From positions 1-49,946 of IMG/VR virus record IMGVR_UViG_3300035670_000314: a DNA stretch of 49,946 nucleotides. One strand, given 5' to 3'. Below are positions 1-49,946 of the stretch, one piece after another. Position 1 is the first letter of the stretch; each line of letters starts with the position of its first letter. Source of the stretch: a virus. Both the position numbers and the translations under genes were made by a program. The notes under the pieces were generated by a model. It was not told where the DNA came from, did no database searches, and saw only the letters and a program-made list of their open reading frames with translations.

Positions 1-153
1 GACCTCAGCCGTCTTGGGGGGACGGGGGGTCGCTTTCTTGGGGGCGGGGGTGTCCGCAACCACGGTGGCCTGCGCCTCGACGACGGGCGTCTGGGCGGGG
101 GCGGCTTTGGGGGCTGCGACGGTGGCGGGCTTTCCGAATTGGAGTTTGCTCAT
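1..153 (-). CDS. Partial gene, unknown; Pro/Ala-rich N-terminus
   Basis: Fifty-one codons of a gene running off the left edge. It starts at an ATG (151-153) with MSKLQFGKP, followed by a low-complexity Ala/Pro/Thr/Val/Lys stretch up to the edge. The leader contains CTAACAAAA and is A-rich, without a Shine-Dalgarno site, like other starts here. It follows the helicase/nuclease gene by 38 bases, so it may belong to the same replication operon. Next to a DUF2800-type nuclease a DUF2815-like single-stranded DNA-binding protein would be a reasonable guess, but the visible residues do not show this. Confidence 0.6.
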   Translation of the reverse strand, partial: MSKLQFGKPATVAAPKAAPAQTPVVEAQATVVADTPAPKKATPRPPKTAEV

Positions 154-191
154 GGTATTTTGTTTTTGTGGTTTTGTTAGTAGTATTGGTT

Positions 192-2822
192 TTACTTTTT
201 GGTTCGGTCAATCTGGAAGAAGCCAATCTCTTGGTCGCCTCCGGTCAAGACCTCGTGTTCCCGGAGAGCGCTCATCGCGGCCCCCAGAAAATCTTCTTTG
301 TCGGCGTCCTCGGGCTTGTGCCGGAGGAGCACCTTTTCCAGCTTCTCGATCGAGACGCTGCCGACGGCATCGAAATACGCGTCGGTAAATTGTTCCTGGT
401 CGAACTTGAACTCCTTGATGAGGACGTTCAAGGCGGCGAGCGGGTCGGTGATGGACCGGCTGATCGACCGGGTCTTCCAGGTGAACCCCTCGCATTCGAG
501 GCCGCGTTCCTTGTGCGCCCGGTTCACCGCTTTCTTCATCGCCTCGACCCACCCTTCGAGGACGTGGACGGTCATGCGAAGTCGACCGAGTTCCGCGGGG
601 TCATCGATCAAGTCGGGGTCGACGACGGAAGGGAGAGCGAGACCGGGATCGAGCTTCGCCGCGATGACGAGGGCTTTGTCACCGAGCGCCTTGCACTTTT
701 CCTTGAACCCGCAAAACTCGCAGACGTGGGCCTGCGGGTTGTATTCCCGCTTCTCGGCCGGGAGCTTGGCGATTTCCTCGGAGCGGGAGATGATGAGATT
801 CACGCGGAGGCGAATGTCGTCATAGGTGGCGGAGACGTAGTGGTCGTCGGTCCACCAGTCCTCGGGCTCAACCTCGGCGTGACGGACGAAGATGGCGTGG
901 GTGACGGTCTCCTGCTTGGGGATGAGGAAGTAGAAGTGAATGATCTCGACCTCGGGGAACGCCTGGAAGATCCCGAGGGAGTAGGTCCACGCCTGCGCAT
1001 TGATGTCGGCGTCGTCGACCGGGTTGACACCGAACTTGTAATCCTGCGCCACGGCGACGCGACCGGCGATGCGGAGGCGGTCAAGGGTGCCGAAGGTGGT
1101 GTGGTGGTGGAGATCAATCTTGAGCCGGATTTCCCGAAGGAGTTCCGCGTCCTCGACGCCATGCGCTTCCTCGTTGCCTTGGGCGCAGGCGAGGGTCATC
1201 TCGTAGAGGCGGTGTTCCTCCTCGTTGTGCAACTCGCTCGGGTCCTCGTGTTCCAGTGCGTGGTGGATGCGGGTGCCCTGCTCGGCGGCAGGGTTGCTAT
1301 CCTCGTCCTGCCGGTTCAGATAGGACGGGCAGATCTCAAAGTATTTGAGCGACGAGGGGGAGTAGTGGGCGTGCGCCGGTTCATCGGCGACGGGGGTCGT
1401 GTCGTCAACGACGACAACGGGGGTTGGGGCCGGGGCGGCCTTTTTCTTGGGGGGCATGGGATCGGGGGTGGTGGTTAGGGTAGCAGAAAAATCGTGGAGG
1501 TTCCGGAGATTCTCCAACTTGCGCATCATCGATTCACGGACCTGCTCCTCGACGGAACCGGCGGCGTAGAGGATGCGTTGGACAGTATTGGTTTTCGCAC
1601 CGGCTCTGTCAACTCTTCCGAGGACCTGATGCAAACTTTTCTCATTCCACGTCGGTGAGATGAGGGCGAGACGGGGTGCGTCGCCAAGTTCATCGTGCAG
1701 GGAGATGGCGACCCCACCCGCCTCGATGTTGAGAACGATGACCGGTTCGGTGTTGGCCTGGAAGGCGTCGATGATCTGTTGCCGGGCGGCAGAGGACTGG
1801 GTCATCTGGGTGAGCGGGTCGGTCCCCCAGATCGTCGGGCACCCGCCCATCTTCTCACTGACCGCCTGGACGGAGGCGTTGAAGTTCAAGAAGACGGCGA
1901 CGCGCATTCCCTCCTTCACCGCTTCCTCCGCCATCTCAACAATGAGTGGCACTTTCAAGAGTTCGATGCGCTGCCGGGCGCGGAGCATGGCGACCATTGC
2001 CTCCGCCGCGGGGTGCGGGTCGTCGAGAGCTTCCTTCGCTTCGAGTTCGGCCATGAAGGTTTCCACCTCGGCGTAGAGTTCGTCGATCTTCCCGCCATCG
2101 CCGAAGTCGAGGGGGTCGTCGATGATCTGGCTCTCGGTGAAAAACTGCGCCATGTCGGCCCGGGAAACTTTCACGCCGCGATGGGGGTAGATTTCCTGTC
2201 GCAAATCCGTAAGCCATTCGAGGGCTCGCTTCGGAGAATCCGTGAACTTGAGGTTGTCCCACGGGTCGACGGAGCATCCGTGGTTCTTCGCCCACATGCG
2301 AAAGTTGACCCACTCATGGAGACCGAGGTGGTACCCGACCGCACGCATCTCGGCCGGATTCGACGCCGCGGTGGCAGAGACGAGGACGTTCATGCGCTTT
2401 GGGTCTTTGGCCCATCGCAACATCCGTGCGTTCAAAGAACGCTCGCTCTTGCTTTTATGACTTTCATCCCAAATTATGACTTTTATATCCTCATTGTATA
2501 CAAAAGGCCGACGATCCTCTTTTCCCTTCTTCGGCTTTGGGCCGTCCCAGTAGCCGAAGAAGGTGTTGCCGGTGCGAAGGGACTCGTAGTTGATGACGCC
2601 GAGATACTCGACGCCCTGCTCGTCGAAGGTGCGCTGCCACGACGGGATCACCGCCTTGGGACAGACGACGAGGGGCGCGAGACCGAGGCGTCGGGAAAGC
2701 TCGACCGACATGAGTGTTTTGCCCGTGCCGGTGTCGGACGAGTTCAAGACGCTGCCGTGCTTTCGGAGGATCTTCTCCATCTGCGCAACCGCCGTCTCCT
2801 GGACTGGGTAGAGCGTCTTCAC
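192..2822 (-). CDS. SNF2-like helicase joined to DUF2800/PD-(D/E)XK-type nuclease
   Basis: An 876-residue protein. Residues 1-450 are a superfamily 2 helicase: Walker A TGTGKT at 31-36, DESH at 119-122, SAT at 149-151 and the arginine-finger motif GRVDRAG at 402-408. A Lys/Pro/Ala/Val-rich linker (456-485) leads to a RecB-like nuclease half: Asp581 in GTLDRL, DYK at 594-596, and four cysteines (498, 701, 704, 710) spaced as in Cas4/AddB/DUF2800 iron-sulfur nucleases. Phage genomes usually carry these as two neighbouring genes for replication and recombination. The start is GTG, overlapping the upstream stop as GTGA, which implies translational coupling. The linker begins with an in-frame ATG (1455-1457) preceded by CCCTAACC, which resembles a gene start, so the fusion could be recent, or one base could have been lost in sequence or evolution. 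Confidence 0.85.
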   Translation of the reverse strand: MKTLYPVQETAVAQMEKILRKHGSVLNSSDTGTGKTLMSVELSRRLGLAPLVVCPKAVIPSWQRTFDEQGVEYLGVINYESLRTGNTFFGYWDGPKPKKGKEDRRPFVYNEDIKVIIWDESHKSKSERSLNARMLRWAKDPKRMNVLVSATAASNPAEMRAVGYHLGLHEWVNFRMWAKNHGCSVDPWDNLKFTDSPKRALEWLTDLRQEIYPHRGVKVSRADMAQFFTESQIIDDPLDFGDGGKIDELYAEVETFMAELEAKEALDDPHPAAEAMVAMLRARQRIELLKVPLIVEMAEEAVKEGMRVAVFLNFNASVQAVSEKMGGCPTIWGTDPLTQMTQSSAARQQIIDAFQANTEPVIVLNIEAGGVAISLHDELGDAPRLALISPTWNEKSLHQVLGRVDRAGAKTNTVQRILYAAGSVEEQVRESMMRKLENLRNLHDFSATLTTTPDPMPPKKKAAPAPTPVVVVDDTTPVADEPAHAHYSPSSLKYFEICPSYLNRQDEDSNPAAEQGTRIHHALEHEDPSELHNEEEHRLYEMTLACAQGNEEAHGVEDAELLREIRLKIDLHHHTTFGTLDRLRIAGRVAVAQDYKFGVNPVDDADINAQAWTYSLGIFQAFPEVEIIHFYFLIPKQETVTHAIFVRHAEVEPEDWWTDDHYVSATYDDIRLRVNLIISRSEEIAKLPAEKREYNPQAHVCEFCGFKEKCKALGDKALVIAAKLDPGLALPSVVDPDLIDDPAELGRLRMTVHVLEGWVEAMKKAVNRAHKERGLECEGFTWKTRSISRSITDPLAALNVLIKEFKFDQEQFTDAYFDAVGSVSIEKLEKVLLRHKPEDADKEDFLGAAMSALREHEVLTGGDQEIGFFQIDRTKK

Positions 2823-3052
2823 TTAGCGGCGGACAGAAAAGGCTTCCAGCAAACAGAGCGCCCGGGACTGAGCGTGTAAGACTGCTTGAGTTTCGATCGC
2901 ATGATCCACAGCCGTCCTCGCCAACGAATGACGCTGCCGGGTTCCCACGAACGCTTCTCGTCCCACTCGTCGGGAACTTCTTCGGCTTCGACGTGCATGA
3001 CGAATTGCGGTTTCCCGTCAACCATGGCAACCGGAGCCGCGGACTTCTTCAT
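2819..3052 (-). CDS. Small phage protein, unknown (77 aa)
   Basis: Starts with MKKSAAPVAMVDGKPQF and ends by overlapping the GTG of the helicase gene, so the two are probably co-translated. The middle (WEPGSVIRWRGRLWIMRS) looks like a small beta-rich segment. There are no cysteine clusters, no membrane segment and no recognisable family. Its position directly before the helicase suggests a role in replication or in controlling that gene, but this is only context. Confidence 0.65.
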   Translation of the reverse strand: MKKSAAPVAMVDGKPQFVMHVEAEEVPDEWDEKRSWEPGSVIRWRGRLWIMRSKLKQSYTLSPGRSVCWKPFLSAAK

Positions 3053-3097
3053 CTCCGCTTCGATGGCGTCGAGGGATTTGCCGGTGAGAGTGCCGTC

Positions 3098-3655
3098 CTA
3101 GGTCGGCCAATTCTCCGGAGAGACCGGCTCGGTCACGCGACCGTACCACTTCTCCCTCGCGACGACTGCCTTGTTCCAGACTTCGAGCACGTCACAAAGA
3201 AACTCGGCAAGGAGGAAGTCCGGCGTGTCACTGCCGCTCTCTAGCGAGTAGCAGTTGATGAGCCCTTCGAGTTCTTTCTGGAATCCCGTGGGCGGCGTCT
3301 GGTAATCCGGGTTGACCGCCTCGTTGATGGCTCGGGCGACTTCGTCGATGCCTTCTTTCACGTCGTTGTGATACTCCCCGCGAAAGATCTTCGCAATCCC
3401 CTCGCCAGGAGCCATGTCGAGGACGTGATCGGGTTTGCATTCGAGGCGGGTGATCTCGTCGTTCAGATACCACGCGGCTTTGCGGAGATCCTGGACACTC
3501 GGGTTGCCGTCCTTCAAGCCGGAACGCCAGCAATACTTGATGACGTTCCCGATGTTGAAGGAGGCGTGCCTAGCAATCTCAATGGCTTCCACACCACTCG
3601 GATGTGACGTGTAGTGCTTGGGGTGATTGACGGGGTCGTGGTCGGGTGTGCTCAT
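3098..3655 (-). CDS. DUF3310-family phage protein
   Basis: A 185-residue product. Residues 5-55 carry the DUF3310 signature: DPVNHPKHYTSHPSGVEAIEIA, then NIGNVIKYCWRSGLKDGN and a DLRKAAWYLNDEI helix. This family is common in phages, where it is often found near nucleotide-metabolism or replication genes, and its biochemical role is not established. A longer reading in the same frame starts upstream, but its extra 48 residues are arginine-rich and overlap the DUF1353 gene, so the ATG at 3653-3655 is preferred. The leader reads CCCTAACCCT directly before ATG, with no Shine-Dalgarno. The C-terminal 100 residues are helical and family-specific. Confidence 0.85.
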   Translation of the reverse strand: MSTPDHDPVNHPKHYTSHPSGVEAIEIARHASFNIGNVIKYCWRSGLKDGNPSVQDLRKAAWYLNDEITRLECKPDHVLDMAPGEGIAKIFRGEYHNDVKEGIDEVARAINEAVNPDYQTPPTGFQKELEGLINCYSLESGSDTPDFLLAEFLCDVLEVWNKAVVAREKWYGRVTEPVSPENWPT

Positions 3656-3672
3656 AGGGTTAGGGGAAGAAA

Positions 3673-4098
3673 TTACCAACGGGGTGCGAAGATGCGGACG
3701 GCGGCGTAAGCGGCGCGGGCTTTCCAGGGGGTGACCCCTTCGCGCAGCATGAGATCGAGAAAGATCTGATCCGCCTCGGCCCGGGTCACGTCGTGCCACG
3801 AACCCGCGGGAACCGGGAGGTTGTCGAGGACGCGGCGATGGTAGACCGGTCGCCCGGTGTATTGGTAGAAGTAATCGTGGATCAGGGGTGCAACCAGCGA
3901 CAACTCGAAGCTGCCGATGAGGGGCCAGATCGGCCGGGGGATGGAAGCAAGGTCGAACTCAAAACCCGCGGGGATCTTCACGTCGATTTTCGCACGATCG
4001 TCGAAGGGCAGGGTGATTTGGTAATCGAACATCAGGACCCACACCTTGCGGCGGGTGTCGTAGGTGACGTAGACGGAAGGGAGGGATTTGGTTTTCAT
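3673..4098 (-). CDS. DUF1353-family protein
   Basis: A 141-residue protein matching the small DUF1353 phage family: GFEFDLASIPRPIWPLIGSF followed by LVAPLIHDYFYQY, then an Asp/Ala-rich C-terminal helix (RAEADQIFLDLMLREGV) and a conserved YAAVRIFA end. The His-Asp pair in LIHDYFY is the typical conserved feature. The function is unknown; in other phages it lies in lysis or structural neighbourhoods. The ATG directly abuts the TGA of the methyltransferase and overlaps the stop of the nested ORF as ATGA, so it is translationally coupled to one or both. Confidence 0.85.
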   Translation of the reverse strand: MKTKSLPSVYVTYDTRRKVWVLMFDYQITLPFDDRAKIDVKIPAGFEFDLASIPRPIWPLIGSFELSLVAPLIHDYFYQYTGRPVYHRRVLDNLPVPAGSWHDVTRAEADQIFLDLMLREGVTPWKARAAYAAVRIFAPRW

Positions 4099-5105
4099 TC
4101 AGATGCTTTCGAGGAACGCTTTGACGAAGACTGCCGCGACTTCCGGGCAGATGGCATTGCCTGCTCCACGAAGGAGCGGAGGGCGGACAGTCCGGCGTTG
4201 TGCCACGCGATAGGAAAGCCCATCAACCAAAGGGAAAAGGCCGGGTTCAGTTGGAACCCTTCGGTATTTGCCATCTCGGCAGGGGTGCCATCGGGATTCA
4301 CCCCATGGAGAAGGTGGCAATCCAGAGTCACCTTGCTCTGTCCTCCAGCACTGCTTCTGATCCACTCCTTCTCCGCTGCCTCTCGGCTTTCCGTGTTCGC
4401 ATCCGACACCCTTGGGCTGGACCACCCCGCAAGCTCCGTTACCGTCCGGCTGAAATCGTTGTTCCCCGCCACACTCGCCTGAGCCGTGAGCGTGTCCGCA
4501 ACTCCCCGCGAGTGGCGCATCCCCGATGATTCCGAGTCCTCCGCTCGGGGTGTAGCCCATCCGGCGAGATTCGCCACCCTTGGCAACTGATCCAACCTGG
4601 TCCGCTCCGATCCGTCCGGGTTCGTTCCCGTGGTCGCCATTCCCGGCGTGTCCTTCCAGTCTCGACTGGATGGAGTCGGCCAACCTGACCGCCCCCCACC
4701 AGCAACGTTGACGAATGTGCGGTGCGCCGACGCCCGCAGCCGGAATATCCGACGACCCGCAGGCGTAATTTGCACTTTCGAGGTCAGCGAATACTCCATC
4801 GAGCCACACTGGTTGAACCGCTTTTCCAGCGTCTCGTTTAGACGGCTTTGCAGAAGATCCGAGCACTGCCGCGCTGGCGACTTGCTCCCCGAGGACAAGG
4901 GGAGGATTGCAGGCTCGGATGAGGTCGAAGAAGACGGGCCAGAGGTGCCGCTCGTCTTCGACGCCTTTCCCTCCCCCGGCAACGGAGAAAGGTTGACAGG
5001 GACAAGAGCCAGTCCAGACGGGCCTGTCATCGGGCCAGCCGCTAATTTGAAGGGCAAGGGACCAACCGCCGATTCCGGCGAAGAAGTGACATTGGGTGTA
5101 TCCAT
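4095..5105 (-). CDS. Nested ORF in the methyltransferase gene (336 aa), possible second product
   Basis: Lies on the same strand as the methyltransferase but in a different frame, covering about 89% of it. It starts at ATG 5103-5105 and stops at 4095, overlapping the next ATG. It does not look like random translation: three copies of a GWxxPRxxD-like motif (GWPTPSSRDW, GWATPRAED, GWSSPRVSD) and a C-terminal block with NPAFSLWLMGFP..W and a basic Ser/Lys/Arg tail. I recall standalone phage proteins with WPTPxARDWKD and LxPxFSxWLMGxP blocks, usually annotated as hypothetical or methyltransferase-associated. It could be a genuine overprinted gene or a by-product of codon bias in the recognition domain. 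Confidence 0.5.
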   Translation of the reverse strand: MDTPNVTSSPESAVGPLPFKLAAGPMTGPSGLALVPVNLSPLPGEGKASKTSGTSGPSSSTSSEPAILPLSSGSKSPARQCSDLLQSRLNETLEKRFNQCGSMEYSLTSKVQITPAGRRIFRLRASAHRTFVNVAGGGRSGWPTPSSRDWKDTPGMATTGTNPDGSERTRLDQLPRVANLAGWATPRAEDSESSGMRHSRGVADTLTAQASVAGNNDFSRTVTELAGWSSPRVSDANTESREAAEKEWIRSSAGGQSKVTLDCHLLHGVNPDGTPAEMANTEGFQLNPAFSLWLMGFPIAWHNAGLSALRSFVEQAMPSARKSRQSSSKRSSKASE

Positions 5106-5232
5106 GAAGATCTGAGGGGATGACGTCGGCGATTGATCTTGTGTCTACGTCGCCAGCAGGAATGAGTTTCTGGTTGATGAGTTCACGGAGCCATGCCGCC
5201 GCGTGTGGGTCGAACTCGTTGTAGTAGTTCAT
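4099..5232 (-). CDS. C5-cytosine DNA methyltransferase (phage Dcm type)
   Basis: A 377-residue enzyme that would transfer a methyl group from S-adenosylmethionine to cytosine C5, probably protecting phage DNA from host restriction. Visible motifs: I, FAGIGG at 51-56; IV, SCPCQPF with catalytic Cys79; VI, GEQVAS with EQV at 116-118 in place of the usual ENV; VIII, HIRQR near 175; and X, GAGNAICPEVAA near the C-terminus. The N-terminus (MNYYNEFDPHAAAWLRELI) is typical of phage members that begin with a short helical extension. Residues 190-330, the target-recognition zone, are glycine-rich and overlie a second long reading frame. No cognate restriction enzyme is seen. Confidence 0.92.
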   Translation of the reverse strand: MNYYNEFDPHAAAWLRELINQKLIPAGDVDTRSIADVIPSDLHGYTQCHFFAGIGGWSLALQISGWPDDRPVWTGSCPCQPFSVAGGGKGVEDERHLWPVFFDLIRACNPPLVLGEQVASAAVLGSSAKPSKRDAGKAVQPVWLDGVFADLESANYACGSSDIPAAGVGAPHIRQRCWWGAVRLADSIQSRLEGHAGNGDHGNEPGRIGADQVGSVAKGGESRRMGYTPSGGLGIIGDAPLAGSCGHAHGSGECGGEQRFQPDGNGACGVVQPKGVGCEHGKPRGSGEGVDQKQCWRTEQGDSGLPPSPWGESRWHPCRDGKYRRVPTEPGLFPLVDGLSYRVAQRRTVRPPLLRGAGNAICPEVAAVFVKAFLESI

Positions 5233-5235
5233 CGA

Positions 5236-5592
5236 TCAAATTTTCTCCATGGGTTTCGGGTCAACCCAACCGACGACGTTGCCACGCAGACGATCGGGGG
5301 ATTCAAGGCGCACCTCGCGGGCGTAGACGTAGTGCCTCGCGTGCTTGACGACGAATCGCGGATCGACGTCGCCACCGAAGCCACTATGTTGAGCCGTCGG
5401 CGGGGAGGAGCAAAGCAGCACCGCGGAGGTGAAGTCCTCGAACTGATAGTCGCGGGCGAGCATGTCGAGGTCCTCGTAAACCGGGCACTCGAAGTGCTGC
5501 CCGATGACTTTGGCGTTGAGCGTCTTCCCGCTCTGCGGCGGGCCGACGACGATGATGAGGCGATCGAGGGTAGGGATGGGGTGGTTACTCAT
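5236..5592 (-). CDS. Small P-loop NTPase-like protein
   Basis: A 118-residue protein with a clear Walker A motif, GPPQSGKT (17-24), after a hydrophobic strand (RLIIVVG). No convincing Walker B or lid follows, and the length is short for a kinase. It could be a minimal nucleotide-binding or kinase-like fold, or a truncated ATPase. The C-terminal half is rich in Arg/His/Val and strand-like. The ATG is preceded by ACCTGAC. It lies just upstream of the methyltransferase with a 3-base gap, so it is probably in the same transcript. Confidence 0.7.
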   Translation of the reverse strand: MSNHPIPTLDRLIIVVGPPQSGKTLNAKVIGQHFECPVYEDLDMLARDYQFEDFTSAVLLCSSPPTAQHSGFGGDVDPRFVVKHARHYVYAREVRLESPDRLRGNVVGWVDPKPMEKI

Positions 5593-5624
5593 GTCAGGTG
5601 GGTTGGGAAAGAGGGTCCCCTATC

Positions 5625-5640
5625 CCCGCACGTCTGCGGG
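5625..5640. other. Small perfect hairpin between genes
   Basis: CCCGCA-CGTC-TGCGGG, a 6-base-pair perfect inverted repeat in the 125-base gap between the P-loop gene and the next minus-strand gene. It has no T-run on either strand, so it is not a standard terminator. It may be an RNA processing or stabilising hairpin. Confidence 0.4.
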
Positions 5641-5717
5641 TGTCACACGTTGATTCGTGTTGGCGATTTGAGCTTTGGATAGAGGCTTGCCGGGGTGGTG
5701 CGGTTCACGGGGCGGGG

Positions 5718-6416
5718 TCAGAAAGAAGCGCGGAAGCGGACGACCTTGCTCGGGTCGAGGGTCAGTCGGGACGTCGCCAGCCCGCGAAACCAGCCGTAAG
5801 TCCCATCAGGGTTGTCGATTCGGTCCAGAATATTGAGCCATCTCCAACTTCCGAACTCGTCATTACCCAGGTATTCATCGGTCAACCACCCCGGGCTCAC
5901 AAAAAAGAAATCGACGTAGCCGGGTTTGCGGACGAAGCAGGGCAGATGTGAAACCCCCGCGGACCTAACCACTCCCCACGAGTCAGCATCGTGGTTCACT
6001 TTTTCGGGTCGAACTCCGAACAACGCATGATTGGTCCCAATGGCCTCGGCTACTCCGGGGAGCATTTTGTCGAAAGTCCCACTTTGGTGCCCGAGTTCCT
6101 CGCTTGCTGAGAGAAAAGACAAATACTGTGCCCCCTTAGCGGATAGATATTGCCACGCAATAGTGTCGAGAGCGGGAGTCAAATCGAAGTCTTCCGGCAT
6201 ATTGTAGATACAGATCGGGTCCGTCTCGAACGCTTTTTGCTGGAACCCGGCAAACGCGTCTTGCCCGCTCAATTCCCCCGCGGATTTCCTCACCGCCATC
6301 CGCAATGCCGGGGGTTCGTGGTTCCCGAAGAAGTGCCTCAAGAAAGCGGGAATGTTCCCGGCTCTACGCGCCATCGACAGGTCGAGCGCGTCTTTAGTGT
6401 CTTTGTTAAAACTCAT
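5718..6416 (-). CDS. Unknown phage protein (232 aa)
   Basis: The family is not recognised. The product is a soluble, aromatic-rich protein. Its N-terminal 35 residues are helical with FLRHFFGNHEP, the middle is mixed (PEDFDLTPALDTIAWQYLS), and the C-terminus is strand-like (GYVDFFFVSPGWLTDEYLG). It has no cysteine cluster, signal peptide or membrane segment. Base usage is slightly less GC-rich than its neighbours, hinting at a different history. The start is ATG after CACACCAAA, with no Shine-Dalgarno. It sits between the resolvase-like gene and the P-loop gene. Confidence 0.7.
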   Translation of the reverse strand: MSFNKDTKDALDLSMARRAGNIPAFLRHFFGNHEPPALRMAVRKSAGELSGQDAFAGFQQKAFETDPICIYNMPEDFDLTPALDTIAWQYLSAKGAQYLSFLSASEELGHQSGTFDKMLPGVAEAIGTNHALFGVRPEKVNHDADSWGVVRSAGVSHLPCFVRKPGYVDFFFVSPGWLTDEYLGNDEFGSWRWLNILDRIDNPDGTYGWFRGLATSRLTLDPSKVVRFRASF

Positions 6417-6428
6417 TTTGGTGTGGGA

Positions 6429-6995
6429 TCAGAAAAGATTCTCGACGTGCTTCATCCCGCGATTGCAGGCGGCGTCGAGCATGAGGAGGGCGTCGGCGTT
6501 GGCAAGGGTCACCTTGGTCCTGGGAAACCTCTCCTGCGCGATCGCTTTCAGATGGTTCTTCCACTGGGCCGGGGTCATCAGGCGCTTCTTCGCGGTGGTC
6601 ACCCCCGCGGCGTTCTGCCACTTGATCGGGGTGACCCGGCAAACGGGGATGGAAAGGGCGATCAACGCCATCTCGATGTGCCCGGTGTTGCGGCCGAACG
6701 AGTACATGGCTTTCGGTGACACACCGCCGGTTTCCTCACCGCCGTCCGCGGTCTTGCGTTTGATCCCCGCCATGAAACCGGTGTTGTGTTCGAGGTAGGC
6801 GACCATGTTACCCCACTCCCCGAAGCCGAGTTGGTCGTTGAGAACCTCGTAGAGATCGCGGAGTTTCTCGGGGATCGGGTAGGTGGGAAAGGTGTGGATC
6901 TCCCGTTGCCCCGGGCGAAGGAAGTCCGCATACGCCGCGACGATGGAGCCGTTGGCCCCGGGATCGATGGCGATGATGAGGGGGTCCTTGCTCAT
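6429..6995 (-). CDS. RuvC-like Holliday junction resolvase (RNase H fold)
   Basis: A 188-residue product. The N-terminal strand LIIAIDPGANGSIV places Asp11 in the first RNase H-fold position. Glu69 in VAYLEHNTGF and Asp168/Asp174 in ANADALLMLDAA complete a RuvC-type acidic set. Phage members cut branched DNA before packaging or during recombination. An upstream in-frame extension is possible, but it overlaps the preceding gene and is Glu/Arg-rich without family features, so ATG 6993-6995 is used. That ATG overlaps the upstream TGA as ATGA. The first five residues, MSKDP, are shared with the upstream gene. Confidence 0.85.
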   Translation of the reverse strand: MSKDPLIIAIDPGANGSIVAAYADFLRPGQREIHTFPTYPIPEKLRDLYEVLNDQLGFGEWGNMVAYLEHNTGFMAGIKRKTADGGEETGGVSPKAMYSFGRNTGHIEMALIALSIPVCRVTPIKWQNAAGVTTAKKRLMTPAQWKNHLKAIAQERFPRTKVTLANADALLMLDAACNRGMKHVENLF

Positions 6996-7267
6996 TTCTT
7001 TTTCTTCTTCTTGAAGACCTTCTTCTCCTTCACGGTAACGCGCCAGAGGCGGCATCCCTCTCCGTCCTTGCGGGTGGTGAAGTCCCACTCGGGGTGACGC
7101 TTGCGGTAGCTGTCGGCCGCAGTGCGGGCGGTTGCAATTTTTTCCTTCTCAAGAAAGAAAGAGTCCCCGATCTGCATCTGCTCGAAAGGGAATTGAAGCC
7201 CCGTCGAACGTCCGCGAGTTTCGGGGACGGGGACGTTGGATTCGATCAGGAAGGGGTCCTTGCTCAT
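6992..7267 (-). CDS. Small phage protein with poly-lysine tail (91 aa)
   Basis: Contains LQFPFEQMQIGDSFFLEKEK, a pattern (Phe-Pro-Phe, Met, Gly-Asp-Ser-Phe-Phe) seen in small uncharacterised phage proteins, then helices with TARTAADSYRKRHPEW. It ends in six consecutive lysines. The strongly basic tail suggests contact with nucleic acid. It overlaps both neighbours by 4 bases. Its first five codons (MSKDP) match the next gene's, which may reflect a short local duplication of the start region. Confidence 0.75.
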   Translation of the reverse strand: MSKDPFLIESNVPVPETRGRSTGLQFPFEQMQIGDSFFLEKEKIATARTAADSYRKRHPEWDFTTRKDGEGCRLWRVTVKEKKVFKKKKKK

Positions 7268-7461
7268 GGTTTCTTGAAGGTTTTCTCGTGTTTCTCGACA
7301 ATCAAAGCGGAGGCGACGCGACTGAGGCTGGCTTTGGGGTCATCCTGTTTGGCGACGTCGGTCAACTCTTCCAGCTTGATCTTGGTTCCGGCCTCGACGC
7401 AGAGGTTCATCTGGACGGGTTCGTCCAGTTCACGGGGTCGGCCTGCGGGTTTCTTACTCAT
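7264..7461 (-). CDS. Small basic protein, possible ribbon-helix-helix type (65 aa)
   Basis: MSKKPAGRPRELDEPVQMNLCVEAGTKIKLEELTD... has the look of a short RHH/CopG-type protein: a basic Gly-Arg-Pro tail, then a strand (PVQMNLCVEA) and two helices with KASLSRVASALIVEKHE. It is the first gene after a near-consensus promoter whose -10 lies 6 bases before the ATG, so its mRNA may begin at the start codon. It is followed by the poly-lysine gene and the resolvase in one overlapping set, consistent with an autoregulated early operon. Confidence 0.7.
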   Translation of the reverse strand: MSKKPAGRPRELDEPVQMNLCVEAGTKIKLEELTDVAKQDDPKASLSRVASALIVEKHEKTFKKP

Positions 7462-7467
7462 GGATTT

Positions 7468-7495
7468 ATTATAGAGTAAAGTCAGTCGAGGTCAA
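7468..7495 (-). promoter_or_regulatory. Sigma70-like promoter for leftward genes (leaderless)
   Basis: On the minus strand, TTGACC (7490-7495), a 16-base spacer and TATAAT (7468-7473). Only 6 bases separate the -10 from the ATG at 7461, so transcription would start at or within a base or two of the start codon. The element lies inside the 3' end of the next gene upstream. Confidence 0.75.
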
Positions 7496-7826
7496 CAGCG
7501 ATTTCTTCGGTCAGATCAACTTTGTGCAGAACCTTGACGTGGGAGGTTGCCGTGCTGCCGTCCATGTCGAACTCCATCTGGGCGTCGACGATGAGAACTC
7601 CCTTCCACGAGATCTGGATGTGGGTGCCATTGGGGTCCTCGAAGCGGCTGGCGTGCTGCCGGATCTCTTCGTTCGACGGCATGTGCCCCTCGATGATTTC
7701 CAACTGGGAGACGAGTGCTTTCTCGATCGAACGGTAGAAGCGGGTCTTGAGATCCTTGATCTGCCGGGCAAGTTCAGCGAAGGCAGCGAGGAAATCCTCG
7801 TCATCGGAAGTGAAGTCGGGGGTCAT
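7482..7826 (-). CDS. Unknown acidic phage protein (114 aa)
   Basis: No family is recognised. The N-terminal half is helical (DEDFLAAFAELARQIKDLKTRFYRSIEKAL), and the C-terminal half is strand-rich (HIQISWKGVLIVDAQMEFDMDG), as in a small alpha/beta binding domain. The ATG at 7824-7826 overlaps the acyl carrier protein's stop as ATGA, so the two are translationally coupled. That coupling makes it a candidate partner of the carrier protein, though no catalytic motif is visible. Confidence 0.7.
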   Translation of the reverse strand: MTPDFTSDDEDFLAAFAELARQIKDLKTRFYRSIEKALVSQLEIIEGHMPSNEEIRQHASRFEDPNGTHIQISWKGVLIVDAQMEFDMDGSTATSHVKVLHKVDLTEEIAVDLD

Positions 7827-8080
7827 GGGGTGTAAGGTGAGTCGAGAATGTCGCGAAGGTAATCGATGATGTCGTCCGGGGTCTGCCACAACTCGGCATC
7901 CTCGTCGAGGATCTCGATGTCAAAGCGTTCCTCGATGGCGCAGATGACCTCGGTGTGGCTGAGACTGTCGACGCCGAGGTCCTCAAGGCGGATGTCGGTG
8001 ATGTGGACCGGCGTCTGGGTGTGCTCGGAAAGCACGTCGACGACGATGTCCTGGATTTGATCGCGGGTGTAGGTTTTCAT
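7823..8080 (-). CDS. Acyl carrier protein
   Basis: An 85-residue, strongly acidic four-helix protein. The attachment motif LGVDSLSHTEVI places Ser39 in a DSL context for 4'-phosphopantetheine. Helix I is TRDQIQDIVVDVLSEH, helix II starts at the DSL, and ERFDIEI plus the final helix DIIDYLRDIL match carrier proteins. No acyltransferase, ketosynthase or phosphopantetheinyl transferase is seen nearby, so host enzymes would have to charge it. It is preceded by a zinc-type gene (4-base overlap) and followed by a coupled unknown gene. The start at MKTYTRD is chosen because the upstream extension has no family similarity. Confidence 0.88.
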   Translation of the reverse strand: MKTYTRDQIQDIVVDVLSEHTQTPVHITDIRLEDLGVDSLSHTEVICAIEERFDIEILDEDAELWQTPDDIIDYLRDILDSPYTP

Positions 8081-8508
8081 GTCTTGGGCGGGAAGCTGGT
8101 ATAGAGGTGCGGGCGGATGACGGAGTCGAGTTCCCGATCGGAGACCCGACGAACGACGACTTCCCACTCATTCGGGTTGGTAACGTCGGCGAGGTCGACT
8201 GCCGAGACCCGCCCGCCGAAGTTGCCGAGGACCTGGAACTGTTGCCCGTCCCGTCGATGCGCGACAACGTCGCCGGGGCGCAGGGCTCGGAGTTCCTCCT
8301 CAGTCATCGGTGGCCCAGGCTGGTGCTTGGCTTTCTCGACGGCGTCGAGCTTCCTCTGCATGTCACCGAGAAAGCTGTCGGTCGGGCCGATCTCGCCGGT
8401 GGTGATCATGTGGTAGCAGGGGTCACACAGGGCTCCGCGGAAAAAACCTTCGTCGCGATGGTTGTTGCATCCTTTGACGATGCACTTGACGTGGGGTTGG
8501 TAACTCAT
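8077..8508 (-). CDS. Small zinc-ribbon-like phage protein (143 aa)
   Basis: Cys9, Cys14, Cys28 and Cys31 (CIVKGC ... CDPC) form a probable zinc site in the first 35 residues. A helical stretch and a C-terminal domain with LRPGDVVAHRRDGQQFQVLG and DVTNPNEWEVVVRRVSD follow, which read as a small beta barrel. The longer in-frame upstream reading overlaps the integrase and lacks family character, so ATG 8506-8508, with CCCTGACCTACCC before it, is used. It overlaps the acyl carrier gene. The likely role is nucleic-acid or protein binding. Confidence 0.75.
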   Translation of the reverse strand: MSYQPHVKCIVKGCNNHRDEGFFRGALCDPCYHMITTGEIGPTDSFLGDMQRKLDAVEKAKHQPGPPMTEEELRALRPGDVVAHRRDGQQFQVLGNFGGRVSAVDLADVTNPNEWEVVVRRVSDRELDSVIRPHLYTSFPPKT

Positions 8509-8515
8509 GGGTAGG

Positions 8516-9634
8516 TCAGGGTTTGGGTTGGTAGGTGGAGAACCACGCCTTCGCATCCTCTTCGGAGACGAGGGCTTTGTAGTTCGATTCGAGGACGGAT
8601 TCACTGTGCCCCGCCCACGCCGCGGTTCGCGAGGTGCCGTGGATGGTGACGGATGCGGAGACAAAGCCCTTGCGCAGCCCGTTGTCAACCCACTCAACCC
8701 CGGCCGCGGCGGCGACTTTGGCCAGTCGACGACGAAGCCGCTTGGTAACAAAAGGGGTCGATGGGTCTGCTGGATCAACACACTCTCGTGCGTGGCTCAC
8801 CACTTTCCACAGCGCATCCGTCGTGGGTACGAGACGGCGGCGATTGGTTTTGGTGATCGACGAGGAGAGAACCAGCGGATCGACAGGAACCTCGTGGAGA
8901 AAATCCCACACGTCGTCCCAGGTCAATCGCTGAATCTCCTTGGCCCGTGCGCCGGTGTAGGCACCGAGGGCGAGGAAGATGAGGACGTCAGGGTGGTTGA
9001 GCCGGTAGGCGGCGTCGAGGAGGGCGTGAAGCTGTGCCGGGGTGAAGGGGACCGGGTCTTTCACCGGCACCTTGCGCGCCTCGACCTGCTTGGCCGGATT
9101 GATGGTCGCCCCAGAGATTTTACACCAATAGTCGAAAAAGGAGACCAGTGTCGCCCGGTGGGTGTTGGCGGTTTTGGGGGATTCAAAGCAACCGAGGTAG
9201 TGATCGACGGCAGTCCAGGTGATCGCGGCCGGGTCTTGCTCGATGAAGTAGCAGTAGCGGAAAGCGGTGAGGTGCTGCTTGCGGTCGGCGATCGACCGCT
9301 CGGCGAGATTCCGGGTTCGGCAGTGATCGAGGTAACGGTCAATGAGGTCGAGCATGGTGAAGGTGACGACGGGGCGAGCGACTGCCTGTTTGACCGCATC
9401 GATCAGGGAAACGCCGGTTGGCAGCAGTGCCACCGCGGCGTGATACTCCTCGACCTCGCGAGGGGTGAGCGGCTTCTGGCAGCGGGCCAGATATTGCCGG
9501 ATCTCGGCAACCCGATTGTCGGCGACATCGGCTTTCACGGTCTCGCGATGCCGGATGCTGCCGACCCGATAGCGAATCTCGATGCGCCCGTCCTTGGAGG
9601 GGTAGGTCTTGATGGGGTCTTTGGGGGCGGTCAT
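8516..9634 (-). CDS. int: Tyrosine recombinase / integrase
   Basis: A 372-residue site-specific recombinase. The N-terminal domain includes an arm-binding type start (KDGRIEIRYRVG), a SAM-like core-binding domain lies at about 90-185, and the catalytic domain at about 195-365. Catalytic residues: Arg230 (YTGARAKEI), Lys262 (ITKTNRRRL), Arg321, His343 (AGHSES) and Tyr352 (ESNYKAL). The HxxR box reads NGLR, so the first histidine is replaced by Asn318, which some active family members tolerate. It would integrate, excise or resolve phage DNA and suggests a temperate or plasmid-like life style. No attP can be assigned with certainty. Confidence 0.9.
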   Translation of the reverse strand: MTAPKDPIKTYPSKDGRIEIRYRVGSIRHRETVKADVADNRVAEIRQYLARCQKPLTPREVEEYHAAVALLPTGVSLIDAVKQAVARPVVTFTMLDLIDRYLDHCRTRNLAERSIADRKQHLTAFRYCYFIEQDPAAITWTAVDHYLGCFESPKTANTHRATLVSFFDYWCKISGATINPAKQVEARKVPVKDPVPFTPAQLHALLDAAYRLNHPDVLIFLALGAYTGARAKEIQRLTWDDVWDFLHEVPVDPLVLSSSITKTNRRRLVPTTDALWKVVSHARECVDPADPSTPFVTKRLRRRLAKVAAAAGVEWVDNGLRKGFVSASVTIHGTSRTAAWAGHSESVLESNYKALVSEEDAKAWFSTYQPKP

Positions 9635-10206
9635 TTGTCTTCCGTGAGTTCGACGAGTTTGGCTTCGTGCAGGCGGTCTTCCAGTTCAGTGATCCACGCG
9701 TAGGGGAGCTTCTGCCCGGCGGCGACGTAGCGGGTCATGGCGGCGAGGATGTCCGCGGCCCGGTTGCTGGCCCACACGTATTCCGGACAGAGGCCGAGGG
9801 GTGGTTTGGTGTGCTCGGGCTCGGAGGTTTCGATGGGGGCGGGTTCGACTTCGATTTTGCGTCGGTACTCGTCGTGATGCTCCCGTCGAATAGTCCCAGC
9901 GAAAGACGAAATCTTCCAACGAAGCTCGGTAGAATGCCAAAATTCGTCCCCCTTCTGAATGATCTCTCCGACTTTGAGAAGTCGGTAACCGGGGCCGGGA
10001 TTGATGAAGGATGCCGTGTCGATCTTGCGCCGGTAGTACATGCAGTATTCGACGCCGCTGCGGTCGTATTTCTCCCCCGCTTCCTCTGTCGAATGCCACC
10101 CTCCCGAAATCGAACGGAACTCGTCCCCTGCCTTGATGATCTCCCCGACTTTGAGAAGTCGGTAGCCGGGTCCGGGGTCGACAGTGTTGTTGTCGGTGTT
10201 GCTCAT
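9631..10206 (-). CDS. Phage protein with duplicated GYRLLKVGEII domain (191 aa)
   Basis: Two tandem copies of a domain of about 50 residues are visible. Each opens with PGPGYRLLKVGEII, continues with a GDEF and WHSTE block, and ends in a YRRKI strand (residues ~9-60 and ~63-115). Similar GYRxLxxGExIxxGDEF repeats occur in phage proteins of unknown role. The last 70 residues form helices (YVWASNRAADILAAMTRYV). ATG 10204-10206 overlaps the MarR-type gene's stop, so it is read in the same operon. The longer upstream reading is Arg/Pro-rich shadow sequence and was discarded. Confidence 0.8.
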   Translation of the reverse strand: MSNTDNNTVDPGPGYRLLKVGEIIKAGDEFRSISGGWHSTEEAGEKYDRSGVEYCMYYRRKIDTASFINPGPGYRLLKVGEIIQKGDEFWHSTELRWKISSFAGTIRREHHDEYRRKIEVEPAPIETSEPEHTKPPLGLCPEYVWASNRAADILAAMTRYVAAGQKLPYAWITELEDRLHEAKLVELTEDK

Positions 10207-10604
10207 GCTGCTTCCTCTTGGGTGTTGGGTTGGGGTTCGGGAAAAACGGTGGCGCGGGTGCCGGTCAACCGATCGGGGCGGACGATGGCGTGGGCCAGGA
10301 GATCCACGGCTGCGGCGGTGATGGTGATGTCGCGATAGGTGTCCCCGGTCTTCTTCGGGTTGTGGGTGACGAGCCCGGCGTCGACGAGCCTGGTCAACCC
10401 GTCGATCAAACTGCTGGCGTGCAGACCGAGATAGCGGCCCAGGGAGGCGACGGTGACCCGGTCCCCCCTCTGGTTGCCCTCGGCGATCAACAGCAGCATC
10501 AGGATGACGTGAACCGGCAGGCTGCGACTGCGCAGCGGGGAGGGGCACCGGACGATGGCGGCGGTCAAATCAGTCAGGGAAGTGAGCAGGTCGGGGAGTG
10601 TCAT
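10203..10604 (-). CDS. MarR-like winged-helix transcriptional regulator
   Basis: A 133-residue protein. Residues 48-105 read as a winged helix: VTVASLGRYLGLHASSLIDGLTRLVDAGLV followed by a wing (KTGDTYRDITIT). The N-terminal helices would dimerise. As the first gene of a leftward operon that includes the integrase, it is a plausible control protein. A nested inverted repeat 51-75 bases upstream of its ATG could be its operator. No ligand can be inferred. Confidence 0.8.
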   Translation of the reverse strand: MTLPDLLTSLTDLTAAIVRCPSPLRSRSLPVHVILMLLLIAEGNQRGDRVTVASLGRYLGLHASSLIDGLTRLVDAGLVTHNPKKTGDTYRDITITAAAVDLLAHAIVRPDRLTGTRATVFPEPQPNTQEEAA

Positions 10605-10654
10605 CGAAATTTGTATGTTCGGATTTTGTGAGTATGGACGGGGATGGGGGTTTT

Positions 10655-10679
10655 GTCTATAACAAATTATCGGATAGAC
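10655..10679. promoter_or_regulatory. Candidate operator (nested inverted repeat)
   Basis: GTCTAT and ATAGAC arms (10655-10660 and 10674-10679) enclose an AT-rich core that on the minus strand holds ATAA-TTTG-TTAT. It lies between the terminator of the upstream gene and the MarR-like gene, where an autoregulatory site would be expected. Confidence 0.4.
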
Positions 10680-10680
10680 G

Positions 10681-10720
10681 AAAAAAAAAAAAAAACGCAG
10701 CCCCGGTCAAGAGGCTGCGT
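10681..10720 (-). terminator. Rho-independent terminator of the exported-protein gene
   Basis: On the minus strand, an 8-base-pair stem (ACGCAGCC/GGCTGCGT, 10695-10702 with 10713-10720) is followed by 15 consecutive T residues (10681-10695). It follows the stop of the signal-peptide gene by about 50 bases and isolates it from the MarR-like operon. Confidence 0.9.
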
Positions 10721-10770
10721 TGGGTGGTGCCGACGCCGGTGATTTGAGTGCGTAGCCCGATGTCCGAGCG

Positions 10771-11073
10771 TCAGCGGGTGCGGGGCCGCGGCGTGGGTCT
10801 CACGTAGGTCCTGGGCAGGTAGATCGGCCGGATGACGACCTTCGGCGGGGGGTCGATGACAGGGGCGACCCGCGGGGTGATGCGAGCGGAGGGGACCGGG
10901 GCCGCGATCGAGGGCATCCCAGTGACCTGTGGAGCCCCGGAGACGATTCGGATCTCGGTGCCGGAGGACAACGGTGCGGCCAGTGGGTTCGACCACCAGC
11001 GAAGCACGTCGTCGGCACGGGCCGGGGCAACGGTCAGAAGGAGGGCGGCGATGACGAGTAGGAGTGCGCGCAT
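10771..11073 (-). CDS. Small exported protein with signal peptide (100 aa)
   Basis: The N-terminus MRALLLVIAALLLTVAPARA is a textbook Sec signal peptide with a probable signal peptidase I cut after ARA, giving a mature DDVLRWWSNPL... of about 80 residues. The mature part is Pro/Arg/Val-rich with no cysteines and ends in a basic RTYVRPTPRPRTR tail. It is transcribed alone, with its own promoter directly before the ATG and a strong terminator after it. A small secreted phage or prophage product could act at the cell envelope, for example in superinfection exclusion, but no family is recognised. Confidence 0.75.
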   Translation of the reverse strand: MRALLLVIAALLLTVAPARADDVLRWWSNPLAAPLSSGTEIRIVSGAPQVTGMPSIAAPVPSARITPRVAPVIDPPPKVVIRPIYLPRTYVRPTPRPRTR

Positions 11074-11078
11074 GGTTT

Positions 11079-11107
11079 ACCCTACAATGAACTGCCGGAT
11101 CGGTCAA
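11079..11107 (-). promoter_or_regulatory. Promoter of the exported-protein gene (leaderless type)
   Basis: On the minus strand, TTGACC (11102-11107), a 17-base spacer and TAGGGT (11079-11084). Five bases separate the -10 from the ATG, so the mRNA would begin at the start codon. The same geometry is seen at 7468, 12024 and 44001. Confidence 0.65.
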
Positions 11108-11265
11108 TGCCGAAGGGAGTTCGGGAGATAGCCCTTTCGGGCTAGAAAAAACCCTAACAAAACTACCACGAAAAGCACTAACAAACACACCAAAAAAGAG
11201 GCGCTCCCGAAAAAGTCCGGTCAATAATGCAAGCCAGTTGCAATAGGACGGGAGATCTCGAAAAA

Positions 11266-11296
11266 TCAGGGAGATCTTTTTTAGGGATCTCCCTGA
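11266..11296. repeat. 11-bp perfect inverted repeat with AGATC core
   Basis: Arms TCAGGGAGATC (11266-11276) and GATCTCCCTGA (11286-11296) enclose TTTTTTAGG. The right-arm sequence recurs with extra flank at 11508-11530 as the inverted match of 11256-11280, so the motif is iterated and not a single hairpin. Confidence 0.75.
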
Positions 11297-11648
11297 CTTG
11301 GGCCCTTAGTGAGATCAAGGAAAACCGGTCAAGGCCGGGAGATCATGGGGACACTTCAACTTCTGTTTTCTACGGTCAATGTAGGCGATTCCGTAACTAG
11401 ACGAACCCGTCTTTTAAGAGGGGAAAAACTATTCTTCTTTTATAAGGTTCCTCCTCCCTCTCCCTAATGTTCAACGACTTAACCCCGATTTCGCATTTTT
11501 CGCCCAGAAAAGATCTCCCTGATTTTCGAGCTTTTGTGTGCGTGTTAGGGCCGTTGAACGCTGACGCCATGCGGGCTGCGGGCCGGAGGGTTTTGACCGG
11601 ACCCTAACAAAGCAACCTCCCGTTTGGTTGCCCGGATCGGGCGTTTGA

Positions 11649-11766
11649 CCTACTGCCATAAGGCTTCCAGCCGATTTTATCCTAACAAAAAACAAATGGG
11701 GTTTTTGGCCGGAAAGCTCCGATTCAAAAAAGACCCCTGATCGGCTGGAACGTAGGTGGCAGTAGG
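11649..11766. repeat. Large imperfect stem-loop (118 bases)
   Basis: CCTACTGCCA (11649-11658) pairs with TGGCAGTAGG (11757-11766), and TTCCAGCCGAT (11665-11675) pairs with ATCGGCTGGAA (11740-11750). The two helices are stacked with a small internal loop and capped by about 64 bases containing CCTAACAAA and a GGGGTTTTT run. Its size and perfection argue for selection, for example as a replication initiation structure or a structured RNA. Confidence 0.7.
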
Positions 11767-11885
11767 GCTGCGTCCGATGTGTGAACCCCATTAATTCCAG
11801 ATGGTTCGAGCAGCCGGGAGATGGCGGGAGAAAACGGGAGGTTGTTTTGTTAGGATTCAAAAGATCTCCCGTTTACCATTTACCA

Positions 11886-11928
11886 TAAAAACAAAAAACC
11901 CAGTAGAGGGACGCATCCCCCTACTGGG
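11886..11928 (-). terminator. Leftward rho-independent terminator
   Basis: On the minus strand, CCCAGTAG/CTACTGGG (11921-11928 with 11899-11906), extended inside by GGG/CCC, is followed by a T-rich run (TTTTTTGTTTTTAT). A second perfect hairpin, GGACTCCC-GAGT-GGGAGTCC, lies just before it at 11931-11950. No protein gene ends here, so it may close a short untranslated transcript or shield the region from antisense reading. Confidence 0.75.
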
Positions 11929-12023
11929 CTGGACTCCCACTCGGGAGTCCGGTTCTCGTTCTTTGTCCACCCGAACCACACCTCATGGGTTTGGTTTGGA
12001 CCGGACGGTAGCCCGGATCGAGC

Positions 12024-12052
12024 TTGACCGCAAGAGGTATTTGTTATAGAGT
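12024..12052 (+). promoter_or_regulatory. Promoter of the HAD phosphatase gene (leaderless type)
   Basis: TTGACC (12024-12029), a 17-base spacer and TAGAGT (12047-12052), with ATG 6 bases further on. An overlapping TTATAG could serve as an alternative -10 with a shorter spacer. Confidence 0.6.
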
Positions 12053-12058
12053 GAAAGG

Positions 12059-12523
12059 ATGAGCGAACCCGTATCCCACCCAGGACTCCTTGCTGGCGTC
12101 CCAATCGCCGTCGACTTCGACGGAACCTGCGTCACCCACGAATACCCGCGGGTCGGCCGCGAGATCGGAGCGGTCCCTGTCCTGCGCCGGATCGTCGCCG
12201 AGGGAGGTCAACTGATCCTCTGGACGATGAGAAGCGGCGACAAGCTCGAAGACGCCGTTGCGTGGTTCGTCAATCACCAGATTCCCCTCTACGGCATCCA
12301 GAGAAACCCGACCCAGGACAACTGGACAGAGAGTCCCAAAGCCTACGCCAAGATCTACATCGATGACGCGGCGCTCGGATGCCCGCTCAAATCAGGGCAC
12401 CCCGGTGAAAGGCCCCACGTCGACTGGGATGCGGTTTCCCGGATCTTGTTCGGCTCGGGATTCGTTACTGCGAGCACGGGACCCGGGCCTGTTGGTCCGA
12501 TCGGAAGCACAGGTCCCTGTTGA
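12059..12523 (+). CDS. HAD-superfamily phosphatase-like protein
   Basis: A 154-residue protein. Motif I is AVDFDGTCV, with nucleophile Asp19 and Asp21. Motif II lies in LILWTMRSG, Lys94 or Lys98 could be motif III, and motif IV is IYIDDAALG with Asp102 and Asp103. This compact cap-less HAD type is frequent in phages and may hydrolyse nucleotide or sugar phosphates. The last 20 residues are a collagen-like GPGPVGPIGSTGPC tail, unusual for an enzyme. It is the first rightward gene after the control region and appears monocistronic. A weak hairpin with six Ts at about 12549-12575 may end the transcript. Confidence 0.85.
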   Translation: MSEPVSHPGLLAGVPIAVDFDGTCVTHEYPRVGREIGAVPVLRRIVAEGGQLILWTMRSGDKLEDAVAWFVNHQIPLYGIQRNPTQDNWTESPKAYAKIYIDDAALGCPLKSGHPGERPHVDWDAVSRILFGSGFVTASTGPGPVGPIGSTGPC

Positions 12524-12796
12524 CCGGGTAATTTGTTATAGGGTAAACCCGATTTCGGGGAACCGGGAATTTTTTCAGAGGGTGCTGATATACTATCAAG
12601 ACGGCCGCGGGATCGAGCCCCCCACCCGTGCCGTCCCCCTTGCGCGCGTGCCCGAGCCCTCCGCCGGGTCCGCATCTCCGGCCCCTCCCTGGTATCTCCG
12701 GCACCCCATCGCGCGCCCCTTGGGTCCGGGCCTCCGGCATCCCATCACGGCCCGTTGACCGGCCATGCTTTCGGGGAAAACGCGTTTTCAATGCGG

Positions 12797-13615
12797 TTAC
12801 ATTTCGTCCGCTTCCCCTTGCACGTCCACGATTCGTGACGTGTCGTCCTTCGCAACCCTGACACTTTCCCGACTAACGCCGCCTAGAAATTGAATGTTGA
12901 GTATCGGTCGCGAAGTCTCGCCTCCGGACCTTTCGCCCTGCCGGGTTGCCCTTCGGAAAAGGGTGTCGAGTGCAGTCAGGTCGGAAACCTTCTGTATCGG
13001 AATGACCTTTCGTCCACCTGGCCCTTTGCTCTTCCCCTTTCTGAACGCGTCCAGTGAATCCCGGACGAGTCTGGCGACTTCTTCATCATGCCGGTCAACC
13101 TCCGTTTCCTGCAATACCGGGATTTGTGACCGATCGATGCCGGGAAAAGCGGGGGGATTGTATACAATCGGAGGTTTCTCGCCCTCACCGGGATTGTATA
13201 CAATCGGGAAGTTGTAAGTATTTGTATCCTTTTCCCCTGCTTCCGGCTCCCCTTCCACCGTAATACATTGTTTTCCAAGCTCTTGGCCCCCATCCGCCCC
13301 GGCTTCCGGGTTTCCCCGAGTCACCTCCGCTACGGTCGGCGATCCCGCCGGAGCCATCGCGCCCCCGTAAATCCCGCCCTCCGCCCTCGCCACGGCCCCC
13401 GCTTGCGCCATGGCGGCAGGGGTAGCGATCCCCGCCCGGGTGCATCTCCACCGAAGGGATCGGGGCTCGACTTGCCATTGACGGGCAAACTCCGCCAAAT
13501 TCACCCCTTCCGGGAACCCCCCACGGCTTTCCAGACACGCCATCGCCGCATCAAGTTTCCCCGTCGCATCAGGGTTGACGGTCGGCCTTTTGAATGGATG
13601 GAAAGCGGTTTTCAT
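12797..13615 (-). CDS. Helix-turn-helix-like phage protein (272 aa), unknown role
   Basis: Residues ~20-65 (GKLDAAMACLESR...NLAEFARQWQVEPRSLRWRCTRAGI) look like a helix-turn-helix DNA-binding unit. The rest is Gly/Glu/Ala-rich with a repeated PIVYNP element whose codons contain two copies of a perfect palindrome, then a basic helical C-terminus (DAFRKGKSKGPGGRKVIPI). A TTG start 33 bases upstream is possible, but ATG 13613-13615 is preferred. It stands alone on the minus strand between rightward genes and could be a regulator or replication protein. A terminase small subunit is less likely from its position. Confidence 0.7.
   Translation of the reverse strand: MKTAFHPFKRPTVNPDATGKLDAAMACLESRGGFPEGVNLAEFARQWQVEPRSLRWRCTRAGIATPAAMAQAGAVARAEGGIYGGAMAPAGSPTVAEVTRGNPEAGADGGQELGKQCITVEGEPEAGEKDTNTYNFPIVYNPGEGEKPPIVYNPPAFPGIDRSQIPVLQETEVDRHDEEVARLVRDSLDAFRKGKSKGPGGRKVIPIQKVSDLTALDTLFRRATRQGERSGGETSRPILNIQFLGGVSRESVRVAKDDTSRIVDVQGEADEM
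13156..13205. repeat. Two identical 14-bp palindromes inside the HTH-like gene
   Basis: GATTGTATACAATC occurs at 13156-13169 and 13192-13205, 36 bases centre to centre. It encodes IVYN in both PIVYNP repeats. The TTGTATACAA core also appears once in the helicase gene near 2495. It could be an intragenic operator or just a codon-level duplication. Confidence 0.7.
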
Positions 13616-13655
13616 CCCGGAATTTACCCTAGTGAAAATTTCTTTCAATTCTCGC

Positions 13656-13684
13656 TTGACGTGTACAAATTTGTATATAAGGGT
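13656..13684 (+). promoter_or_regulatory. Promoter-like element with internal operator palindrome
   Basis: TTGACG (13656-13661), then the perfect palindrome TACAAATTTGTA (13664-13675), with AAGGGT at 17-base spacing or TATAAG closer in. An A/T-rich stretch precedes the -35. It would drive the small-gene array beginning at 13740; the 5' leader contains a CCCCG-ATAG-CGGGG hairpin. Confidence 0.5.
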
Positions 13685-13739
13685 ATAAGCCCCGATAGCG
13701 GGGACGGGGAAACCCGTTCAAATCAACCTACCTGAATCC

Positions 13740-14033
13740 ATGAAAATCGATCATTACCCTACTCTGTCAGAAGTGCCCTCCCTCGCGTTCAACCTGGGCG
13801 GAGGATACAATGCGAAAGGTCAACAATGCGCGGCTGCGCTCATCGCACCGGGGCTTGTCCTCTTTGTGGACATCGCCCGGGGGCTTGACTACATTTTCGC
13901 TTGTGACTTGACCGTCTCAGCGATCCGACACGCTTACCTCAACAATCAATCCGTGTTTCTCCCCTATGCGGAGGGGTATTATGACCTCCGGAATGACCTC
14001 GAAACGCTCGCCGCTACCGCCCCCGCCCGTTAA
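13740..14033 (+). CDS. Small protein of the array, unknown (97 aa)
   Basis: First gene of the rightward small-gene array. MKIDHYPTLSEVP opens an alpha/beta-looking protein with FNLGGGYNAKGQQCAAALIAPGLVLFVDIA and a C-terminal helix (YDLRNDLETLAATA). There is no signal peptide or membrane helix. The start is ATG after ACCTGAATCC, no Shine-Dalgarno. Function unknown; as in the rest of the array, the sequence gives no catalytic motif. Confidence 0.7.
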   Translation: MKIDHYPTLSEVPSLAFNLGGGYNAKGQQCAAALIAPGLVLFVDIARGLDYIFACDLTVSAIRHAYLNNQSVFLPYAEGYYDLRNDLETLAATAPAR

Positions 14034-14091
14034 TCTGAACCTCACCGGCACGCAATCCCGCGCACCGGCCACCCTATACCCTGACAAAATT

Positions 14092-14592
14092 ATGAAATTC
14101 CAGCACGCCAAAATCGGCACCGTTTCCCACGGCGCTCTACGCCCCGAAGACCTGATTTCCACCTTCGCGGACGAAATTGAGGGCTTGACTCTCATCAACG
14201 GGGGTTTCCTCGCCCTTCCCGAGTCGCATCAAACCCGCGACTATCTCGCCCGGGTCCACGGTGAAGCATGCGACGCTTTCGCGGAGGACGGGGAAACGCT
14301 CGAATACGAAGACGACGCCCCGGAATTGATCGATAAATTGATTTCCGCCCTCGACACCTTCGCGCCCCCTTACTGTTACTTTGGCGCGCATCCCGGGGAC
14401 GGGTCCGATTTCGGCTTTTGGCCTTTCGAGGATTGGCGCGAACAAGCCGAAGACGACGAAACACCCATTACCGAAGGGGAGCCGGAAGCCGATTATCAGG
14501 GAACCTGGTTTTCCATCTCCGATCATGGGAACGTCACCTGCTACCTTCGCGACGACTCCGGAGCCGATACGGAGCTTTGGTCTATGGTTTGA
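14092..14592 (+). CDS. Array protein, acidic, unknown (166 aa)
   Basis: An acidic protein with an N-terminal helical half (EDLISTFADEIEGLTL), a middle Asp/Glu-rich segment, a GAHPGDGSDFGFWP motif and a C-terminal strand pair (GTWFSISDHGNVTCYLRDDSG...ELWSMV). I recall similar ISDHGN-type ends in uncharacterised plasmid and phage proteins, but no function. The longer in-frame reading is rejected because ATG 14092 follows CCCTGACAAAAT, the array's usual start context. The 3' flank carries the first two-hairpin element. Confidence 0.75.
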   Translation: MKFQHAKIGTVSHGALRPEDLISTFADEIEGLTLINGGFLALPESHQTRDYLARVHGEACDAFAEDGETLEYEDDAPELIDKLISALDTFAPPYCYFGAHPGDGSDFGFWPFEDWREQAEDDETPITEGEPEADYQGTWFSISDHGNVTCYLRDDSGADTELWSMV

Positions 14593-14613
14593 TCGATCCC
14601 CGCTTTCTTATAT

Positions 14614-14666
14614 CCCGCCCGGCCCCGGATTCTTTCCGGGGCCGGAGGGGGTGAAAGAATCACCCG
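14614..14666 (+). promoter_or_regulatory. Two-hairpin intergenic element 1
   Basis: Hairpin A is GGCCCCGGA/TCCGGGGCC (14621-14629 with 14635-14643). Hairpin B is GGGTGA-AAGAA-TCACCC (14649-14665). It is preceded by CCCGCCC, and the next ATG lies 24 bases after hairpin B. There is no T-run, so it is not a terminator. Confidence 0.65.
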
Positions 14667-14689
14667 CTAAACCACTACCTGACAAATAC

Positions 14690-14944
14690 ATGAAAAAGCC
14701 GATCAACGTTCGAGACTACAAAGGGGACACTTTCAACCCCGCACCTGAGACAGTGGAAACCGTCGCGCGGACCCTCTACCCTCAACAAATCGGGAACTTC
14801 TGCCCGGTTTTTTGCCGCTACAAGGGGCGCACCTATCAAGTTCAGTCGGAAGCGGGCGACTTGTCCGACCCTTTCCGCGCGGATGGCTCCTACCTGGAAA
14901 CCCTCTATATCGACCTCGCCCGGCCTTGCCAGTGGAGCCTGTAA
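14690..14944 (+). CDS. Array protein, unknown (84 aa)
   Basis: MKKPINVRDYKGDTFNPAP starts a small protein with PQQIGNFCPVFCRYKGRTYQVQSE and a C-terminal YLETLYIDLARPCQWSL. Three cysteines and many aromatic residues suggest a compact beta-rich fold; the family is unknown. The start follows ACCTGACAAATAC, typical of the array, and was chosen over longer in-frame readings that run through the structured element upstream. Confidence 0.7.
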   Translation: MKKPINVRDYKGDTFNPAPETVETVARTLYPQQIGNFCPVFCRYKGRTYQVQSEAGDLSDPFRADGSYLETLYIDLARPCQWSL

Positions 14945-14954
14945 GCCCTCTCAC

Positions 14955-15008
14955 CCCGCCCCCTTTCCCGTCGATCGGTGAAAGGGGAGGGGGTGAAAGA
15001 ATCACCCG
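14955..15008 (+). promoter_or_regulatory. Two-hairpin intergenic element 2
   Basis: Hairpin A is CCCCTTTC/GAAAGGGG (14960-14967 with 14980-14987), with an inner CCG/CGG. Hairpin B is GGGTGA-AAGAA-TCACCC (14991-15007). The next ATG is 21 bases downstream. Confidence 0.7.
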
Positions 15009-15028
15009 CTTAACCATACCCTGACAAA

Positions 15029-15337
15029 ATGAGAAAATTTGAGATTACCGTTCAACCGCAGCGCCGCCTTTTCCGTTGCGAAAAGATGCGCGACGAAAAC
15101 GCCCGGGGCCTTTACGGCTTTCACAGCTACGACAAGTGCCCCGATTGCAAGGTGACTCTTGACGGGTTCGCCTTGTGGGGTGAAAACGGGCACCTGCAAG
15201 GTGTCCTTTACCGTGACGAGCGGCCCACGGAAGCCGATCTAAAAGAATGGGCGGACCGGGTAAACCGCTACGCGCATCACCCCGCAGAATACGTTTTCCG
15301 CCACCGCGAGCAAGGGCACACTTACCTGGCAAACTGA
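15029..15337 (+). CDS. Array protein, unknown (102 aa)
   Basis: MRKFEITVQPQRRLFRCEKMRDENARGLYGFHSYDKCPDCKVTLDGF... contains Cys17, Cys37 and Cys40 (CPDC), possibly part of a metal or redox site, and a helical, basic C-terminal half (EADLKEWADRVNRYAHHPAEY). Starts with CCCTGACAAAATG, no Shine-Dalgarno. The family is not recognised. Located between elements 2 and the small gene at 15366. Confidence 0.72.
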   Translation: MRKFEITVQPQRRLFRCEKMRDENARGLYGFHSYDKCPDCKVTLDGFALWGENGHLQGVLYRDERPTEADLKEWADRVNRYAHHPAEYVFRHREQGHTYLAN

Positions 15338-15365
15338 ACCCCGCACCCATCACCCCGCCCATTAC

Positions 15366-15485
15366 ATGAAATCCTCGCCCATCTCCCCCGCCACCGCCCG
15401 CCGGGTTTTTCCCCGGGTCCGTGAAACCCTTTCACGATCCGCGCGCCGTCTCTTGGCTTTGACCGTCGCCGGGATTGAAATTTAA
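15366..15485 (+). CDS. Possible small basic peptide (39 aa)
   Basis: MKSSPISPATARRVFPRVRETLSRSARRLLALTVAGIEI, cited here as a whole only by its features: an Arg/Ser-rich helix and a short hydrophobic end. The ATG follows CCCGCCCATTAC, similar to other starts of the array, and the stop lies directly before the promoter at 15495. Part of it overlaps a GC-rich hairpin (CCGGG/CCCGG), so the stretch may be an untranslated element instead. Confidence 0.35.
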   Translation: MKSSPISPATARRVFPRVRETLSRSARRLLALTVAGIEI

Positions 15486-15494
15486 AATTCCCGA

Positions 15495-15522
15495 TTGACC
15501 TCACGACAATTAACCATAGAAT
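15495..15522 (+). promoter_or_regulatory. Promoter inside the small-gene array
   Basis: TTGACC (15495-15500), a 16-base spacer and TAGAAT (15517-15522), with the next ATG 10 bases on, so the leader would be only a few bases. Upstream, AAATTTAAAATTCCCG repeats exactly the sequence before the promoter at 17071, suggesting a shared UP-type element. Confidence 0.7.
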
Positions 15523-15532
15523 AAATACAGAT

Positions 15533-15850
15533 ATGAAAATCACGCCACGTTGCCCCTCCGCCGCCCGTCTCCGTGCAATCGGAGTCGATTACCCCGAAAA
15601 GTTCCGCGCCCGTGCAAAACAGGGCTTTGAATGGAACCGCTACGACGGGCACAAGTCGCACGCCGTCGCCGCGTTCCTGGAAGAGCTAAACGCGCTTTCC
15701 GGCCACTACGGGGTTGAATCGCTCTTTCACGACGGCAACCCTGATTTGTGGTATCTGAACGCGGGAGACGTTTACACCGCTACCGTCTTTTATAACTCCG
15801 CCACCGATAACCTTTTAATTTCCGACCTGGGGACCGTTATCGGCGGCTAA
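15533..15850 (+). CDS. Array protein, unknown (105 aa)
   Basis: MKITPRCPSAARLRAIGVDYPEKFRARAKQ begins a protein with a basic helical N-terminus, AVAAFLEELNALSGHYGVESLFHDG in the middle and a strand-rich C-terminus (DVYTATVFYNSATDNLLISDLGTVIGG). It has the look of a small alpha/beta sensor-like domain but no known signature. It is transcribed from its own promoter and followed by element 3. Confidence 0.72.
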   Translation: MKITPRCPSAARLRAIGVDYPEKFRARAKQGFEWNRYDGHKSHAVAAFLEELNALSGHYGVESLFHDGNPDLWYLNAGDVYTATVFYNSATDNLLISDLGTVIGG

Positions 15851-15859
15851 CCCCTTCCA

Positions 15860-15919
15860 TCCCGCCCGCCCTTTCCCGGTTGATCGGTGAAAGGGCGGAG
15901 GGGGTGAAAGAATCACCCG
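15860..15919 (+). promoter_or_regulatory. Two-hairpin intergenic element 3
   Basis: Hairpin A is CGCCCTTTC/GAAAGGGCG (15867-15875 with 15889-15897). Hairpin B is GGGTGA-AAGAA-TCACCC by position (15902-15918). Compared with element 2, the stem has changed base while keeping its pairing. The next ATG is 25 bases downstream. Confidence 0.7.
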
Positions 15920-15943
15920 CTTAACCTGATACCCTAACAATAC

Positions 15944-16624
15944 ATGAAAATTCCGACTAGCTATCAAGACGCCGCCGCCTACCTGGGGCGAAAAACCGAC
16001 CGTCCCGCCGCCAATAACACCCGCGTCCAGTTGCGCGACGGCGGGAAAATTGCCCTCCGCCTCCACGGAACCGACGTGGTGACCTGGAACCCGGACGGCT
16101 CCGCCGTGTTGAACTCCGGAGGCTGGCGCACCGTCACCACAAAAGCCCGGATCAATGACGCCACCCCGGCCCGCCTTTACCAGAAGGGCGGTATCTGGTA
16201 TCACCGCGACGGGCACCCCTTCGCGGACGGGGACACGATCAACCCGGACGGCTCCCGCCTGGTTTCCCTCGCCGCCCCGGACGCGGTGAAAGAAGCGCGG
16301 GAGCTTTCCCGCCGGATCGCGAAGTATTCGCGTGACCTCGCCGCCGCGCTCCCCCTCCCGCACCCCTCCGGCGGTGACTGCTTCTTTTGCTCCATGTTTC
16401 CCGACACCCCGGGCGAGTGTGACGCGGGCCACCTCGAAAGCCACATGGAGGAAAGCTATTTTGTCCCATCGCTCGCCCTTCGCGCCCTCCGTGAAGCGAA
16501 AGAGAACGATTTGATTATTGCGGCATCCTTTGAAGAGGCGGGACGGTGGACGGAGCTTGCACGGGAGCGCACCGGCAAAGCGGTGCGGAACTACCTCAAG
16601 CGTCGCCTTTCCCTTGCCCGTTGA
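15944..16624 (+). CDS. Conserved mobile-element protein of unknown function (226 aa)
   Basis: The N-terminal 100 residues belong to a family I recall from many phages: YLGRKTDRPAANNTRV, RLHGTDVVTWNPDG, SGGWRTVTTKARIN. A strand-rich repeat follows (GGIWYHRDGHPFADGDTINPDGSRL). The C-terminal half is helical with a Cys/His cluster (CFFCSMF...CDAGHLESHMEE) that could bind zinc. The function is unknown; its spread across phages and plasmids suggests a general anti-host or accessory role. It starts after CCCTAACAATAC. Confidence 0.82.
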   Translation: MKIPTSYQDAAAYLGRKTDRPAANNTRVQLRDGGKIALRLHGTDVVTWNPDGSAVLNSGGWRTVTTKARINDATPARLYQKGGIWYHRDGHPFADGDTINPDGSRLVSLAAPDAVKEARELSRRIAKYSRDLAAALPLPHPSGGDCFFCSMFPDTPGECDAGHLESHMEESYFVPSLALRALREAKENDLIIAASFEEAGRWTELARERTGKAVRNYLKRRLSLAR

Positions 16625-16637
16625 TCGCGCGAAGTGT

Positions 16638-16690
16638 CCCGCCTACCCTCCCGGATCAGTCCGGCGAGGGTAGCGGGGGCAAGTCGCCCG
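16638..16690 (+). promoter_or_regulatory. Two-hairpin intergenic element 4
   Basis: CTACCCTC/GAGGGTAG (16643-16650 with 16666-16673), inner CCGGA/TCCGG and outer CCCGC/GCGGG, then GGGC-AAGTC-GCCC (16677-16689). The ATG follows after 26 bases. Hairpin B differs in sequence from elements 1-3 but keeps position and shape. Confidence 0.65.
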
Positions 16691-16715
16691 ATTGAACCCT
16701 AACCGATCAACCAAA

Positions 16716-17018
16716 ATGAAAACCAAAGTCATCTTCCGCAAGTGGAAAGGAACGGGCGACGTGATCGCCCTGTTTCCCGAAGTCCCCGGCACCGTCAACC
16801 CCGCGCATTGCCTCAGTTACGAAAGGCACGGGCAACACGGGGCCGCGCACCTGGCCGGAGTCATCGCCAACACGCGCCCCGCATCGCCGGAGGAAAGCGC
16901 CGACCTGGCCCGCGAGCTTGAGCGGATCGGCTATGAACTGGAACCCGTGACCCGCACCCCGGGCAATGCCTGGGACACGCGCCGCGTTGAAATCTCCCGC
17001 TATCACTCCGCCGCCTGA
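16716..17018 (+). CDS. Conserved mobile-element protein of unknown function (100 aa)
   Basis: MKTKVIFRKWKGTGDVIALFPEVPG followed by CLSYERHGQHGAA matches a small family I recall from phages and plasmids, with the pattern KVIFRKxKxxGDVIALFP and C-SY-x-GQH. A helical C-terminus (EESADLARELERIGYELEPV) follows. It is soluble, with no catalytic motif recognised. ATG 16716 is preferred to an upstream ATG at 16692 because it follows CAACCAAA and begins the conserved block. Confidence 0.8.
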   Translation: MKTKVIFRKWKGTGDVIALFPEVPGTVNPAHCLSYERHGQHGAAHLAGVIANTRPASPEESADLARELERIGYELEPVTRTPGNAWDTRRVEISRYHSAA

Positions 17019-17070
17019 TCCCCCGGCTGAATCCGCCCGGCACCACGGAAAAGAAATTTAAAATTCCCGC

Positions 17071-17099
17071 TTGCATCTCTCACCCTTTTACGCTACAAT
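17071..17099 (+). promoter_or_regulatory. Promoter inside the small-gene array
   Basis: TTGCAT (17071-17076), a 17-base spacer and TACAAT (17094-17099), preceded by AAATTTAAAATTCCCG as at 15495. It serves the gene at 17132 with a short leader. Confidence 0.7.
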
Positions 17100-17131
17100 T
17101 AATTGTTACCTGAACCCTACACCCTGACAAA

Positions 17132-17593
17132 ATGAAAAAGACCATCACCGAAAAACGCGCCGCCGCCTCGCTGGCGCACCTGTCCGATCCCGCCGCCGTG
17201 GAGACGTTCGCGGTTGACTGGAAAAAGTCCCGCACCTGGGACTACACCGCCAGCGTGAACACTTACCACGGACGCGCCGCCCTCGCGAGCGGTTGCGGAT
17301 ACGACAAACTCTCCGCCGTCGTCGTCGAATACCTCTGCGAGGCTCCGGCCCCGGAACTCGTGGAAGCGATTCGCGGTTGTGGGGGTGCCGGGATCAATTC
17401 CGTAATCAACAAGGCCCGCGCCGCCGGTTGGAACCTGGAACACGTCCACAACGGGACGGTGACCGATACCTTCCGCCTCTCCCGCATCGCTCCGGTTGCC
17501 CCCGTCCCGGCACCCCTCGCCGCTCTTCGTCATCACGTCACCGGAGCGATTGAACGGGGCGAGGCGCAAGCCATCACCGAAATGCCCGCCTGA
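17132..17593 (+). CDS. Array protein, unknown (153 aa)
   Basis: The N-terminus is basic and helical, with ALASGCGYDKLSAVVVEYLCEA in the middle, then ELVEAIRGCGGAGINSVINKARAAGWNLEHVHNGTVTDTFRLSRI. The GAGxxSVxxAxxxxGWxLE pattern resembles a conserved phage/plasmid protein I cannot name. The Pro/Ala-rich tail is probably disordered. Starts with CCCTGACAAAATG. Confidence 0.75.
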   Translation: MKKTITEKRAAASLAHLSDPAAVETFAVDWKKSRTWDYTASVNTYHGRAALASGCGYDKLSAVVVEYLCEAPAPELVEAIRGCGGAGINSVINKARAAGWNLEHVHNGTVTDTFRLSRIAPVAPVPAPLAALRHHVTGAIERGEAQAITEMPA

Positions 17594-17595
17594 CA

Positions 17596-17646
17596 CCCCG
17601 ACTGTTCCTTCGCACCTTGCGAGGGAACAGAGGGGGTAGCAGTCCG
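17596..17646 (+). promoter_or_regulatory. Intergenic hairpin element 5
   Basis: CTGTTCC/GGAACAG (17602-17608 with 17624-17630) with inner TCGC/GCGA. It is followed by AGGGGGTAGC; hairpin B is not clear here. It occupies the same position as the other elements in the array. Confidence 0.55.
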
Positions 17647-17678
17647 CGCCCATCTTCACCCCATACCCCTACCACATT

Positions 17679-18068
17679 ATGAAACCTGCTATTGAAGCCC
17701 GTTGTCTCCGTCACGCCGCCGCCTTGGCGGAACTGTTCCCGAACGCTACCAAGTCCGGGCTGGATTTGTGCCGCGCCTTGCGCCGGATCGAGGCGCGCGC
17801 CCATCGCGCCGCCACCGATTACTGCAACGGCGACATCTCCACGGATCAATGGGAAGGGGTTCACGATCAATTCCACGGGAAAGTCGCGGACCTCCTCAAC
17901 CCGTCGATCGAACTCGCCAACGCGATTTTTATCGACGGCGATCCGCGCGGCTACGCGCTCAAACTGGACGACGCGTTCACCCGCGAGCACAACCAGACCG
18001 CGAAGACGCCCATCCATACCGATTGGGGCGGCTACGGAATCCTGGCCCCCGACCTCACCGAAGGCTAA
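17679..18068 (+). CDS. Conserved mobile-element protein of unknown function (129 aa)
   Basis: A helical N-terminal half (LRHAAALAELFPNATKSGLDLCRALRRIEARAHRAATDY) is followed by a C-terminal signature GDPRGYALKLDD...HTDWGGYGILAPDLTEG, which I recall from uncharacterised phage and plasmid proteins. The DPRGYALK and DWGGYGI blocks are the likely functional site, though no reaction is known. The ATG at 17679 follows CCTACCACATT. Confidence 0.8.
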   Translation: MKPAIEARCLRHAAALAELFPNATKSGLDLCRALRRIEARAHRAATDYCNGDISTDQWEGVHDQFHGKVADLLNPSIELANAIFIDGDPRGYALKLDDAFTREHNQTAKTPIHTDWGGYGILAPDLTEG

Positions 18069-18074
18069 CCCCTT

Positions 18075-18120
18075 GCGCCCCGTCCGGCCCCGGGCTTTGT
18101 GCCTGGGTCCGGCGGGGGCG
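18075..18120 (+). promoter_or_regulatory. Intergenic hairpin element 6
   Basis: A nested stem: GCCCCG/CGGGGGC (18077-18082 with 18113-18119), CCGG/CCGG (18084-18087 with 18109-18112) and an inner CCGGGC/GCCTGG. It is followed by GAAAGAGTAATCCGC, a diverged form of the hairpin B region, and a CCTGACAAAATG start. Confidence 0.6.
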
Positions 18121-18159
18121 AAAGAGTAATCCGCCCGGCACCCTTAACCACCTGACAAA

Positions 18160-18756
18160 ATGAAAGTTGAATTGACCCTGCAAGACGCAACGGAACGCGC
18201 CGTGTTCCTGACCAACGCGAACGGATACGACGTTGCCATGATTACCCGCCTCGATTTGGGCGATAACCCGAACACGCCGGAGCCGGAATTTTTGACCGGC
18301 GAACAGTGGCAAGGGTTGATCGATCAAATCGCGGAAATCTTCCCGGCCCCGCCGAAGAAAGAATTGACCCACACCGAATTGATCGAGGCCCTTCGCCTCG
18401 CCGCCCCTTCCGTCTCCATCACCACGGAATGGGAACACGACGACGATTGCGCCGGGGATTGGCGCGAACTCTCCCGCCCCGGTAACTGCTTCCACGGCGA
18501 GGACCGCGACGACTGGGAGTGTTGGCAAAGCACCGTCACCGCCCGCGCCATCGTCAACGGCGAGATGATCGAGGGCGAGGACTATCTTGGCGGAACCTGG
18601 GAGAAATACGGTGACAACCCGGCAAAGACCAACCCCGACATCTCCGGTTACTTCCCCGGCATGGCGCTGAACGCATTGACAGAACTGCAAAGCCAGATTC
18701 CCGCCGGATACCGCTCTCTCGCCCGTGAGATCAACGCCGCGCTTGAACTTCTCTGA
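18160..18756 (+). CDS. Conserved mobile-element protein of unknown function (198 aa)
   Basis: The N-terminal region is mixed. The middle region has ITTEWEHDDDC and DDWECWQSTVTARAIVNGEMIEGEDYLGGTWEKYGDNPAKTNPDISGYFPGMALNALTELQ, where the YLGGTWEKxGDNPAxxNPxISGY block recalls a recurring phage/plasmid family. It is very acidic, with two to three cysteines in the centre. It shares a transcript with the two following genes. The function is unknown. Confidence 0.8.
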   Translation: MKVELTLQDATERAVFLTNANGYDVAMITRLDLGDNPNTPEPEFLTGEQWQGLIDQIAEIFPAPPKKELTHTELIEALRLAAPSVSITTEWEHDDDCAGDWRELSRPGNCFHGEDRDDWECWQSTVTARAIVNGEMIEGEDYLGGTWEKYGDNPAKTNPDISGYFPGMALNALTELQSQIPAGYRSLAREINAALELL

Positions 18757-18768
18757 CCTTCACACACC

Positions 18769-18951
18769 ATGCGAAAACTTTTCTACCTCATGGACAACGT
18801 TGGCCGCGCCCGCTACACCGTGAACACTCACGACGGCGAGTCAACGCACCCCGACGGGAGCCCCTTCTACGGGATCGCGATCTTTCACAACAAACGCAAG
18901 CGCGATCGCTTTGTCCGTGACCTCAAGCGGGCCGGATACTCTGAACGCTGA
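18769..18951 (+). CDS. Small conserved mobile-element protein (60 aa)
   Basis: A basic protein with YTVNTHDGESTHPDGSPFYGIAIF and a helix NKRKRDRFVRDLKRAGY. The THxDGSPFxxIxIFxNKRK pattern matches small proteins I recall from plasmids and phages with no assigned role. It begins 12 bases after the preceding stop, so it is co-transcribed, and it is too short to be an enzyme. Confidence 0.78.
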   Translation: MRKLFYLMDNVGRARYTVNTHDGESTHPDGSPFYGIAIFHNKRKRDRFVRDLKRAGYSER

Positions 18952-18979
18952 ACCACCACACCCCTAACAACCTGACAAA

Positions 18980-19387
18980 ATGAAAAAGTCCTTCTGTTTC
19001 TATCCTGTTTCTTCCCGCTACGGCGCACCAATGGGCCGACAAAACCAGATGCCCGATCCCGACGACGCCCCGGTCAAGCTCCGCCTCTGCCGTGCCCGGT
19101 GGGTTGACGGGGATTACGATCAGGGCGGCGCATACTGGGGCGGAGGAGGGCACGGGGACATTTACTGTGGCTACTCCGTGCGTCTGGGAATTCGGATCTA
19201 CGCCCGGGGTAAAAGCGAAGGGGAAGCGGCGGCGAAGATCCTCGATTGTTGCCCGACCGGCTCGACCTGCGGAACTCGCTACCTCCCCTTCCCCGGAGCC
19301 CCTCACGCCCCGCGCCCGGACGTGGAAGAAATGCAGCGGCAGATGTGCGCCGCGTTCTCCGGTCACCTCGACAAATCCAAAGATTGA
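18980..19387 (+). CDS. Array protein, unknown (135 aa)
   Basis: Starts MKKSFCFYPVSSRYGAPMGRQNQMP; the middle has VDGDYDQGGAYWGGGGHGDIYCGYSVRLGIRIYARGKSEGEAAAKIL and six cysteines in total (FCF, RLC, YCG, CC, TCG, MCA). The RYGAPMGR and GGAYWG blocks look conserved. It could be a small metal-binding or disulfide protein. Starts after CCCTAACAACCTGACAAA. Confidence 0.75.
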   Translation: MKKSFCFYPVSSRYGAPMGRQNQMPDPDDAPVKLRLCRARWVDGDYDQGGAYWGGGGHGDIYCGYSVRLGIRIYARGKSEGEAAAKILDCCPTGSTCGTRYLPFPGAPHAPRPDVEEMQRQMCAAFSGHLDKSKD

Positions 19388-19395
19388 TTCCCGTC

Positions 19396-19428
19396 CCGCC
19401 CTTCCGTTGAATCCGCGCGGGAGGGCGG
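19396..19428 (+). promoter_or_regulatory. Intergenic hairpin element 7
   Basis: CCGCCCTTCC (19396-19405) pairs with GGGAGGGCGG (19419-19428), with one G-T pair, and outer bases add CCCGC-type pairing. Hairpin B is replaced by an A/T-rich stretch leading into the promoter at 19452. Confidence 0.6.
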
Positions 19429-19451
19429 CGGGGAGTCAATCAAAAATAAAA

Positions 19452-19479
19452 TTGACGCCACCGTAATTAGTTCTACAAT
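19452..19479 (+). promoter_or_regulatory. Promoter of the last array gene
   Basis: TTGACG (19452-19457), a 16-base spacer and TACAAT (19474-19479), preceded by an A-rich upstream stretch. The ATG is 25 bases downstream. Confidence 0.7.
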
Positions 19480-19504
19480 TAATCCTAAACCCAAACCTGA
19501 CCCT

Positions 19505-19951
19505 ATGAAAGAAATTCTCCAATACCAAACCAAAGACGGACGCGTCTTCAACACCGCCGAAGCGGCGCGGGATCACGAGACCCTCGTTGCCCGTATCGAA
19601 GCCATCATGGCCCCGCTCGGGGACACCCACCCCGACGTGAAGGACGGCAAGGGATGGGTCCAGCACGACCTCGAAACCGTGAACCGGGCCAAAGATCAGA
19701 TCATCCATATCGGGAAAGAGAAAGGACTCTTCCGTGCGTTCGATCATATTCAACGCGCCCTCGGTCGGGAACTTCACCCGTTTTCTTTGGCTGGTCGCAT
19801 CCTGGACGATCACGGCGGACCTCTCGCCCATGCGTGGGCTCGCTTCGGTCGGATCGACGAACAGGGGCGCGAGCACCAGCAGCCTTTCTACGCATACACC
19901 AACGGACCCCTTCCGGAGCACGTCCTCATCGAAGACCGTCGCCGCGCCTGA
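19505..19951 (+). CDS. Conserved mobile-element protein of unknown function (148 aa)
   Basis: Recognised from memory by its pattern: KDGKGWVQHDLETVNRAKDQIIHIG, then HPFSLAGRILDDHGGPLAHAWARFGRIDEQGREHQQPFYAYTNGPLPE. Related proteins occur in phages and integrated elements without known function. Conserved His, Asp, Gly and Arg residues in GRILDDHGGP and the GREHQQPF block suggest a binding pocket. Starts after ACCTGACCCT. Confidence 0.8.
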   Translation: MKEILQYQTKDGRVFNTAEAARDHETLVARIEAIMAPLGDTHPDVKDGKGWVQHDLETVNRAKDQIIHIGKEKGLFRAFDHIQRALGRELHPFSLAGRILDDHGGPLAHAWARFGRIDEQGREHQQPFYAYTNGPLPEHVLIEDRRRA

Positions 19952-19964
19952 CCCAATGAACCCG

Positions 19965-20207
19965 TCACCCCATCGACTTGTCTCCCCGGCACTTCCACTT
20001 CCGGCGGGACAGGTTGTTGGGGGAGTTCGGGTCGTCCTTCCAGTCACCTTTGATCTTCGCGCTACGTGCGCAATACGCGTCCCCCTTGGCAGTGCCGGGG
20101 CGGATGCGGTCGCCCCCATCCTTGGCCTTCCCGGCCTGACCATACTTGACCGTTTTCTTCCGACCCGTCTCCGGGTTGACCACCACTTTTGTGAATCTCT
20201 TTTTCAT
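19965..20207 (-). CDS. DUF6321-like basic protein on the opposite strand (80 aa)
   Basis: MKKRFTKVVVNPETGRKKTVK... continues with GDAYCARSAKIKGDWKDDPNSPNNLSRRKWKCRG, a motif typical of small phage proteins with a C-terminal DUF6321-type block. It is strongly basic, with two cysteines. It lies on the minus strand between two rightward genes with short gaps on each side (13 and 27 bases), so it interrupts the direction of the array. No dedicated promoter was recognised. Confidence 0.8.
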   Translation of the reverse strand: MKKRFTKVVVNPETGRKKTVKYGQAGKAKDGGDRIRPGTAKGDAYCARSAKIKGDWKDDPNSPNNLSRRKWKCRGDKSMG

Positions 20208-20234
20208 CCCCGAACAGTGCCACTGATTTCATCC

Positions 20235-20618
20235 ATGAGCAACCCCACCCTCTACGACTGGTCCGCCATCGACTGGACCAAGACCAATTCGGAGATCATC
20301 TACGAGACCGGCGCGTCGAAGTCTGCCGTCGCTGTCGCCCGGGGCAAATATGCCCCGGGCACCCAGGCAACCCGGAACCCGGTCCTCCCCTGCCAGCGTG
20401 GCGAGATCACCGCTTTCCTCGCCACCCGCAAGCCCGGTGACCAGTTCTGGATCGAGGGTCTGCCCGCCGATGCGTGGGCGATCCTGCAATCCGGCAACCA
20501 CAAGCTGAAAGTCCGCGCCAAGTGTGAGTCTTTCTATGCGACCCCCTGCCGCACCTCCTACGGCCCGCCCGTCACCCTGACCCGGGTTACCATCATCAAA
20601 GTCACCCCCAAACCCTGA
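20235..20618 (+). CDS. Phage protein with N-terminal HTH-like segment (127 aa)
   Basis: The N-terminal residues YDWSAIDWTKTNSEIIYETGASKSAVAVARGKYAP read as a helix-turn-helix of the type found in phage DNA-binding proteins (DWxKxNxEIAxxxGxSxxxVxxAR). The remainder is mixed (RGEITAFLATRKPGDQFWIEGL) and ends with a strand pair. It may bind DNA near its own operon. The ATG at 20235 is chosen over a longer shadow reading that covers the reverse-strand gene. Confidence 0.72.
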   Translation: MSNPTLYDWSAIDWTKTNSEIIYETGASKSAVAVARGKYAPGTQATRNPVLPCQRGEITAFLATRKPGDQFWIEGLPADAWAILQSGNHKLKVRAKCESFYATPCRTSYGPPVTLTRVTIIKVTPKP

Positions 20619-20622
20619 TCCC

Positions 20623-20724
20623 ATGAACCACTTCCTTCGATACTTCGACAACTACCTCGCCGCCCTTCTCCTGTTGGCGGCGCTCATCCTCTTCGCGAAA
20701 CTCCTGATCTGGCTCAACGCATGA
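20623..20724 (+). CDS. Tiny membrane protein (33 aa)
   Basis: MNHFLRYFDNYLAALLLLAALILFAKLLIWLNA as a whole is a single transmembrane helix with a short N-terminal soluble part. The ATG follows the preceding stop by 4 bases, and the stop overlaps the next ATG (ATGA). Small single-pass proteins at this place in phages may modulate holins or membranes. Confidence 0.65.
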   Translation: MNHFLRYFDNYLAALLLLAALILFAKLLIWLNA

Positions 20725-21182
20725 CACCCGTAACCGAAACTCCGTTGCAACGTTCCTGCCCCGACCTCGTCCGGGATGGGCGCTATCTCATCGCCTCCCT
20801 CGACAATCGCGAAGGTGGCACGCTCTCCCTCCGTTGGTCCCGGGTTCGCGATGAACCCCTCGACGTGTCCCTCATCGAATTGATGGAGTGGGGGGAAGCC
20901 CAAGCCCGCGGCGACGCTCCGGACGAAACCGAGGAAGGGGATCCCGCCCCCGCGGCACCGAAGCAGGGCGGTGGCAAGATCACCAAGACCGGCCCCGACT
21001 TCGTGGCGTGGGATGACCTGCTCTCCTACGTCCACACCGTCGCGGCCGACAACGTGCCTGCCAAGATCACCCTCGTGAACCTGGTCAAGAACCTCCGCCT
21101 CTACCACCAGTGGCTCGACTCCGGGGCTACCGTGGAGTGGGAGACCTACAAGAAGCAGTACACCACCCCTGAAACCGAATGA
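20721..21182 (+). CDS. Unknown acidic protein (153 aa)
   Basis: The N-terminal half reads as a small beta unit (RYLIASLDNREGGTLSLRWSRV). A disordered Pro/Glu/Ala/Lys linker follows (62-92), then a helical C-terminus (WDDLLSYVHTVAADNVPAKITLVNLVKNLRLYHQWL). No family recognised. It is coupled to the membrane peptide before it and to the one after it by 4-base overlaps, suggesting a functional trio. Confidence 0.65.
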   Translation: MTPVTETPLQRSCPDLVRDGRYLIASLDNREGGTLSLRWSRVRDEPLDVSLIELMEWGEAQARGDAPDETEEGDPAPAAPKQGGGKITKTGPDFVAWDDLLSYVHTVAADNVPAKITLVNLVKNLRLYHQWLDSGATVEWETYKKQYTTPETE

Positions 21183-21283
21183 CCACCAAAGAAGAAATCA
21201 TCATCGCCCTCTCGATCACTTTCAGTGCAATCGCGTGTGTCCTCAACCTCCTCGTCATCCTCCGCCGCATCGGCAAAATCTGA
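21179..21283 (+). CDS. Tiny membrane protein (34 aa)
   Basis: MTTKEEIIIALSITFSAIACVLNLLVILRRIGKI contains one transmembrane helix with a positively charged C-terminus, so the C-terminus would face the cytoplasm. It begins with ATGA overlap and ends one base before the next gene's ATG. Family unknown; holin-like or membrane-anchor roles are possible. Confidence 0.65.
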   Translation: MTTKEEIIIALSITFSAIACVLNLLVILRRIGKI

Positions 21284-21284
21284 A

Positions 21285-21545
21285 ATGAAAACCAAGATCC
21301 GAATCCTCTTCACCCGACGTTTCTGGTATGAGTTCCGCCTCCGCATCGAGGCGTCCATCGTCGCCATGCTCCCGATCTACTTCACGATCTTCATGGTCGC
21401 CTTCGCCCTGTTCGCCGTCTACCATGCGCGGAAGGTGAGTGACTCGATCTCAACCTGGGAACAGGAGCGGGAGGAGTTGATCTCCGAACTCACCGCCTAC
21501 CGGGTCATGGCGGAGTGGGAGAAGTTCGAGGAGGAGCGCCGCTGA
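21285..21545 (+). CDS. Membrane protein with C-terminal coiled coil (86 aa)
   Basis: After a basic N-terminus (MKTKIRILFTRRFWYEFRLR) there is a long hydrophobic segment, SIVAMLPIYFTIFMVAFALFAVYHA (about 31-55), then a charged helix (SDSISTWEQEREELISELTAYRVMAEWEKFEEERR). This layout (membrane anchor plus coiled coil) is that of i-spanin-like or holin-associated proteins. Upstream endolysin and small membrane genes make a lysis role reasonable, but it is not proven. Confidence 0.65.
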   Translation: MKTKIRILFTRRFWYEFRLRIEASIVAMLPIYFTIFMVAFALFAVYHARKVSDSISTWEQEREELISELTAYRVMAEWEKFEEERR

Positions 21546-21591
21546 TTCCCCGGTTTACAATCCCGTCCTGATCGGGTAGTTTTGAGACGCT

Positions 21592-22701
21592 ATGAATCCA
21601 GCGATCAACAACTACGAGATCAGGACCGCCGTTATCACGGCGGGGGATACCGGGGCAGCGTCCCGGGTCAAAATCACCCTGCACCGCAAGGATGTGGGAG
21701 GCGGAGGTGGGCAGACCACTTCCCCGGCACCGAGCTTCCGCGTGAAAGTCGCGGACCTCGACGGCTTCGGGGATGCGGACAACGCCACCCTCGCCACGGC
21801 TCTTGGCACGGTCACCGTGGAAACGGTCACCGCCACCAAAGAGTTGGTCATCGCACCGGTTCTCCCGGCTGCGGCCACCGGCACCCTCACCGTCGGGGGT
21901 GCCGTCATCCACGGAGAGACCGCCACGATCGGCAGTCGCGTCTACGAGTTCGTGGCGGGAGCCGCGGCGACGGGATCGAATGTCGCCGTGAACATCGCCG
22001 CCTCCATGGCTGCGGCCCAGGGCACGCTGACCATCGACACCCAACCCACCGCGCTCAACACCATGACCATCGGCACCCGGACCTATGTGTTCGTTGCCAA
22101 CGGCACGGCGAATGCGGAGGGGGAGATCAGTGTCGGCACCGACCTTGCGACCGCACAGGCCGCGATCGTTGCCGCCATCAACGGCACCGACTCGGTCAAC
22201 ACCGCCAACTCCCTCGTCACCGCCGCGGCGTTCTCGGGGAACAACTGCGTCCTCACTGCCAAGATCGAGGGCACCGTCGGCAACTCGATTGTCACGACCG
22301 AGAACTTCACGGCGGGCACCAACGTGTTCGACGCCGCGACGCTCGGCACCACGACCGCCGGGACCGACTGTTCCGCCGCCAATGCGATCACCGCACTGGT
22401 CGCCGCGATCACCGCCGATACCTCGGCTGTTGTGACGGCAGTTGACGGGGCCGGGGACACCATGGTGGTGACCTCGAAGGTCACCGGCACGGCGGGCAAC
22501 GCCTACGCCTCGACCGATACCATGGCGAACGGTTCCTGGGGCTCGGCGACGCTGACCGGTGGGGTTGCCTCGGCGACCGGCACCTGCTACGTCGACATCA
22601 CCAACGCCACGGCGGAGAGTGTTGACCTCCTCGTCTCGCCCGGACCCTTCGGCTACCCGGCCAAGCCGATCCGGCGCACCATCACCCACGCGGCCCCGTA
22701 A
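21592..22701 (+). CDS. Repeat-containing structural-type phage protein (369 aa)
   Basis: An Ala/Thr/Gly-rich protein with repeated beta modules: TLTVGGAVIHGETATIGSRVYEFVAG and TLTIDTQPTALNTMTIGTRTYVFVANG, then AAIVAAINGTD and AAFSGNNCVLTAKIEGTVGNSIVTTENFTAGTN. Such TxTIGxxTYxFV...AINGTD modules are found in phage virion proteins (tail or decoration). It lacks a signal peptide. The codon choice is very GC-rich. It lies apart from the main virion module, so it may be a late addition or a fibre-associated protein. It is followed by a promoter-terminator unit. Confidence 0.75.
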   Translation: MNPAINNYEIRTAVITAGDTGAASRVKITLHRKDVGGGGGQTTSPAPSFRVKVADLDGFGDADNATLATALGTVTVETVTATKELVIAPVLPAAATGTLTVGGAVIHGETATIGSRVYEFVAGAAATGSNVAVNIAASMAAAQGTLTIDTQPTALNTMTIGTRTYVFVANGTANAEGEISVGTDLATAQAAIVAAINGTDSVNTANSLVTAAAFSGNNCVLTAKIEGTVGNSIVTTENFTAGTNVFDAATLGTTTAGTDCSAANAITALVAAITADTSAVVTAVDGAGDTMVVTSKVTGTAGNAYASTDTMANGSWGSATLTGGVASATGTCYVDITNATAESVDLLVSPGPFGYPAKPIRRTITHAAP

Positions 22702-22708
22702 TTTGGGG

Positions 22709-22737
22709 TTGACAGGAACCGACCCATCCTCCACAAT
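22709..22737 (+). promoter_or_regulatory. Promoter before a short untranslated unit
   Basis: TTGACA (22709-22714), a 17-base spacer and CACAAT (22732-22737). The -35 is full consensus. Transcription would start near 22744, only about 40 bases before the terminator stem. Confidence 0.65.
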
Positions 22738-22743
22738 CACAGC

Positions 22744-22819
22744 ACCGACGAAGTTACGACCAAGTCAGGTTAGGGTTAAGGCACCCGGCAGAGTTCACCC
22801 TCTGCCGGGTGTTTTTTTT
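22744..22819 (+). ncRNA. Candidate small RNA (about 76 bases)
   Basis: Defined by the promoter at 22709 and the terminator ending at 22819. It has no ORF of useful length. The 5' part (AGCACCGACGAAGTTACGACC) is single-stranded-looking, and the 3' half is the terminator stem, as in many base-pairing small RNAs. It could also be a fortuitous promoter before the terminator of the preceding gene. Confidence 0.4.
22782..22819 (+). terminator. Strong rho-independent terminator
   Basis: A 12-base-pair perfect stem, CACCCGGCAGAG/CTCTGCCGGGTG (22782-22793 with 22800-22811), a 6-base loop and eight Ts. Confidence 0.95.
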
Positions 22820-22858
22820 CTACAATAAATGGTTGACGGATTCGTAGTTTCGTGCGAG

Positions 22859-22963
22859 CCTCTTTCCGAAGCCAGTCACTTAATCGGTGAGGGGCAAAAA
22901 CGAGCGCAGGATGTCGGCTGATTACCGAGACCGCGCTACTGGCTTCACCTCTTTCCGAAGCCA
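22859..22963 (+). ncRNA. Riboswitch-like structured leader with duplicated switch segment
   Basis: GAAGCCAGT (22868-22876) pairs with ACTGGCTTC (22938-22946) to close a junction. Inside are CAC/GTG (22877-22889) and a longer arm, AGCGC/GCGCT (22903-22907 with 22933-22937) with TCGG/CCGA. The 16-base CCTCTTTCCGAAGCCA occurs twice (22859-22874, 22948-22963), so GGCTTC (22941-22946) can instead pair with the second GAAGCC (22957-22962) just before the ATG at 22978. Two exclusive folds next to a start codon resemble a riboswitch or attenuator. Confidence 0.5.
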
Positions 22964-22977
22964 ACTACTACCCTACC

Positions 22978-23178
22978 ATGAATCAATTCCGTCTCAGTCA
23001 ACTCACGCCCGCAAAGCGGGAAGCACAACTTCGCCGGGCCGCAGCGCATCGCAATGGCGTTCGTCACGGCAACGGCAAGGGAACCCCCTTCAAGGGGAAG
23101 AACAAGTCGCAGCGCCAACGTCTCTCGCAAGCGTTCGGTTGTCTCAAGAACGCCCGTCGAAGTGGGACTCTTTTGTGA
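22978..23178 (+). CDS. Small very basic protein (66 aa)
   Basis: MNQFRLSQLTPAKREAQLRRAAAHRNGVRHGNGKGTPF... is rich in Arg, Lys, Gln and His and has no hydrophobic core, like nucleic-acid-binding or ribosome-binding peptides. It is the first gene after the structured leader, so it is the probable target of that control. Family unknown. Confidence 0.6.
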   Translation: MNQFRLSQLTPAKREAQLRRAAAHRNGVRHGNGKGTPFKGKNKSQRQRLSQAFGCLKNARRSGTLL

Positions 23179-23190
23179 ACCGGCTGACCT

Positions 23191-23463
23191 ATGACTTTTG
23201 AAATTCCAATCATCCGGGACAGCCACAACAGCTACCCCCACGACACGCTCCGGATCACGGAAATGACCCGCTGTGTCGAGATTCAGATCGGCGGCAGCGA
23301 TCGGGTCATCACGGTTGATCCGAGTGATCTCCGCCGCGTGTTGAGCGCCCTCGACTACGAGTCATATCGTCGGCCTTATTCGCAGGAGACCCCGGAAGTT
23401 CCGACGGCACCCAAACGAGAGTGCGTTTGCGGTTACTGCGGCGACGGATCTGAATGTTACTGA
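23191..23463 (+). CDS. Small protein with cysteine-rich C-terminus (90 aa)
   Basis: The N-terminal two-thirds read as a beta-rich domain (CVEIQIGGSDRVITVDPSDLRRVLSAL). The last residues CVCGYCGDGSECY hold four cysteines that could form a zinc or disulfide site. No family is recognised. It lies 12 bases after the basic protein, and ATG follows GCTGACCT. Confidence 0.62.
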   Translation: MTFEIPIIRDSHNSYPHDTLRITEMTRCVEIQIGGSDRVITVDPSDLRRVLSALDYESYRRPYSQETPEVPTAPKRECVCGYCGDGSECY

Positions 23464-23467
23464 CCCC

Positions 23468-23662
23468 ATGACCACCCGAGCCATCAAGCAGCGCCTCAAG
23501 GCACGACTCCGCACCAGGGTCCCACACCCCGACGACGCGAAACGCATTGTCCGGATCACCGAGGTCAACCGCACCGGGCTGACCTACAACGACGGTGACA
23601 AGTCCACTTCGATCCGATGGGAAGACCTGACCTCCGAACAGGCGGGCCGGATGATCGGATAA
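23468..23662 (+). CDS. Small unknown protein (64 aa)
   Basis: A basic N-terminus (TTRAIKQRLKARLRTRVP) is followed by a strand-rich part (RIVRITEVNRTGLTYNDGDKSTSIRWEDLTSEQ) resembling a small SH3-like barrel. It is 4 bases after the previous stop, same operon. Function unknown. Confidence 0.6.
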   Translation: MTTRAIKQRLKARLRTRVPHPDDAKRIVRITEVNRTGLTYNDGDKSTSIRWEDLTSEQAGRMIG

Positions 23663-23684
23663 CAAACCCAACCCTGACCTCGCC

Positions 23685-24125
23685 ATGCTCACGCCATCTG
23701 ACTTTCGTTTCAGTGCCCGGTCATACCGAGAAATTCCCGTGGTGGACCTGGGACTTCACCTCGGCTACTCGCAGCTTGCCGGTCCGGATAGTTTTTTCGA
23801 GATCGCGGCTGGCGTGAAGAAGGCGTTGGTTGCCCGCGTCTACGACAAAGTGACCGAGCGGTTGCAATCGCTGGACTCTTTGATTACTCGGAGTCTCATC
23901 CCGAATGCCAGTGAGTATCAGGCCCTTCGTCGGCATCTTGCCGACACCATTCGACTCATCGAATCCCTCGGTGACTTGACCGATGCGGATCGCGAAACAC
24001 TTGCCACTGCCCTGTCGCAACCGGGAATGAATACCGGCGACGGGGGAGACCCCGAGAAACCAGCGTCCCTGTCTTTGCAGGGGGATGTGGGTGAAAACCC
24101 CACGGGCAGTGGCTCCCCTTCCTAA
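23685..24125 (+). CDS. Unknown helical protein (146 aa)
   Basis: An N-terminal short domain (REIPVVDLGLHLGYSQ) is followed by a predicted helical bundle (EIAAGVKKALVARVYDKVTERLQSLDSLITRSL...YQALRRHLADTIRLIESLGDLTDADRETLATAL) and a flexible Gly/Asp/Pro tail. It precedes the endolysin by 23 bases. ATG follows CCCTGACCTCGCC. Confidence 0.62.
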   Translation: MLTPSDFRFSARSYREIPVVDLGLHLGYSQLAGPDSFFEIAAGVKKALVARVYDKVTERLQSLDSLITRSLIPNASEYQALRRHLADTIRLIESLGDLTDADRETLATALSQPGMNTGDGGDPEKPASLSLQGDVGENPTGSGSPS

Positions 24126-24148
24126 CCCAAACCCCTGACCCAACACCC

Positions 24149-25678
24149 ATGATCGATCCCTACGTCTACCCCGCCATTTTTTCCAAAGTTCATAACCGCG
24201 GCATCCCCCCGCTCGGTTTCATTCAAATCCTTGTCGAGACGATGCGCGATCTTCCGGATGACATGTTCGGACCTGGCTACGGCGGAGCCGAGGAGCCCGG
24301 TATCTATTCGTGGCTTCACCAAGGAGGGCGGAAGTGGGACATCGTCCAAGGATTTACCAAGCCCGACCTCACCCGACGCCGCGCCATCATGTGCGAAGTC
24401 CTTCGGGTCCTCGGCGGCTTCGAGTCGTCGTGGGATTGGAACGAGGGTCGCGACGTCACCAACCCGTCGAGCAACAAGCCGGAGACGACCGAGGCGGGGA
24501 TCTTCCAGTGCTCGGCGAACTCCGTCAATTTCGACGCCTCGTTGATCGAGAGCTTCAATCGTCACGCCACGGATCGGGGCGTTGATCTCGATCCGTGGAT
24601 TGGTATGCGAGAGTCCGGCTACGACTTCCAGTGGATGACCAAGAATATCCCCGCCTACGCGATCGAGCATTGCGCCCGCCTCCTGCGCTTCACCATCCGC
24701 CATCACGGCCCCATCCTGCGCGGGGAGATTCTGCCGTGGCTCTCCCTCGACGCCGTCCGCGAGTTCGAGTCCCTTCTTTCCAACACACCCATGAGCACCA
24801 CACCTACCCCTCCCGCCACGTCTACTACCAATCGCAAGATTTCCTACGTCATCGATCCTGGACACGGGGGTTCCGACTCCGGTGCCGTCGGAACCGTTGA
24901 CGGGGTTAGTTATGCGGAGAAGAAGATCGTCCTCGACGTGTCGATCAAACTATTCTCTTTGATGGAAGCAGATGACCGGTTCACCACTTTGGGGAGAACC
25001 CGCAGCCGGGATGAGTTCATCCCCCTCGCCGATCGTGCGAAGTTCGCGAACACTCTCGGAGCCAAGCTCGTCTCCATCCATGCCAACGCTGGCGGGGGCA
25101 CCGGGTTCGAGTGCTTCACCACCCCGGGGCAGACGGAGAGCGACAAGCTCGCCACCTCGCTCCTCTCCCACTACGCCGGGGAGTTCGCCGGGTGGACCAC
25201 CCGCTACGACATGAAGGACGGGGACCCGGACAAGGAGGCGCGGTTCACGGTGTTGACCGGCACCGAGAAAGCGTCGGTTCTGTTCGAGCTTGGGTTCATG
25301 GATCGCCCCGAGGATCTGCGTCGCATGGTCTCCTCCGACTTCGTCGAGCGCGCCGCCCGCGCTCTCTACCTGGGCATCCTGCAACACGAGGGGCTCACGC
25401 TTCCCGGTGCCCCTGCATCCGATGGGGTCACCGGGCCGACCGGTGGGGCGGAAGATCACCCGGTCACCATCCCGATCGAGGAGAGTGGCGAAGCCGCCGC
25501 CTTCGCCCGCGGCCGGGAGGAAGGGGTTGCCGCAGCGATCAAGAAGCTCGACGACCTCGCCCGCGAGAACGTCCGCTTCCACGAATACAAGCCCGATGAC
25601 GAGCGGTTTGGACTAGGCCAGCGCAACTACCTGACCGGCTACTTCGGCGCTTCCTTCCTTCGCAAATCCACGTTCTGA
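24149..25678 (+). CDS. Bifunctional endolysin: lysozyme/transglycosylase-like plus amidase_3
   Basis: A 509-residue peptidoglycan hydrolase. The N-terminal part (about 1-205) has a lysozyme/SLT look, with GGFESSWDW (Glu92 as candidate catalytic acid) and EAGIFQCSANS. After a Thr/Pro linker, residues 230-400 are a zinc N-acetylmuramoyl-L-alanine amidase: VIDPGHGGSDSG (His239), YAEKK (Glu257), SIHANAG (His311) and FELGFM (Glu380). A Glu/Ala-rich C-terminal tail follows. ATG 24791 inside the linker could start the amidase part alone. It lacks a signal peptide, so a holin would be required. The start follows CCCTGACCCAACACCC. Confidence 0.88.
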   Translation: MIDPYVYPAIFSKVHNRGIPPLGFIQILVETMRDLPDDMFGPGYGGAEEPGIYSWLHQGGRKWDIVQGFTKPDLTRRRAIMCEVLRVLGGFESSWDWNEGRDVTNPSSNKPETTEAGIFQCSANSVNFDASLIESFNRHATDRGVDLDPWIGMRESGYDFQWMTKNIPAYAIEHCARLLRFTIRHHGPILRGEILPWLSLDAVREFESLLSNTPMSTTPTPPATSTTNRKISYVIDPGHGGSDSGAVGTVDGVSYAEKKIVLDVSIKLFSLMEADDRFTTLGRTRSRDEFIPLADRAKFANTLGAKLVSIHANAGGGTGFECFTTPGQTESDKLATSLLSHYAGEFAGWTTRYDMKDGDPDKEARFTVLTGTEKASVLFELGFMDRPEDLRRMVSSDFVERAARALYLGILQHEGLTLPGAPASDGVTGPTGGAEDHPVTIPIEESGEAAAFARGREEGVAAAIKKLDDLARENVRFHEYKPDDERFGLGQRNYLTGYFGASFLRKSTF

Positions 25679-25685
25679 CCCAGCT

Positions 25686-25946
25686 ATGAGAATCCTGACC
25701 GTCGTCATCAATCAGCTTCTTACCCTCATCCCTGAGGAAGAAGAGAACCTCATCTTCACCCTCAAAGCGCAGGCGGACGAGAACCGCTACCGCGCCCCGG
25801 AAATCGCCGATTGGAAGGGGGTCGCGGATGATCTCTGGCGATACCTTCGCGGACGCGAAGAGGAGCCGTGGGTGGACGCGCTGCTCGCCGTCTGGACCGA
25901 TCAACCGGATGCCATGGAAAAAATCATCGCTTTGAAATCTGAATGA
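25686..25946 (+). CDS. Small acidic helical protein (86 aa)
   Basis: MRILTVVINQLLTLIPEEEENLIFTLKAQADENRYRAPEIADWKGVADDLWRYLRGREEEPWVDALLAVWTDQPD is helical and acidic. It starts 8 bases after the endolysin and overlaps the next ATG by 4 bases. No domain is recognised; placement suggests a lysis-associated or accessory role. Confidence 0.6.
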   Translation: MRILTVVINQLLTLIPEEEENLIFTLKAQADENRYRAPEIADWKGVADDLWRYLRGREEEPWVDALLAVWTDQPDAMEKIIALKSE

Positions 25947-26194
25947 GACAACTTCGCCCATGTGTTGACTGCACTCATTCTCGTTGGTCCCGATGGGACA
26001 ATGGGTATCGATGTCATCGAAAGATGCGAATGTCGGCTCCGGACGTAGTTACAGGGAAAACTTACGAAGTGGGCTCTCGACTGTGCAGCACAGAACGTGG
26101 GGGTGATTTCTTCGATGCCCTCTTCGGATCGAAGTGCGGAAAGATAGGCAGATTTTTCAGTCCCAAAGAAACAACTTCTACTCAAGAACCATGA
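25943..26194 (+). CDS. Small phage zinc-type protein (83 aa)
   Basis: Cys7 and Cys10 (CVDC) plus Cys24, then the block DVVTGKTYEVGSRLCSTERG and a final CGKIGRFF. I recall small phage proteins with C-x2-C near the start, DLVTG in the middle and C...ER...CG..G..F at the end, presumed zinc binding. The gene is GC-poorer than its neighbours, unlike the surrounding genes. It overlaps both neighbours by 4 bases. Confidence 0.78.
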   Translation: MRQLRPCVDCTHSRWSRWDNGYRCHRKMRMSAPDVVTGKTYEVGSRLCSTERGGDFFDALFGSKCGKIGRFFSPKETTSTQEP

Positions 26195-26745
26195 ACCCCA
26201 CCCCCACCAACCCCATCACCGCCGAGGAGATCGATGATCTCATGCCCCTCGTCATCGAGATTCCCGCCGACGAGTGCGAGGACGATTCCATCCTGCTCGT
26301 GCAGGCGAGGAACATCTCCTTCCCCTTCGGCAAGAAAGCTCTCGCCACCCACGAGCCCACGATCCGCGCCCTCCTCGACCGGGTTGCCCCCGAGTTCAAG
26401 GAGACGGCAGGTGGTGGGGCCTGTCTGACCAACTGGCCTTGGCTCGACAGCCCCCTCGGTGCCCCACGTCACGAGGCCCTCCTTGCCCTCGGCCTCGCCA
26501 TCGGCAAGATCCAGTGGTTCGCCCCTCGTGAAGCGTGGGGGGATCTCTTCCCCGATGGCAATCCGTATCTGGTTGTCCGTGCCGAGCCGGGGGAAGTGGT
26601 GCCGCCCAAGCCGCCCCTCTACCCGACCGCCCCGAAGTTCTCGAACCTGGTCCCTTGGGTCAAGAACACCGGTCGCCGCCTTTATACCGGCGCGAAGAAG
26701 ATTGTCAAAGTCAAAGTCCGTCACCAGAAACCCAAGAACCGATGA
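26191..26745 (+). CDS. Unknown phage protein (184 aa)
   Basis: The N-terminal 60 residues are acidic (DDLMPLVIEIPADECEDDSILLVQA). A helical middle follows (HEPTIRALLDRVAPEFKE) with TNWPWLDSPLGAPRHEALLALGLAIGKIQWF, and it ends basic (RLYTGAKKIVKVKVRHQKPKNR). No family recognised. ATGA overlap with the gene before it decides the start at 26191. Confidence 0.65.
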   Translation: MNPTPTNPITAEEIDDLMPLVIEIPADECEDDSILLVQARNISFPFGKKALATHEPTIRALLDRVAPEFKETAGGGACLTNWPWLDSPLGAPRHEALLALGLAIGKIQWFAPREAWGDLFPDGNPYLVVRAEPGEVVPPKPPLYPTAPKFSNLVPWVKNTGRRLYTGAKKIVKVKVRHQKPKNR

Positions 26746-27104
26746 ACAACGAACCCCCCGAACAATTCGACCCCGAGGAAGTCATCACCGTCCCTCACGT
26801 CAACTTCTCCATCACCGTGCGGCCCACCACCGATGGTGCGGTCAAGGCGGAGATCGAGACGTGGGACCCCGGTGACTTCAAAGCGATGCAGCACATGATG
26901 GGGGTTCACAACCACCGTCGCCGCTTCGACCTCGTCTTCCCCGAGCAGACCCCGGCATCCGTCTTCGACCTGTTGTTGAACGTCGCCGTCGGCTGCGCCT
27001 CCCGGGTGTCCCAGACCACCGGAACCCCGTGGAAGAAACCCCTCTGGCTCCGTGCCCTCGCCTGGTGGCAGGGCGTCAAGAATCGGGATGCCCGGCAAGC
27101 GTGA
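26742..27104 (+). CDS. Unknown phage protein (120 aa)
   Basis: Starts MNNEPPEQFDPEEVITVPHVNFSITVRPTTDG and has a strand-rich N-terminal half, then helices (PASVFDLLLNVAVGCASRVSQ) and an aromatic-basic C-terminus (KKPLWLRALAWWQGVKNR). The ATG overlaps the previous stop. The gene ends about 30 bases before the tRNA-like element. Confidence 0.62.
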   Translation: MNNEPPEQFDPEEVITVPHVNFSITVRPTTDGAVKAEIETWDPGDFKAMQHMMGVHNHRRRFDLVFPEQTPASVFDLLLNVAVGCASRVSQTTGTPWKKPLWLRALAWWQGVKNRDARQA

Positions 27105-27134
27105 TCGGGAAGTGAAGTAACAACAGTTTTAAAT

Positions 27135-27201
27135 GAAGCGGCAAAATCTGGTGAACGGAGCCGGATGGTTCCAGGTCGGTTCGATTCCGGCCCGCTTCAC
27201 C
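27135..27201 (+). tRNA. tRNA-like element lacking normal D and anticodon arms
   Basis: A 7-bp acceptor-like stem (GAAGCGG 27135-27141 with CCGCTTC 27192-27198) and a canonical T-arm (GTCGG-TTCGATT-CCGGC, 27175-27191) with discriminator A and CC after it. Between them lie only 33 bases instead of about 41, folding best as GGAGCC-GGAT-GGTTCC with no orthodox anticodon loop. It may be a degraded tRNA, a tRNA mimic or an attachment-site remnant of a host tRNA gene. Confidence 0.5.
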
Positions 27202-27213
27202 TTTTTCAAAATA

Positions 27214-27441
27214 ATGAGAGCCCAATGCAAAACGGACCGCTGCCCGCAAGGGAAGATCGGGGACTCTGTCGCACATCGGCAGACGGTATTTCTCATTTCC
27301 TTTTCCGAAGAACCCTCCTGTCGGGATTACGACGAGGACTGCGAGGACATGACCCTTGAAGAGATCAACGCCTGCCATGCCAACCCCGGCGAGAACGACG
27401 ACCACTGCGGGGAGTGCGTAATGAAACGCCGATGCAACTGA
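27214..27441 (+). CDS. Small cysteine-rich protein (75 aa)
   Basis: MRAQCKTDRCPQGKIGD... has eight cysteines: Cys5 and Cys10 near the start, then C-RDYDEDC-EDMTLEEINAC, and CGEC and RRC near the end, likely a zinc or iron-sulfur site. An ATG at 27133 gives a longer frame, but it runs through the tRNA-like element, so 27214 is preferred. It precedes the XRE regulator by 9 bases. Confidence 0.6.
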   Translation: MRAQCKTDRCPQGKIGDSVAHRQTVFLISFSEEPSCRDYDEDCEDMTLEEINACHANPGENDDHCGECVMKRRCN

Positions 27442-27450
27442 CCCCACTTT

Positions 27451-27708
27451 ATGAAAGCACCCCCGCCACCTCGCTATTCATCCCCCGCCCGCGACTCCTT
27501 CGACCCCGAGATCCTCGCCACCCGTTTGCGCGAGGTGCGGGAAGCGAGGGGTTGGAGCCAGAAGGATCTCTCGCAGCAGACCGACCTGTCGCCGGACAAC
27601 ATCTCCCACTTCGAGTGTGGTCGCCGGGTTCCGGCCCCGGCCAACCTCTTCGCACTCGCCGCCGCCCTCCTCGTCTCCCCTTCCTATTTGCTCGGCTACC
27701 ATGATTGA
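27451..27708 (+). CDS. XRE/Cro-family regulator (85 aa)
   Basis: Residues 23-75 form an HTH_XRE domain: LATRLREVREARGWSQKDLSQQTDLSPDNISHFECGRRVPAPANLFALAAALLVSPSYLLG. It lacks a C-terminal dimerisation or cleavage domain, so it is closer to a Cro or antitoxin-type regulator than to a full CI repressor. It starts after AACTGACCCCACTTT and overlaps the next gene. It may control this operon or the lysogeny decision. Confidence 0.88.
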   Translation: MKAPPPPRYSSPARDSFDPEILATRLREVREARGWSQKDLSQQTDLSPDNISHFECGRRVPAPANLFALAAALLVSPSYLLGYHD

Positions 27709-28060
27709 CCCACCCAAAAAATCTCCCTTTGTTGTCACCGAGAAAGCGATGAGACCCGCTTCCGATCTGCCTCGGTGTTTCTACTGCCACCAGCCGATCG
27801 GTGATTTCCATTTGGAAACGTGCGGGTTGGTTTGTAAAAAAGTGGTTGTCCGTCTCACGATTGAATACCCGGTCAAAGTCCCCGCTTCTTGGGATGCACA
27901 CATGGTCGAGTTTCACCGCAACGACGGGACCTGGTGTGCCAACAACTTGGTCGACGAACTCGAAGCACTGACCGAGGAACTTGGGGAATCCCGTTGCTTA
28001 TGCAGCGCCGCCCACTACGACTACGTCGACGACATGACCGAAGCCTACCTTTCTGAATGA
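27701..28060 (+). CDS. Conserved phage protein with N-terminal zinc-type site (119 aa)
   Basis: Cys26, Cys29 and Cys41 (RCFYCHQPIGDFHLETC) suggest a zinc ribbon. A strand-rich block then reads VVVRLTIEYPVKVPASWDAHMVEFHRNDGTWCANNLVDELEAL, which I recall from small phage proteins of unknown role. The start at 27701 overlaps the end of the XRE gene, and the stop overlaps the helicase ATG. It may be a helicase partner by context. Confidence 0.78.
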   Translation: MIDPPKKSPFVVTEKAMRPASDLPRCFYCHQPIGDFHLETCGLVCKKVVVRLTIEYPVKVPASWDAHMVEFHRNDGTWCANNLVDELEALTEELGESRCLCSAAHYDYVDDMTEAYLSE

Positions 28061-30618
28061 TGATTGAAACCTCCGCCCCCGAGGAAACCGAAATCCCCGA
28101 ACTCTCCGACGAACAGGAACTCGCTCTGGTCAAGATCGTCCAGGGAAAGAACCTGCTCATCACCGGCAACGCAGGGACCGGCAAGTCCACCCTGATGCGC
28201 CGGGTCATCGAGTTGATCGGCCCCGCCGTCGCCGCGTCAACCGGAGTCGCCGCTCTGCAAATCGGGGGCGAGACCATTCACAGTTGGTCGGGGATTGGCA
28301 TCATGGAACACACCGCGGCTGAGGTGGTGCGAAACCTGGAGGGTCGCGCCCGGCAGTGGGGTGACCAGACCCTCGCCCGCATGATCGCGGCGAAGACGAT
28401 CATCATCGACGAGATCTCCATGCTCTCGTCCGAAGCCCTCGACCTCCTTGACGCCGTGCTCTGCCTCGCCCGGCAGGATGAGCGCCCCTTCGGTGGGTTG
28501 CAGATGGTATTTTGTGGCGATTTTTGTCAGTGCAGTCCGGTTGATCGAAGCGGTCGAGCCAAGTTCGCGTTCAAGGCGAAGGCGTGGGAAGACGCCGGGA
28601 TCGAGGTCGCCCTCCTCACGAAAGTTTTCCGGCAGGAAGAGGAGCGGTTCAGCCGGGTCCTCAACCACATCCGCTTCGACCGGATGAACGACGAGGTCGA
28701 GGACTTTCTGCGCGAGCGGTTCGCCGCCGAGGACCCGGACCCGACGCGACCGGCTTGCATTTTGCACACCCACAACGACAAGTGCGACCAGGTCAACCGG
28801 GCCATGCTGCGGGATCTCCCCGGTGCCGCGATCGAGTTGAAGGCGCGGGACGAGGGCAAGCACGAGAACTTCGTGAAGCAGATCGAGCGCGATTGCCTCG
28901 CCCCCACCGTCCTCTCGATCAAGCCCGGTGCCCGGGTCATGCTGCTGGTCAACCTCGACACCCGCGGCGGGCTCGTGAACGGATCGATGGGTCACGTCAT
29001 CGGGGCCGGGATGGCGGGGGTGCGGGTTCGCTTCGACAACGGCCGCGAGGAGTTGATCGAGCGGAAGGAGTGGGAGTTCAAGAAGGGTGGCGTCATCGTC
29101 GCCCGGAGAGCCCAGTTCCCCCTGCGCCTCGCCCGCGCCGTCACGATCCACAAGTGCGTCGCTGCGGACACTCGAATACCCACGACCAAAGGGCTTTTGA
29201 AAATGAGCCAAGTGGTAAGGGAGCCAGAAGGGCTACGGGTTTTCGGGGAGACTCAAGAAAGAGATGTGTCAGGTAGCTACGTGAGCGGGCGAGAGTTAGG
29301 CTATCGGATTACTACTGAGCGTGGATACTCGTTACTTTGTTCGGAGCGACATCCGTTGATGGTTTACCGCGAAAGTGGGAGAGAGTGGGTCAAAGCCCCG
29401 GACCTGCGCCTCGGGGACCATGTGCGACTTCGAACCAATACGCGGGCCGAAGGGGTAGGCAGAATTGATTCATTCGTCCTCCGTGAGCAGTATCACACGA
29501 GCAAGGATTACCGGGTTCCTTCGGAGATGACTCCTGAATTAGCGTGGTTGATAGGAGCCGTTCTCGGGGACGGGTGCGTTACTGACCAGAGAGACGGGCG
29601 AGTTGACATAACAAATCCTGACTCGGAAGTGATTGATCGTTTTGAGAAAATAGCCACGGATGTTTTTGGGGTGGCGGTAACAAGGCGAGCAGTGCCAGGA
29701 GCGACCCTCGTTTACTTCCACAGCAAAGGCGTGAGGGACTTCCTACTTTTCTTGGGGGTGGGATACAATAAAGCGGCGGGCAAGGCAACTCCGGAGGTGA
29801 TCTACCAGTCTCCAATCGCGTCGCAAGCCGCGTACTTGCAGGGGTTGTTTGACACGGATGGCGGGGCCAATAAAGCAGGAATTCATTTTACCAGTATGTC
29901 GAGAGACTTGATCCGATCGGCGCAAGAACTGTTGGCTAACCTCGGAGTTGTGTCGAGCATTTCTCGTGTCGGGCAAGCGCAGCGAGTGACAGTTATGGGA
30001 CCAGCAATCGCAGACTGGTGTCGCGAAGTAGGGTTCTCCGTGGCACGTAAGCAGCGAGGAGCGGAAGTGCTGCGGGAACGGTCGGCTCGGTGTCGGACCC
30101 CGAAAAACAATTACGGAGGACTCCCCAACGGAAAGGTGATTTTGGAACAGATCAAAGCAGGGCTAGATAAAGACTCGCGGGGTCGGATCTCATCGAAGTA
30201 TGCTGATTGGCGGGGGTATCTTAGCCGGGTTAAATGCGGGGTGTCCTCGTTGACCGACACCGCGCTCGCCCGGTTTGCCGAAGAGTTTCCTATCGAGCAA
30301 GAAGACGTGCTTCGCGCAACATCCGGCGGTTTCGTGGACAAGGTCAAAAGCATCGATCGCGAGTATGCGGAGATGATGGACATTGAAGTGCCGGAAGAAC
30401 ACGTGTTCATTGGAGGGGTGTTCGTGAACCACAATTCGCAGGGCATGACCCTCGACAAGGTCGAGACCGACCTCTCGCGCTGCTTCACCCCCGGGCAAGC
30501 CTACGTCGCCCTCAGCCGCGCGAGAACGAGCGAGGGTCTCTTCCTCCGGGGAACCGGCGTCACGATCGAGGCGCACCCGGAAGCGGTGAAATTTTACCAA
30601 CAGCATTGTCAGGGATGA
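28057..30618 (+). CDS. Pif1-like DNA helicase interrupted by an intein
   Basis: The mature extein (about 426 residues) is a superfamily 1 helicase of the Pif1/RecD group: Walker A GNAGTGKST at 37-45, IIIDEISML (Asp118-Glu119), GGLQMVFCGDFCQ, and a TIHK-SQGMTLDKV box followed by YVALSRART. It would unwind DNA 5'-3' during replication or recombination. An intein of 427 residues splits the TIHK/SQG motif between Lys366 and Ser794. It starts with ATGA overlap from the preceding gene and ends overlapping the next one. Confidence 0.92.
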   Translation: MMIETSAPEETEIPELSDEQELALVKIVQGKNLLITGNAGTGKSTLMRRVIELIGPAVAASTGVAALQIGGETIHSWSGIGIMEHTAAEVVRNLEGRARQWGDQTLARMIAAKTIIIDEISMLSSEALDLLDAVLCLARQDERPFGGLQMVFCGDFCQCSPVDRSGRAKFAFKAKAWEDAGIEVALLTKVFRQEEERFSRVLNHIRFDRMNDEVEDFLRERFAAEDPDPTRPACILHTHNDKCDQVNRAMLRDLPGAAIELKARDEGKHENFVKQIERDCLAPTVLSIKPGARVMLLVNLDTRGGLVNGSMGHVIGAGMAGVRVRFDNGREELIERKEWEFKKGGVIVARRAQFPLRLARAVTIHKCVAADTRIPTTKGLLKMSQVVREPEGLRVFGETQERDVSGSYVSGRELGYRITTERGYSLLCSERHPLMVYRESGREWVKAPDLRLGDHVRLRTNTRAEGVGRIDSFVLREQYHTSKDYRVPSEMTPELAWLIGAVLGDGCVTDQRDGRVDITNPDSEVIDRFEKIATDVFGVAVTRRAVPGATLVYFHSKGVRDFLLFLGVGYNKAAGKATPEVIYQSPIASQAAYLQGLFDTDGGANKAGIHFTSMSRDLIRSAQELLANLGVVSSISRVGQAQRVTVMGPAIADWCREVGFSVARKQRGAEVLRERSARCRTPKNNYGGLPNGKVILEQIKAGLDKDSRGRISSKYADWRGYLSRVKCGVSSLTDTALARFAEEFPIEQEDVLRATSGGFVDKVKSIDREYAEMMDIEVPEEHVFIGGVFVNHNSQGMTLDKVETDLSRCFTPGQAYVALSRARTSEGLFLRGTGVTIEAHPEAVKFYQQHCQG
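29155..30435 (+). mobile_element. Intein with LAGLIDADG endonuclease domain
   Basis: Residues 367-793. Begins with Cys367 in CVAADTRIPTTKG (block A) and includes GYSLLCSERHPLMVY (block B). Two LAGLIDADG helices, LAWLIGAVLGDG (495-506) and YLQGLFDTDGG (593-603), follow; the end is HVFIGGVFVNHN with the terminal His792-Asn793 and Ser794 as the +1 residue. All splicing residues are present, so it should splice. It is visibly less GC-rich and richer in AGA/AGG and A/T-ending codons than the helicase, showing separate ancestry. Confidence 0.93.
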
Positions 30619-30938
30619 ACATCGAGTTCTCACTGAAAGATATTAACGGCGAGGAACTCGAACTCGGCGACCTCGTGTGGGTCTACAACCAGGACTACGA
30701 AGAGGTGGGCCGGGAAGAAGACGAGGACGGCACCGTCGTCGAGATCGACATCACCCGTCCCCGCCCGGTTGCTGACATCCCCGTCTTCATTGGCAAGCTG
30801 GTTTGGCAGGAGGATCTCTATCAACTGGATCTTGAGATCGTCACTCGAATCGACCGGAATTACGAAGGTGTCGGATCTGTTTCGCTCGGCATCGGCTTCG
30901 CCCTTGAGAAGATGAAGGAAGGAGGTGATGTCCCATGA
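30615..30938 (+). CDS. Unknown acidic protein (107 aa)
   Basis: Starts MNIEFSLKDINGEELELGDLVWVYNQDYE and reads as a small beta-barrel domain of the YopX-like or DUF-type kind, with alternating hydrophobic strands and an acidic loop (GREEDEDGTVVEID). It ends in a helix with EKMKEGGDVP. The ATG overlaps the helicase stop. It is the last rightward gene; the virion genes converge on it from the right with about 94 bases between and no clear terminator. Confidence 0.65.
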   Translation: MNIEFSLKDINGEELELGDLVWVYNQDYEEVGREEDEDGTVVEIDITRPRPVADIPVFIGKLVWQEDLYQLDLEIVTRIDRNYEGVGSVSLGIGFALEKMKEGGDVP

Positions 30939-31032
30939 CCGTAGGAAGCGACCACGTAATCCCATTGATCTGAGCGAGTGACGCTTCGCCCTCGCCAGTA
31001 TTTTCGTGACAGCCGGAGAGACGGCGCTGTTG

Positions 31033-31638
31033 TTACTTCACCTTCTCGGCTTTTGGCATCCAGCAATGCTCCGGGTAATCTTCGGCGGCGTTGACCGTCT
31101 CGATCAACGCCTCGTCCGGGACCAGCACCTTGAGGCGCAGGACGCACCGGCACACGCCGCAGTTCTTGAGCCCGTCCTCGGCGCGGGCGGCGTCCTTCGA
31201 CATGAACTCGGCGAGCCAGCGAAGGGCTCCCTGGCACTCGGTGCATCCCTTCACCTCGATGTTCTTTGGGCAGGTCCGGCAGATCTCACGGCGGGCTTCG
31301 GCGACTTCCGGGGCGACGGGCTGGAATCGTTTGTTTCTCCCCCACGCCTTCATCGTCTTGAAGAACTTGAAGAGGTCGTCGGCAACGAAGCCCCGGCGGG
31401 TCACCGGGGCGACGGCGTTAGGGTCGCAGTGGCGCTCCCGGAACCTGGCGTCCGCGGCGCACATTTCCGCCTGCACCCGATCCCACCATCCGTCCGAGAG
31501 ATCGAGACCATTGCCCTTGCGGTGCAGGCGGATCTGCTCTTTCAAGGCCCCGAGATCGAGGCTCGCCATCTGGTAGCCGGTGGCTGCTTCGGTGTATTGC
31601 CAGCCGCCGGGGGGTACGAGGTCGGTCACGGTGATCAT
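31033..31638 (-). CDS. Cysteine-rich phage protein, probable zinc binding (201 aa)
   Basis: The N-terminal 110 residues are helical (YQMASLDLGALKEQIRLHRKG...DRVQAEMCAADARFRERHC). The C-terminal part has Cys120, Cys123 (CRTCP), Cys132, Cys135 (CTECQG) and CGVCRC at 160-165, enough for two zinc sites. I recall related proteins in phage structural modules. The ATG overlaps the stop of the giant gene, so it is co-translated with it; position suggests a virion or assembly role. Confidence 0.75.
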   Translation of the reverse strand: MITVTDLVPPGGWQYTEAATGYQMASLDLGALKEQIRLHRKGNGLDLSDGWWDRVQAEMCAADARFRERHCDPNAVAPVTRRGFVADDLFKFFKTMKAWGRNKRFQPVAPEVAEARREICRTCPKNIEVKGCTECQGALRWLAEFMSKDAARAEDGLKNCGVCRCVLRLKVLVPDEALIETVNAAEDYPEHCWMPKAEKVK

Positions 31639-34600
31639 TGTCGGGTATCTTCGGAGATGGGGCGAATCGGGGGGACGGAGTCGATGGCTTGCCGGTAGAG
31701 GGAGACGCGGTCTTGGCCGAGTTTCTCACCCTCGCGTTTGACGTCGGCCAAATCCTCACGACGAAGTTCGATGCGGCGGTAGCGGTTGGCAAGCAAATCC
31801 CCGAGGGCGGCTTTCGAGAGCCCGGAGTTGGTGAGGCTCTGGATTGCCTCGGCCCGGGTCATGGTGCCTAGCTCGATCGCCCCGACGTATTTCTCCCGGA
31901 GATCCCGGAAAGCGCGGAACATGAGTTCATCCGCCTCGACGTAGGAAGAGAGGATGGCATCGGCGTCCTGCGTCCCCCGGCTCTTGACGACCCGGGTGAA
32001 GACGTTGCGGGCGTCGAGGGTGTCGCCGCGGAACTGACCCCCGGCAATCCGCATCGTCGTCTTGACGTCGAGGGTCGAGACACGGGGACCGAGGACGGCG
32101 GACAACTCGTTCGCCAGTTCGTAGGACATCCCACTGGGGGAGACCTGCGCGTCGGCTGCTTTGAAGATCCGTTGCCCGGTCGTGATCGTGCCCGGGGTGA
32201 GTGCCTGCTGTGTGACGTGGGCGACGGACTTGGTCAGCTTGGTGATCGGGTCATCCTTCTCTTCCCAGATCGGGCGACCGGTCGCGGTCTTGCCCGCACG
32301 GGCGTCGAGGATGGCGCTCAAGAGGATCTGTTCCGAGAGAACCGGGTCGGCCGCTTCCATCACCGCATCGAGAGCCACCTGAGAGCCGGTGACATCGTCG
32401 TCCCGCAGGTTTTTCATAATGCTGCGGATCGGACGGAACAGCACGTCGTAGGGGTTCATGTAGGAGACGTCCATGTAGTTGATCCCCTTGCTACGGTCCT
32501 CGGAGGGGAGCAGCATGATCGTCGCGTTCTTCTGCCACGGGGCGAGGTGCTCGCGAAGGTCGTCCTCGTCTTCTTGGTCGAAGCCGAGAATGCCACGCAT
32601 CACCATCGGGACGGAGTAGAAGGAAGCCCCGAGAACCCCGAGCCAGAAAGTGCGAAGGAGTCCGGCTTTGCGGAGCGCCTTGTTGCCGGTGCGCTGCCCC
32701 TCCTTGATCTGGTTGACGCCGGTCATCATCTGGCCGTAGGAGATGCGGACCATCTCGGAAGGGAAGGTGATGAAGGGGGCGAGGATGGGCTGGCGGCGAA
32801 GGAATTTCACCACCTCCGGGGCGCGGGAGTAGGTCGGCATCGTCGTCTTCACGATCTCCGCCGCTTCCTTGTCGATCGCGTCCTGGGTCGCGCTCGGGCG
32901 GAACTCCTTCACGCGGGTCTGTTCCCCGTAGAAGTTGACCACCTTCCAGAAATCATCGGGAACCGAGTAGGCGCGACCGGCGTTGTCGTAGAGCGCCTTC
33001 GCCGGATTGGTGACCGCTTTGCTGATCCACTTCGCACCCATGATCTTGGCCTTGAGACCGATCGCTTTCTTGTCCGATCCGAGCCCGCCGGTCAATTCGT
33101 TGATGAGGTTCTGGGTCACGTTGTCACCGAGCACACCGAGCGCGACGAGGCGCTCGACCTCGGCCAACTCCGCCTTGGTGGCAGGACCGCCGGTGAGTGC
33201 GAGCGTGGTGTCCCCACCGATGAGCCGGTTCATGTGGATGGCCGAGAGGCGGGCGGCTTTCTTGTAAGTTCCCGGGCGGACTACCGTCATGTTCCCGTTC
33301 AAGATGGTGGGGAGAATGTTGCCGAGGAAGTTCCGGTTCAAGCTCTGGATCGAGAGGGCGGTCTTCGACGCCATCGAGTATCCGGTGAGGGCGACGAAGG
33401 CTTGGACCCACTTGTGTCCGCCGCGGTCGTCGATCGTTTGCTTGAGTGCTTCGGCCAGTTCTGCGGGTCCCCAATACCCGGCGAGCGGGGCGTATTGGTT
33501 CGAGGCGGTGTTGCCGAAGCGCCCGGTCGTGCCGTCGGGAAAAAGTTCCACGAGACGGTTACCTTGGCGATCCTGTTTTGGAACCCCGGCGGTGGGTTTG
33601 ATGAGCCAGCCATCGGCTTCCCCTTGGGTGAGGACTTCGTGGAAGAACTGGTTGATCGAAAGGAACTGGGACACCGCCGCGATGGACTTGGCCGCGTTCA
33701 CCGCCGGGTCGTCGTAGCGGCCCCAGAGTTCCATGATTTCCTGCGGGATCGTGCCGCGCTTCATCAACGCCGCCGTCTCCTTCGAGACCGTGCTACCGGT
33801 GATGAGATGCTTCGATCCGCCGTCGGCGACCATGAGGTAATCTTCGAGGACGTCTTGCACGATCGCGTCGGTGACGTTGGCTTTCGCCTGCACCTTTGCC
33901 GCGGTGGGGTTCATTCCCTTGCCGATCAACTTGGCCGCTTCCCGGCGTTCGAGGTCGCTGCGGATGTAGGTGACAGCACGGTTGCGGCGCTTCACCGCTT
34001 CGGGGTCCCGCTGCTCACGAATCCACGTCGAGTAGTTCGGGTCGTCGAAGATCTCGTAGGAGCGGTGGAGCCAGAGACCCTGGTTCTCCGTGATCGTCGC
34101 CTTCAACTCGTCGGACAGGTTGCCCTCGGAGATCATGCGATTGGAGAGTTGGTCCACCCGGCTGCGGAGATCCTTGACGGTCTCCTGGATCTCGACGGGC
34201 AACTGGGCCAGCGCGTTTGCCTGGTTGACGCGTGCGAGGTTTCGGGCGTTGGCGCGGGCGGTGTTCTCGTAATCGGTCGCGGCCTGCTTGTAGGCGGCGA
34301 CGGCAGCGTTGAACGCGACCTTGGCGTCCTGCCGGGCGAGGGCTGCGTCGGCGCGCATCCCGGCCGCGTCGAGTTGATTCGCCTGCGCACGAGCGGTCAT
34401 GTAGGCGGACTGTGCGGAGGCGAGTCCCTTCTTCTTGATGTCCTTGATCGCGGCGACGTCGGCTTCGGTCAAACGGTTGTCGACGTTTCCGAGTGCCGTG
34501 TTGACCAGCGCGAACCCTGCGGCGGGGTCGGCTTTGAACGCCGTCTTGACCGCACGGGAAATCTGCCGGGTCCAGATCTCGACCATCTTCATCTCCGCCT

Positions 34601-37600
34601 GGTAAGCACCGCGCGAGGCTTCCAGCATCTTGTAAAGACGCTGGTCCCACCAACCGGCTGCGGAGAAAGCGCCGCCTGCCCGGTAGGTTCCGGCCTTCGG
34701 GCGGTTGTAGAAGCCGCGGCGTGCTGCGTAGAGAATGCTGTCGCTCTCGGGATTGAAGCGGTGCGAGAGCGGGATGACGTTGCCAGATTCGTCGTAGGTG
34801 ATGGGGTCGGCGGATTTGATTTGGTTGGGGTTTTCCACTCGGTATTCTTCGTCGGTCGAAACATCTGAGCGAAGTTCAGCACCTTTCAGATAGTAGCTTT
34901 TGACGACTGGCTTCCCGTTTCGTCCGAAGTTAGAGGCAAGCATCGCGGCTCCCTCAGATACTTTTCTGTTAGCAGAAAAATGGATCGCAGGTTTTACATC
35001 AGGACCTTCTCCCGCCGTTCGCGGACCGACTCGGGCTTCAAACTCGGTTATATTTTGGTTGGTCCCGTGCCACACGGGGCCGACAGTATACCCCGCCGCC
35101 CGCGCCGCCTCATCAACCATCCGCTGCAACTCCTCGCGGTTCGCTTCGGGATCTTTCGCAAGTTCCAGGTAGCGGGCATCGGAAGGGCTCATCTCTGTCG
35201 GACTGGTGCCCAGAGAGAAAGGCGCTTCACCTCGATCGACCTGCGGACCATTCTCGATCGTGTCGAGAAGGCGGGCAAGACGTTTGACCTCAACCCCGAT
35301 GACGGGGTCCTTGCGTGCGGCGAGCCACTCGCGGAGTCGGTTGAGGTAGCTGCGGAGGTAGCGGACAAACCGGGCGAAGTTGCCCGGGTTCATCTGCATG
35401 AAAGCGAGGTCCTCCTCGGTCGTGAACCCGGTCGTGAACCGCTCGACACGCATCCGCAGGGCTTCATGCCCCAGTCGGTAACGGCGCACCCGGCGTTCGC
35501 CCTCGCTCATGTTCGGGTTGTCGCCGGTGAAATCGTCGACCGCTTTCATCCACGCCTCGTCGGTGGGGTATGCGCTGCGGTGGAGGTAATGGGAAGCCAC
35601 GTCGAGGCGCTCGTCCGCGGTCATGGCGTTCGCGAAGTCGCGGACGGTCTGGTCACCCACCTCGGCGACGGCGTGACGGTGTGTCGCCTCGTGCCGGAAG
35701 ATCTTGTCAATCGTCGCCGCGGCGTCGGCCTCACTCATCCCGGCGGTGTAGGTCGCCATCTCGACCGGGTTCACCGCGATCTGGATTCCCAGGGTGCGGG
35801 CCGGGGTGGGGATCGTCGTGTCGATCGTCGCGTTCAGCCCGGGGTATTTGGCAAGGGCGCGGTTCACGAGGATGTTGACCACTTCGCCCCATTCGGAGTC
35901 GGGGGTGTAGGACAACTGCGGGGCGGTTTCGAGAATCGAATCACTCGCCGGATTGAATCGCTCGTCGAGGGGGACGCCGGTGAAGGGCTCCGCGGATTTG
36001 ATCTGGTTGGGGTCGCGAACGACAAACGTGCGTGTCGGGAAAAGGGTTCCGCTAAGGGACGGAAAGGAATCTTGGGTGCCTTGGCTTTCGATGACGACAC
36101 TGGTTTCCTCTCCGGGTGCGATGCCAGCCCCCCACTCTTTGACCGTGACTTCTTTCGGACGAGGACCGAGGTCCAAAAATGCCGGGGAGACCAACGGGCC
36201 ATAAAAAGAAGCGTGCTTCTCCCCCTCGGCGTAAAATATCCCCGGGTAGTCATCTTCCGCTTCCGTGATACGAGGGGCACCATCCGTGTCTTGCCCTCGG
36301 TATGCTTTTTGAAGACCCGATTCCTTCGCACGCTGCTCGACCAATCGCTGCGCCTCGGCGGTTTCTTCCGGCGTGATCGTGCCTGCGTTGAACTTCGCTT
36401 CGAGTTCGGCGTGGCGCTTCCCTTCCGGGGTGGTGGAAGTTCGGGGACCCACGGGGCTGGCGTCCAGCGGAACCGGGTCAACGGGGGACTGGTCTTCTTG
36501 CGTGGGGGTTTCCGCGGGAGGGGTCACATCGGGGACGGGTCCGCGGATGCGATCTACGAGAGCGCGGGTGCTGTCAAAGGTTTCGATGACCACTCCTTTT
36601 TTGAAAGCTTGCTTGGGCTTGGGTTCCCCTGCGGGGGTCCATGACGGGTCCCCTGCGACAACCTCGATCTTCCCGCCCTTGCGTCGAACGTCGACCTGTT
36701 GGCCCCCGGCGGGGATGAAAACTTCAAAAGCACTCCCGTGAAGCGGAGCCCCTTTCGGAAACCGATCCATATCCTCCTCGATAATGCGGACGTGATCTTG
36801 GCGAACTTGTTCGGGAGTCCGAGCCGCCAACTCGCGCATCATGTTTCCGAGATCAACGGCAGCGCCAAGACCATCGGCGGTTCGCCGATCGAGCCCGGCG
36901 TCGAGTGCTTCTTGTCGACGCGTCATTCCGGGAGAGTCAAGTTGGGGCATGCCCGGAGAATCGGGCATGTTTACGGATTCGTCAACCCCCAATTCCGCCC
37001 GCTGCTCGGGAGTCAAGGCACCGACGATCTCGGCACGGGCGGCGGGATTGTTGCCCGTCGCCTCCAATGCGATCCTCGCGGTCTCCGTGTCGAGGGCGGG
37101 AGTTGCGGGGACCGGATTCGCGGCGAGCAGGGCGGAGAGATCTGCGAAGTATCCATTGATCTCGGACACTTCGGACACCAGCACGGAGCCACGCAGAGCG
37201 GCGAGGACTGCTTCGACGAAGCGCATGATCTCGGAAGGAATCGTTCGCGAGTCGAGCTTTCCATCGGCAATCATCGACAGCACTTCGGACAACTGCCGCT
37301 CCGGCGAGAGCTTGGCAAAGCCGGGGTATTTCTTCGCCGCTGCTTTCAATAGGTCCGGCGAGTTTTGCAGCGCGGCGACCGCGGCGGCGTGTGCTTCCGG
37401 GTTCGCTTTCTTACCCATCGCGTTGGCAGCGTGGCGGGCTTCGTGAAGGAGGGTCTTCCTGGTGTTGTTGCTGTTGTCGGTCAACACGTAGATGCGCGGG
37501 GTCCCCGAGCGATCGGTGAACAACCCGCTTCGCGTCGAGCCGAACACCTTCCCGGCGTTGATGTCTACCGGAGCCCCATGCTCGGCGGTGAGCGCGGCCA

Positions 37601-40600
37601 ACTGCGACGACGTTGTGAAGTGGACCGAGACGCCCATTCGATTGAGCGACGCGACCAGTGCTTGCGAGGATCGAGGCACCTTGCCCGTCGTCTCGCCGGG
37701 CGTAGCCGCAGGAGGAGTTGTTACTTCACCTGCCGGAGCTTCGGTCGGAACCCCCTGATCCGGGAGGTTGGTATCTGGCGTAGGAGCGACATCGGTAGTT
37801 ACTTCACCGGCTTGAGGTGCTGGCTCAACAGTCGCTTCTGTTCCTCCTGCGGGAGCAGTGCGAGCCGGAGTCGTGTCGCTAGCGGGAGTCCGCGGGATGC
37901 GTTGGCTGACTTGGGCGACATCGTCGAAGGCGTCGTTGACGATGTCGAGGAGGGAGGTGCGGATGTCATCGGGGAAGTTTTCATTCTGGATCTGGGTTTC
38001 AAGTTCGGTCAATTCATCAAGAGCACGATCAACGGTTTCGCGGGTGATTCCTTTGGTCGAGCGTTTGTCGCGGGTCGTCACTTCGAGCAACGCCGTCTTG
38101 GGTCCGACCAAACGAGTGAGCACTCGATCGAAGTCGAGCGTCGGACCAGCGACCTGGGTGACGGTGGTTTCAATGGCGGTGTCAAGGTCTGCGTCTCGGG
38201 CCGTGTCACGGCGGGCAATGGCAACAGCGAGAGCGTCATTGCCGTGGAGTTCAAACTCGTTGCCCTGCCGGTCGCGCACGGTCACGAACAAATCCCCCGC
38301 CTCGGTCTCGCCCTCGCCGACGAAGTCAGTCACGGTCGAGTTGGTGACGATGGCCCCGTCTTCCCGGACAAAGGTCGATCGCGGGGCGGGCCGCTCGATG
38401 GGGCGGGAGGTCGGACGCCCGCCGATCGTGGTGCGCAGAACCCGCGCCTGCTCGGCGTCGCGCTCTGCTTCTTCATCGATCTGAATCGCGAACTCGCTTT
38501 CCGTGATCGACTGGTCGGCGTTGCGACTGAGAATGATGGGTGTCTGCCCCTCGCGATCGAGGAGCACGGTGCCGTCTTCCTCGTCGATGCGGATCTCCCC
38601 ACCTTCCCCGTCCACGGTGACCGGGCGACCCACGATGGCGCGGAACGAAGGGGTCGCCGGGACGGGAGTGACCGGGGTCACTTCTTGTAGGGCTTGGCCG
38701 GTTTGCCCGGCTTCGGCATTGGTTTGGAGCATCCCTTCTTCATTGGCTTGTGGGGTTGTGGTTTGTTGTTCACCGGTGAGAGACAATTCAGTTTGTTGTT
38801 CACCAGAGGGGGTGTTTTGAGAGACAACCTCGGCGACGAGGGCTTCCGGCGACACGGGCACGCGGGAGTATTTGCGGTTGACCACGGCCGTCACCGCCTC
38901 CCGGGCCTCGGTCACATCCATGCCGGTGTCGACGAGGTCGGCGACGGCGACGTTGGCGGTCGCGACCGGATCGTAGTTCCGCAGGGTCTCCGCCTGGTTG
39001 GTCATGCGGGCGTTGATCTCGTCCCGCTCGGCGACGAGGGTGTCCCGGCGTGCGTCACCATCGGGAATGGAAGCGAGCGCCTCGTCCAGTTCGGTCAACC
39101 GGGTGACGTCCTGTTCCATGTTCGCCTCGATCTCGTTGATGGCGAGGTCGATTGCTTCCTGCTCGGCGACGGCGTTGGCTTCCTCCATCGCGGCAGCGGT
39201 CTCGGGCAACCCGGCGGAGCGGAGGTTCTCGACGGCAGCGCGGCGGGCTTCCATGACCGGGCTCGTGCGGACTCCGTTGACCGCGGCTTCGGCCAGGTTT
39301 GTGACGGCTTGCGAGGTTCCCCCGAATAAAGCACCGGCGGTCCCCGCAAAAGCGGTGGACTTGACCCAGTCGTCGAAAGTCATGTCGGGGTTTTCGAGGA
39401 GGGCGTCGAGGCCCCCGTTGATCCCTTCGTCGAGGGATTCTTCAAAAAATTCCCCCACGGTTCCTTTACCCACCTCTTCCGCATATTCCATCGCGGTCTT
39501 TTTCAGTGCTGCCCGCGCGGCCGGATTGGCGGCGACCTGGGTCAACTTGGCGACGGACTCAGCACCGTTGGTTCCGAAGAGAGCCGTGATACTGCGGGTG
39601 ATAATGTCGGCGCGGACGGCTTTGGTCAGTGCCTCGCTGCGGGCCGCGGCTTCGAGTTCCTCGCCCACGAGTCCTTCGGCAGCGAGTTGGGTGCGGGCAC
39701 CCTGATATGCCTCGAAGAGAACCGGACCGGCGGAAGAAGCCCCGGCAAATGTGCCAACAGGACCCACCAGATTTTTGACATATTCTTTGGTCCACTTCTT
39801 GACCCCGGACTTCGCCATCTCTTCGGCAACCGCAGTCGTCGCGGCCCCCTTGGCCGCTTGCCCGAGCACTGCTTTAGCCGCACTGCCCGCCCCGCCGGTC
39901 AGCATAGTAAGCGCCAACTGCCCGGCCAACTGCCCGCCGACGGTGCCGAACTCCTGCGCGGTCGAGTAGCCGCCGAGAGCGCGGGCCTGCTCGCCCATCT
40001 GCTGCTTCGCTTCCGCGGTCTCTTGGAGGGAGAGAACCGGGTTGGTAAGGATCTCCTGCTGCGCCCGCTGTGCGGTCTGCTGGATGTTCTGGCCAGTCTT
40101 CGTGAGACCGACCCGCTCGTAGAGTTCCCCGACCTTTTCGCTGATCTTGGCAGCGCCGAAGCCGAGGTAACCGACCCCCTCCATGGCGGAGAGCCAGCCG
40201 GTCGAGAGGGCGTTGAACCACTTCTCTCCTTCGCCGCGTCCACTGCGGCGGAACTCCTCGACGACCTGCCCTTTGGTGGCATCGGGGTTGGTGGCGGTGA
40301 ACTCGTTCGCGAATTGGCGGAAGGCACCGAGACCTTGAAGGGTCGGGAGCATCGCATCGGCAACCGCTTCCCGGCCCCGGTAAAAGGTGGCGAGGGCTTT
40401 CGCCTTCTCCTTCTCGGTGGCCGAGGCACCGTTGACTGCGGCGACGAAGCGGTCCCGGTCGAAGTAGAGATCGGGATTGACCACGACCTTGCCGCGGAAG
40501 ACGGTCGCGTCGCGCTTGCCGTCGAGCACGTCGGAAGCCATCTGCGCTTCGCGAAGATTCTGCTCGCCGACTTCGGAGGTGACCCGCTCGATCTGGCCGG

Positions 40601-40997
40601 TCAACTCATTGACGCGGGTGGCGTCACCTTCTTCGCGCATCCAGGGAAAGACGCGGCGGCGATCGATCTCGCGCTGCTCGCGCTTTGCAGCGGACACTTC
40701 GGTCAACGCCTCGCGGATGCCGTCGATCTTATCTTGCTCCGCTTTCTCGACGAGCAACGATTTTTTAATCACATCGGGCGGCTGCGGCTCGACACCGAGA
40801 GCGCGTTGCTTTGCCTGCCGGGTTTCGACCTCGAACTGTTCGTAGTCGGTTTGGCTCCAATCCCCGGAAGTGTTGCGGGCCTTGATCGATTCCTTCTCCC
40901 AGTTGCGGATCGCTTCGAGCTTCTTCTCGGGGGCGAGGGTTCCGTAGGCAGGGAGGTCGAGAAGCTCTTGAAGCGGGGGAATGGAAAGTTCGCTCAT
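31635..40997 (-). CDS. Giant polyvalent virion protein (3120 aa) with two metallopeptidase and two ADP-ribosyltransferase-like domains
   Basis: A multi-domain protein, probably packed in the virion and injected with DNA. Residues 1-230 are helical. About 300-520 is Gly/Ala-rich and membrane-active looking. Acidic Asp/Glu/Thr linkers lie around 750-1150. Two zincin sites are visible, HEARH at 1185-1189 and HEATH at 1769-1773. Two ART-like segments start at YRGQDTDG (Tyr1566) and at VWHGTNQ (His1977), each followed later by DPNQIKSA or ENPNQIKSA and ERFNPxSDSIL. The last 900 residues are helical with NRNFLGNILPT and PFITFPSEMVRI, as in phage polyvalent-protein C-terminal domains. The gene starts by overlapping the next one by 4 bases. 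Confidence 0.85.
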   Translation of the reverse strand: MSELSIPPLQELLDLPAYGTLAPEKKLEAIRNWEKESIKARNTSGDWSQTDYEQFEVETRQAKQRALGVEPQPPDVIKKSLLVEKAEQDKIDGIREALTEVSAAKREQREIDRRRVFPWMREEGDATRVNELTGQIERVTSEVGEQNLREAQMASDVLDGKRDATVFRGKVVVNPDLYFDRDRFVAAVNGASATEKEKAKALATFYRGREAVADAMLPTLQGLGAFRQFANEFTATNPDATKGQVVEEFRRSGRGEGEKWFNALSTGWLSAMEGVGYLGFGAAKISEKVGELYERVGLTKTGQNIQQTAQRAQQEILTNPVLSLQETAEAKQQMGEQARALGGYSTAQEFGTVGGQLAGQLALTMLTGGAGSAAKAVLGQAAKGAATTAVAEEMAKSGVKKWTKEYVKNLVGPVGTFAGASSAGPVLFEAYQGARTQLAAEGLVGEELEAAARSEALTKAVRADIITRSITALFGTNGAESVAKLTQVAANPAARAALKKTAMEYAEEVGKGTVGEFFEESLDEGINGGLDALLENPDMTFDDWVKSTAFAGTAGALFGGTSQAVTNLAEAAVNGVRTSPVMEARRAAVENLRSAGLPETAAAMEEANAVAEQEAIDLAINEIEANMEQDVTRLTELDEALASIPDGDARRDTLVAERDEINARMTNQAETLRNYDPVATANVAVADLVDTGMDVTEAREAVTAVVNRKYSRVPVSPEALVAEVVSQNTPSGEQQTELSLTGEQQTTTPQANEEGMLQTNAEAGQTGQALQEVTPVTPVPATPSFRAIVGRPVTVDGEGGEIRIDEEDGTVLLDREGQTPIILSRNADQSITESEFAIQIDEEAERDAEQARVLRTTIGGRPTSRPIERPAPRSTFVREDGAIVTNSTVTDFVGEGETEAGDLFVTVRDRQGNEFELHGNDALAVAIARRDTARDADLDTAIETTVTQVAGPTLDFDRVLTRLVGPKTALLEVTTRDKRSTKGITRETVDRALDELTELETQIQNENFPDDIRTSLLDIVNDAFDDVAQVSQRIPRTPASDTTPARTAPAGGTEATVEPAPQAGEVTTDVAPTPDTNLPDQGVPTEAPAGEVTTPPAATPGETTGKVPRSSQALVASLNRMGVSVHFTTSSQLAALTAEHGAPVDINAGKVFGSTRSGLFTDRSGTPRIYVLTDNSNNTRKTLLHEARHAANAMGKKANPEAHAAAVAALQNSPDLLKAAAKKYPGFAKLSPERQLSEVLSMIADGKLDSRTIPSEIMRFVEAVLAALRGSVLVSEVSEINGYFADLSALLAANPVPATPALDTETARIALEATGNNPAARAEIVGALTPEQRAELGVDESVNMPDSPGMPQLDSPGMTRRQEALDAGLDRRTADGLGAAVDLGNMMRELAARTPEQVRQDHVRIIEEDMDRFPKGAPLHGSAFEVFIPAGGQQVDVRRKGGKIEVVAGDPSWTPAGEPKPKQAFKKGVVIETFDSTRALVDRIRGPVPDVTPPAETPTQEDQSPVDPVPLDASPVGPRTSTTPEGKRHAELEAKFNAGTITPEETAEAQRLVEQRAKESGLQKAYRGQDTDGAPRITEAEDDYPGIFYAEGEKHASFYGPLVSPAFLDLGPRPKEVTVKEWGAGIAPGEETSVVIESQGTQDSFPSLSGTLFPTRTFVVRDPNQIKSAEPFTGVPLDERFNPASDSILETAPQLSYTPDSEWGEVVNILVNRALAKYPGLNATIDTTIPTPARTLGIQIAVNPVEMATYTAGMSEADAAATIDKIFRHEATHRHAVAEVGDQTVRDFANAMTADERLDVASHYLHRSAYPTDEAWMKAVDDFTGDNPNMSEGERRVRRYRLGHEALRMRVERFTTGFTTEEDLAFMQMNPGNFARFVRYLRSYLNRLREWLAARKDPVIGVEVKRLARLLDTIENGPQVDRGEAPFSLGTSPTEMSPSDARYLELAKDPEANREELQRMVDEAARAAGYTVGPVWHGTNQNITEFEARVGPRTAGEGPDVKPAIHFSANRKVSEGAAMLASNFGRNGKPVVKSYYLKGAELRSDVSTDEEYRVENPNQIKSADPITYDESGNVIPLSHRFNPESDSILYAARRGFYNRPKAGTYRAGGAFSAAGWWDQRLYKMLEASRGAYQAEMKMVEIWTRQISRAVKTAFKADPAAGFALVNTALGNVDNRLTEADVAAIKDIKKKGLASAQSAYMTARAQANQLDAAGMRADAALARQDAKVAFNAAVAAYKQAATDYENTARANARNLARVNQANALAQLPVEIQETVKDLRSRVDQLSNRMISEGNLSDELKATITENQGLWLHRSYEIFDDPNYSTWIREQRDPEAVKRRNRAVTYIRSDLERREAAKLIGKGMNPTAAKVQAKANVTDAIVQDVLEDYLMVADGGSKHLITGSTVSKETAALMKRGTIPQEIMELWGRYDDPAVNAAKSIAAVSQFLSINQFFHEVLTQGEADGWLIKPTAGVPKQDRQGNRLVELFPDGTTGRFGNTASNQYAPLAGYWGPAELAEALKQTIDDRGGHKWVQAFVALTGYSMASKTALSIQSLNRNFLGNILPTILNGNMTVVRPGTYKKAARLSAIHMNRLIGGDTTLALTGGPATKAELAEVERLVALGVLGDNVTQNLINELTGGLGSDKKAIGLKAKIMGAKWISKAVTNPAKALYDNAGRAYSVPDDFWKVVNFYGEQTRVKEFRPSATQDAIDKEAAEIVKTTMPTYSRAPEVVKFLRRQPILAPFITFPSEMVRISYGQMMTGVNQIKEGQRTGNKALRKAGLLRTFWLGVLGASFYSVPMVMRGILGFDQEDEDDLREHLAPWQKNATIMLLPSEDRSKGINYMDVSYMNPYDVLFRPIRSIMKNLRDDDVTGSQVALDAVMEAADPVLSEQILLSAILDARAGKTATGRPIWEEKDDPITKLTKSVAHVTQQALTPGTITTGQRIFKAADAQVSPSGMSYELANELSAVLGPRVSTLDVKTTMRIAGGQFRGDTLDARNVFTRVVKSRGTQDADAILSSYVEADELMFRAFRDLREKYVGAIELGTMTRAEAIQSLTNSGLSKAALGDLLANRYRRIELRREDLADVKREGEKLGQDRVSLYRQAIDSVPPIRPISEDTRQ

Positions 40998-42055
40998 CGG
41001 GGAAGGAAGCGGTCGGTGCGGGACGTGTCCGGCGGGGGAGCCAGTTTGGTCGTGCCCTGCGTGACCGGCGCTCCCTTCGCCGGGGTGACATTACCCGATT
41101 TCGGGGCTTCCGTCAAAGGCGCTTCGATCCCGGCGAGTTCTGAGTATTTGGCTGCGGCCGCTTCCAACTGGTCCTTGCGCTCGGGGGAGATCAACTGGTT
41201 TTCGAGTTCCCGTTGGATGTAGCGGAGGCTGGACATGGCGTCTTTCCGGAGGGACTCTTCCTCCTTGGATTTGATCTGCTCGGCCCGAGCCTGTGCTTTG
41301 ATCCGGTTCACTTTGACCGGGTCGATGCGGCCCTGTTTGTCGAAGATACCGGTCGAGAGCATGACCTTCGGATTGTTGGGGTCCGGAATCATCCGCACCT
41401 CGTCGTCGTCCGGTGAGATCCCGAGGTCGGCGAGTTCGGACAAAGCCCCGGCGGTTTCCGCGTCTTCCTTGACCGCAGCCAGAGCGCGGGTCTGGTCCAT
41501 GCCGGAATCCCGGTATTCCGTGAAGCGGGACATGAGCCCCGGAGGAAGGGACTCGATCTCGTTCTGCACCGCGGCTTCGCGGCGGATGCCGAGTTCGGAG
41601 CGGGTGCGCTCGTTGGACAACTCCAGTTCCCGCCGGTCGCGCTCATCCTGGAGTTGCTGCAACCGGCGCTCCTCCGCTTCGTCCTGTCGGAACTTGTCCG
41701 ACCGGTTGAACGCGTCTCCCTGGATCTTGAGGAAGTTGTTGACCGTGGCGTCGAGCGTCGCGCCTGGATTGCGGGCGATGATGCCTTGCACCTTGTTGAG
41801 GTAGTCGGGATCGTTGACGGGGTCGAGCCCGGTCAACTGTCCGAGCGCCGCCTGCCCTTGCGCGCGCGCCGTTTCCCGGTCGCGGAACTCCCCGAGCTTG
41901 GCTTTCGCATCGGCGAGGTAGGTGGTGCGGGCGAGGCGGTTTGACACGATCCCCCGGGCCGCGGACTGGGAGACCGCGTTGCTGCCGAAAATCTGGGGAG
42001 TCCCGGACGGGGTGTTCGGGACTCCGGTGAGGAAGGTGTCGAGGAGGTCGGCCAT
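40994..42055 (-). CDS. Virion-module coiled-coil protein (353 aa)
   Basis: Gly/Ser/Thr-rich N-terminus with a FLTGVPNTPSGTPQIFGSN start, then a strong coiled coil at about 115-165 (RQDEAEERRLQQLQDERDRRELELSNERTRSEL). More helices and a disordered Pro/Lys/Thr tail follow. No enzymatic motif. It sits between the giant protein and another small structural protein, so it is probably an internal core or tail-channel component. Confidence 0.65.
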   Translation of the reverse strand: MADLLDTFLTGVPNTPSGTPQIFGSNAVSQSAARGIVSNRLARTTYLADAKAKLGEFRDRETARAQGQAALGQLTGLDPVNDPDYLNKVQGIIARNPGATLDATVNNFLKIQGDAFNRSDKFRQDEAEERRLQQLQDERDRRELELSNERTRSELGIRREAAVQNEIESLPPGLMSRFTEYRDSGMDQTRALAAVKEDAETAGALSELADLGISPDDDEVRMIPDPNNPKVMLSTGIFDKQGRIDPVKVNRIKAQARAEQIKSKEEESLRKDAMSSLRYIQRELENQLISPERKDQLEAAAAKYSELAGIEAPLTEAPKSGNVTPAKGAPVTQGTTKLAPPPDTSRTDRFLPR

Positions 42056-42057
42056 GG

Positions 42058-43017
42058 TCAGACGATGCGTGAAATTTGTTCCTCCCGGGCGAGCGAGGGT
42101 CCGTCGAGTCCGGGCATCCGTCCTTTGCGAAGCCGGTCAAGAATCGAGGGCATCTGCTTTCCCGCCCGCTCCACTTCCCGGGTCGAAGGGCGGGAAGCAG
42201 TTGCAGGATTCGCCGGGCTCATTTGATCGAGGAGCCGCGAGAAGTTCGGGTAGCGGCGGCGGAACTGTTGATCGAGTGTCTCCCCGAGTCCGATACCTCC
42301 GCCATATTGTTCGGGAATCACGAGTGCGCGGCTTGGTGTTCCGCCTTGATTGTAAAAAGGCATGGTCGGATCTCCGGGACCTTCCGGGGTCGCCAGCGCG
42401 TTCAACGCTTCCATGTCGGCGGCACCAATCGGGGATTGGAGCGGACCTCCCGATGCGTTGCGGGACGACCAAACCGGTCGCGAGGAAAGAGGACCACCCT
42501 GCGCCGCCGAAGGGCCGGAGATATTGCGGGTCGCATCGATGCCGGTGCCCGTTCCCATCGTCGCCGGTTCGTCGGGAAGGTTCGTCGTCGCCAGCGTTTC
42601 GTTGGGCATGGGCACTGCCCTTTCATTGGAGAGATTCGGCATGGGCACTGCCCTTTCATTGGAGAGATTCGGCATGGGCACTGCCCTCTCGTTCGGAGTG
42701 ACGATCCCCTGCACGTCGGCGTTGAATTGTTGGTCGTCGCGAAGTTGCATCGCGGCCGAGTTGAACTCCTGTCCCGCGTTCGGGATTCCGGTCAATTGGA
42801 CGTTGTTCTCCTGCGCCCGGTCGTAGAGATCGAGGGCGGCGAGGCTGGCCTGGGCGTTGCCACGGCGGGAGAGTTGACCGAGTTGACGGAACGCCCGCTT
42901 GTAAAGGTTGCGCTCGGCCCGGTTCTCGGTGGCGAGTCGCGACACGGCGTCGCGGCGGGTCAGCAACGAGGGAGTCTCGGTGGTCAACGATCCTGGGGAG
43001 CCAAATGCACGGGCCAT
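42058..43017 (-). CDS. Virion-module protein with tandem NERAVPMPN repeats (319 aa)
   Basis: The N-terminal 95 residues are helical (AVSRLATENRAERNLYKRAFRQLGQLSRRGNAQASLAALDLYDRAQ), followed by three copies of NERAVPMPN (the first two followed by LS), then a Gly/Pro-rich, probably flexible segment and a basic C-terminal helix. The tandem repeat is nearly identical at DNA level, so it arose recently. It is likely a minor structural or internal virion protein. Confidence 0.65.
   Translation of the reverse strand: MARAFGSPGSLTTETPSLLTRRDAVSRLATENRAERNLYKRAFRQLGQLSRRGNAQASLAALDLYDRAQENNVQLTGIPNAGQEFNSAAMQLRDDQQFNADVQGIVTPNERAVPMPNLSNERAVPMPNLSNERAVPMPNETLATTNLPDEPATMGTGTGIDATRNISGPSAAQGGPLSSRPVWSSRNASGGPLQSPIGAADMEALNALATPEGPGDPTMPFYNQGGTPSRALVIPEQYGGGIGLGETLDQQFRRRYPNFSRLLDQMSPANPATASRPSTREVERAGKQMPSILDRLRKGRMPGLDGPSLAREEQISRIV
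42605..42697. repeat. Tandem 33-base repeat, about 2.8 copies
   Basis: The unit GGCATGGGCACTGCCC plus 17 further bases is repeated at 42605, 42638 and 42671, encoding 11 residues (NERAVPMPNLS read in reverse). The first two copies are identical; the third differs at a few bases. It could expand or contract by replication slippage. Confidence 0.85.
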
Positions 43018-43021
43018 GGTT

Positions 43022-43993
43022 TCAGTGGGGGTTGGAGATTCCGGAGACGCCGATGCCCCAGATGTCGATGCCGAGATGTTCCTCGGCTCCGCCGCGGTGA
43101 CGGCTTGCCTCGTTGTTGAGTTCGCGAATCGCCATCTCGAAGTAGCTGAGCCCCTCTTGGAGTTTGCCGTTGTCCTCGAAGTCGCGGGCCATGAGGGCGA
43201 AGCGCAGGGCGTTCAAGTTCCCGGGGTAGAGGTAGTCCTCGTCGTGGATCACGGCGACCGGGCGGCGCTTGCAGAAAGCGGTGATCGTTTCGGCCGATGT
43301 ATCGACGACCCGGTATCCGCGGAACATCGACTGTTCGACGAAGGGTTCAAGGGTCGCGAGCGTGGTCGAATCGGTGACGTGGACAACGGAAACGCGACCG
43401 GCGAAGGTCTCCGTCTCGAAGTTCTCTTTCTGAATCGCCTGCACCGCGGAGAAGGTGTTGCTCGTGACCACGGAAAGATCCCCGTCAAGAGTGACCACTT
43501 CGCCCGGCGTGCCGTCGGCGGAAAGGATGCGGTTGCCCGAAGCGTCGTAGCCGAGGATACGGATGTCCTTTCCATTGTCGGAAGCGGAGGTGCCGGTCAC
43601 GCGAAGGGTGCTGGCGGTTGCCGGGAAAGGGGCGGAGAGGGCACTGACCCCGAGATCGATCAAGGTTCCGGAGAGGTGGTCCTGCGCGGTGATCTCGCCG
43701 TAGCCATTGGAGATGAACTCGAAGCGGGACGACTGGACCCGGCCGGGGCATTTGTCGACGCGGGCATGGAGAATGGCTTCGAGGTAGTAGGGAAGGTAGA
43801 AGGATTTCTCGGTCGTCACATCGACGGAGAAGGTGGCGTGACTTCCGACCCACATCTCTTCCTGGTGGAACCGCTCGATGATCTCGTTGACGCGATTGCG
43901 GAACTCCACACCGGTGGCGTCGCCGGGGGAAAACTGGGTTCCCAGTCGCGCCCGCGCCTTTTTGAGAGTGGTCGGTGTGAGTCCGAGATCCAT
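43022..43993 (-). CDS. Virion structural protein (323 aa)
   Basis: A beta-rich structural protein: N-terminal helices (TLKKARARLG...FRNRVNEIIERF), SFYLPYYLEAIL, RFEFISNGYGEIT, then a domain with LRVTGTSASDNGKDIRILGYDASGN and FSAVQAIQKENF. The C-terminus has ITAFCKRRPVAVIHDEDYLYPGNLNALRFALMARDFED. I recall related proteins in podovirus- and siphovirus-like structural modules, possibly at the neck or head-tail interface. It has its own promoter with the ATG 7 bases after the -10. Confidence 0.75.
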   Translation of the reverse strand: MDLGLTPTTLKKARARLGTQFSPGDATGVEFRNRVNEIIERFHQEEMWVGSHATFSVDVTTEKSFYLPYYLEAILHARVDKCPGRVQSSRFEFISNGYGEITAQDHLSGTLIDLGVSALSAPFPATASTLRVTGTSASDNGKDIRILGYDASGNRILSADGTPGEVVTLDGDLSVVTSNTFSAVQAIQKENFETETFAGRVSVVHVTDSTTLATLEPFVEQSMFRGYRVVDTSAETITAFCKRRPVAVIHDEDYLYPGNLNALRFALMARDFEDNGKLQEGLSYFEMAIRELNNEASRHRGGAEEHLGIDIWGIGVSGISNPH

Positions 43994-44000
43994 GGCTTGC

Positions 44001-44029
44001 AGTGTAGTCGATCGCGGCGATCAGGTCAA
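44001..44029 (-). promoter_or_regulatory. Promoter of virion structural gene (leaderless type)
   Basis: On the minus strand, TTGACC (44024-44029), a 17-base spacer and TACACT (44001-44006), and ATG 7 bases after. It matches the geometry of the promoters at 7468, 11079 and 12024 and lies over the end of the neighbouring gene. Confidence 0.65.
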
Positions 44030-44695
44030 CCACGTTGCCGGAGTGATTGAACCAGAAACAGAGACGACACCAGAGGTGCCGGTCAGCACCCAAGGTTCGC
44101 CGAAGAGGGTCACTTCCCCGGCTATGGGGGAACCAAACGTGTTGCTCGACGCCGCGCCCCCGTCTCCGTCTCCGTTATCATATCCGCAATCGATGATCGA
44201 ATAAATGGTCCACTCGTTTCGGGACACCCAATAGGTGATGCTTTCGGGGTCCAACCAAATGCGTAAAGCGTCGTTAGCACTTCCGGTGTCGTTGAAATAT
44301 TCGTACCTAGTAAAGCTCGACAAAAACTCGGTTTCTTCCGTTTCCGGGGGGATCAAAAGACGACTGAATGCCTGTCGCTGACTCGTGAGCGCCGTGCCTG
44401 TTTCGCTCCCGTCCGTGTCTCGGTAAATCCCTCGGGTGAACGAACCTGACCACGCTGCGGAACCCGCCGAAGTTTCCAACGAAAGCGAAAACGCGTATTC
44501 ACTGGTGAACGCCATCGCGACCAGCGATTTCGGGATAGCGCGTATGTCTCCCGCCCCCGGCACCCACAAATGGAAATTCGGTCGAGGATTCGCAGAGTAG
44601 TTAATGATGATCGGGTACGGGTACGCGGCGATCTGCCGCCTCTCCGTGGCGAAAGAACCCGTAGGCAACAAGCCGGTTCTGTAATCGTAGCTCAT
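44021..44695 (-). CDS. Unknown virion-module protein (224 aa)
   Basis: Starts MSYDYRTGLLPTGSFATERRQIAAYPYPIIINY and is strand-rich throughout, with aromatic-rich patches (RPNFHLWVPGAGD, WTIYSIIDCGYDNGDGDGG). The latter loop could bind calcium, as DxDxDG-like. It ends VSVSGSITPATWLT. It looks like a tail or decoration protein. It overlaps its upstream neighbour by 4 bases. GC content is slightly lower than in neighbouring structural genes. Confidence 0.65.
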   Translation of the reverse strand: MSYDYRTGLLPTGSFATERRQIAAYPYPIIINYSANPRPNFHLWVPGAGDIRAIPKSLVAMAFTSEYAFSLSLETSAGSAAWSGSFTRGIYRDTDGSETGTALTSQRQAFSRLLIPPETEETEFLSSFTRYEYFNDTGSANDALRIWLDPESITYWVSRNEWTIYSIIDCGYDNGDGDGGAASSNTFGSPIAGEVTLFGEPWVLTGTSGVVSVSGSITPATWLT

Positions 44696-45486
44696 AACGC
44701 CCGGTGACTTATGGCAAATCCAGGAAGTTGAACGAACTCGCCATCGGGTGTCCGGTAGATCCCGTATTGTATCTGGAGGTGGTTAAAACAAAGTTGTTCC
44801 CCATGTAGCCCTTCTCCCAAAGGAATTGACGTCGCGGTCGCCGTCGCCACAAATTGCCAAAGAGGGTAGTGCCTTTCGACAAAAGCAAAATCTTCCCCTC
44901 CCATACTGCCTGTATAAGACACTTGATACCCGTCCGCTTCTGGCCAAGCATTAAGCAACACCACTTCGTAGCTAGTTGGTTCTTCGGAAGTGATCTTAAC
45001 GGCAAAAATCTGGTCAGCTTCGACAGAATACGTCTCCGATGGATTGGAACAGGTCAACACTTGCGAGACACTATCCCCGCTTTTGAGGACCGACCCCACG
45101 TTCACGACAAACTCTCCCGGGTCCCCCGAAGGGATTAATGCCCACGGACCGAGGTTGCTTTTTACCACCGGAACTTCCCGTCGCAAACTGCGCCCGCCCC
45201 GACGACCGGTTTGGGTGATTGAAAACTTCCCGTCCCGCCCGAAAATTTGGGTGCCGCCGGGGGACGAGAACACCATGGCATTGTTCGCTTCTTTGATCTT
45301 GGTGCCAATCAACTCAGTCAGCGCATCGAAGCGGGCCTCCGGTCCGTTGTTCCCGGCGAGGTCCGCTTCGTAGGCGCGGGCAACGGTCTGCTTGGGAGAC
45401 AAGCCCCCCTTGGCTCCTTCGAGAGACCCTGTCTCTAAGCCCTGCTTCGGCTGCGCCTTCCGGATGTTCGACTCCTCTTCCATCAC
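44692..45486 (-). CDS. Unknown virion-module protein (264 aa)
   Basis: A charged N-terminal helix (KAQPKQGLETGSLEGAKGG...) is followed by helices with ARFDALTELIGTKIKEANNAM. After that comes a beta-rich domain (GPWALIPSGDPGEFVVNVGSVLKSGDSVSQVLTC...) and an aromatic C-terminus (YGIYRTPDGEFVQLPGFAISHRAL). It is likely a tail or baseplate-type component. ATGA overlaps on both sides. Confidence 0.65.
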   Translation of the reverse strand: MMEEESNIRKAQPKQGLETGSLEGAKGGLSPKQTVARAYEADLAGNNGPEARFDALTELIGTKIKEANNAMVFSSPGGTQIFGRDGKFSITQTGRRGGRSLRREVPVVKSNLGPWALIPSGDPGEFVVNVGSVLKSGDSVSQVLTCSNPSETYSVEADQIFAVKITSEEPTSYEVVLLNAWPEADGYQVSYTGSMGGEDFAFVERHYPLWQFVATATATSIPLGEGLHGEQLCFNHLQIQYGIYRTPDGEFVQLPGFAISHRAL

Positions 45487-47612
45487 GTCGGTTTGTAGAT
45501 GAGAGTGCTCTCAATCCGGTAGCCCCCGCGGTAGGGGGTCTGGCTGAAAATCGGAATGGTCGCGGGCCAGTCGGTGTAGGAGGTCGCCGGGAAAACCTTG
45601 GTCGTGGTTGCCGTGGCAAGCGTCGGGTGATTTGAACCAACCACTTCGGTGAAGGTAAACTCGGGGTGCAATGACGCCGGGATGCTGAGGTTGGTCATGG
45701 GGAAGTCGAACTCCATGGGTGTGGCGATCAAGTGGACCACCGTGGGGGCAGAGATGGCCGTTGGCGACCATGACTCGGTGACCACTGCTTTGCACGGACC
45801 GGAGTAACCCTCCTTGAAATAGGGGACGTAGCCATAGCGCACGAGGCTCCCATCCTTCGCTTCGACCGCGAAAAAGTCCATCGACGTCAACACGGGGGGC
45901 CAAGCCCAGTTCATAATGGTTTCGTAGGATCGGGCATCAAGCCCGGTGCCCAGTGAAGTGGGTCTCCGCGTGGTCTTGATCGCGTAATACTGGTCAATCT
46001 GATTGACCGTTGAATATTCGCCGGTGCCAGAATCAAGATCAGACCCCGCTGTCCCGGCTGCGACCAGTTCGCGGGTGACCGTGATGAGCTTCCCGGTCAA
46101 CTCGTCGTATTCAAGATCAACGGTGGTTCCCGTGGTGACCGTGACCTTCACCTGCCCCTTGTCAAAGATCACTTTGTTGGGTCCGTTCGGCCCGAGTTGA
46201 GTCCGCAAGATCCCGCCGCCGCCATCGGTGGGGAGCCCGGTCGGGCTGATAATGGTCGCGTCGTTCTTGACCGGTTGCCGGATTGTCTCCGTCGTGCGCG
46301 TCGCGATGAACTGCTCGGGAATGGAAGCAAGTTTCTCACGGACTTCGTCTTCGAGTTCGGGGCCGGGGAGAGATTCATAGACGCGCACGAGATCGACGGT
46401 GCTGGCGTTCTCGTTCTTCGCCTCGATCGATTCATCCACGAGCAGGAGCCCGGTGTATCCGGTGATCGGACAGGCAGTGTAGTCGACGGTCGGGGTGTAT
46501 CCGGACTTGACCCCGGGCACCCGCCACGTCACCCGGAAATGGTCGTCGGTGCCATAGGGGCGGGTGATCTGGTAGCCGAACCCCTTGAGGAAATCGAGAC
46601 CCCCACTTGGGGTGCTGTCGGTCAGGAGCGGGATGGTGTCGTGCGCGACGGTCACGAGGACGTAAAGGCTATCCTCCGCCTGCCCCTCGAAGCGGCTCTC
46701 CAGTCGGTAGGCGAGCGTCGCGCCGCCGAGGGAGAGTCCGCTGCTCGGAATCGTTGCCGAGGCGACGTCGACGCGGGGCACAACATACTTGCGGATCGTC
46801 CGGGGATAACGGGTGTCCGACTGGTAGGGAAACTCTTTCTCGGCGTTGTATGCTTCCTGTGCGGCGATCGAAGGAACGAGATCGTAGACCCGGCGGACGG
46901 CGACGTAGAGGGCGTTGATGATCTGGTCGTTGGTCTCCAACTGCCCCTCGTCGATCAACTTGGCGGATGAGTAGGTGGGGTCCGCGGTGCTTTTGGCGAG
47001 GGGTTCGTATTCATCCCGGGGGATGATGAGGGTGCGCGTGTAGCGGGGGCAGGAAGCGAGCCCGGCGTAGGGGTAGCTTGTCTCGATGTTGTGCGAGAGT
47101 TGCTCGGCCAACGGAGGGACCCGGTCGTAGACCCGGCGGACCCCGGTGTAGATCGAGGACAGTTCCTCGGGCAATTCGATCTCCTGCTCGAAGACTAGCT
47201 TGGCTCCAATGAAAACCTCGTGCTCGGGAAGCGTGTCGTCTCCTTCGTCGAGAGGGTGCGCGGTGCCTTTGGCGAGCGGCTCGTAGTCCTCGCTCAAGAG
47301 GACCATGGAGTAGTCGAAGCGGGGGCAGTTGGTGAGCCCGAAGTAGGGGTAGCTGACCAGAGCCCCGTGGAGTTCCTGGTCCTGCCGGTCGGCGGCATAC
47401 CACCACCGTTGCGCGTCGGGCATGTCCGCGGTGGGGGCCGGGGACACGTAGACCAGTTTGTATCCGTCGAACTTGACCTGGTTCGGGTGGTCCTCCCCGT
47501 AAACAAAAGTCTGATTCGCCGCAACATCGGAACGCCGGATCTCGTAGAACAGCTTGTCCCGAAGATCCGGCGTTGGGTAGGTGACGACGGGATTGGTGAC
47601 CTGTGCCCTCAT
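45483..47612 (-). CDS. Large virion structural protein with internal repeats (709 aa)
   Basis: A beta-rich protein with three related modules containing VRRVYDRVPP or VRRVYDLVPS (residues ~150-180, ~240-270) and a VTVAHDTIPL variant (~335), plus paired SYPYFGLTNCPR, SYPYAGLASCPR and EFPYQSDTRYPR segments. The repeats suggest an evolved internal duplication within a tail or fibre-type protein. The C-terminal 300 residues are strand-rich. Start ATG 47610-47612 overlaps the previous stop by one base (TAATG). Confidence 0.75.
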   Translation of the reverse strand: MRAQVTNPVVTYPTPDLRDKLFYEIRRSDVAANQTFVYGEDHPNQVKFDGYKLVYVSPAPTADMPDAQRWWYAADRQDQELHGALVSYPYFGLTNCPRFDYSMVLLSEDYEPLAKGTAHPLDEGDDTLPEHEVFIGAKLVFEQEIELPEELSSIYTGVRRVYDRVPPLAEQLSHNIETSYPYAGLASCPRYTRTLIIPRDEYEPLAKSTADPTYSSAKLIDEGQLETNDQIINALYVAVRRVYDLVPSIAAQEAYNAEKEFPYQSDTRYPRTIRKYVVPRVDVASATIPSSGLSLGGATLAYRLESRFEGQAEDSLYVLVTVAHDTIPLLTDSTPSGGLDFLKGFGYQITRPYGTDDHFRVTWRVPGVKSGYTPTVDYTACPITGYTGLLLVDESIEAKNENASTVDLVRVYESLPGPELEDEVREKLASIPEQFIATRTTETIRQPVKNDATIISPTGLPTDGGGGILRTQLGPNGPNKVIFDKGQVKVTVTTGTTVDLEYDELTGKLITVTRELVAAGTAGSDLDSGTGEYSTVNQIDQYYAIKTTRRPTSLGTGLDARSYETIMNWAWPPVLTSMDFFAVEAKDGSLVRYGYVPYFKEGYSGPCKAVVTESWSPTAISAPTVVHLIATPMEFDFPMTNLSIPASLHPEFTFTEVVGSNHPTLATATTTKVFPATSYTDWPATIPIFSQTPYRGGYRIESTLIYKPT

Positions 47613-48016
47613 TATTGCGCGGCGATCGTGTCCGGACCTTCGATGATGGACGACTGCTTCTGGATGACCGCTTCGAGCCGGTCAATCTTTTCATCGAGCA
47701 CTTCGGTGAGATTGACGAACTTCACTTCGAGGACGGCGAGACGCTCGGTCAATGCCTGCGCCTCGCGGAAGGTGAACGACTTCTCCTTCATCTCGGTCAT
47801 CACCGCATAGACGACCTCCTGCTTGGCGTTGACCGACTTGATCTGCGCGTCGATCTCGGCCATCCGCTCGTAGAGCTTGGAGATGTTCTGCTGTTGCAGT
47901 GCCGCCCATCCGCCGACCGCGAAAGCGCCGACAAGTAACACCCAGGTCATCTTCGCTTGCCGGGCGAGACGGGTGGTCAACTCATTGTAGACGATCTCGT
48001 GGTCTTCTTGGGTCAT
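47612..48016 (-). CDS. Membrane-anchored coiled-coil protein (134 aa), lysis-type
   Basis: A helical cytoplasmic N-terminus (MTQEDHEIVYNELTTRLARQAK) is followed by one transmembrane helix (TWVLLVGAFAVGGWAAL, about 23-39) and then a long coiled coil (ERMAEIDAQIKSVNAK...LTEVLDEKIDRLEAVIQ). The layout resembles phage i-spanin or holin-linked proteins. ATG 48014-48016 is preferred over an upstream start. Next to another small membrane gene, so it may belong to a lysis or injection pair. Confidence 0.7.
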   Translation of the reverse strand: MTQEDHEIVYNELTTRLARQAKMTWVLLVGAFAVGGWAALQQQNISKLYERMAEIDAQIKSVNAKQEVVYAVMTEMKEKSFTFREAQALTERLAVLEVKFVNLTEVLDEKIDRLEAVIQKQSSIIEGPDTIAAQ

Positions 48017-48027
48017 GGCGGCAGGGG

Positions 48028-48252
48028 TCAGTCTTTCTTGGAGAAGGAGAGCGGTTGGGTGGCGCGCCACCGACCGACCAGTGCGACGATAAGCCCGATC
48101 GCCTCGACGATCTCGGGATACGCGGCTTTGACGCGCTCGGCCAGATCGATGGCTGCATCCTGGTTGACCTCGATCCCGACGGCGGGGAGGAAGTTCGACG
48201 CGGCAGCGATGGCGATGCCGATGATGGTGACGGAAGTGAACGGATTTTTCAT
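48028..48252 (-). CDS. Small two-helix membrane protein, holin candidate (74 aa)
   Basis: Two hydrophobic segments, SVTIIGIAIAAASNFLPAVGIEV (about 6-28) and EAIGLIVALVGRWRA (about 49-63), are separated by an acidic/basic loop (NQDAAIDLAERVKAAYP), with a charged C-terminal tail (FSKKD). Small phage proteins of this type are often class II holins. Upstream readings are Arg/Ser-rich shadow. The true role awaits proof; the endolysin itself lies far away at 24149. Confidence 0.65.
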   Translation of the reverse strand: MKNPFTSVTIIGIAIAAASNFLPAVGIEVNQDAAIDLAERVKAAYPEIVEAIGLIVALVGRWRATQPLSFSKKD

Positions 48253-48256
48253 GGGA

Positions 48257-48613
48257 TCAATGCTTGACGAATTTGGCGAAAACCAAAGCGGCATTCGCGG
48301 AGATGGTGAGCGTGGGGAGCGTGGTCGAGATCGCGACCACAAGCCCGGTCGAACAATAGATGGGCTCGTCGATGTTCACATCCGCGTTGGCAGCGATCGG
48401 AACAGAGAGCAGCGGCTTGGTCGTATCGGCCGGAAGCGCCGCCGCATTGTGGATTTGCAGGAACCCTGCGGTGCCCGTGTTGTTGACGACGCGAAGGTAG
48501 TTCAGCGTCGCCGGTCCGTCGTGAACCACGAGCGAAGTGACCGGGTCCTCCCCGTGAGTTTGAAACCCGGCAAGAGGGCGAGGACGCAAGGGAGTTGGCA
48601 CGGGTGTTTCCAT
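48257..48613 (-). CDS. Small virion protein, decoration type (118 aa)
   Basis: A beta-rich protein: LNYLRVVNNTGTAGFLQIHNAAALPADTTKPLLSVPIAANADVNIDEPIYCSTGLVVAISTTLPTLTISANAALVFAKF. The LRVVNNTGTAxxLQIHNAAALPAD... block recalls a conserved phage structural family. It follows the glycosyltransferase gene by 27 bases. Confidence 0.75.
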   Translation of the reverse strand: METPVPTPLRPRPLAGFQTHGEDPVTSLVVHDGPATLNYLRVVNNTGTAGFLQIHNAAALPADTTKPLLSVPIAANADVNIDEPIYCSTGLVVAISTTLPTLTISANAALVFAKFVKH

Positions 48614-48640
48614 GCCCGCAAATTACCAGAAATCCCGGAA

Positions 48641-49549
48641 TCACGCAACAGGAGATCTCACGAACAAAACCCCCTTGTTCCGCGCCCCCTCGGCGATGCG
48701 CCGCCACACGGTCGCCTGTTCTGGGAAGCTCATCTCAGCGAGGAACAGGTAGGTCTCCCGGCAGTCGGGCACCATGAGAAGCGACTGCATGGCGGCGGCT
48801 CTGGCCCGCTCCCCCTGTCTCATGTTCCAAAGGCATTTTGCAAGGTAGAGATACGCATCCCCGCATTCTGCACGATGCCCCACGAACCGGGTGCGCGCCT
48901 CGAACAACTCCGCCGCCTTGGTCCACTGCTCCCGGTAATACCATTCGCGCGCAAGGTAATAAAGTGTGCGCCCGGCTGGTCCCGCAGGAGTGGCGGACTG
49001 CTCGTCGTAGTCGAGTTGAAGAAGGCGCAGGGCGCGGTCGGGATCTTTGGCGTGCGCGGTCGAGTAGCCGTAGACCAGCGTCGCGCCCGGAGCGAGGACG
49101 TGGTCATCCCGGTTGAGCGCCTCGTGGATGCGTCCGGTCCAAAAAATTTCCGGGGATCTGCGGTGCGCCCGGACCATCTCGTGGGCGTGCCTCTTGTCAC
49201 TCTTGGCGTAGCAGCGGAAGCGGAAGGTCTGCGCCTGGGGGTTTGCGTGAATCGCCTTGCGCAGAGAGTTGACGGTGCCGGGGGTCAACTCCTCGTCGGC
49301 GTCGATGACAATGCACCAGTCCCCGGTAGCGAGAGCGAGGGCAGCATTGCGGGCGTTGGCGAAGTGATCTCCCCACTCGTAGTAAGCCATCTGGATGCGC
49401 TCGTCACCGAGTCGATTCACGAGAGCAAGGGTGTCGTCCGTCGATCCCGTGTCGCACACGATGATCTCGTCCACGTCACGGAGAGATCGAATGCAGTCGA
49501 GGATGTGGTCCTGCTCGTTTTTGCAGATGATGGTGGCGGAGATTTTCAT
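48641..49549 (-). CDS. Family 2 glycosyltransferase (302 aa)
   Basis: Starts MKISATIICKNEQDHILDCIRSL with DTGSTDDT (33-40) and DADEE (83-87, nucleotide-sugar metal site), the typical GT-A layout. The C-terminal half is helical, with repeated YLAREWYYREQWTKAAELF and YLYLAKCLWNMRQGERARAAAMQSL, resembling TPR-like repeats. It could glycosylate phage virion protein or alter the host surface. It is coupled to the hexapeptide transferase gene by an ATGA overlap. Confidence 0.88.
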   Translation of the reverse strand: MKISATIICKNEQDHILDCIRSLRDVDEIIVCDTGSTDDTLALVNRLGDERIQMAYYEWGDHFANARNAALALATGDWCIVIDADEELTPGTVNSLRKAIHANPQAQTFRFRCYAKSDKRHAHEMVRAHRRSPEIFWTGRIHEALNRDDHVLAPGATLVYGYSTAHAKDPDRALRLLQLDYDEQSATPAGPAGRTLYYLAREWYYREQWTKAAELFEARTRFVGHRAECGDAYLYLAKCLWNMRQGERARAAAMQSLLMVPDCRETYLFLAEMSFPEQATVWRRIAEGARNKGVLFVRSPVA

Positions 49550-49946
49550 CCTTTCGTGATCCCGACTTTCTCGGCTGCGGCCAAAAGTTCCGGCGGGCAC
49601 CCGCCTTCTCCCCGCTCGCGGGCGGGCTCGCTGCGAACCAACGCACCTGGCGGAACGTCGCGGGTGACAATCGCACCGGCCCCGATGCGGGCTCCGGCAC
49701 CGATGCGAACGCCGGGAAGGATCACCGCACCGGCTCCGATCGAGGCACCGTCCTCGACAACCGGCGGCTCGGCGCGGTAGTTCGTATTGCCCGCGACCGG
49801 ATGCCGGTCGTCGGTGAAAGTGACGTTCGGTCCGATGAAGACGCGATCTCCGATCTCACTGTTCGCGGGGAGGAAGGTGCCGGAGCCGATGCGGGAGTTG
49901 ACCCCGATAAAAGACCCCTTGCCGACCTCCACCCGGGAACCAATCA
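49546..49946 (-). CDS. Hexapeptide-repeat acyltransferase, partial
   Basis: A left-handed beta-helix with repeated [IV]GxxxxI/V hexapeptides: VGKGSFIGVNSRIGSGTFLPANSEIGDRVFIGPNVTFTDDRHP and SIGAGAVILPGVRIGAGARIGAGAIVTRDVPPGALV. This fold is usual for O-acetyl or N-acyl transferases acting on sugars. The frame continues past the window edge (codons before the internal GTG at 49930-49932 remain open), so the true start is outside. It pairs with the glycosyltransferase, implying glycan modification. Confidence 0.85.
   Translation of the reverse strand, partial: IGSRVEVGKGSFIGVNSRIGSGTFLPANSEIGDRVFIGPNVTFTDDRHPVAGNTNYRAEPPVVEDGASIGAGAVILPGVRIGAGARIGAGAIVTRDVPPGALVRSEPARERGEGGCPPELLAAAEKVGITKG

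Follow-up and report, generated by a model that had tools for sequence, protein, structure and literature searches.

Seven gaps between small genes of the uncultured phage IMGVR_UViG_3300035670_000314 (gaps A, B, E, F, H, I and L; 14605-19441, + strand) carry the same element, an interrupted hairpin of 20-26 bp that keeps its pairing while most of its sequence changes. We tentatively interpret these elements as intercistronic mRNA boundary signals, probably processing sites for a double-strand-specific (RNase III-type) nuclease, an interpretation that draws on analogy with other phages and to which we give somewhat less than even confidence. The window analyzed here is the whole record of 49,946 bases, which may itself be a fragment, and all evidence on the element comes from seven copies in this one virus.

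The virus and its small-gene array

Recognisable genes in the window are very few: a helicase-nuclease, a Pif1/Dda helicase, an amidase endolysin, a tyrosine integrase and a 3120-aa virion protein. The Pif1/Dda-like helicase (28057-30618) contains an intein with a LAGLIDADG domain. Neither phage records nor viral contigs yielded a close relative of the virus, and a protein-based search of viral contigs with the 226-aa, 3120-aa and 60-aa proteins recovered no relatives. The 60-aa protein (18769-18951) had matches in the plasmid collection only on Alteromonas mediterranea megaplasmids (55% identity), where they sit in another array of small hypothetical genes.

The array of small co-directional genes occupies 13740-19951 (+ strand), and only a few of its genes belong to a known family. 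A ACCCTGACAAA-ATG start-site leader recurs in the array genes without a Shine-Dalgarno sequence; a search for the leader pattern MCCTGACAAAATGAAA returned 52 single matches and no kin. The array is preceded by a divergent promoter region (13656-13689) with a perfect 12-nt palindrome, TACAAATTTGTA, which is likely a repressor operator. The leader of the first array gene holds two small hairpins (CCCCG-ATAG-CGGGG and CGGG-GAAA-CCCG; 13690-13717, + strand), related in layout to the element without being a full copy. Farther upstream, about 1 kb without called genes (11074-12058) is flanked by divergent genes, is AT-richer and contains several long inverted repeats as well as repeated CCTAACAAA words; it may hold a structured RNA, an attachment site or an origin.

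An earlier sequence-only reading had proposed that at least seven gaps of the array share one layout and divide it into repeated cassettes. This was borne out, and the stems that it quoted are all present where it placed them. The elements, all on the + strand, are A (14605-14659, 22 bp, core CCC at 14614 and GGG at 14648), B (14948-14999, 20 bp, core at 14955 and 14990), E (15854-15910, 22 bp, core at 15861 and 15901), F (16625-16691, 25-26 bp, core at 16638 and 16676), H (17590-17642, 20-21 bp), I (18072-18124, 20 bp, core at 18079 and 18115) and L (19382-19441, 25 bp). Aligned copies share the core YCCC-G[CTA]-(variable upper stem)-[AC]G-GGGR, with one additional base in the 5' loop of L. 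On the transcribed strand the distance from stop codon to element is 3-22 nt in all seven copies, and the next ATG follows 39-46 nt downstream of the element in six of them, while in L a promoter-like site intervenes.

Both strands of the 50 kb were scanned with a descriptor (CCCGN, a stem of at least 7 bp with one mismatch, NNGGGG), which recovered six of the seven copies and three weak stray matches; L was missed because of its extra loop base. A covariance model, R1, matched all seven copies in the window and, weakly, a site at 45222 that lies antisense inside a gene (25.8 bits) and was judged a chance match. The 3' arms of A, B and E are identical and these copies may be recent duplicates; since they are partly identical, the number of independent copies is nearer five.

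One interrupted hairpin with two covarying stems

Each copy has as its minimum-energy fold a single interrupted hairpin, in which an upper stem of 9-13 bp is separated by a 2x2 internal loop from some 6 bp that surround the CCC/GGG core. Below the core pairs, most copies have a small mismatch and then a few further pairs. The lower stem runs back towards the upstream stop codon; the lower arm of H and the 11-bp lower stem of L reach into it. When roughly 20,000 segments of 66 nt were folded across both strands, the 21 with the lowest energy included all seven elements. All seven form hairpins of at least 20 bp, whereas of the 141 other same-strand gaps of comparable size, drawn from the rest of the window and from other arrays, only 20 reach 18 bp. 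Folding energy showed a slight preference for the + strand, which is not decisive for a role as RNA.

Covariation had been claimed for the first stem, and both the arm-swap permutations and counts of pair changes place it above chance. In the arm-swap test, each copy's own 3' arm was compared with the 3' arms of the other copies over 5040 permutations. In the upper stem 60 of 63 positions were paired against a permuted mean of 45.6, and the only two permutations that did equally well were the identity and one tie (A/I). In the lower stem 49 of 70 positions were paired (mean 34.3), with six equally good permutations, all of them ties arising from the identical 3' arms of A, B and E. Both stems thus pass the test as strongly as seven copies permit. 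In an unguided MAFFT alignment, 10 of 15 pairs changed on both sides against a mean of 4.7 in shuffled alignments, and pair counting gave 15 two-sided changes against 5.3 (0 of 500 shuffles as high); pairing collapsed in every slid register, and RNAalifold on an unguided alignment recovered the same lower stem. A first MAFFT alignment with long flanks had misaligned the arms and was discarded.

The two-hairpin drawing of the sequence-only reading did not hold as the best fold, as a single interrupted hairpin whose lower stem covaries was better in all seven copies. Its second hairpin, GGGTGA-AAGAA-TCACCC, is exact in A (14649-14665), B (14991-15007) and E (15902-15918) and not in the other four, and likewise the 21-26 nt given from there to the ATG apply to A, B and E (24, 21 and 25 nt) and not elsewhere. 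F has a GGGC/GCCC counterpart (16677-16689), and weak hairpins analogous to that of F occur in I (18116-18136) and L (19432-19459), all on the + strand. The second hairpin is best regarded as a competing fold, because the minimum-energy hairpin takes the same GGGTGAAAG as its lower arm. It is 1.4-7 kcal/mol less stable than the long hairpin, and against shuffled sequence it reached p = 0.04 in L, 0.11-0.13 in A, B and E, 0.17 in F, 0.28 in I and 0.55 in H.

The elements are not ordinary terminators, as had been proposed. The T-run that marks an intrinsic terminator is absent after the stem in all seven, while T-run terminators exist elsewhere in the same genome (22778, + strand; 10721, - strand). 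Six of the seven element gaps contain no promoter. The exception is L, directly 3' of which the promoter scan placed TTGACG-16-TACAAT (19452-19479, + strand). Two other gaps (15487-15532 and 17019-17131) contain promoter-like sites and no hairpin, namely TTGACC-16-TAGAAT from the promoter scan (15495-15522, + strand) and TTGCAT-17-TACAAT (17071-17099, + strand), which was found by eye and is absent from the scan list. The hairpin therefore seems to mark gaps within a transcript and not transcript starts. A possible 39-codon gene (15366-15485) lies directly 5' of the promoter-like site at 15495 and explains why this gap looks long. With seven gaps on the same strand, six of them without a promoter behind the hairpin, co-transcription across the element gaps is likely. 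Some array gaps (12-58 nt) lack an element, so any processing would be partial.

Related arrays and known RNA elements

No Rfam family matched the window at the gathering score, and relaxing the threshold to E <= 5 returned no ribozyme, only chance-level miRNA matches and one flavivirus element. Exact or gapped patterns of the element, searched for in viral contigs, gave chance-like matches among those listed, with no second copy and no array. Through a conserved motif in the array gene at 14092-14592 we located 39 viral and 4 genome loci that contain this gene, many in similar arrays. The element was found in none of these loci, nor in the other viruses examined. The covariance-model search suggested for further copies likewise turned up nothing significant when R1 was run on 45 loci and 7 whole genomes or records.

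Different RNA structures occupy the corresponding position in some of these arrays. One viral array sharing the 14092-14592 gene family (L012) holds five Twister-P5 ribozymes (9761-9830, 10431-10485, 10816-10870, 11443-11500 and 12360-12420, + strand; 45-60 bits), and another (L013) holds a Hammerhead_II ribozyme (11680-11749, + strand) that follows a stop codon by 2 nt and precedes the start of the next gene by 44 nt. The leader that follows the latter has no Shine-Dalgarno sequence and resembles the leaders in our window. The ribozymes of both arrays begin at or very near the stop codon of the upstream called gene, and those inspected in detail leave about 30-45 nt to the start that follows. 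They thus take the same slot as the elements, with several copies in one array; in contrast, the elements have no ribozyme core. The viruses that carry these ribozymes have only one array gene in common with the virus studied here. The occurrence of ribozymes in the same slot of two other arrays suggests that cutting between such array genes is a recurrent solution. In a third array (L032), three interrupted intergenic hairpins (17246-17423, 17751-17821 and 18002-18047 in locus coordinates, - strand) share GGTG-(variable stem)-CATCC with a conserved GG-TG/CA-TCC loop and have no Rfam match, and a fourth (L041) contains two copies of another motif.

Among characterized phage signals, the RNase III sites of T7 are similar to the elements in that they, too, are irregular hairpins, about 20 bp long and containing an internal loop, that recur between the genes of polycistronic mRNAs. 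The T7 copies have a common upper-stem sequence, whereas the stems of the elements vary around a conserved CCC-GN/NG-GGG. Control gaps from T7, which we take to be the R sites (the record annotation does not name them), were folded in the same way and in some cases gave hairpins of comparable length. RNase III-type helices span about 20 bp or more and may include an internal loop; the 20-26 bp of all seven elements fall in this range. Among the window proteins that were compared with Pfam, none was recognised as a homologue of RNase III. The put RNA of HK022, a phage RNA with two hairpins like those originally drawn for this array, is an antitermination element located early in its operon. The elements differ from put in occurring once per gene and in folding best as one hairpin.

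A putative processing signal and its alternatives

Of the roles raised by the sequence-only reading (processing sites, translation-control hairpins and protein-binding sites), processing is the best supported, by position and by analogy. A translation-sensing switch appears unlikely. Here the 3' lower arm would pair either with the 5' arm beside the stop codon or with the downstream segment (the second hairpin), and a ribosome ending the upstream gene would cover the 5' arm and flip the fold, coupling neighbours by attenuation or reinitiation. The two folds are indeed mutually exclusive and close in energy, the stop codon is not far from the 5' arm and A, B, E, F, I and L have some alternative pairing. 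However, except in L the second hairpin is no better than in shuffled sequence, neither fold hides the start site, and without a T-run the switch has no obvious output. We consider it similarly unlikely that the elements are binding sites for a phage- or host-coded regulator of the array, comparable to the ESAS/SAS repeats of cluster K mycobacteriophages, which are also repeated imperfect inverted repeats with a variable spacer before small non-structural genes. A short conserved core (CCCGN...NGGGG) that encloses a variable inner stem and recurs ahead of many small non-structural genes would suit such a role, and ESAS has the same genomic habit (PMC3203893). Yet few letters are conserved, and ESAS arms are a conserved 17-bp sequence adjoining the 13-bp SAS (GGGATAGGAGCCC) at the start codon (PMC3203893), whereas the arms of the elements differ between copies, mainly pairing is kept and the leader contains no SAS. 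Less likely again are partial terminators, pause sites or antitermination signals by which transcription would be graded along the array: strong GC hairpins lie directly 3' of stop codons and L lies before a promoter-like site, but the T-runs of the genome's evident terminators are missing and, in the six gaps without a promoter, the downstream genes need read-through.

The remaining possibilities rank lower. Ordinary GC-rich 3' hairpins, duplicated by chance in one genome and limited to mRNA stability, could account for the identical 3' arms of A, B and E; the other four copies differ in both stems and yet keep internal loop, spacing and pairing, which makes this improbable. Only slightly more doubtful is a new minimal class of RNA, self-cleaving or cleaved by a phage nuclease, that separates array genes as an equivalent of the twister and hammerhead ribozymes. 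That the elements are strictly an undescribed class of small self-cleaving ribozyme is very improbable. Their slot and array type are those of Twister-P5 and Hammerhead_II, and there is a precedent in pistol, hatchet and twister-sister, which were discovered by searching the neighbourhoods of phage genes linked to known ribozymes (PMC4604425), but the conserved unpaired positions number only about four, known ribozymes have more of them, and even the relaxed Rfam search found no ribozyme. Equally remote is a role at the DNA level as folded single-strand recombination sites (attC-like) for the exchange of gene cassettes. One hairpin per gene in uniform orientation among unrelated small genes, and a tyrosine recombinase encoded at 8516-9634, would fit it; by eye, however, the R''/R' cores of attC (RYYYAAC/GTTRRRY) were not seen at the hairpin ends of most copies and no consistent attC-type core sites emerged, the stems include G-U pairs and the integrase resembles an ordinary phage integrase.

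For an RNase III-type processing site, we envisage that the elements would act in the transcript and not as terminators. Most probably a host double-strand RNase would cut or trim the message at the hairpin, the remaining stem would protect the 3' end of the upstream gene, and the downstream gene would keep its own short unstructured leader (ACCCTGACAAAATG). The sequence itself shows the element, how it pairs, where it lies, and that T-runs (in all seven gaps) and promoters (in six) are missing. We infer cleavage, the enzyme and an effect on expression from where the element sits; this is where other phages have transcript-cutting signals, and it probably marks cutting or protection of the message. 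Protection of the 3' end without cutting is a close alternative that predicts nearly identical anatomy.

It is not settled which role self-cleaving ribozymes play in the genomes of phages (PMC6155905), and the Twister-P5 series is consistent with a transcript-separating role for them. If structures as unrelated as ribozymes and interrupted double-strand hairpins occupy the same gap between small genes, their common job is probably to separate the messages of those genes.
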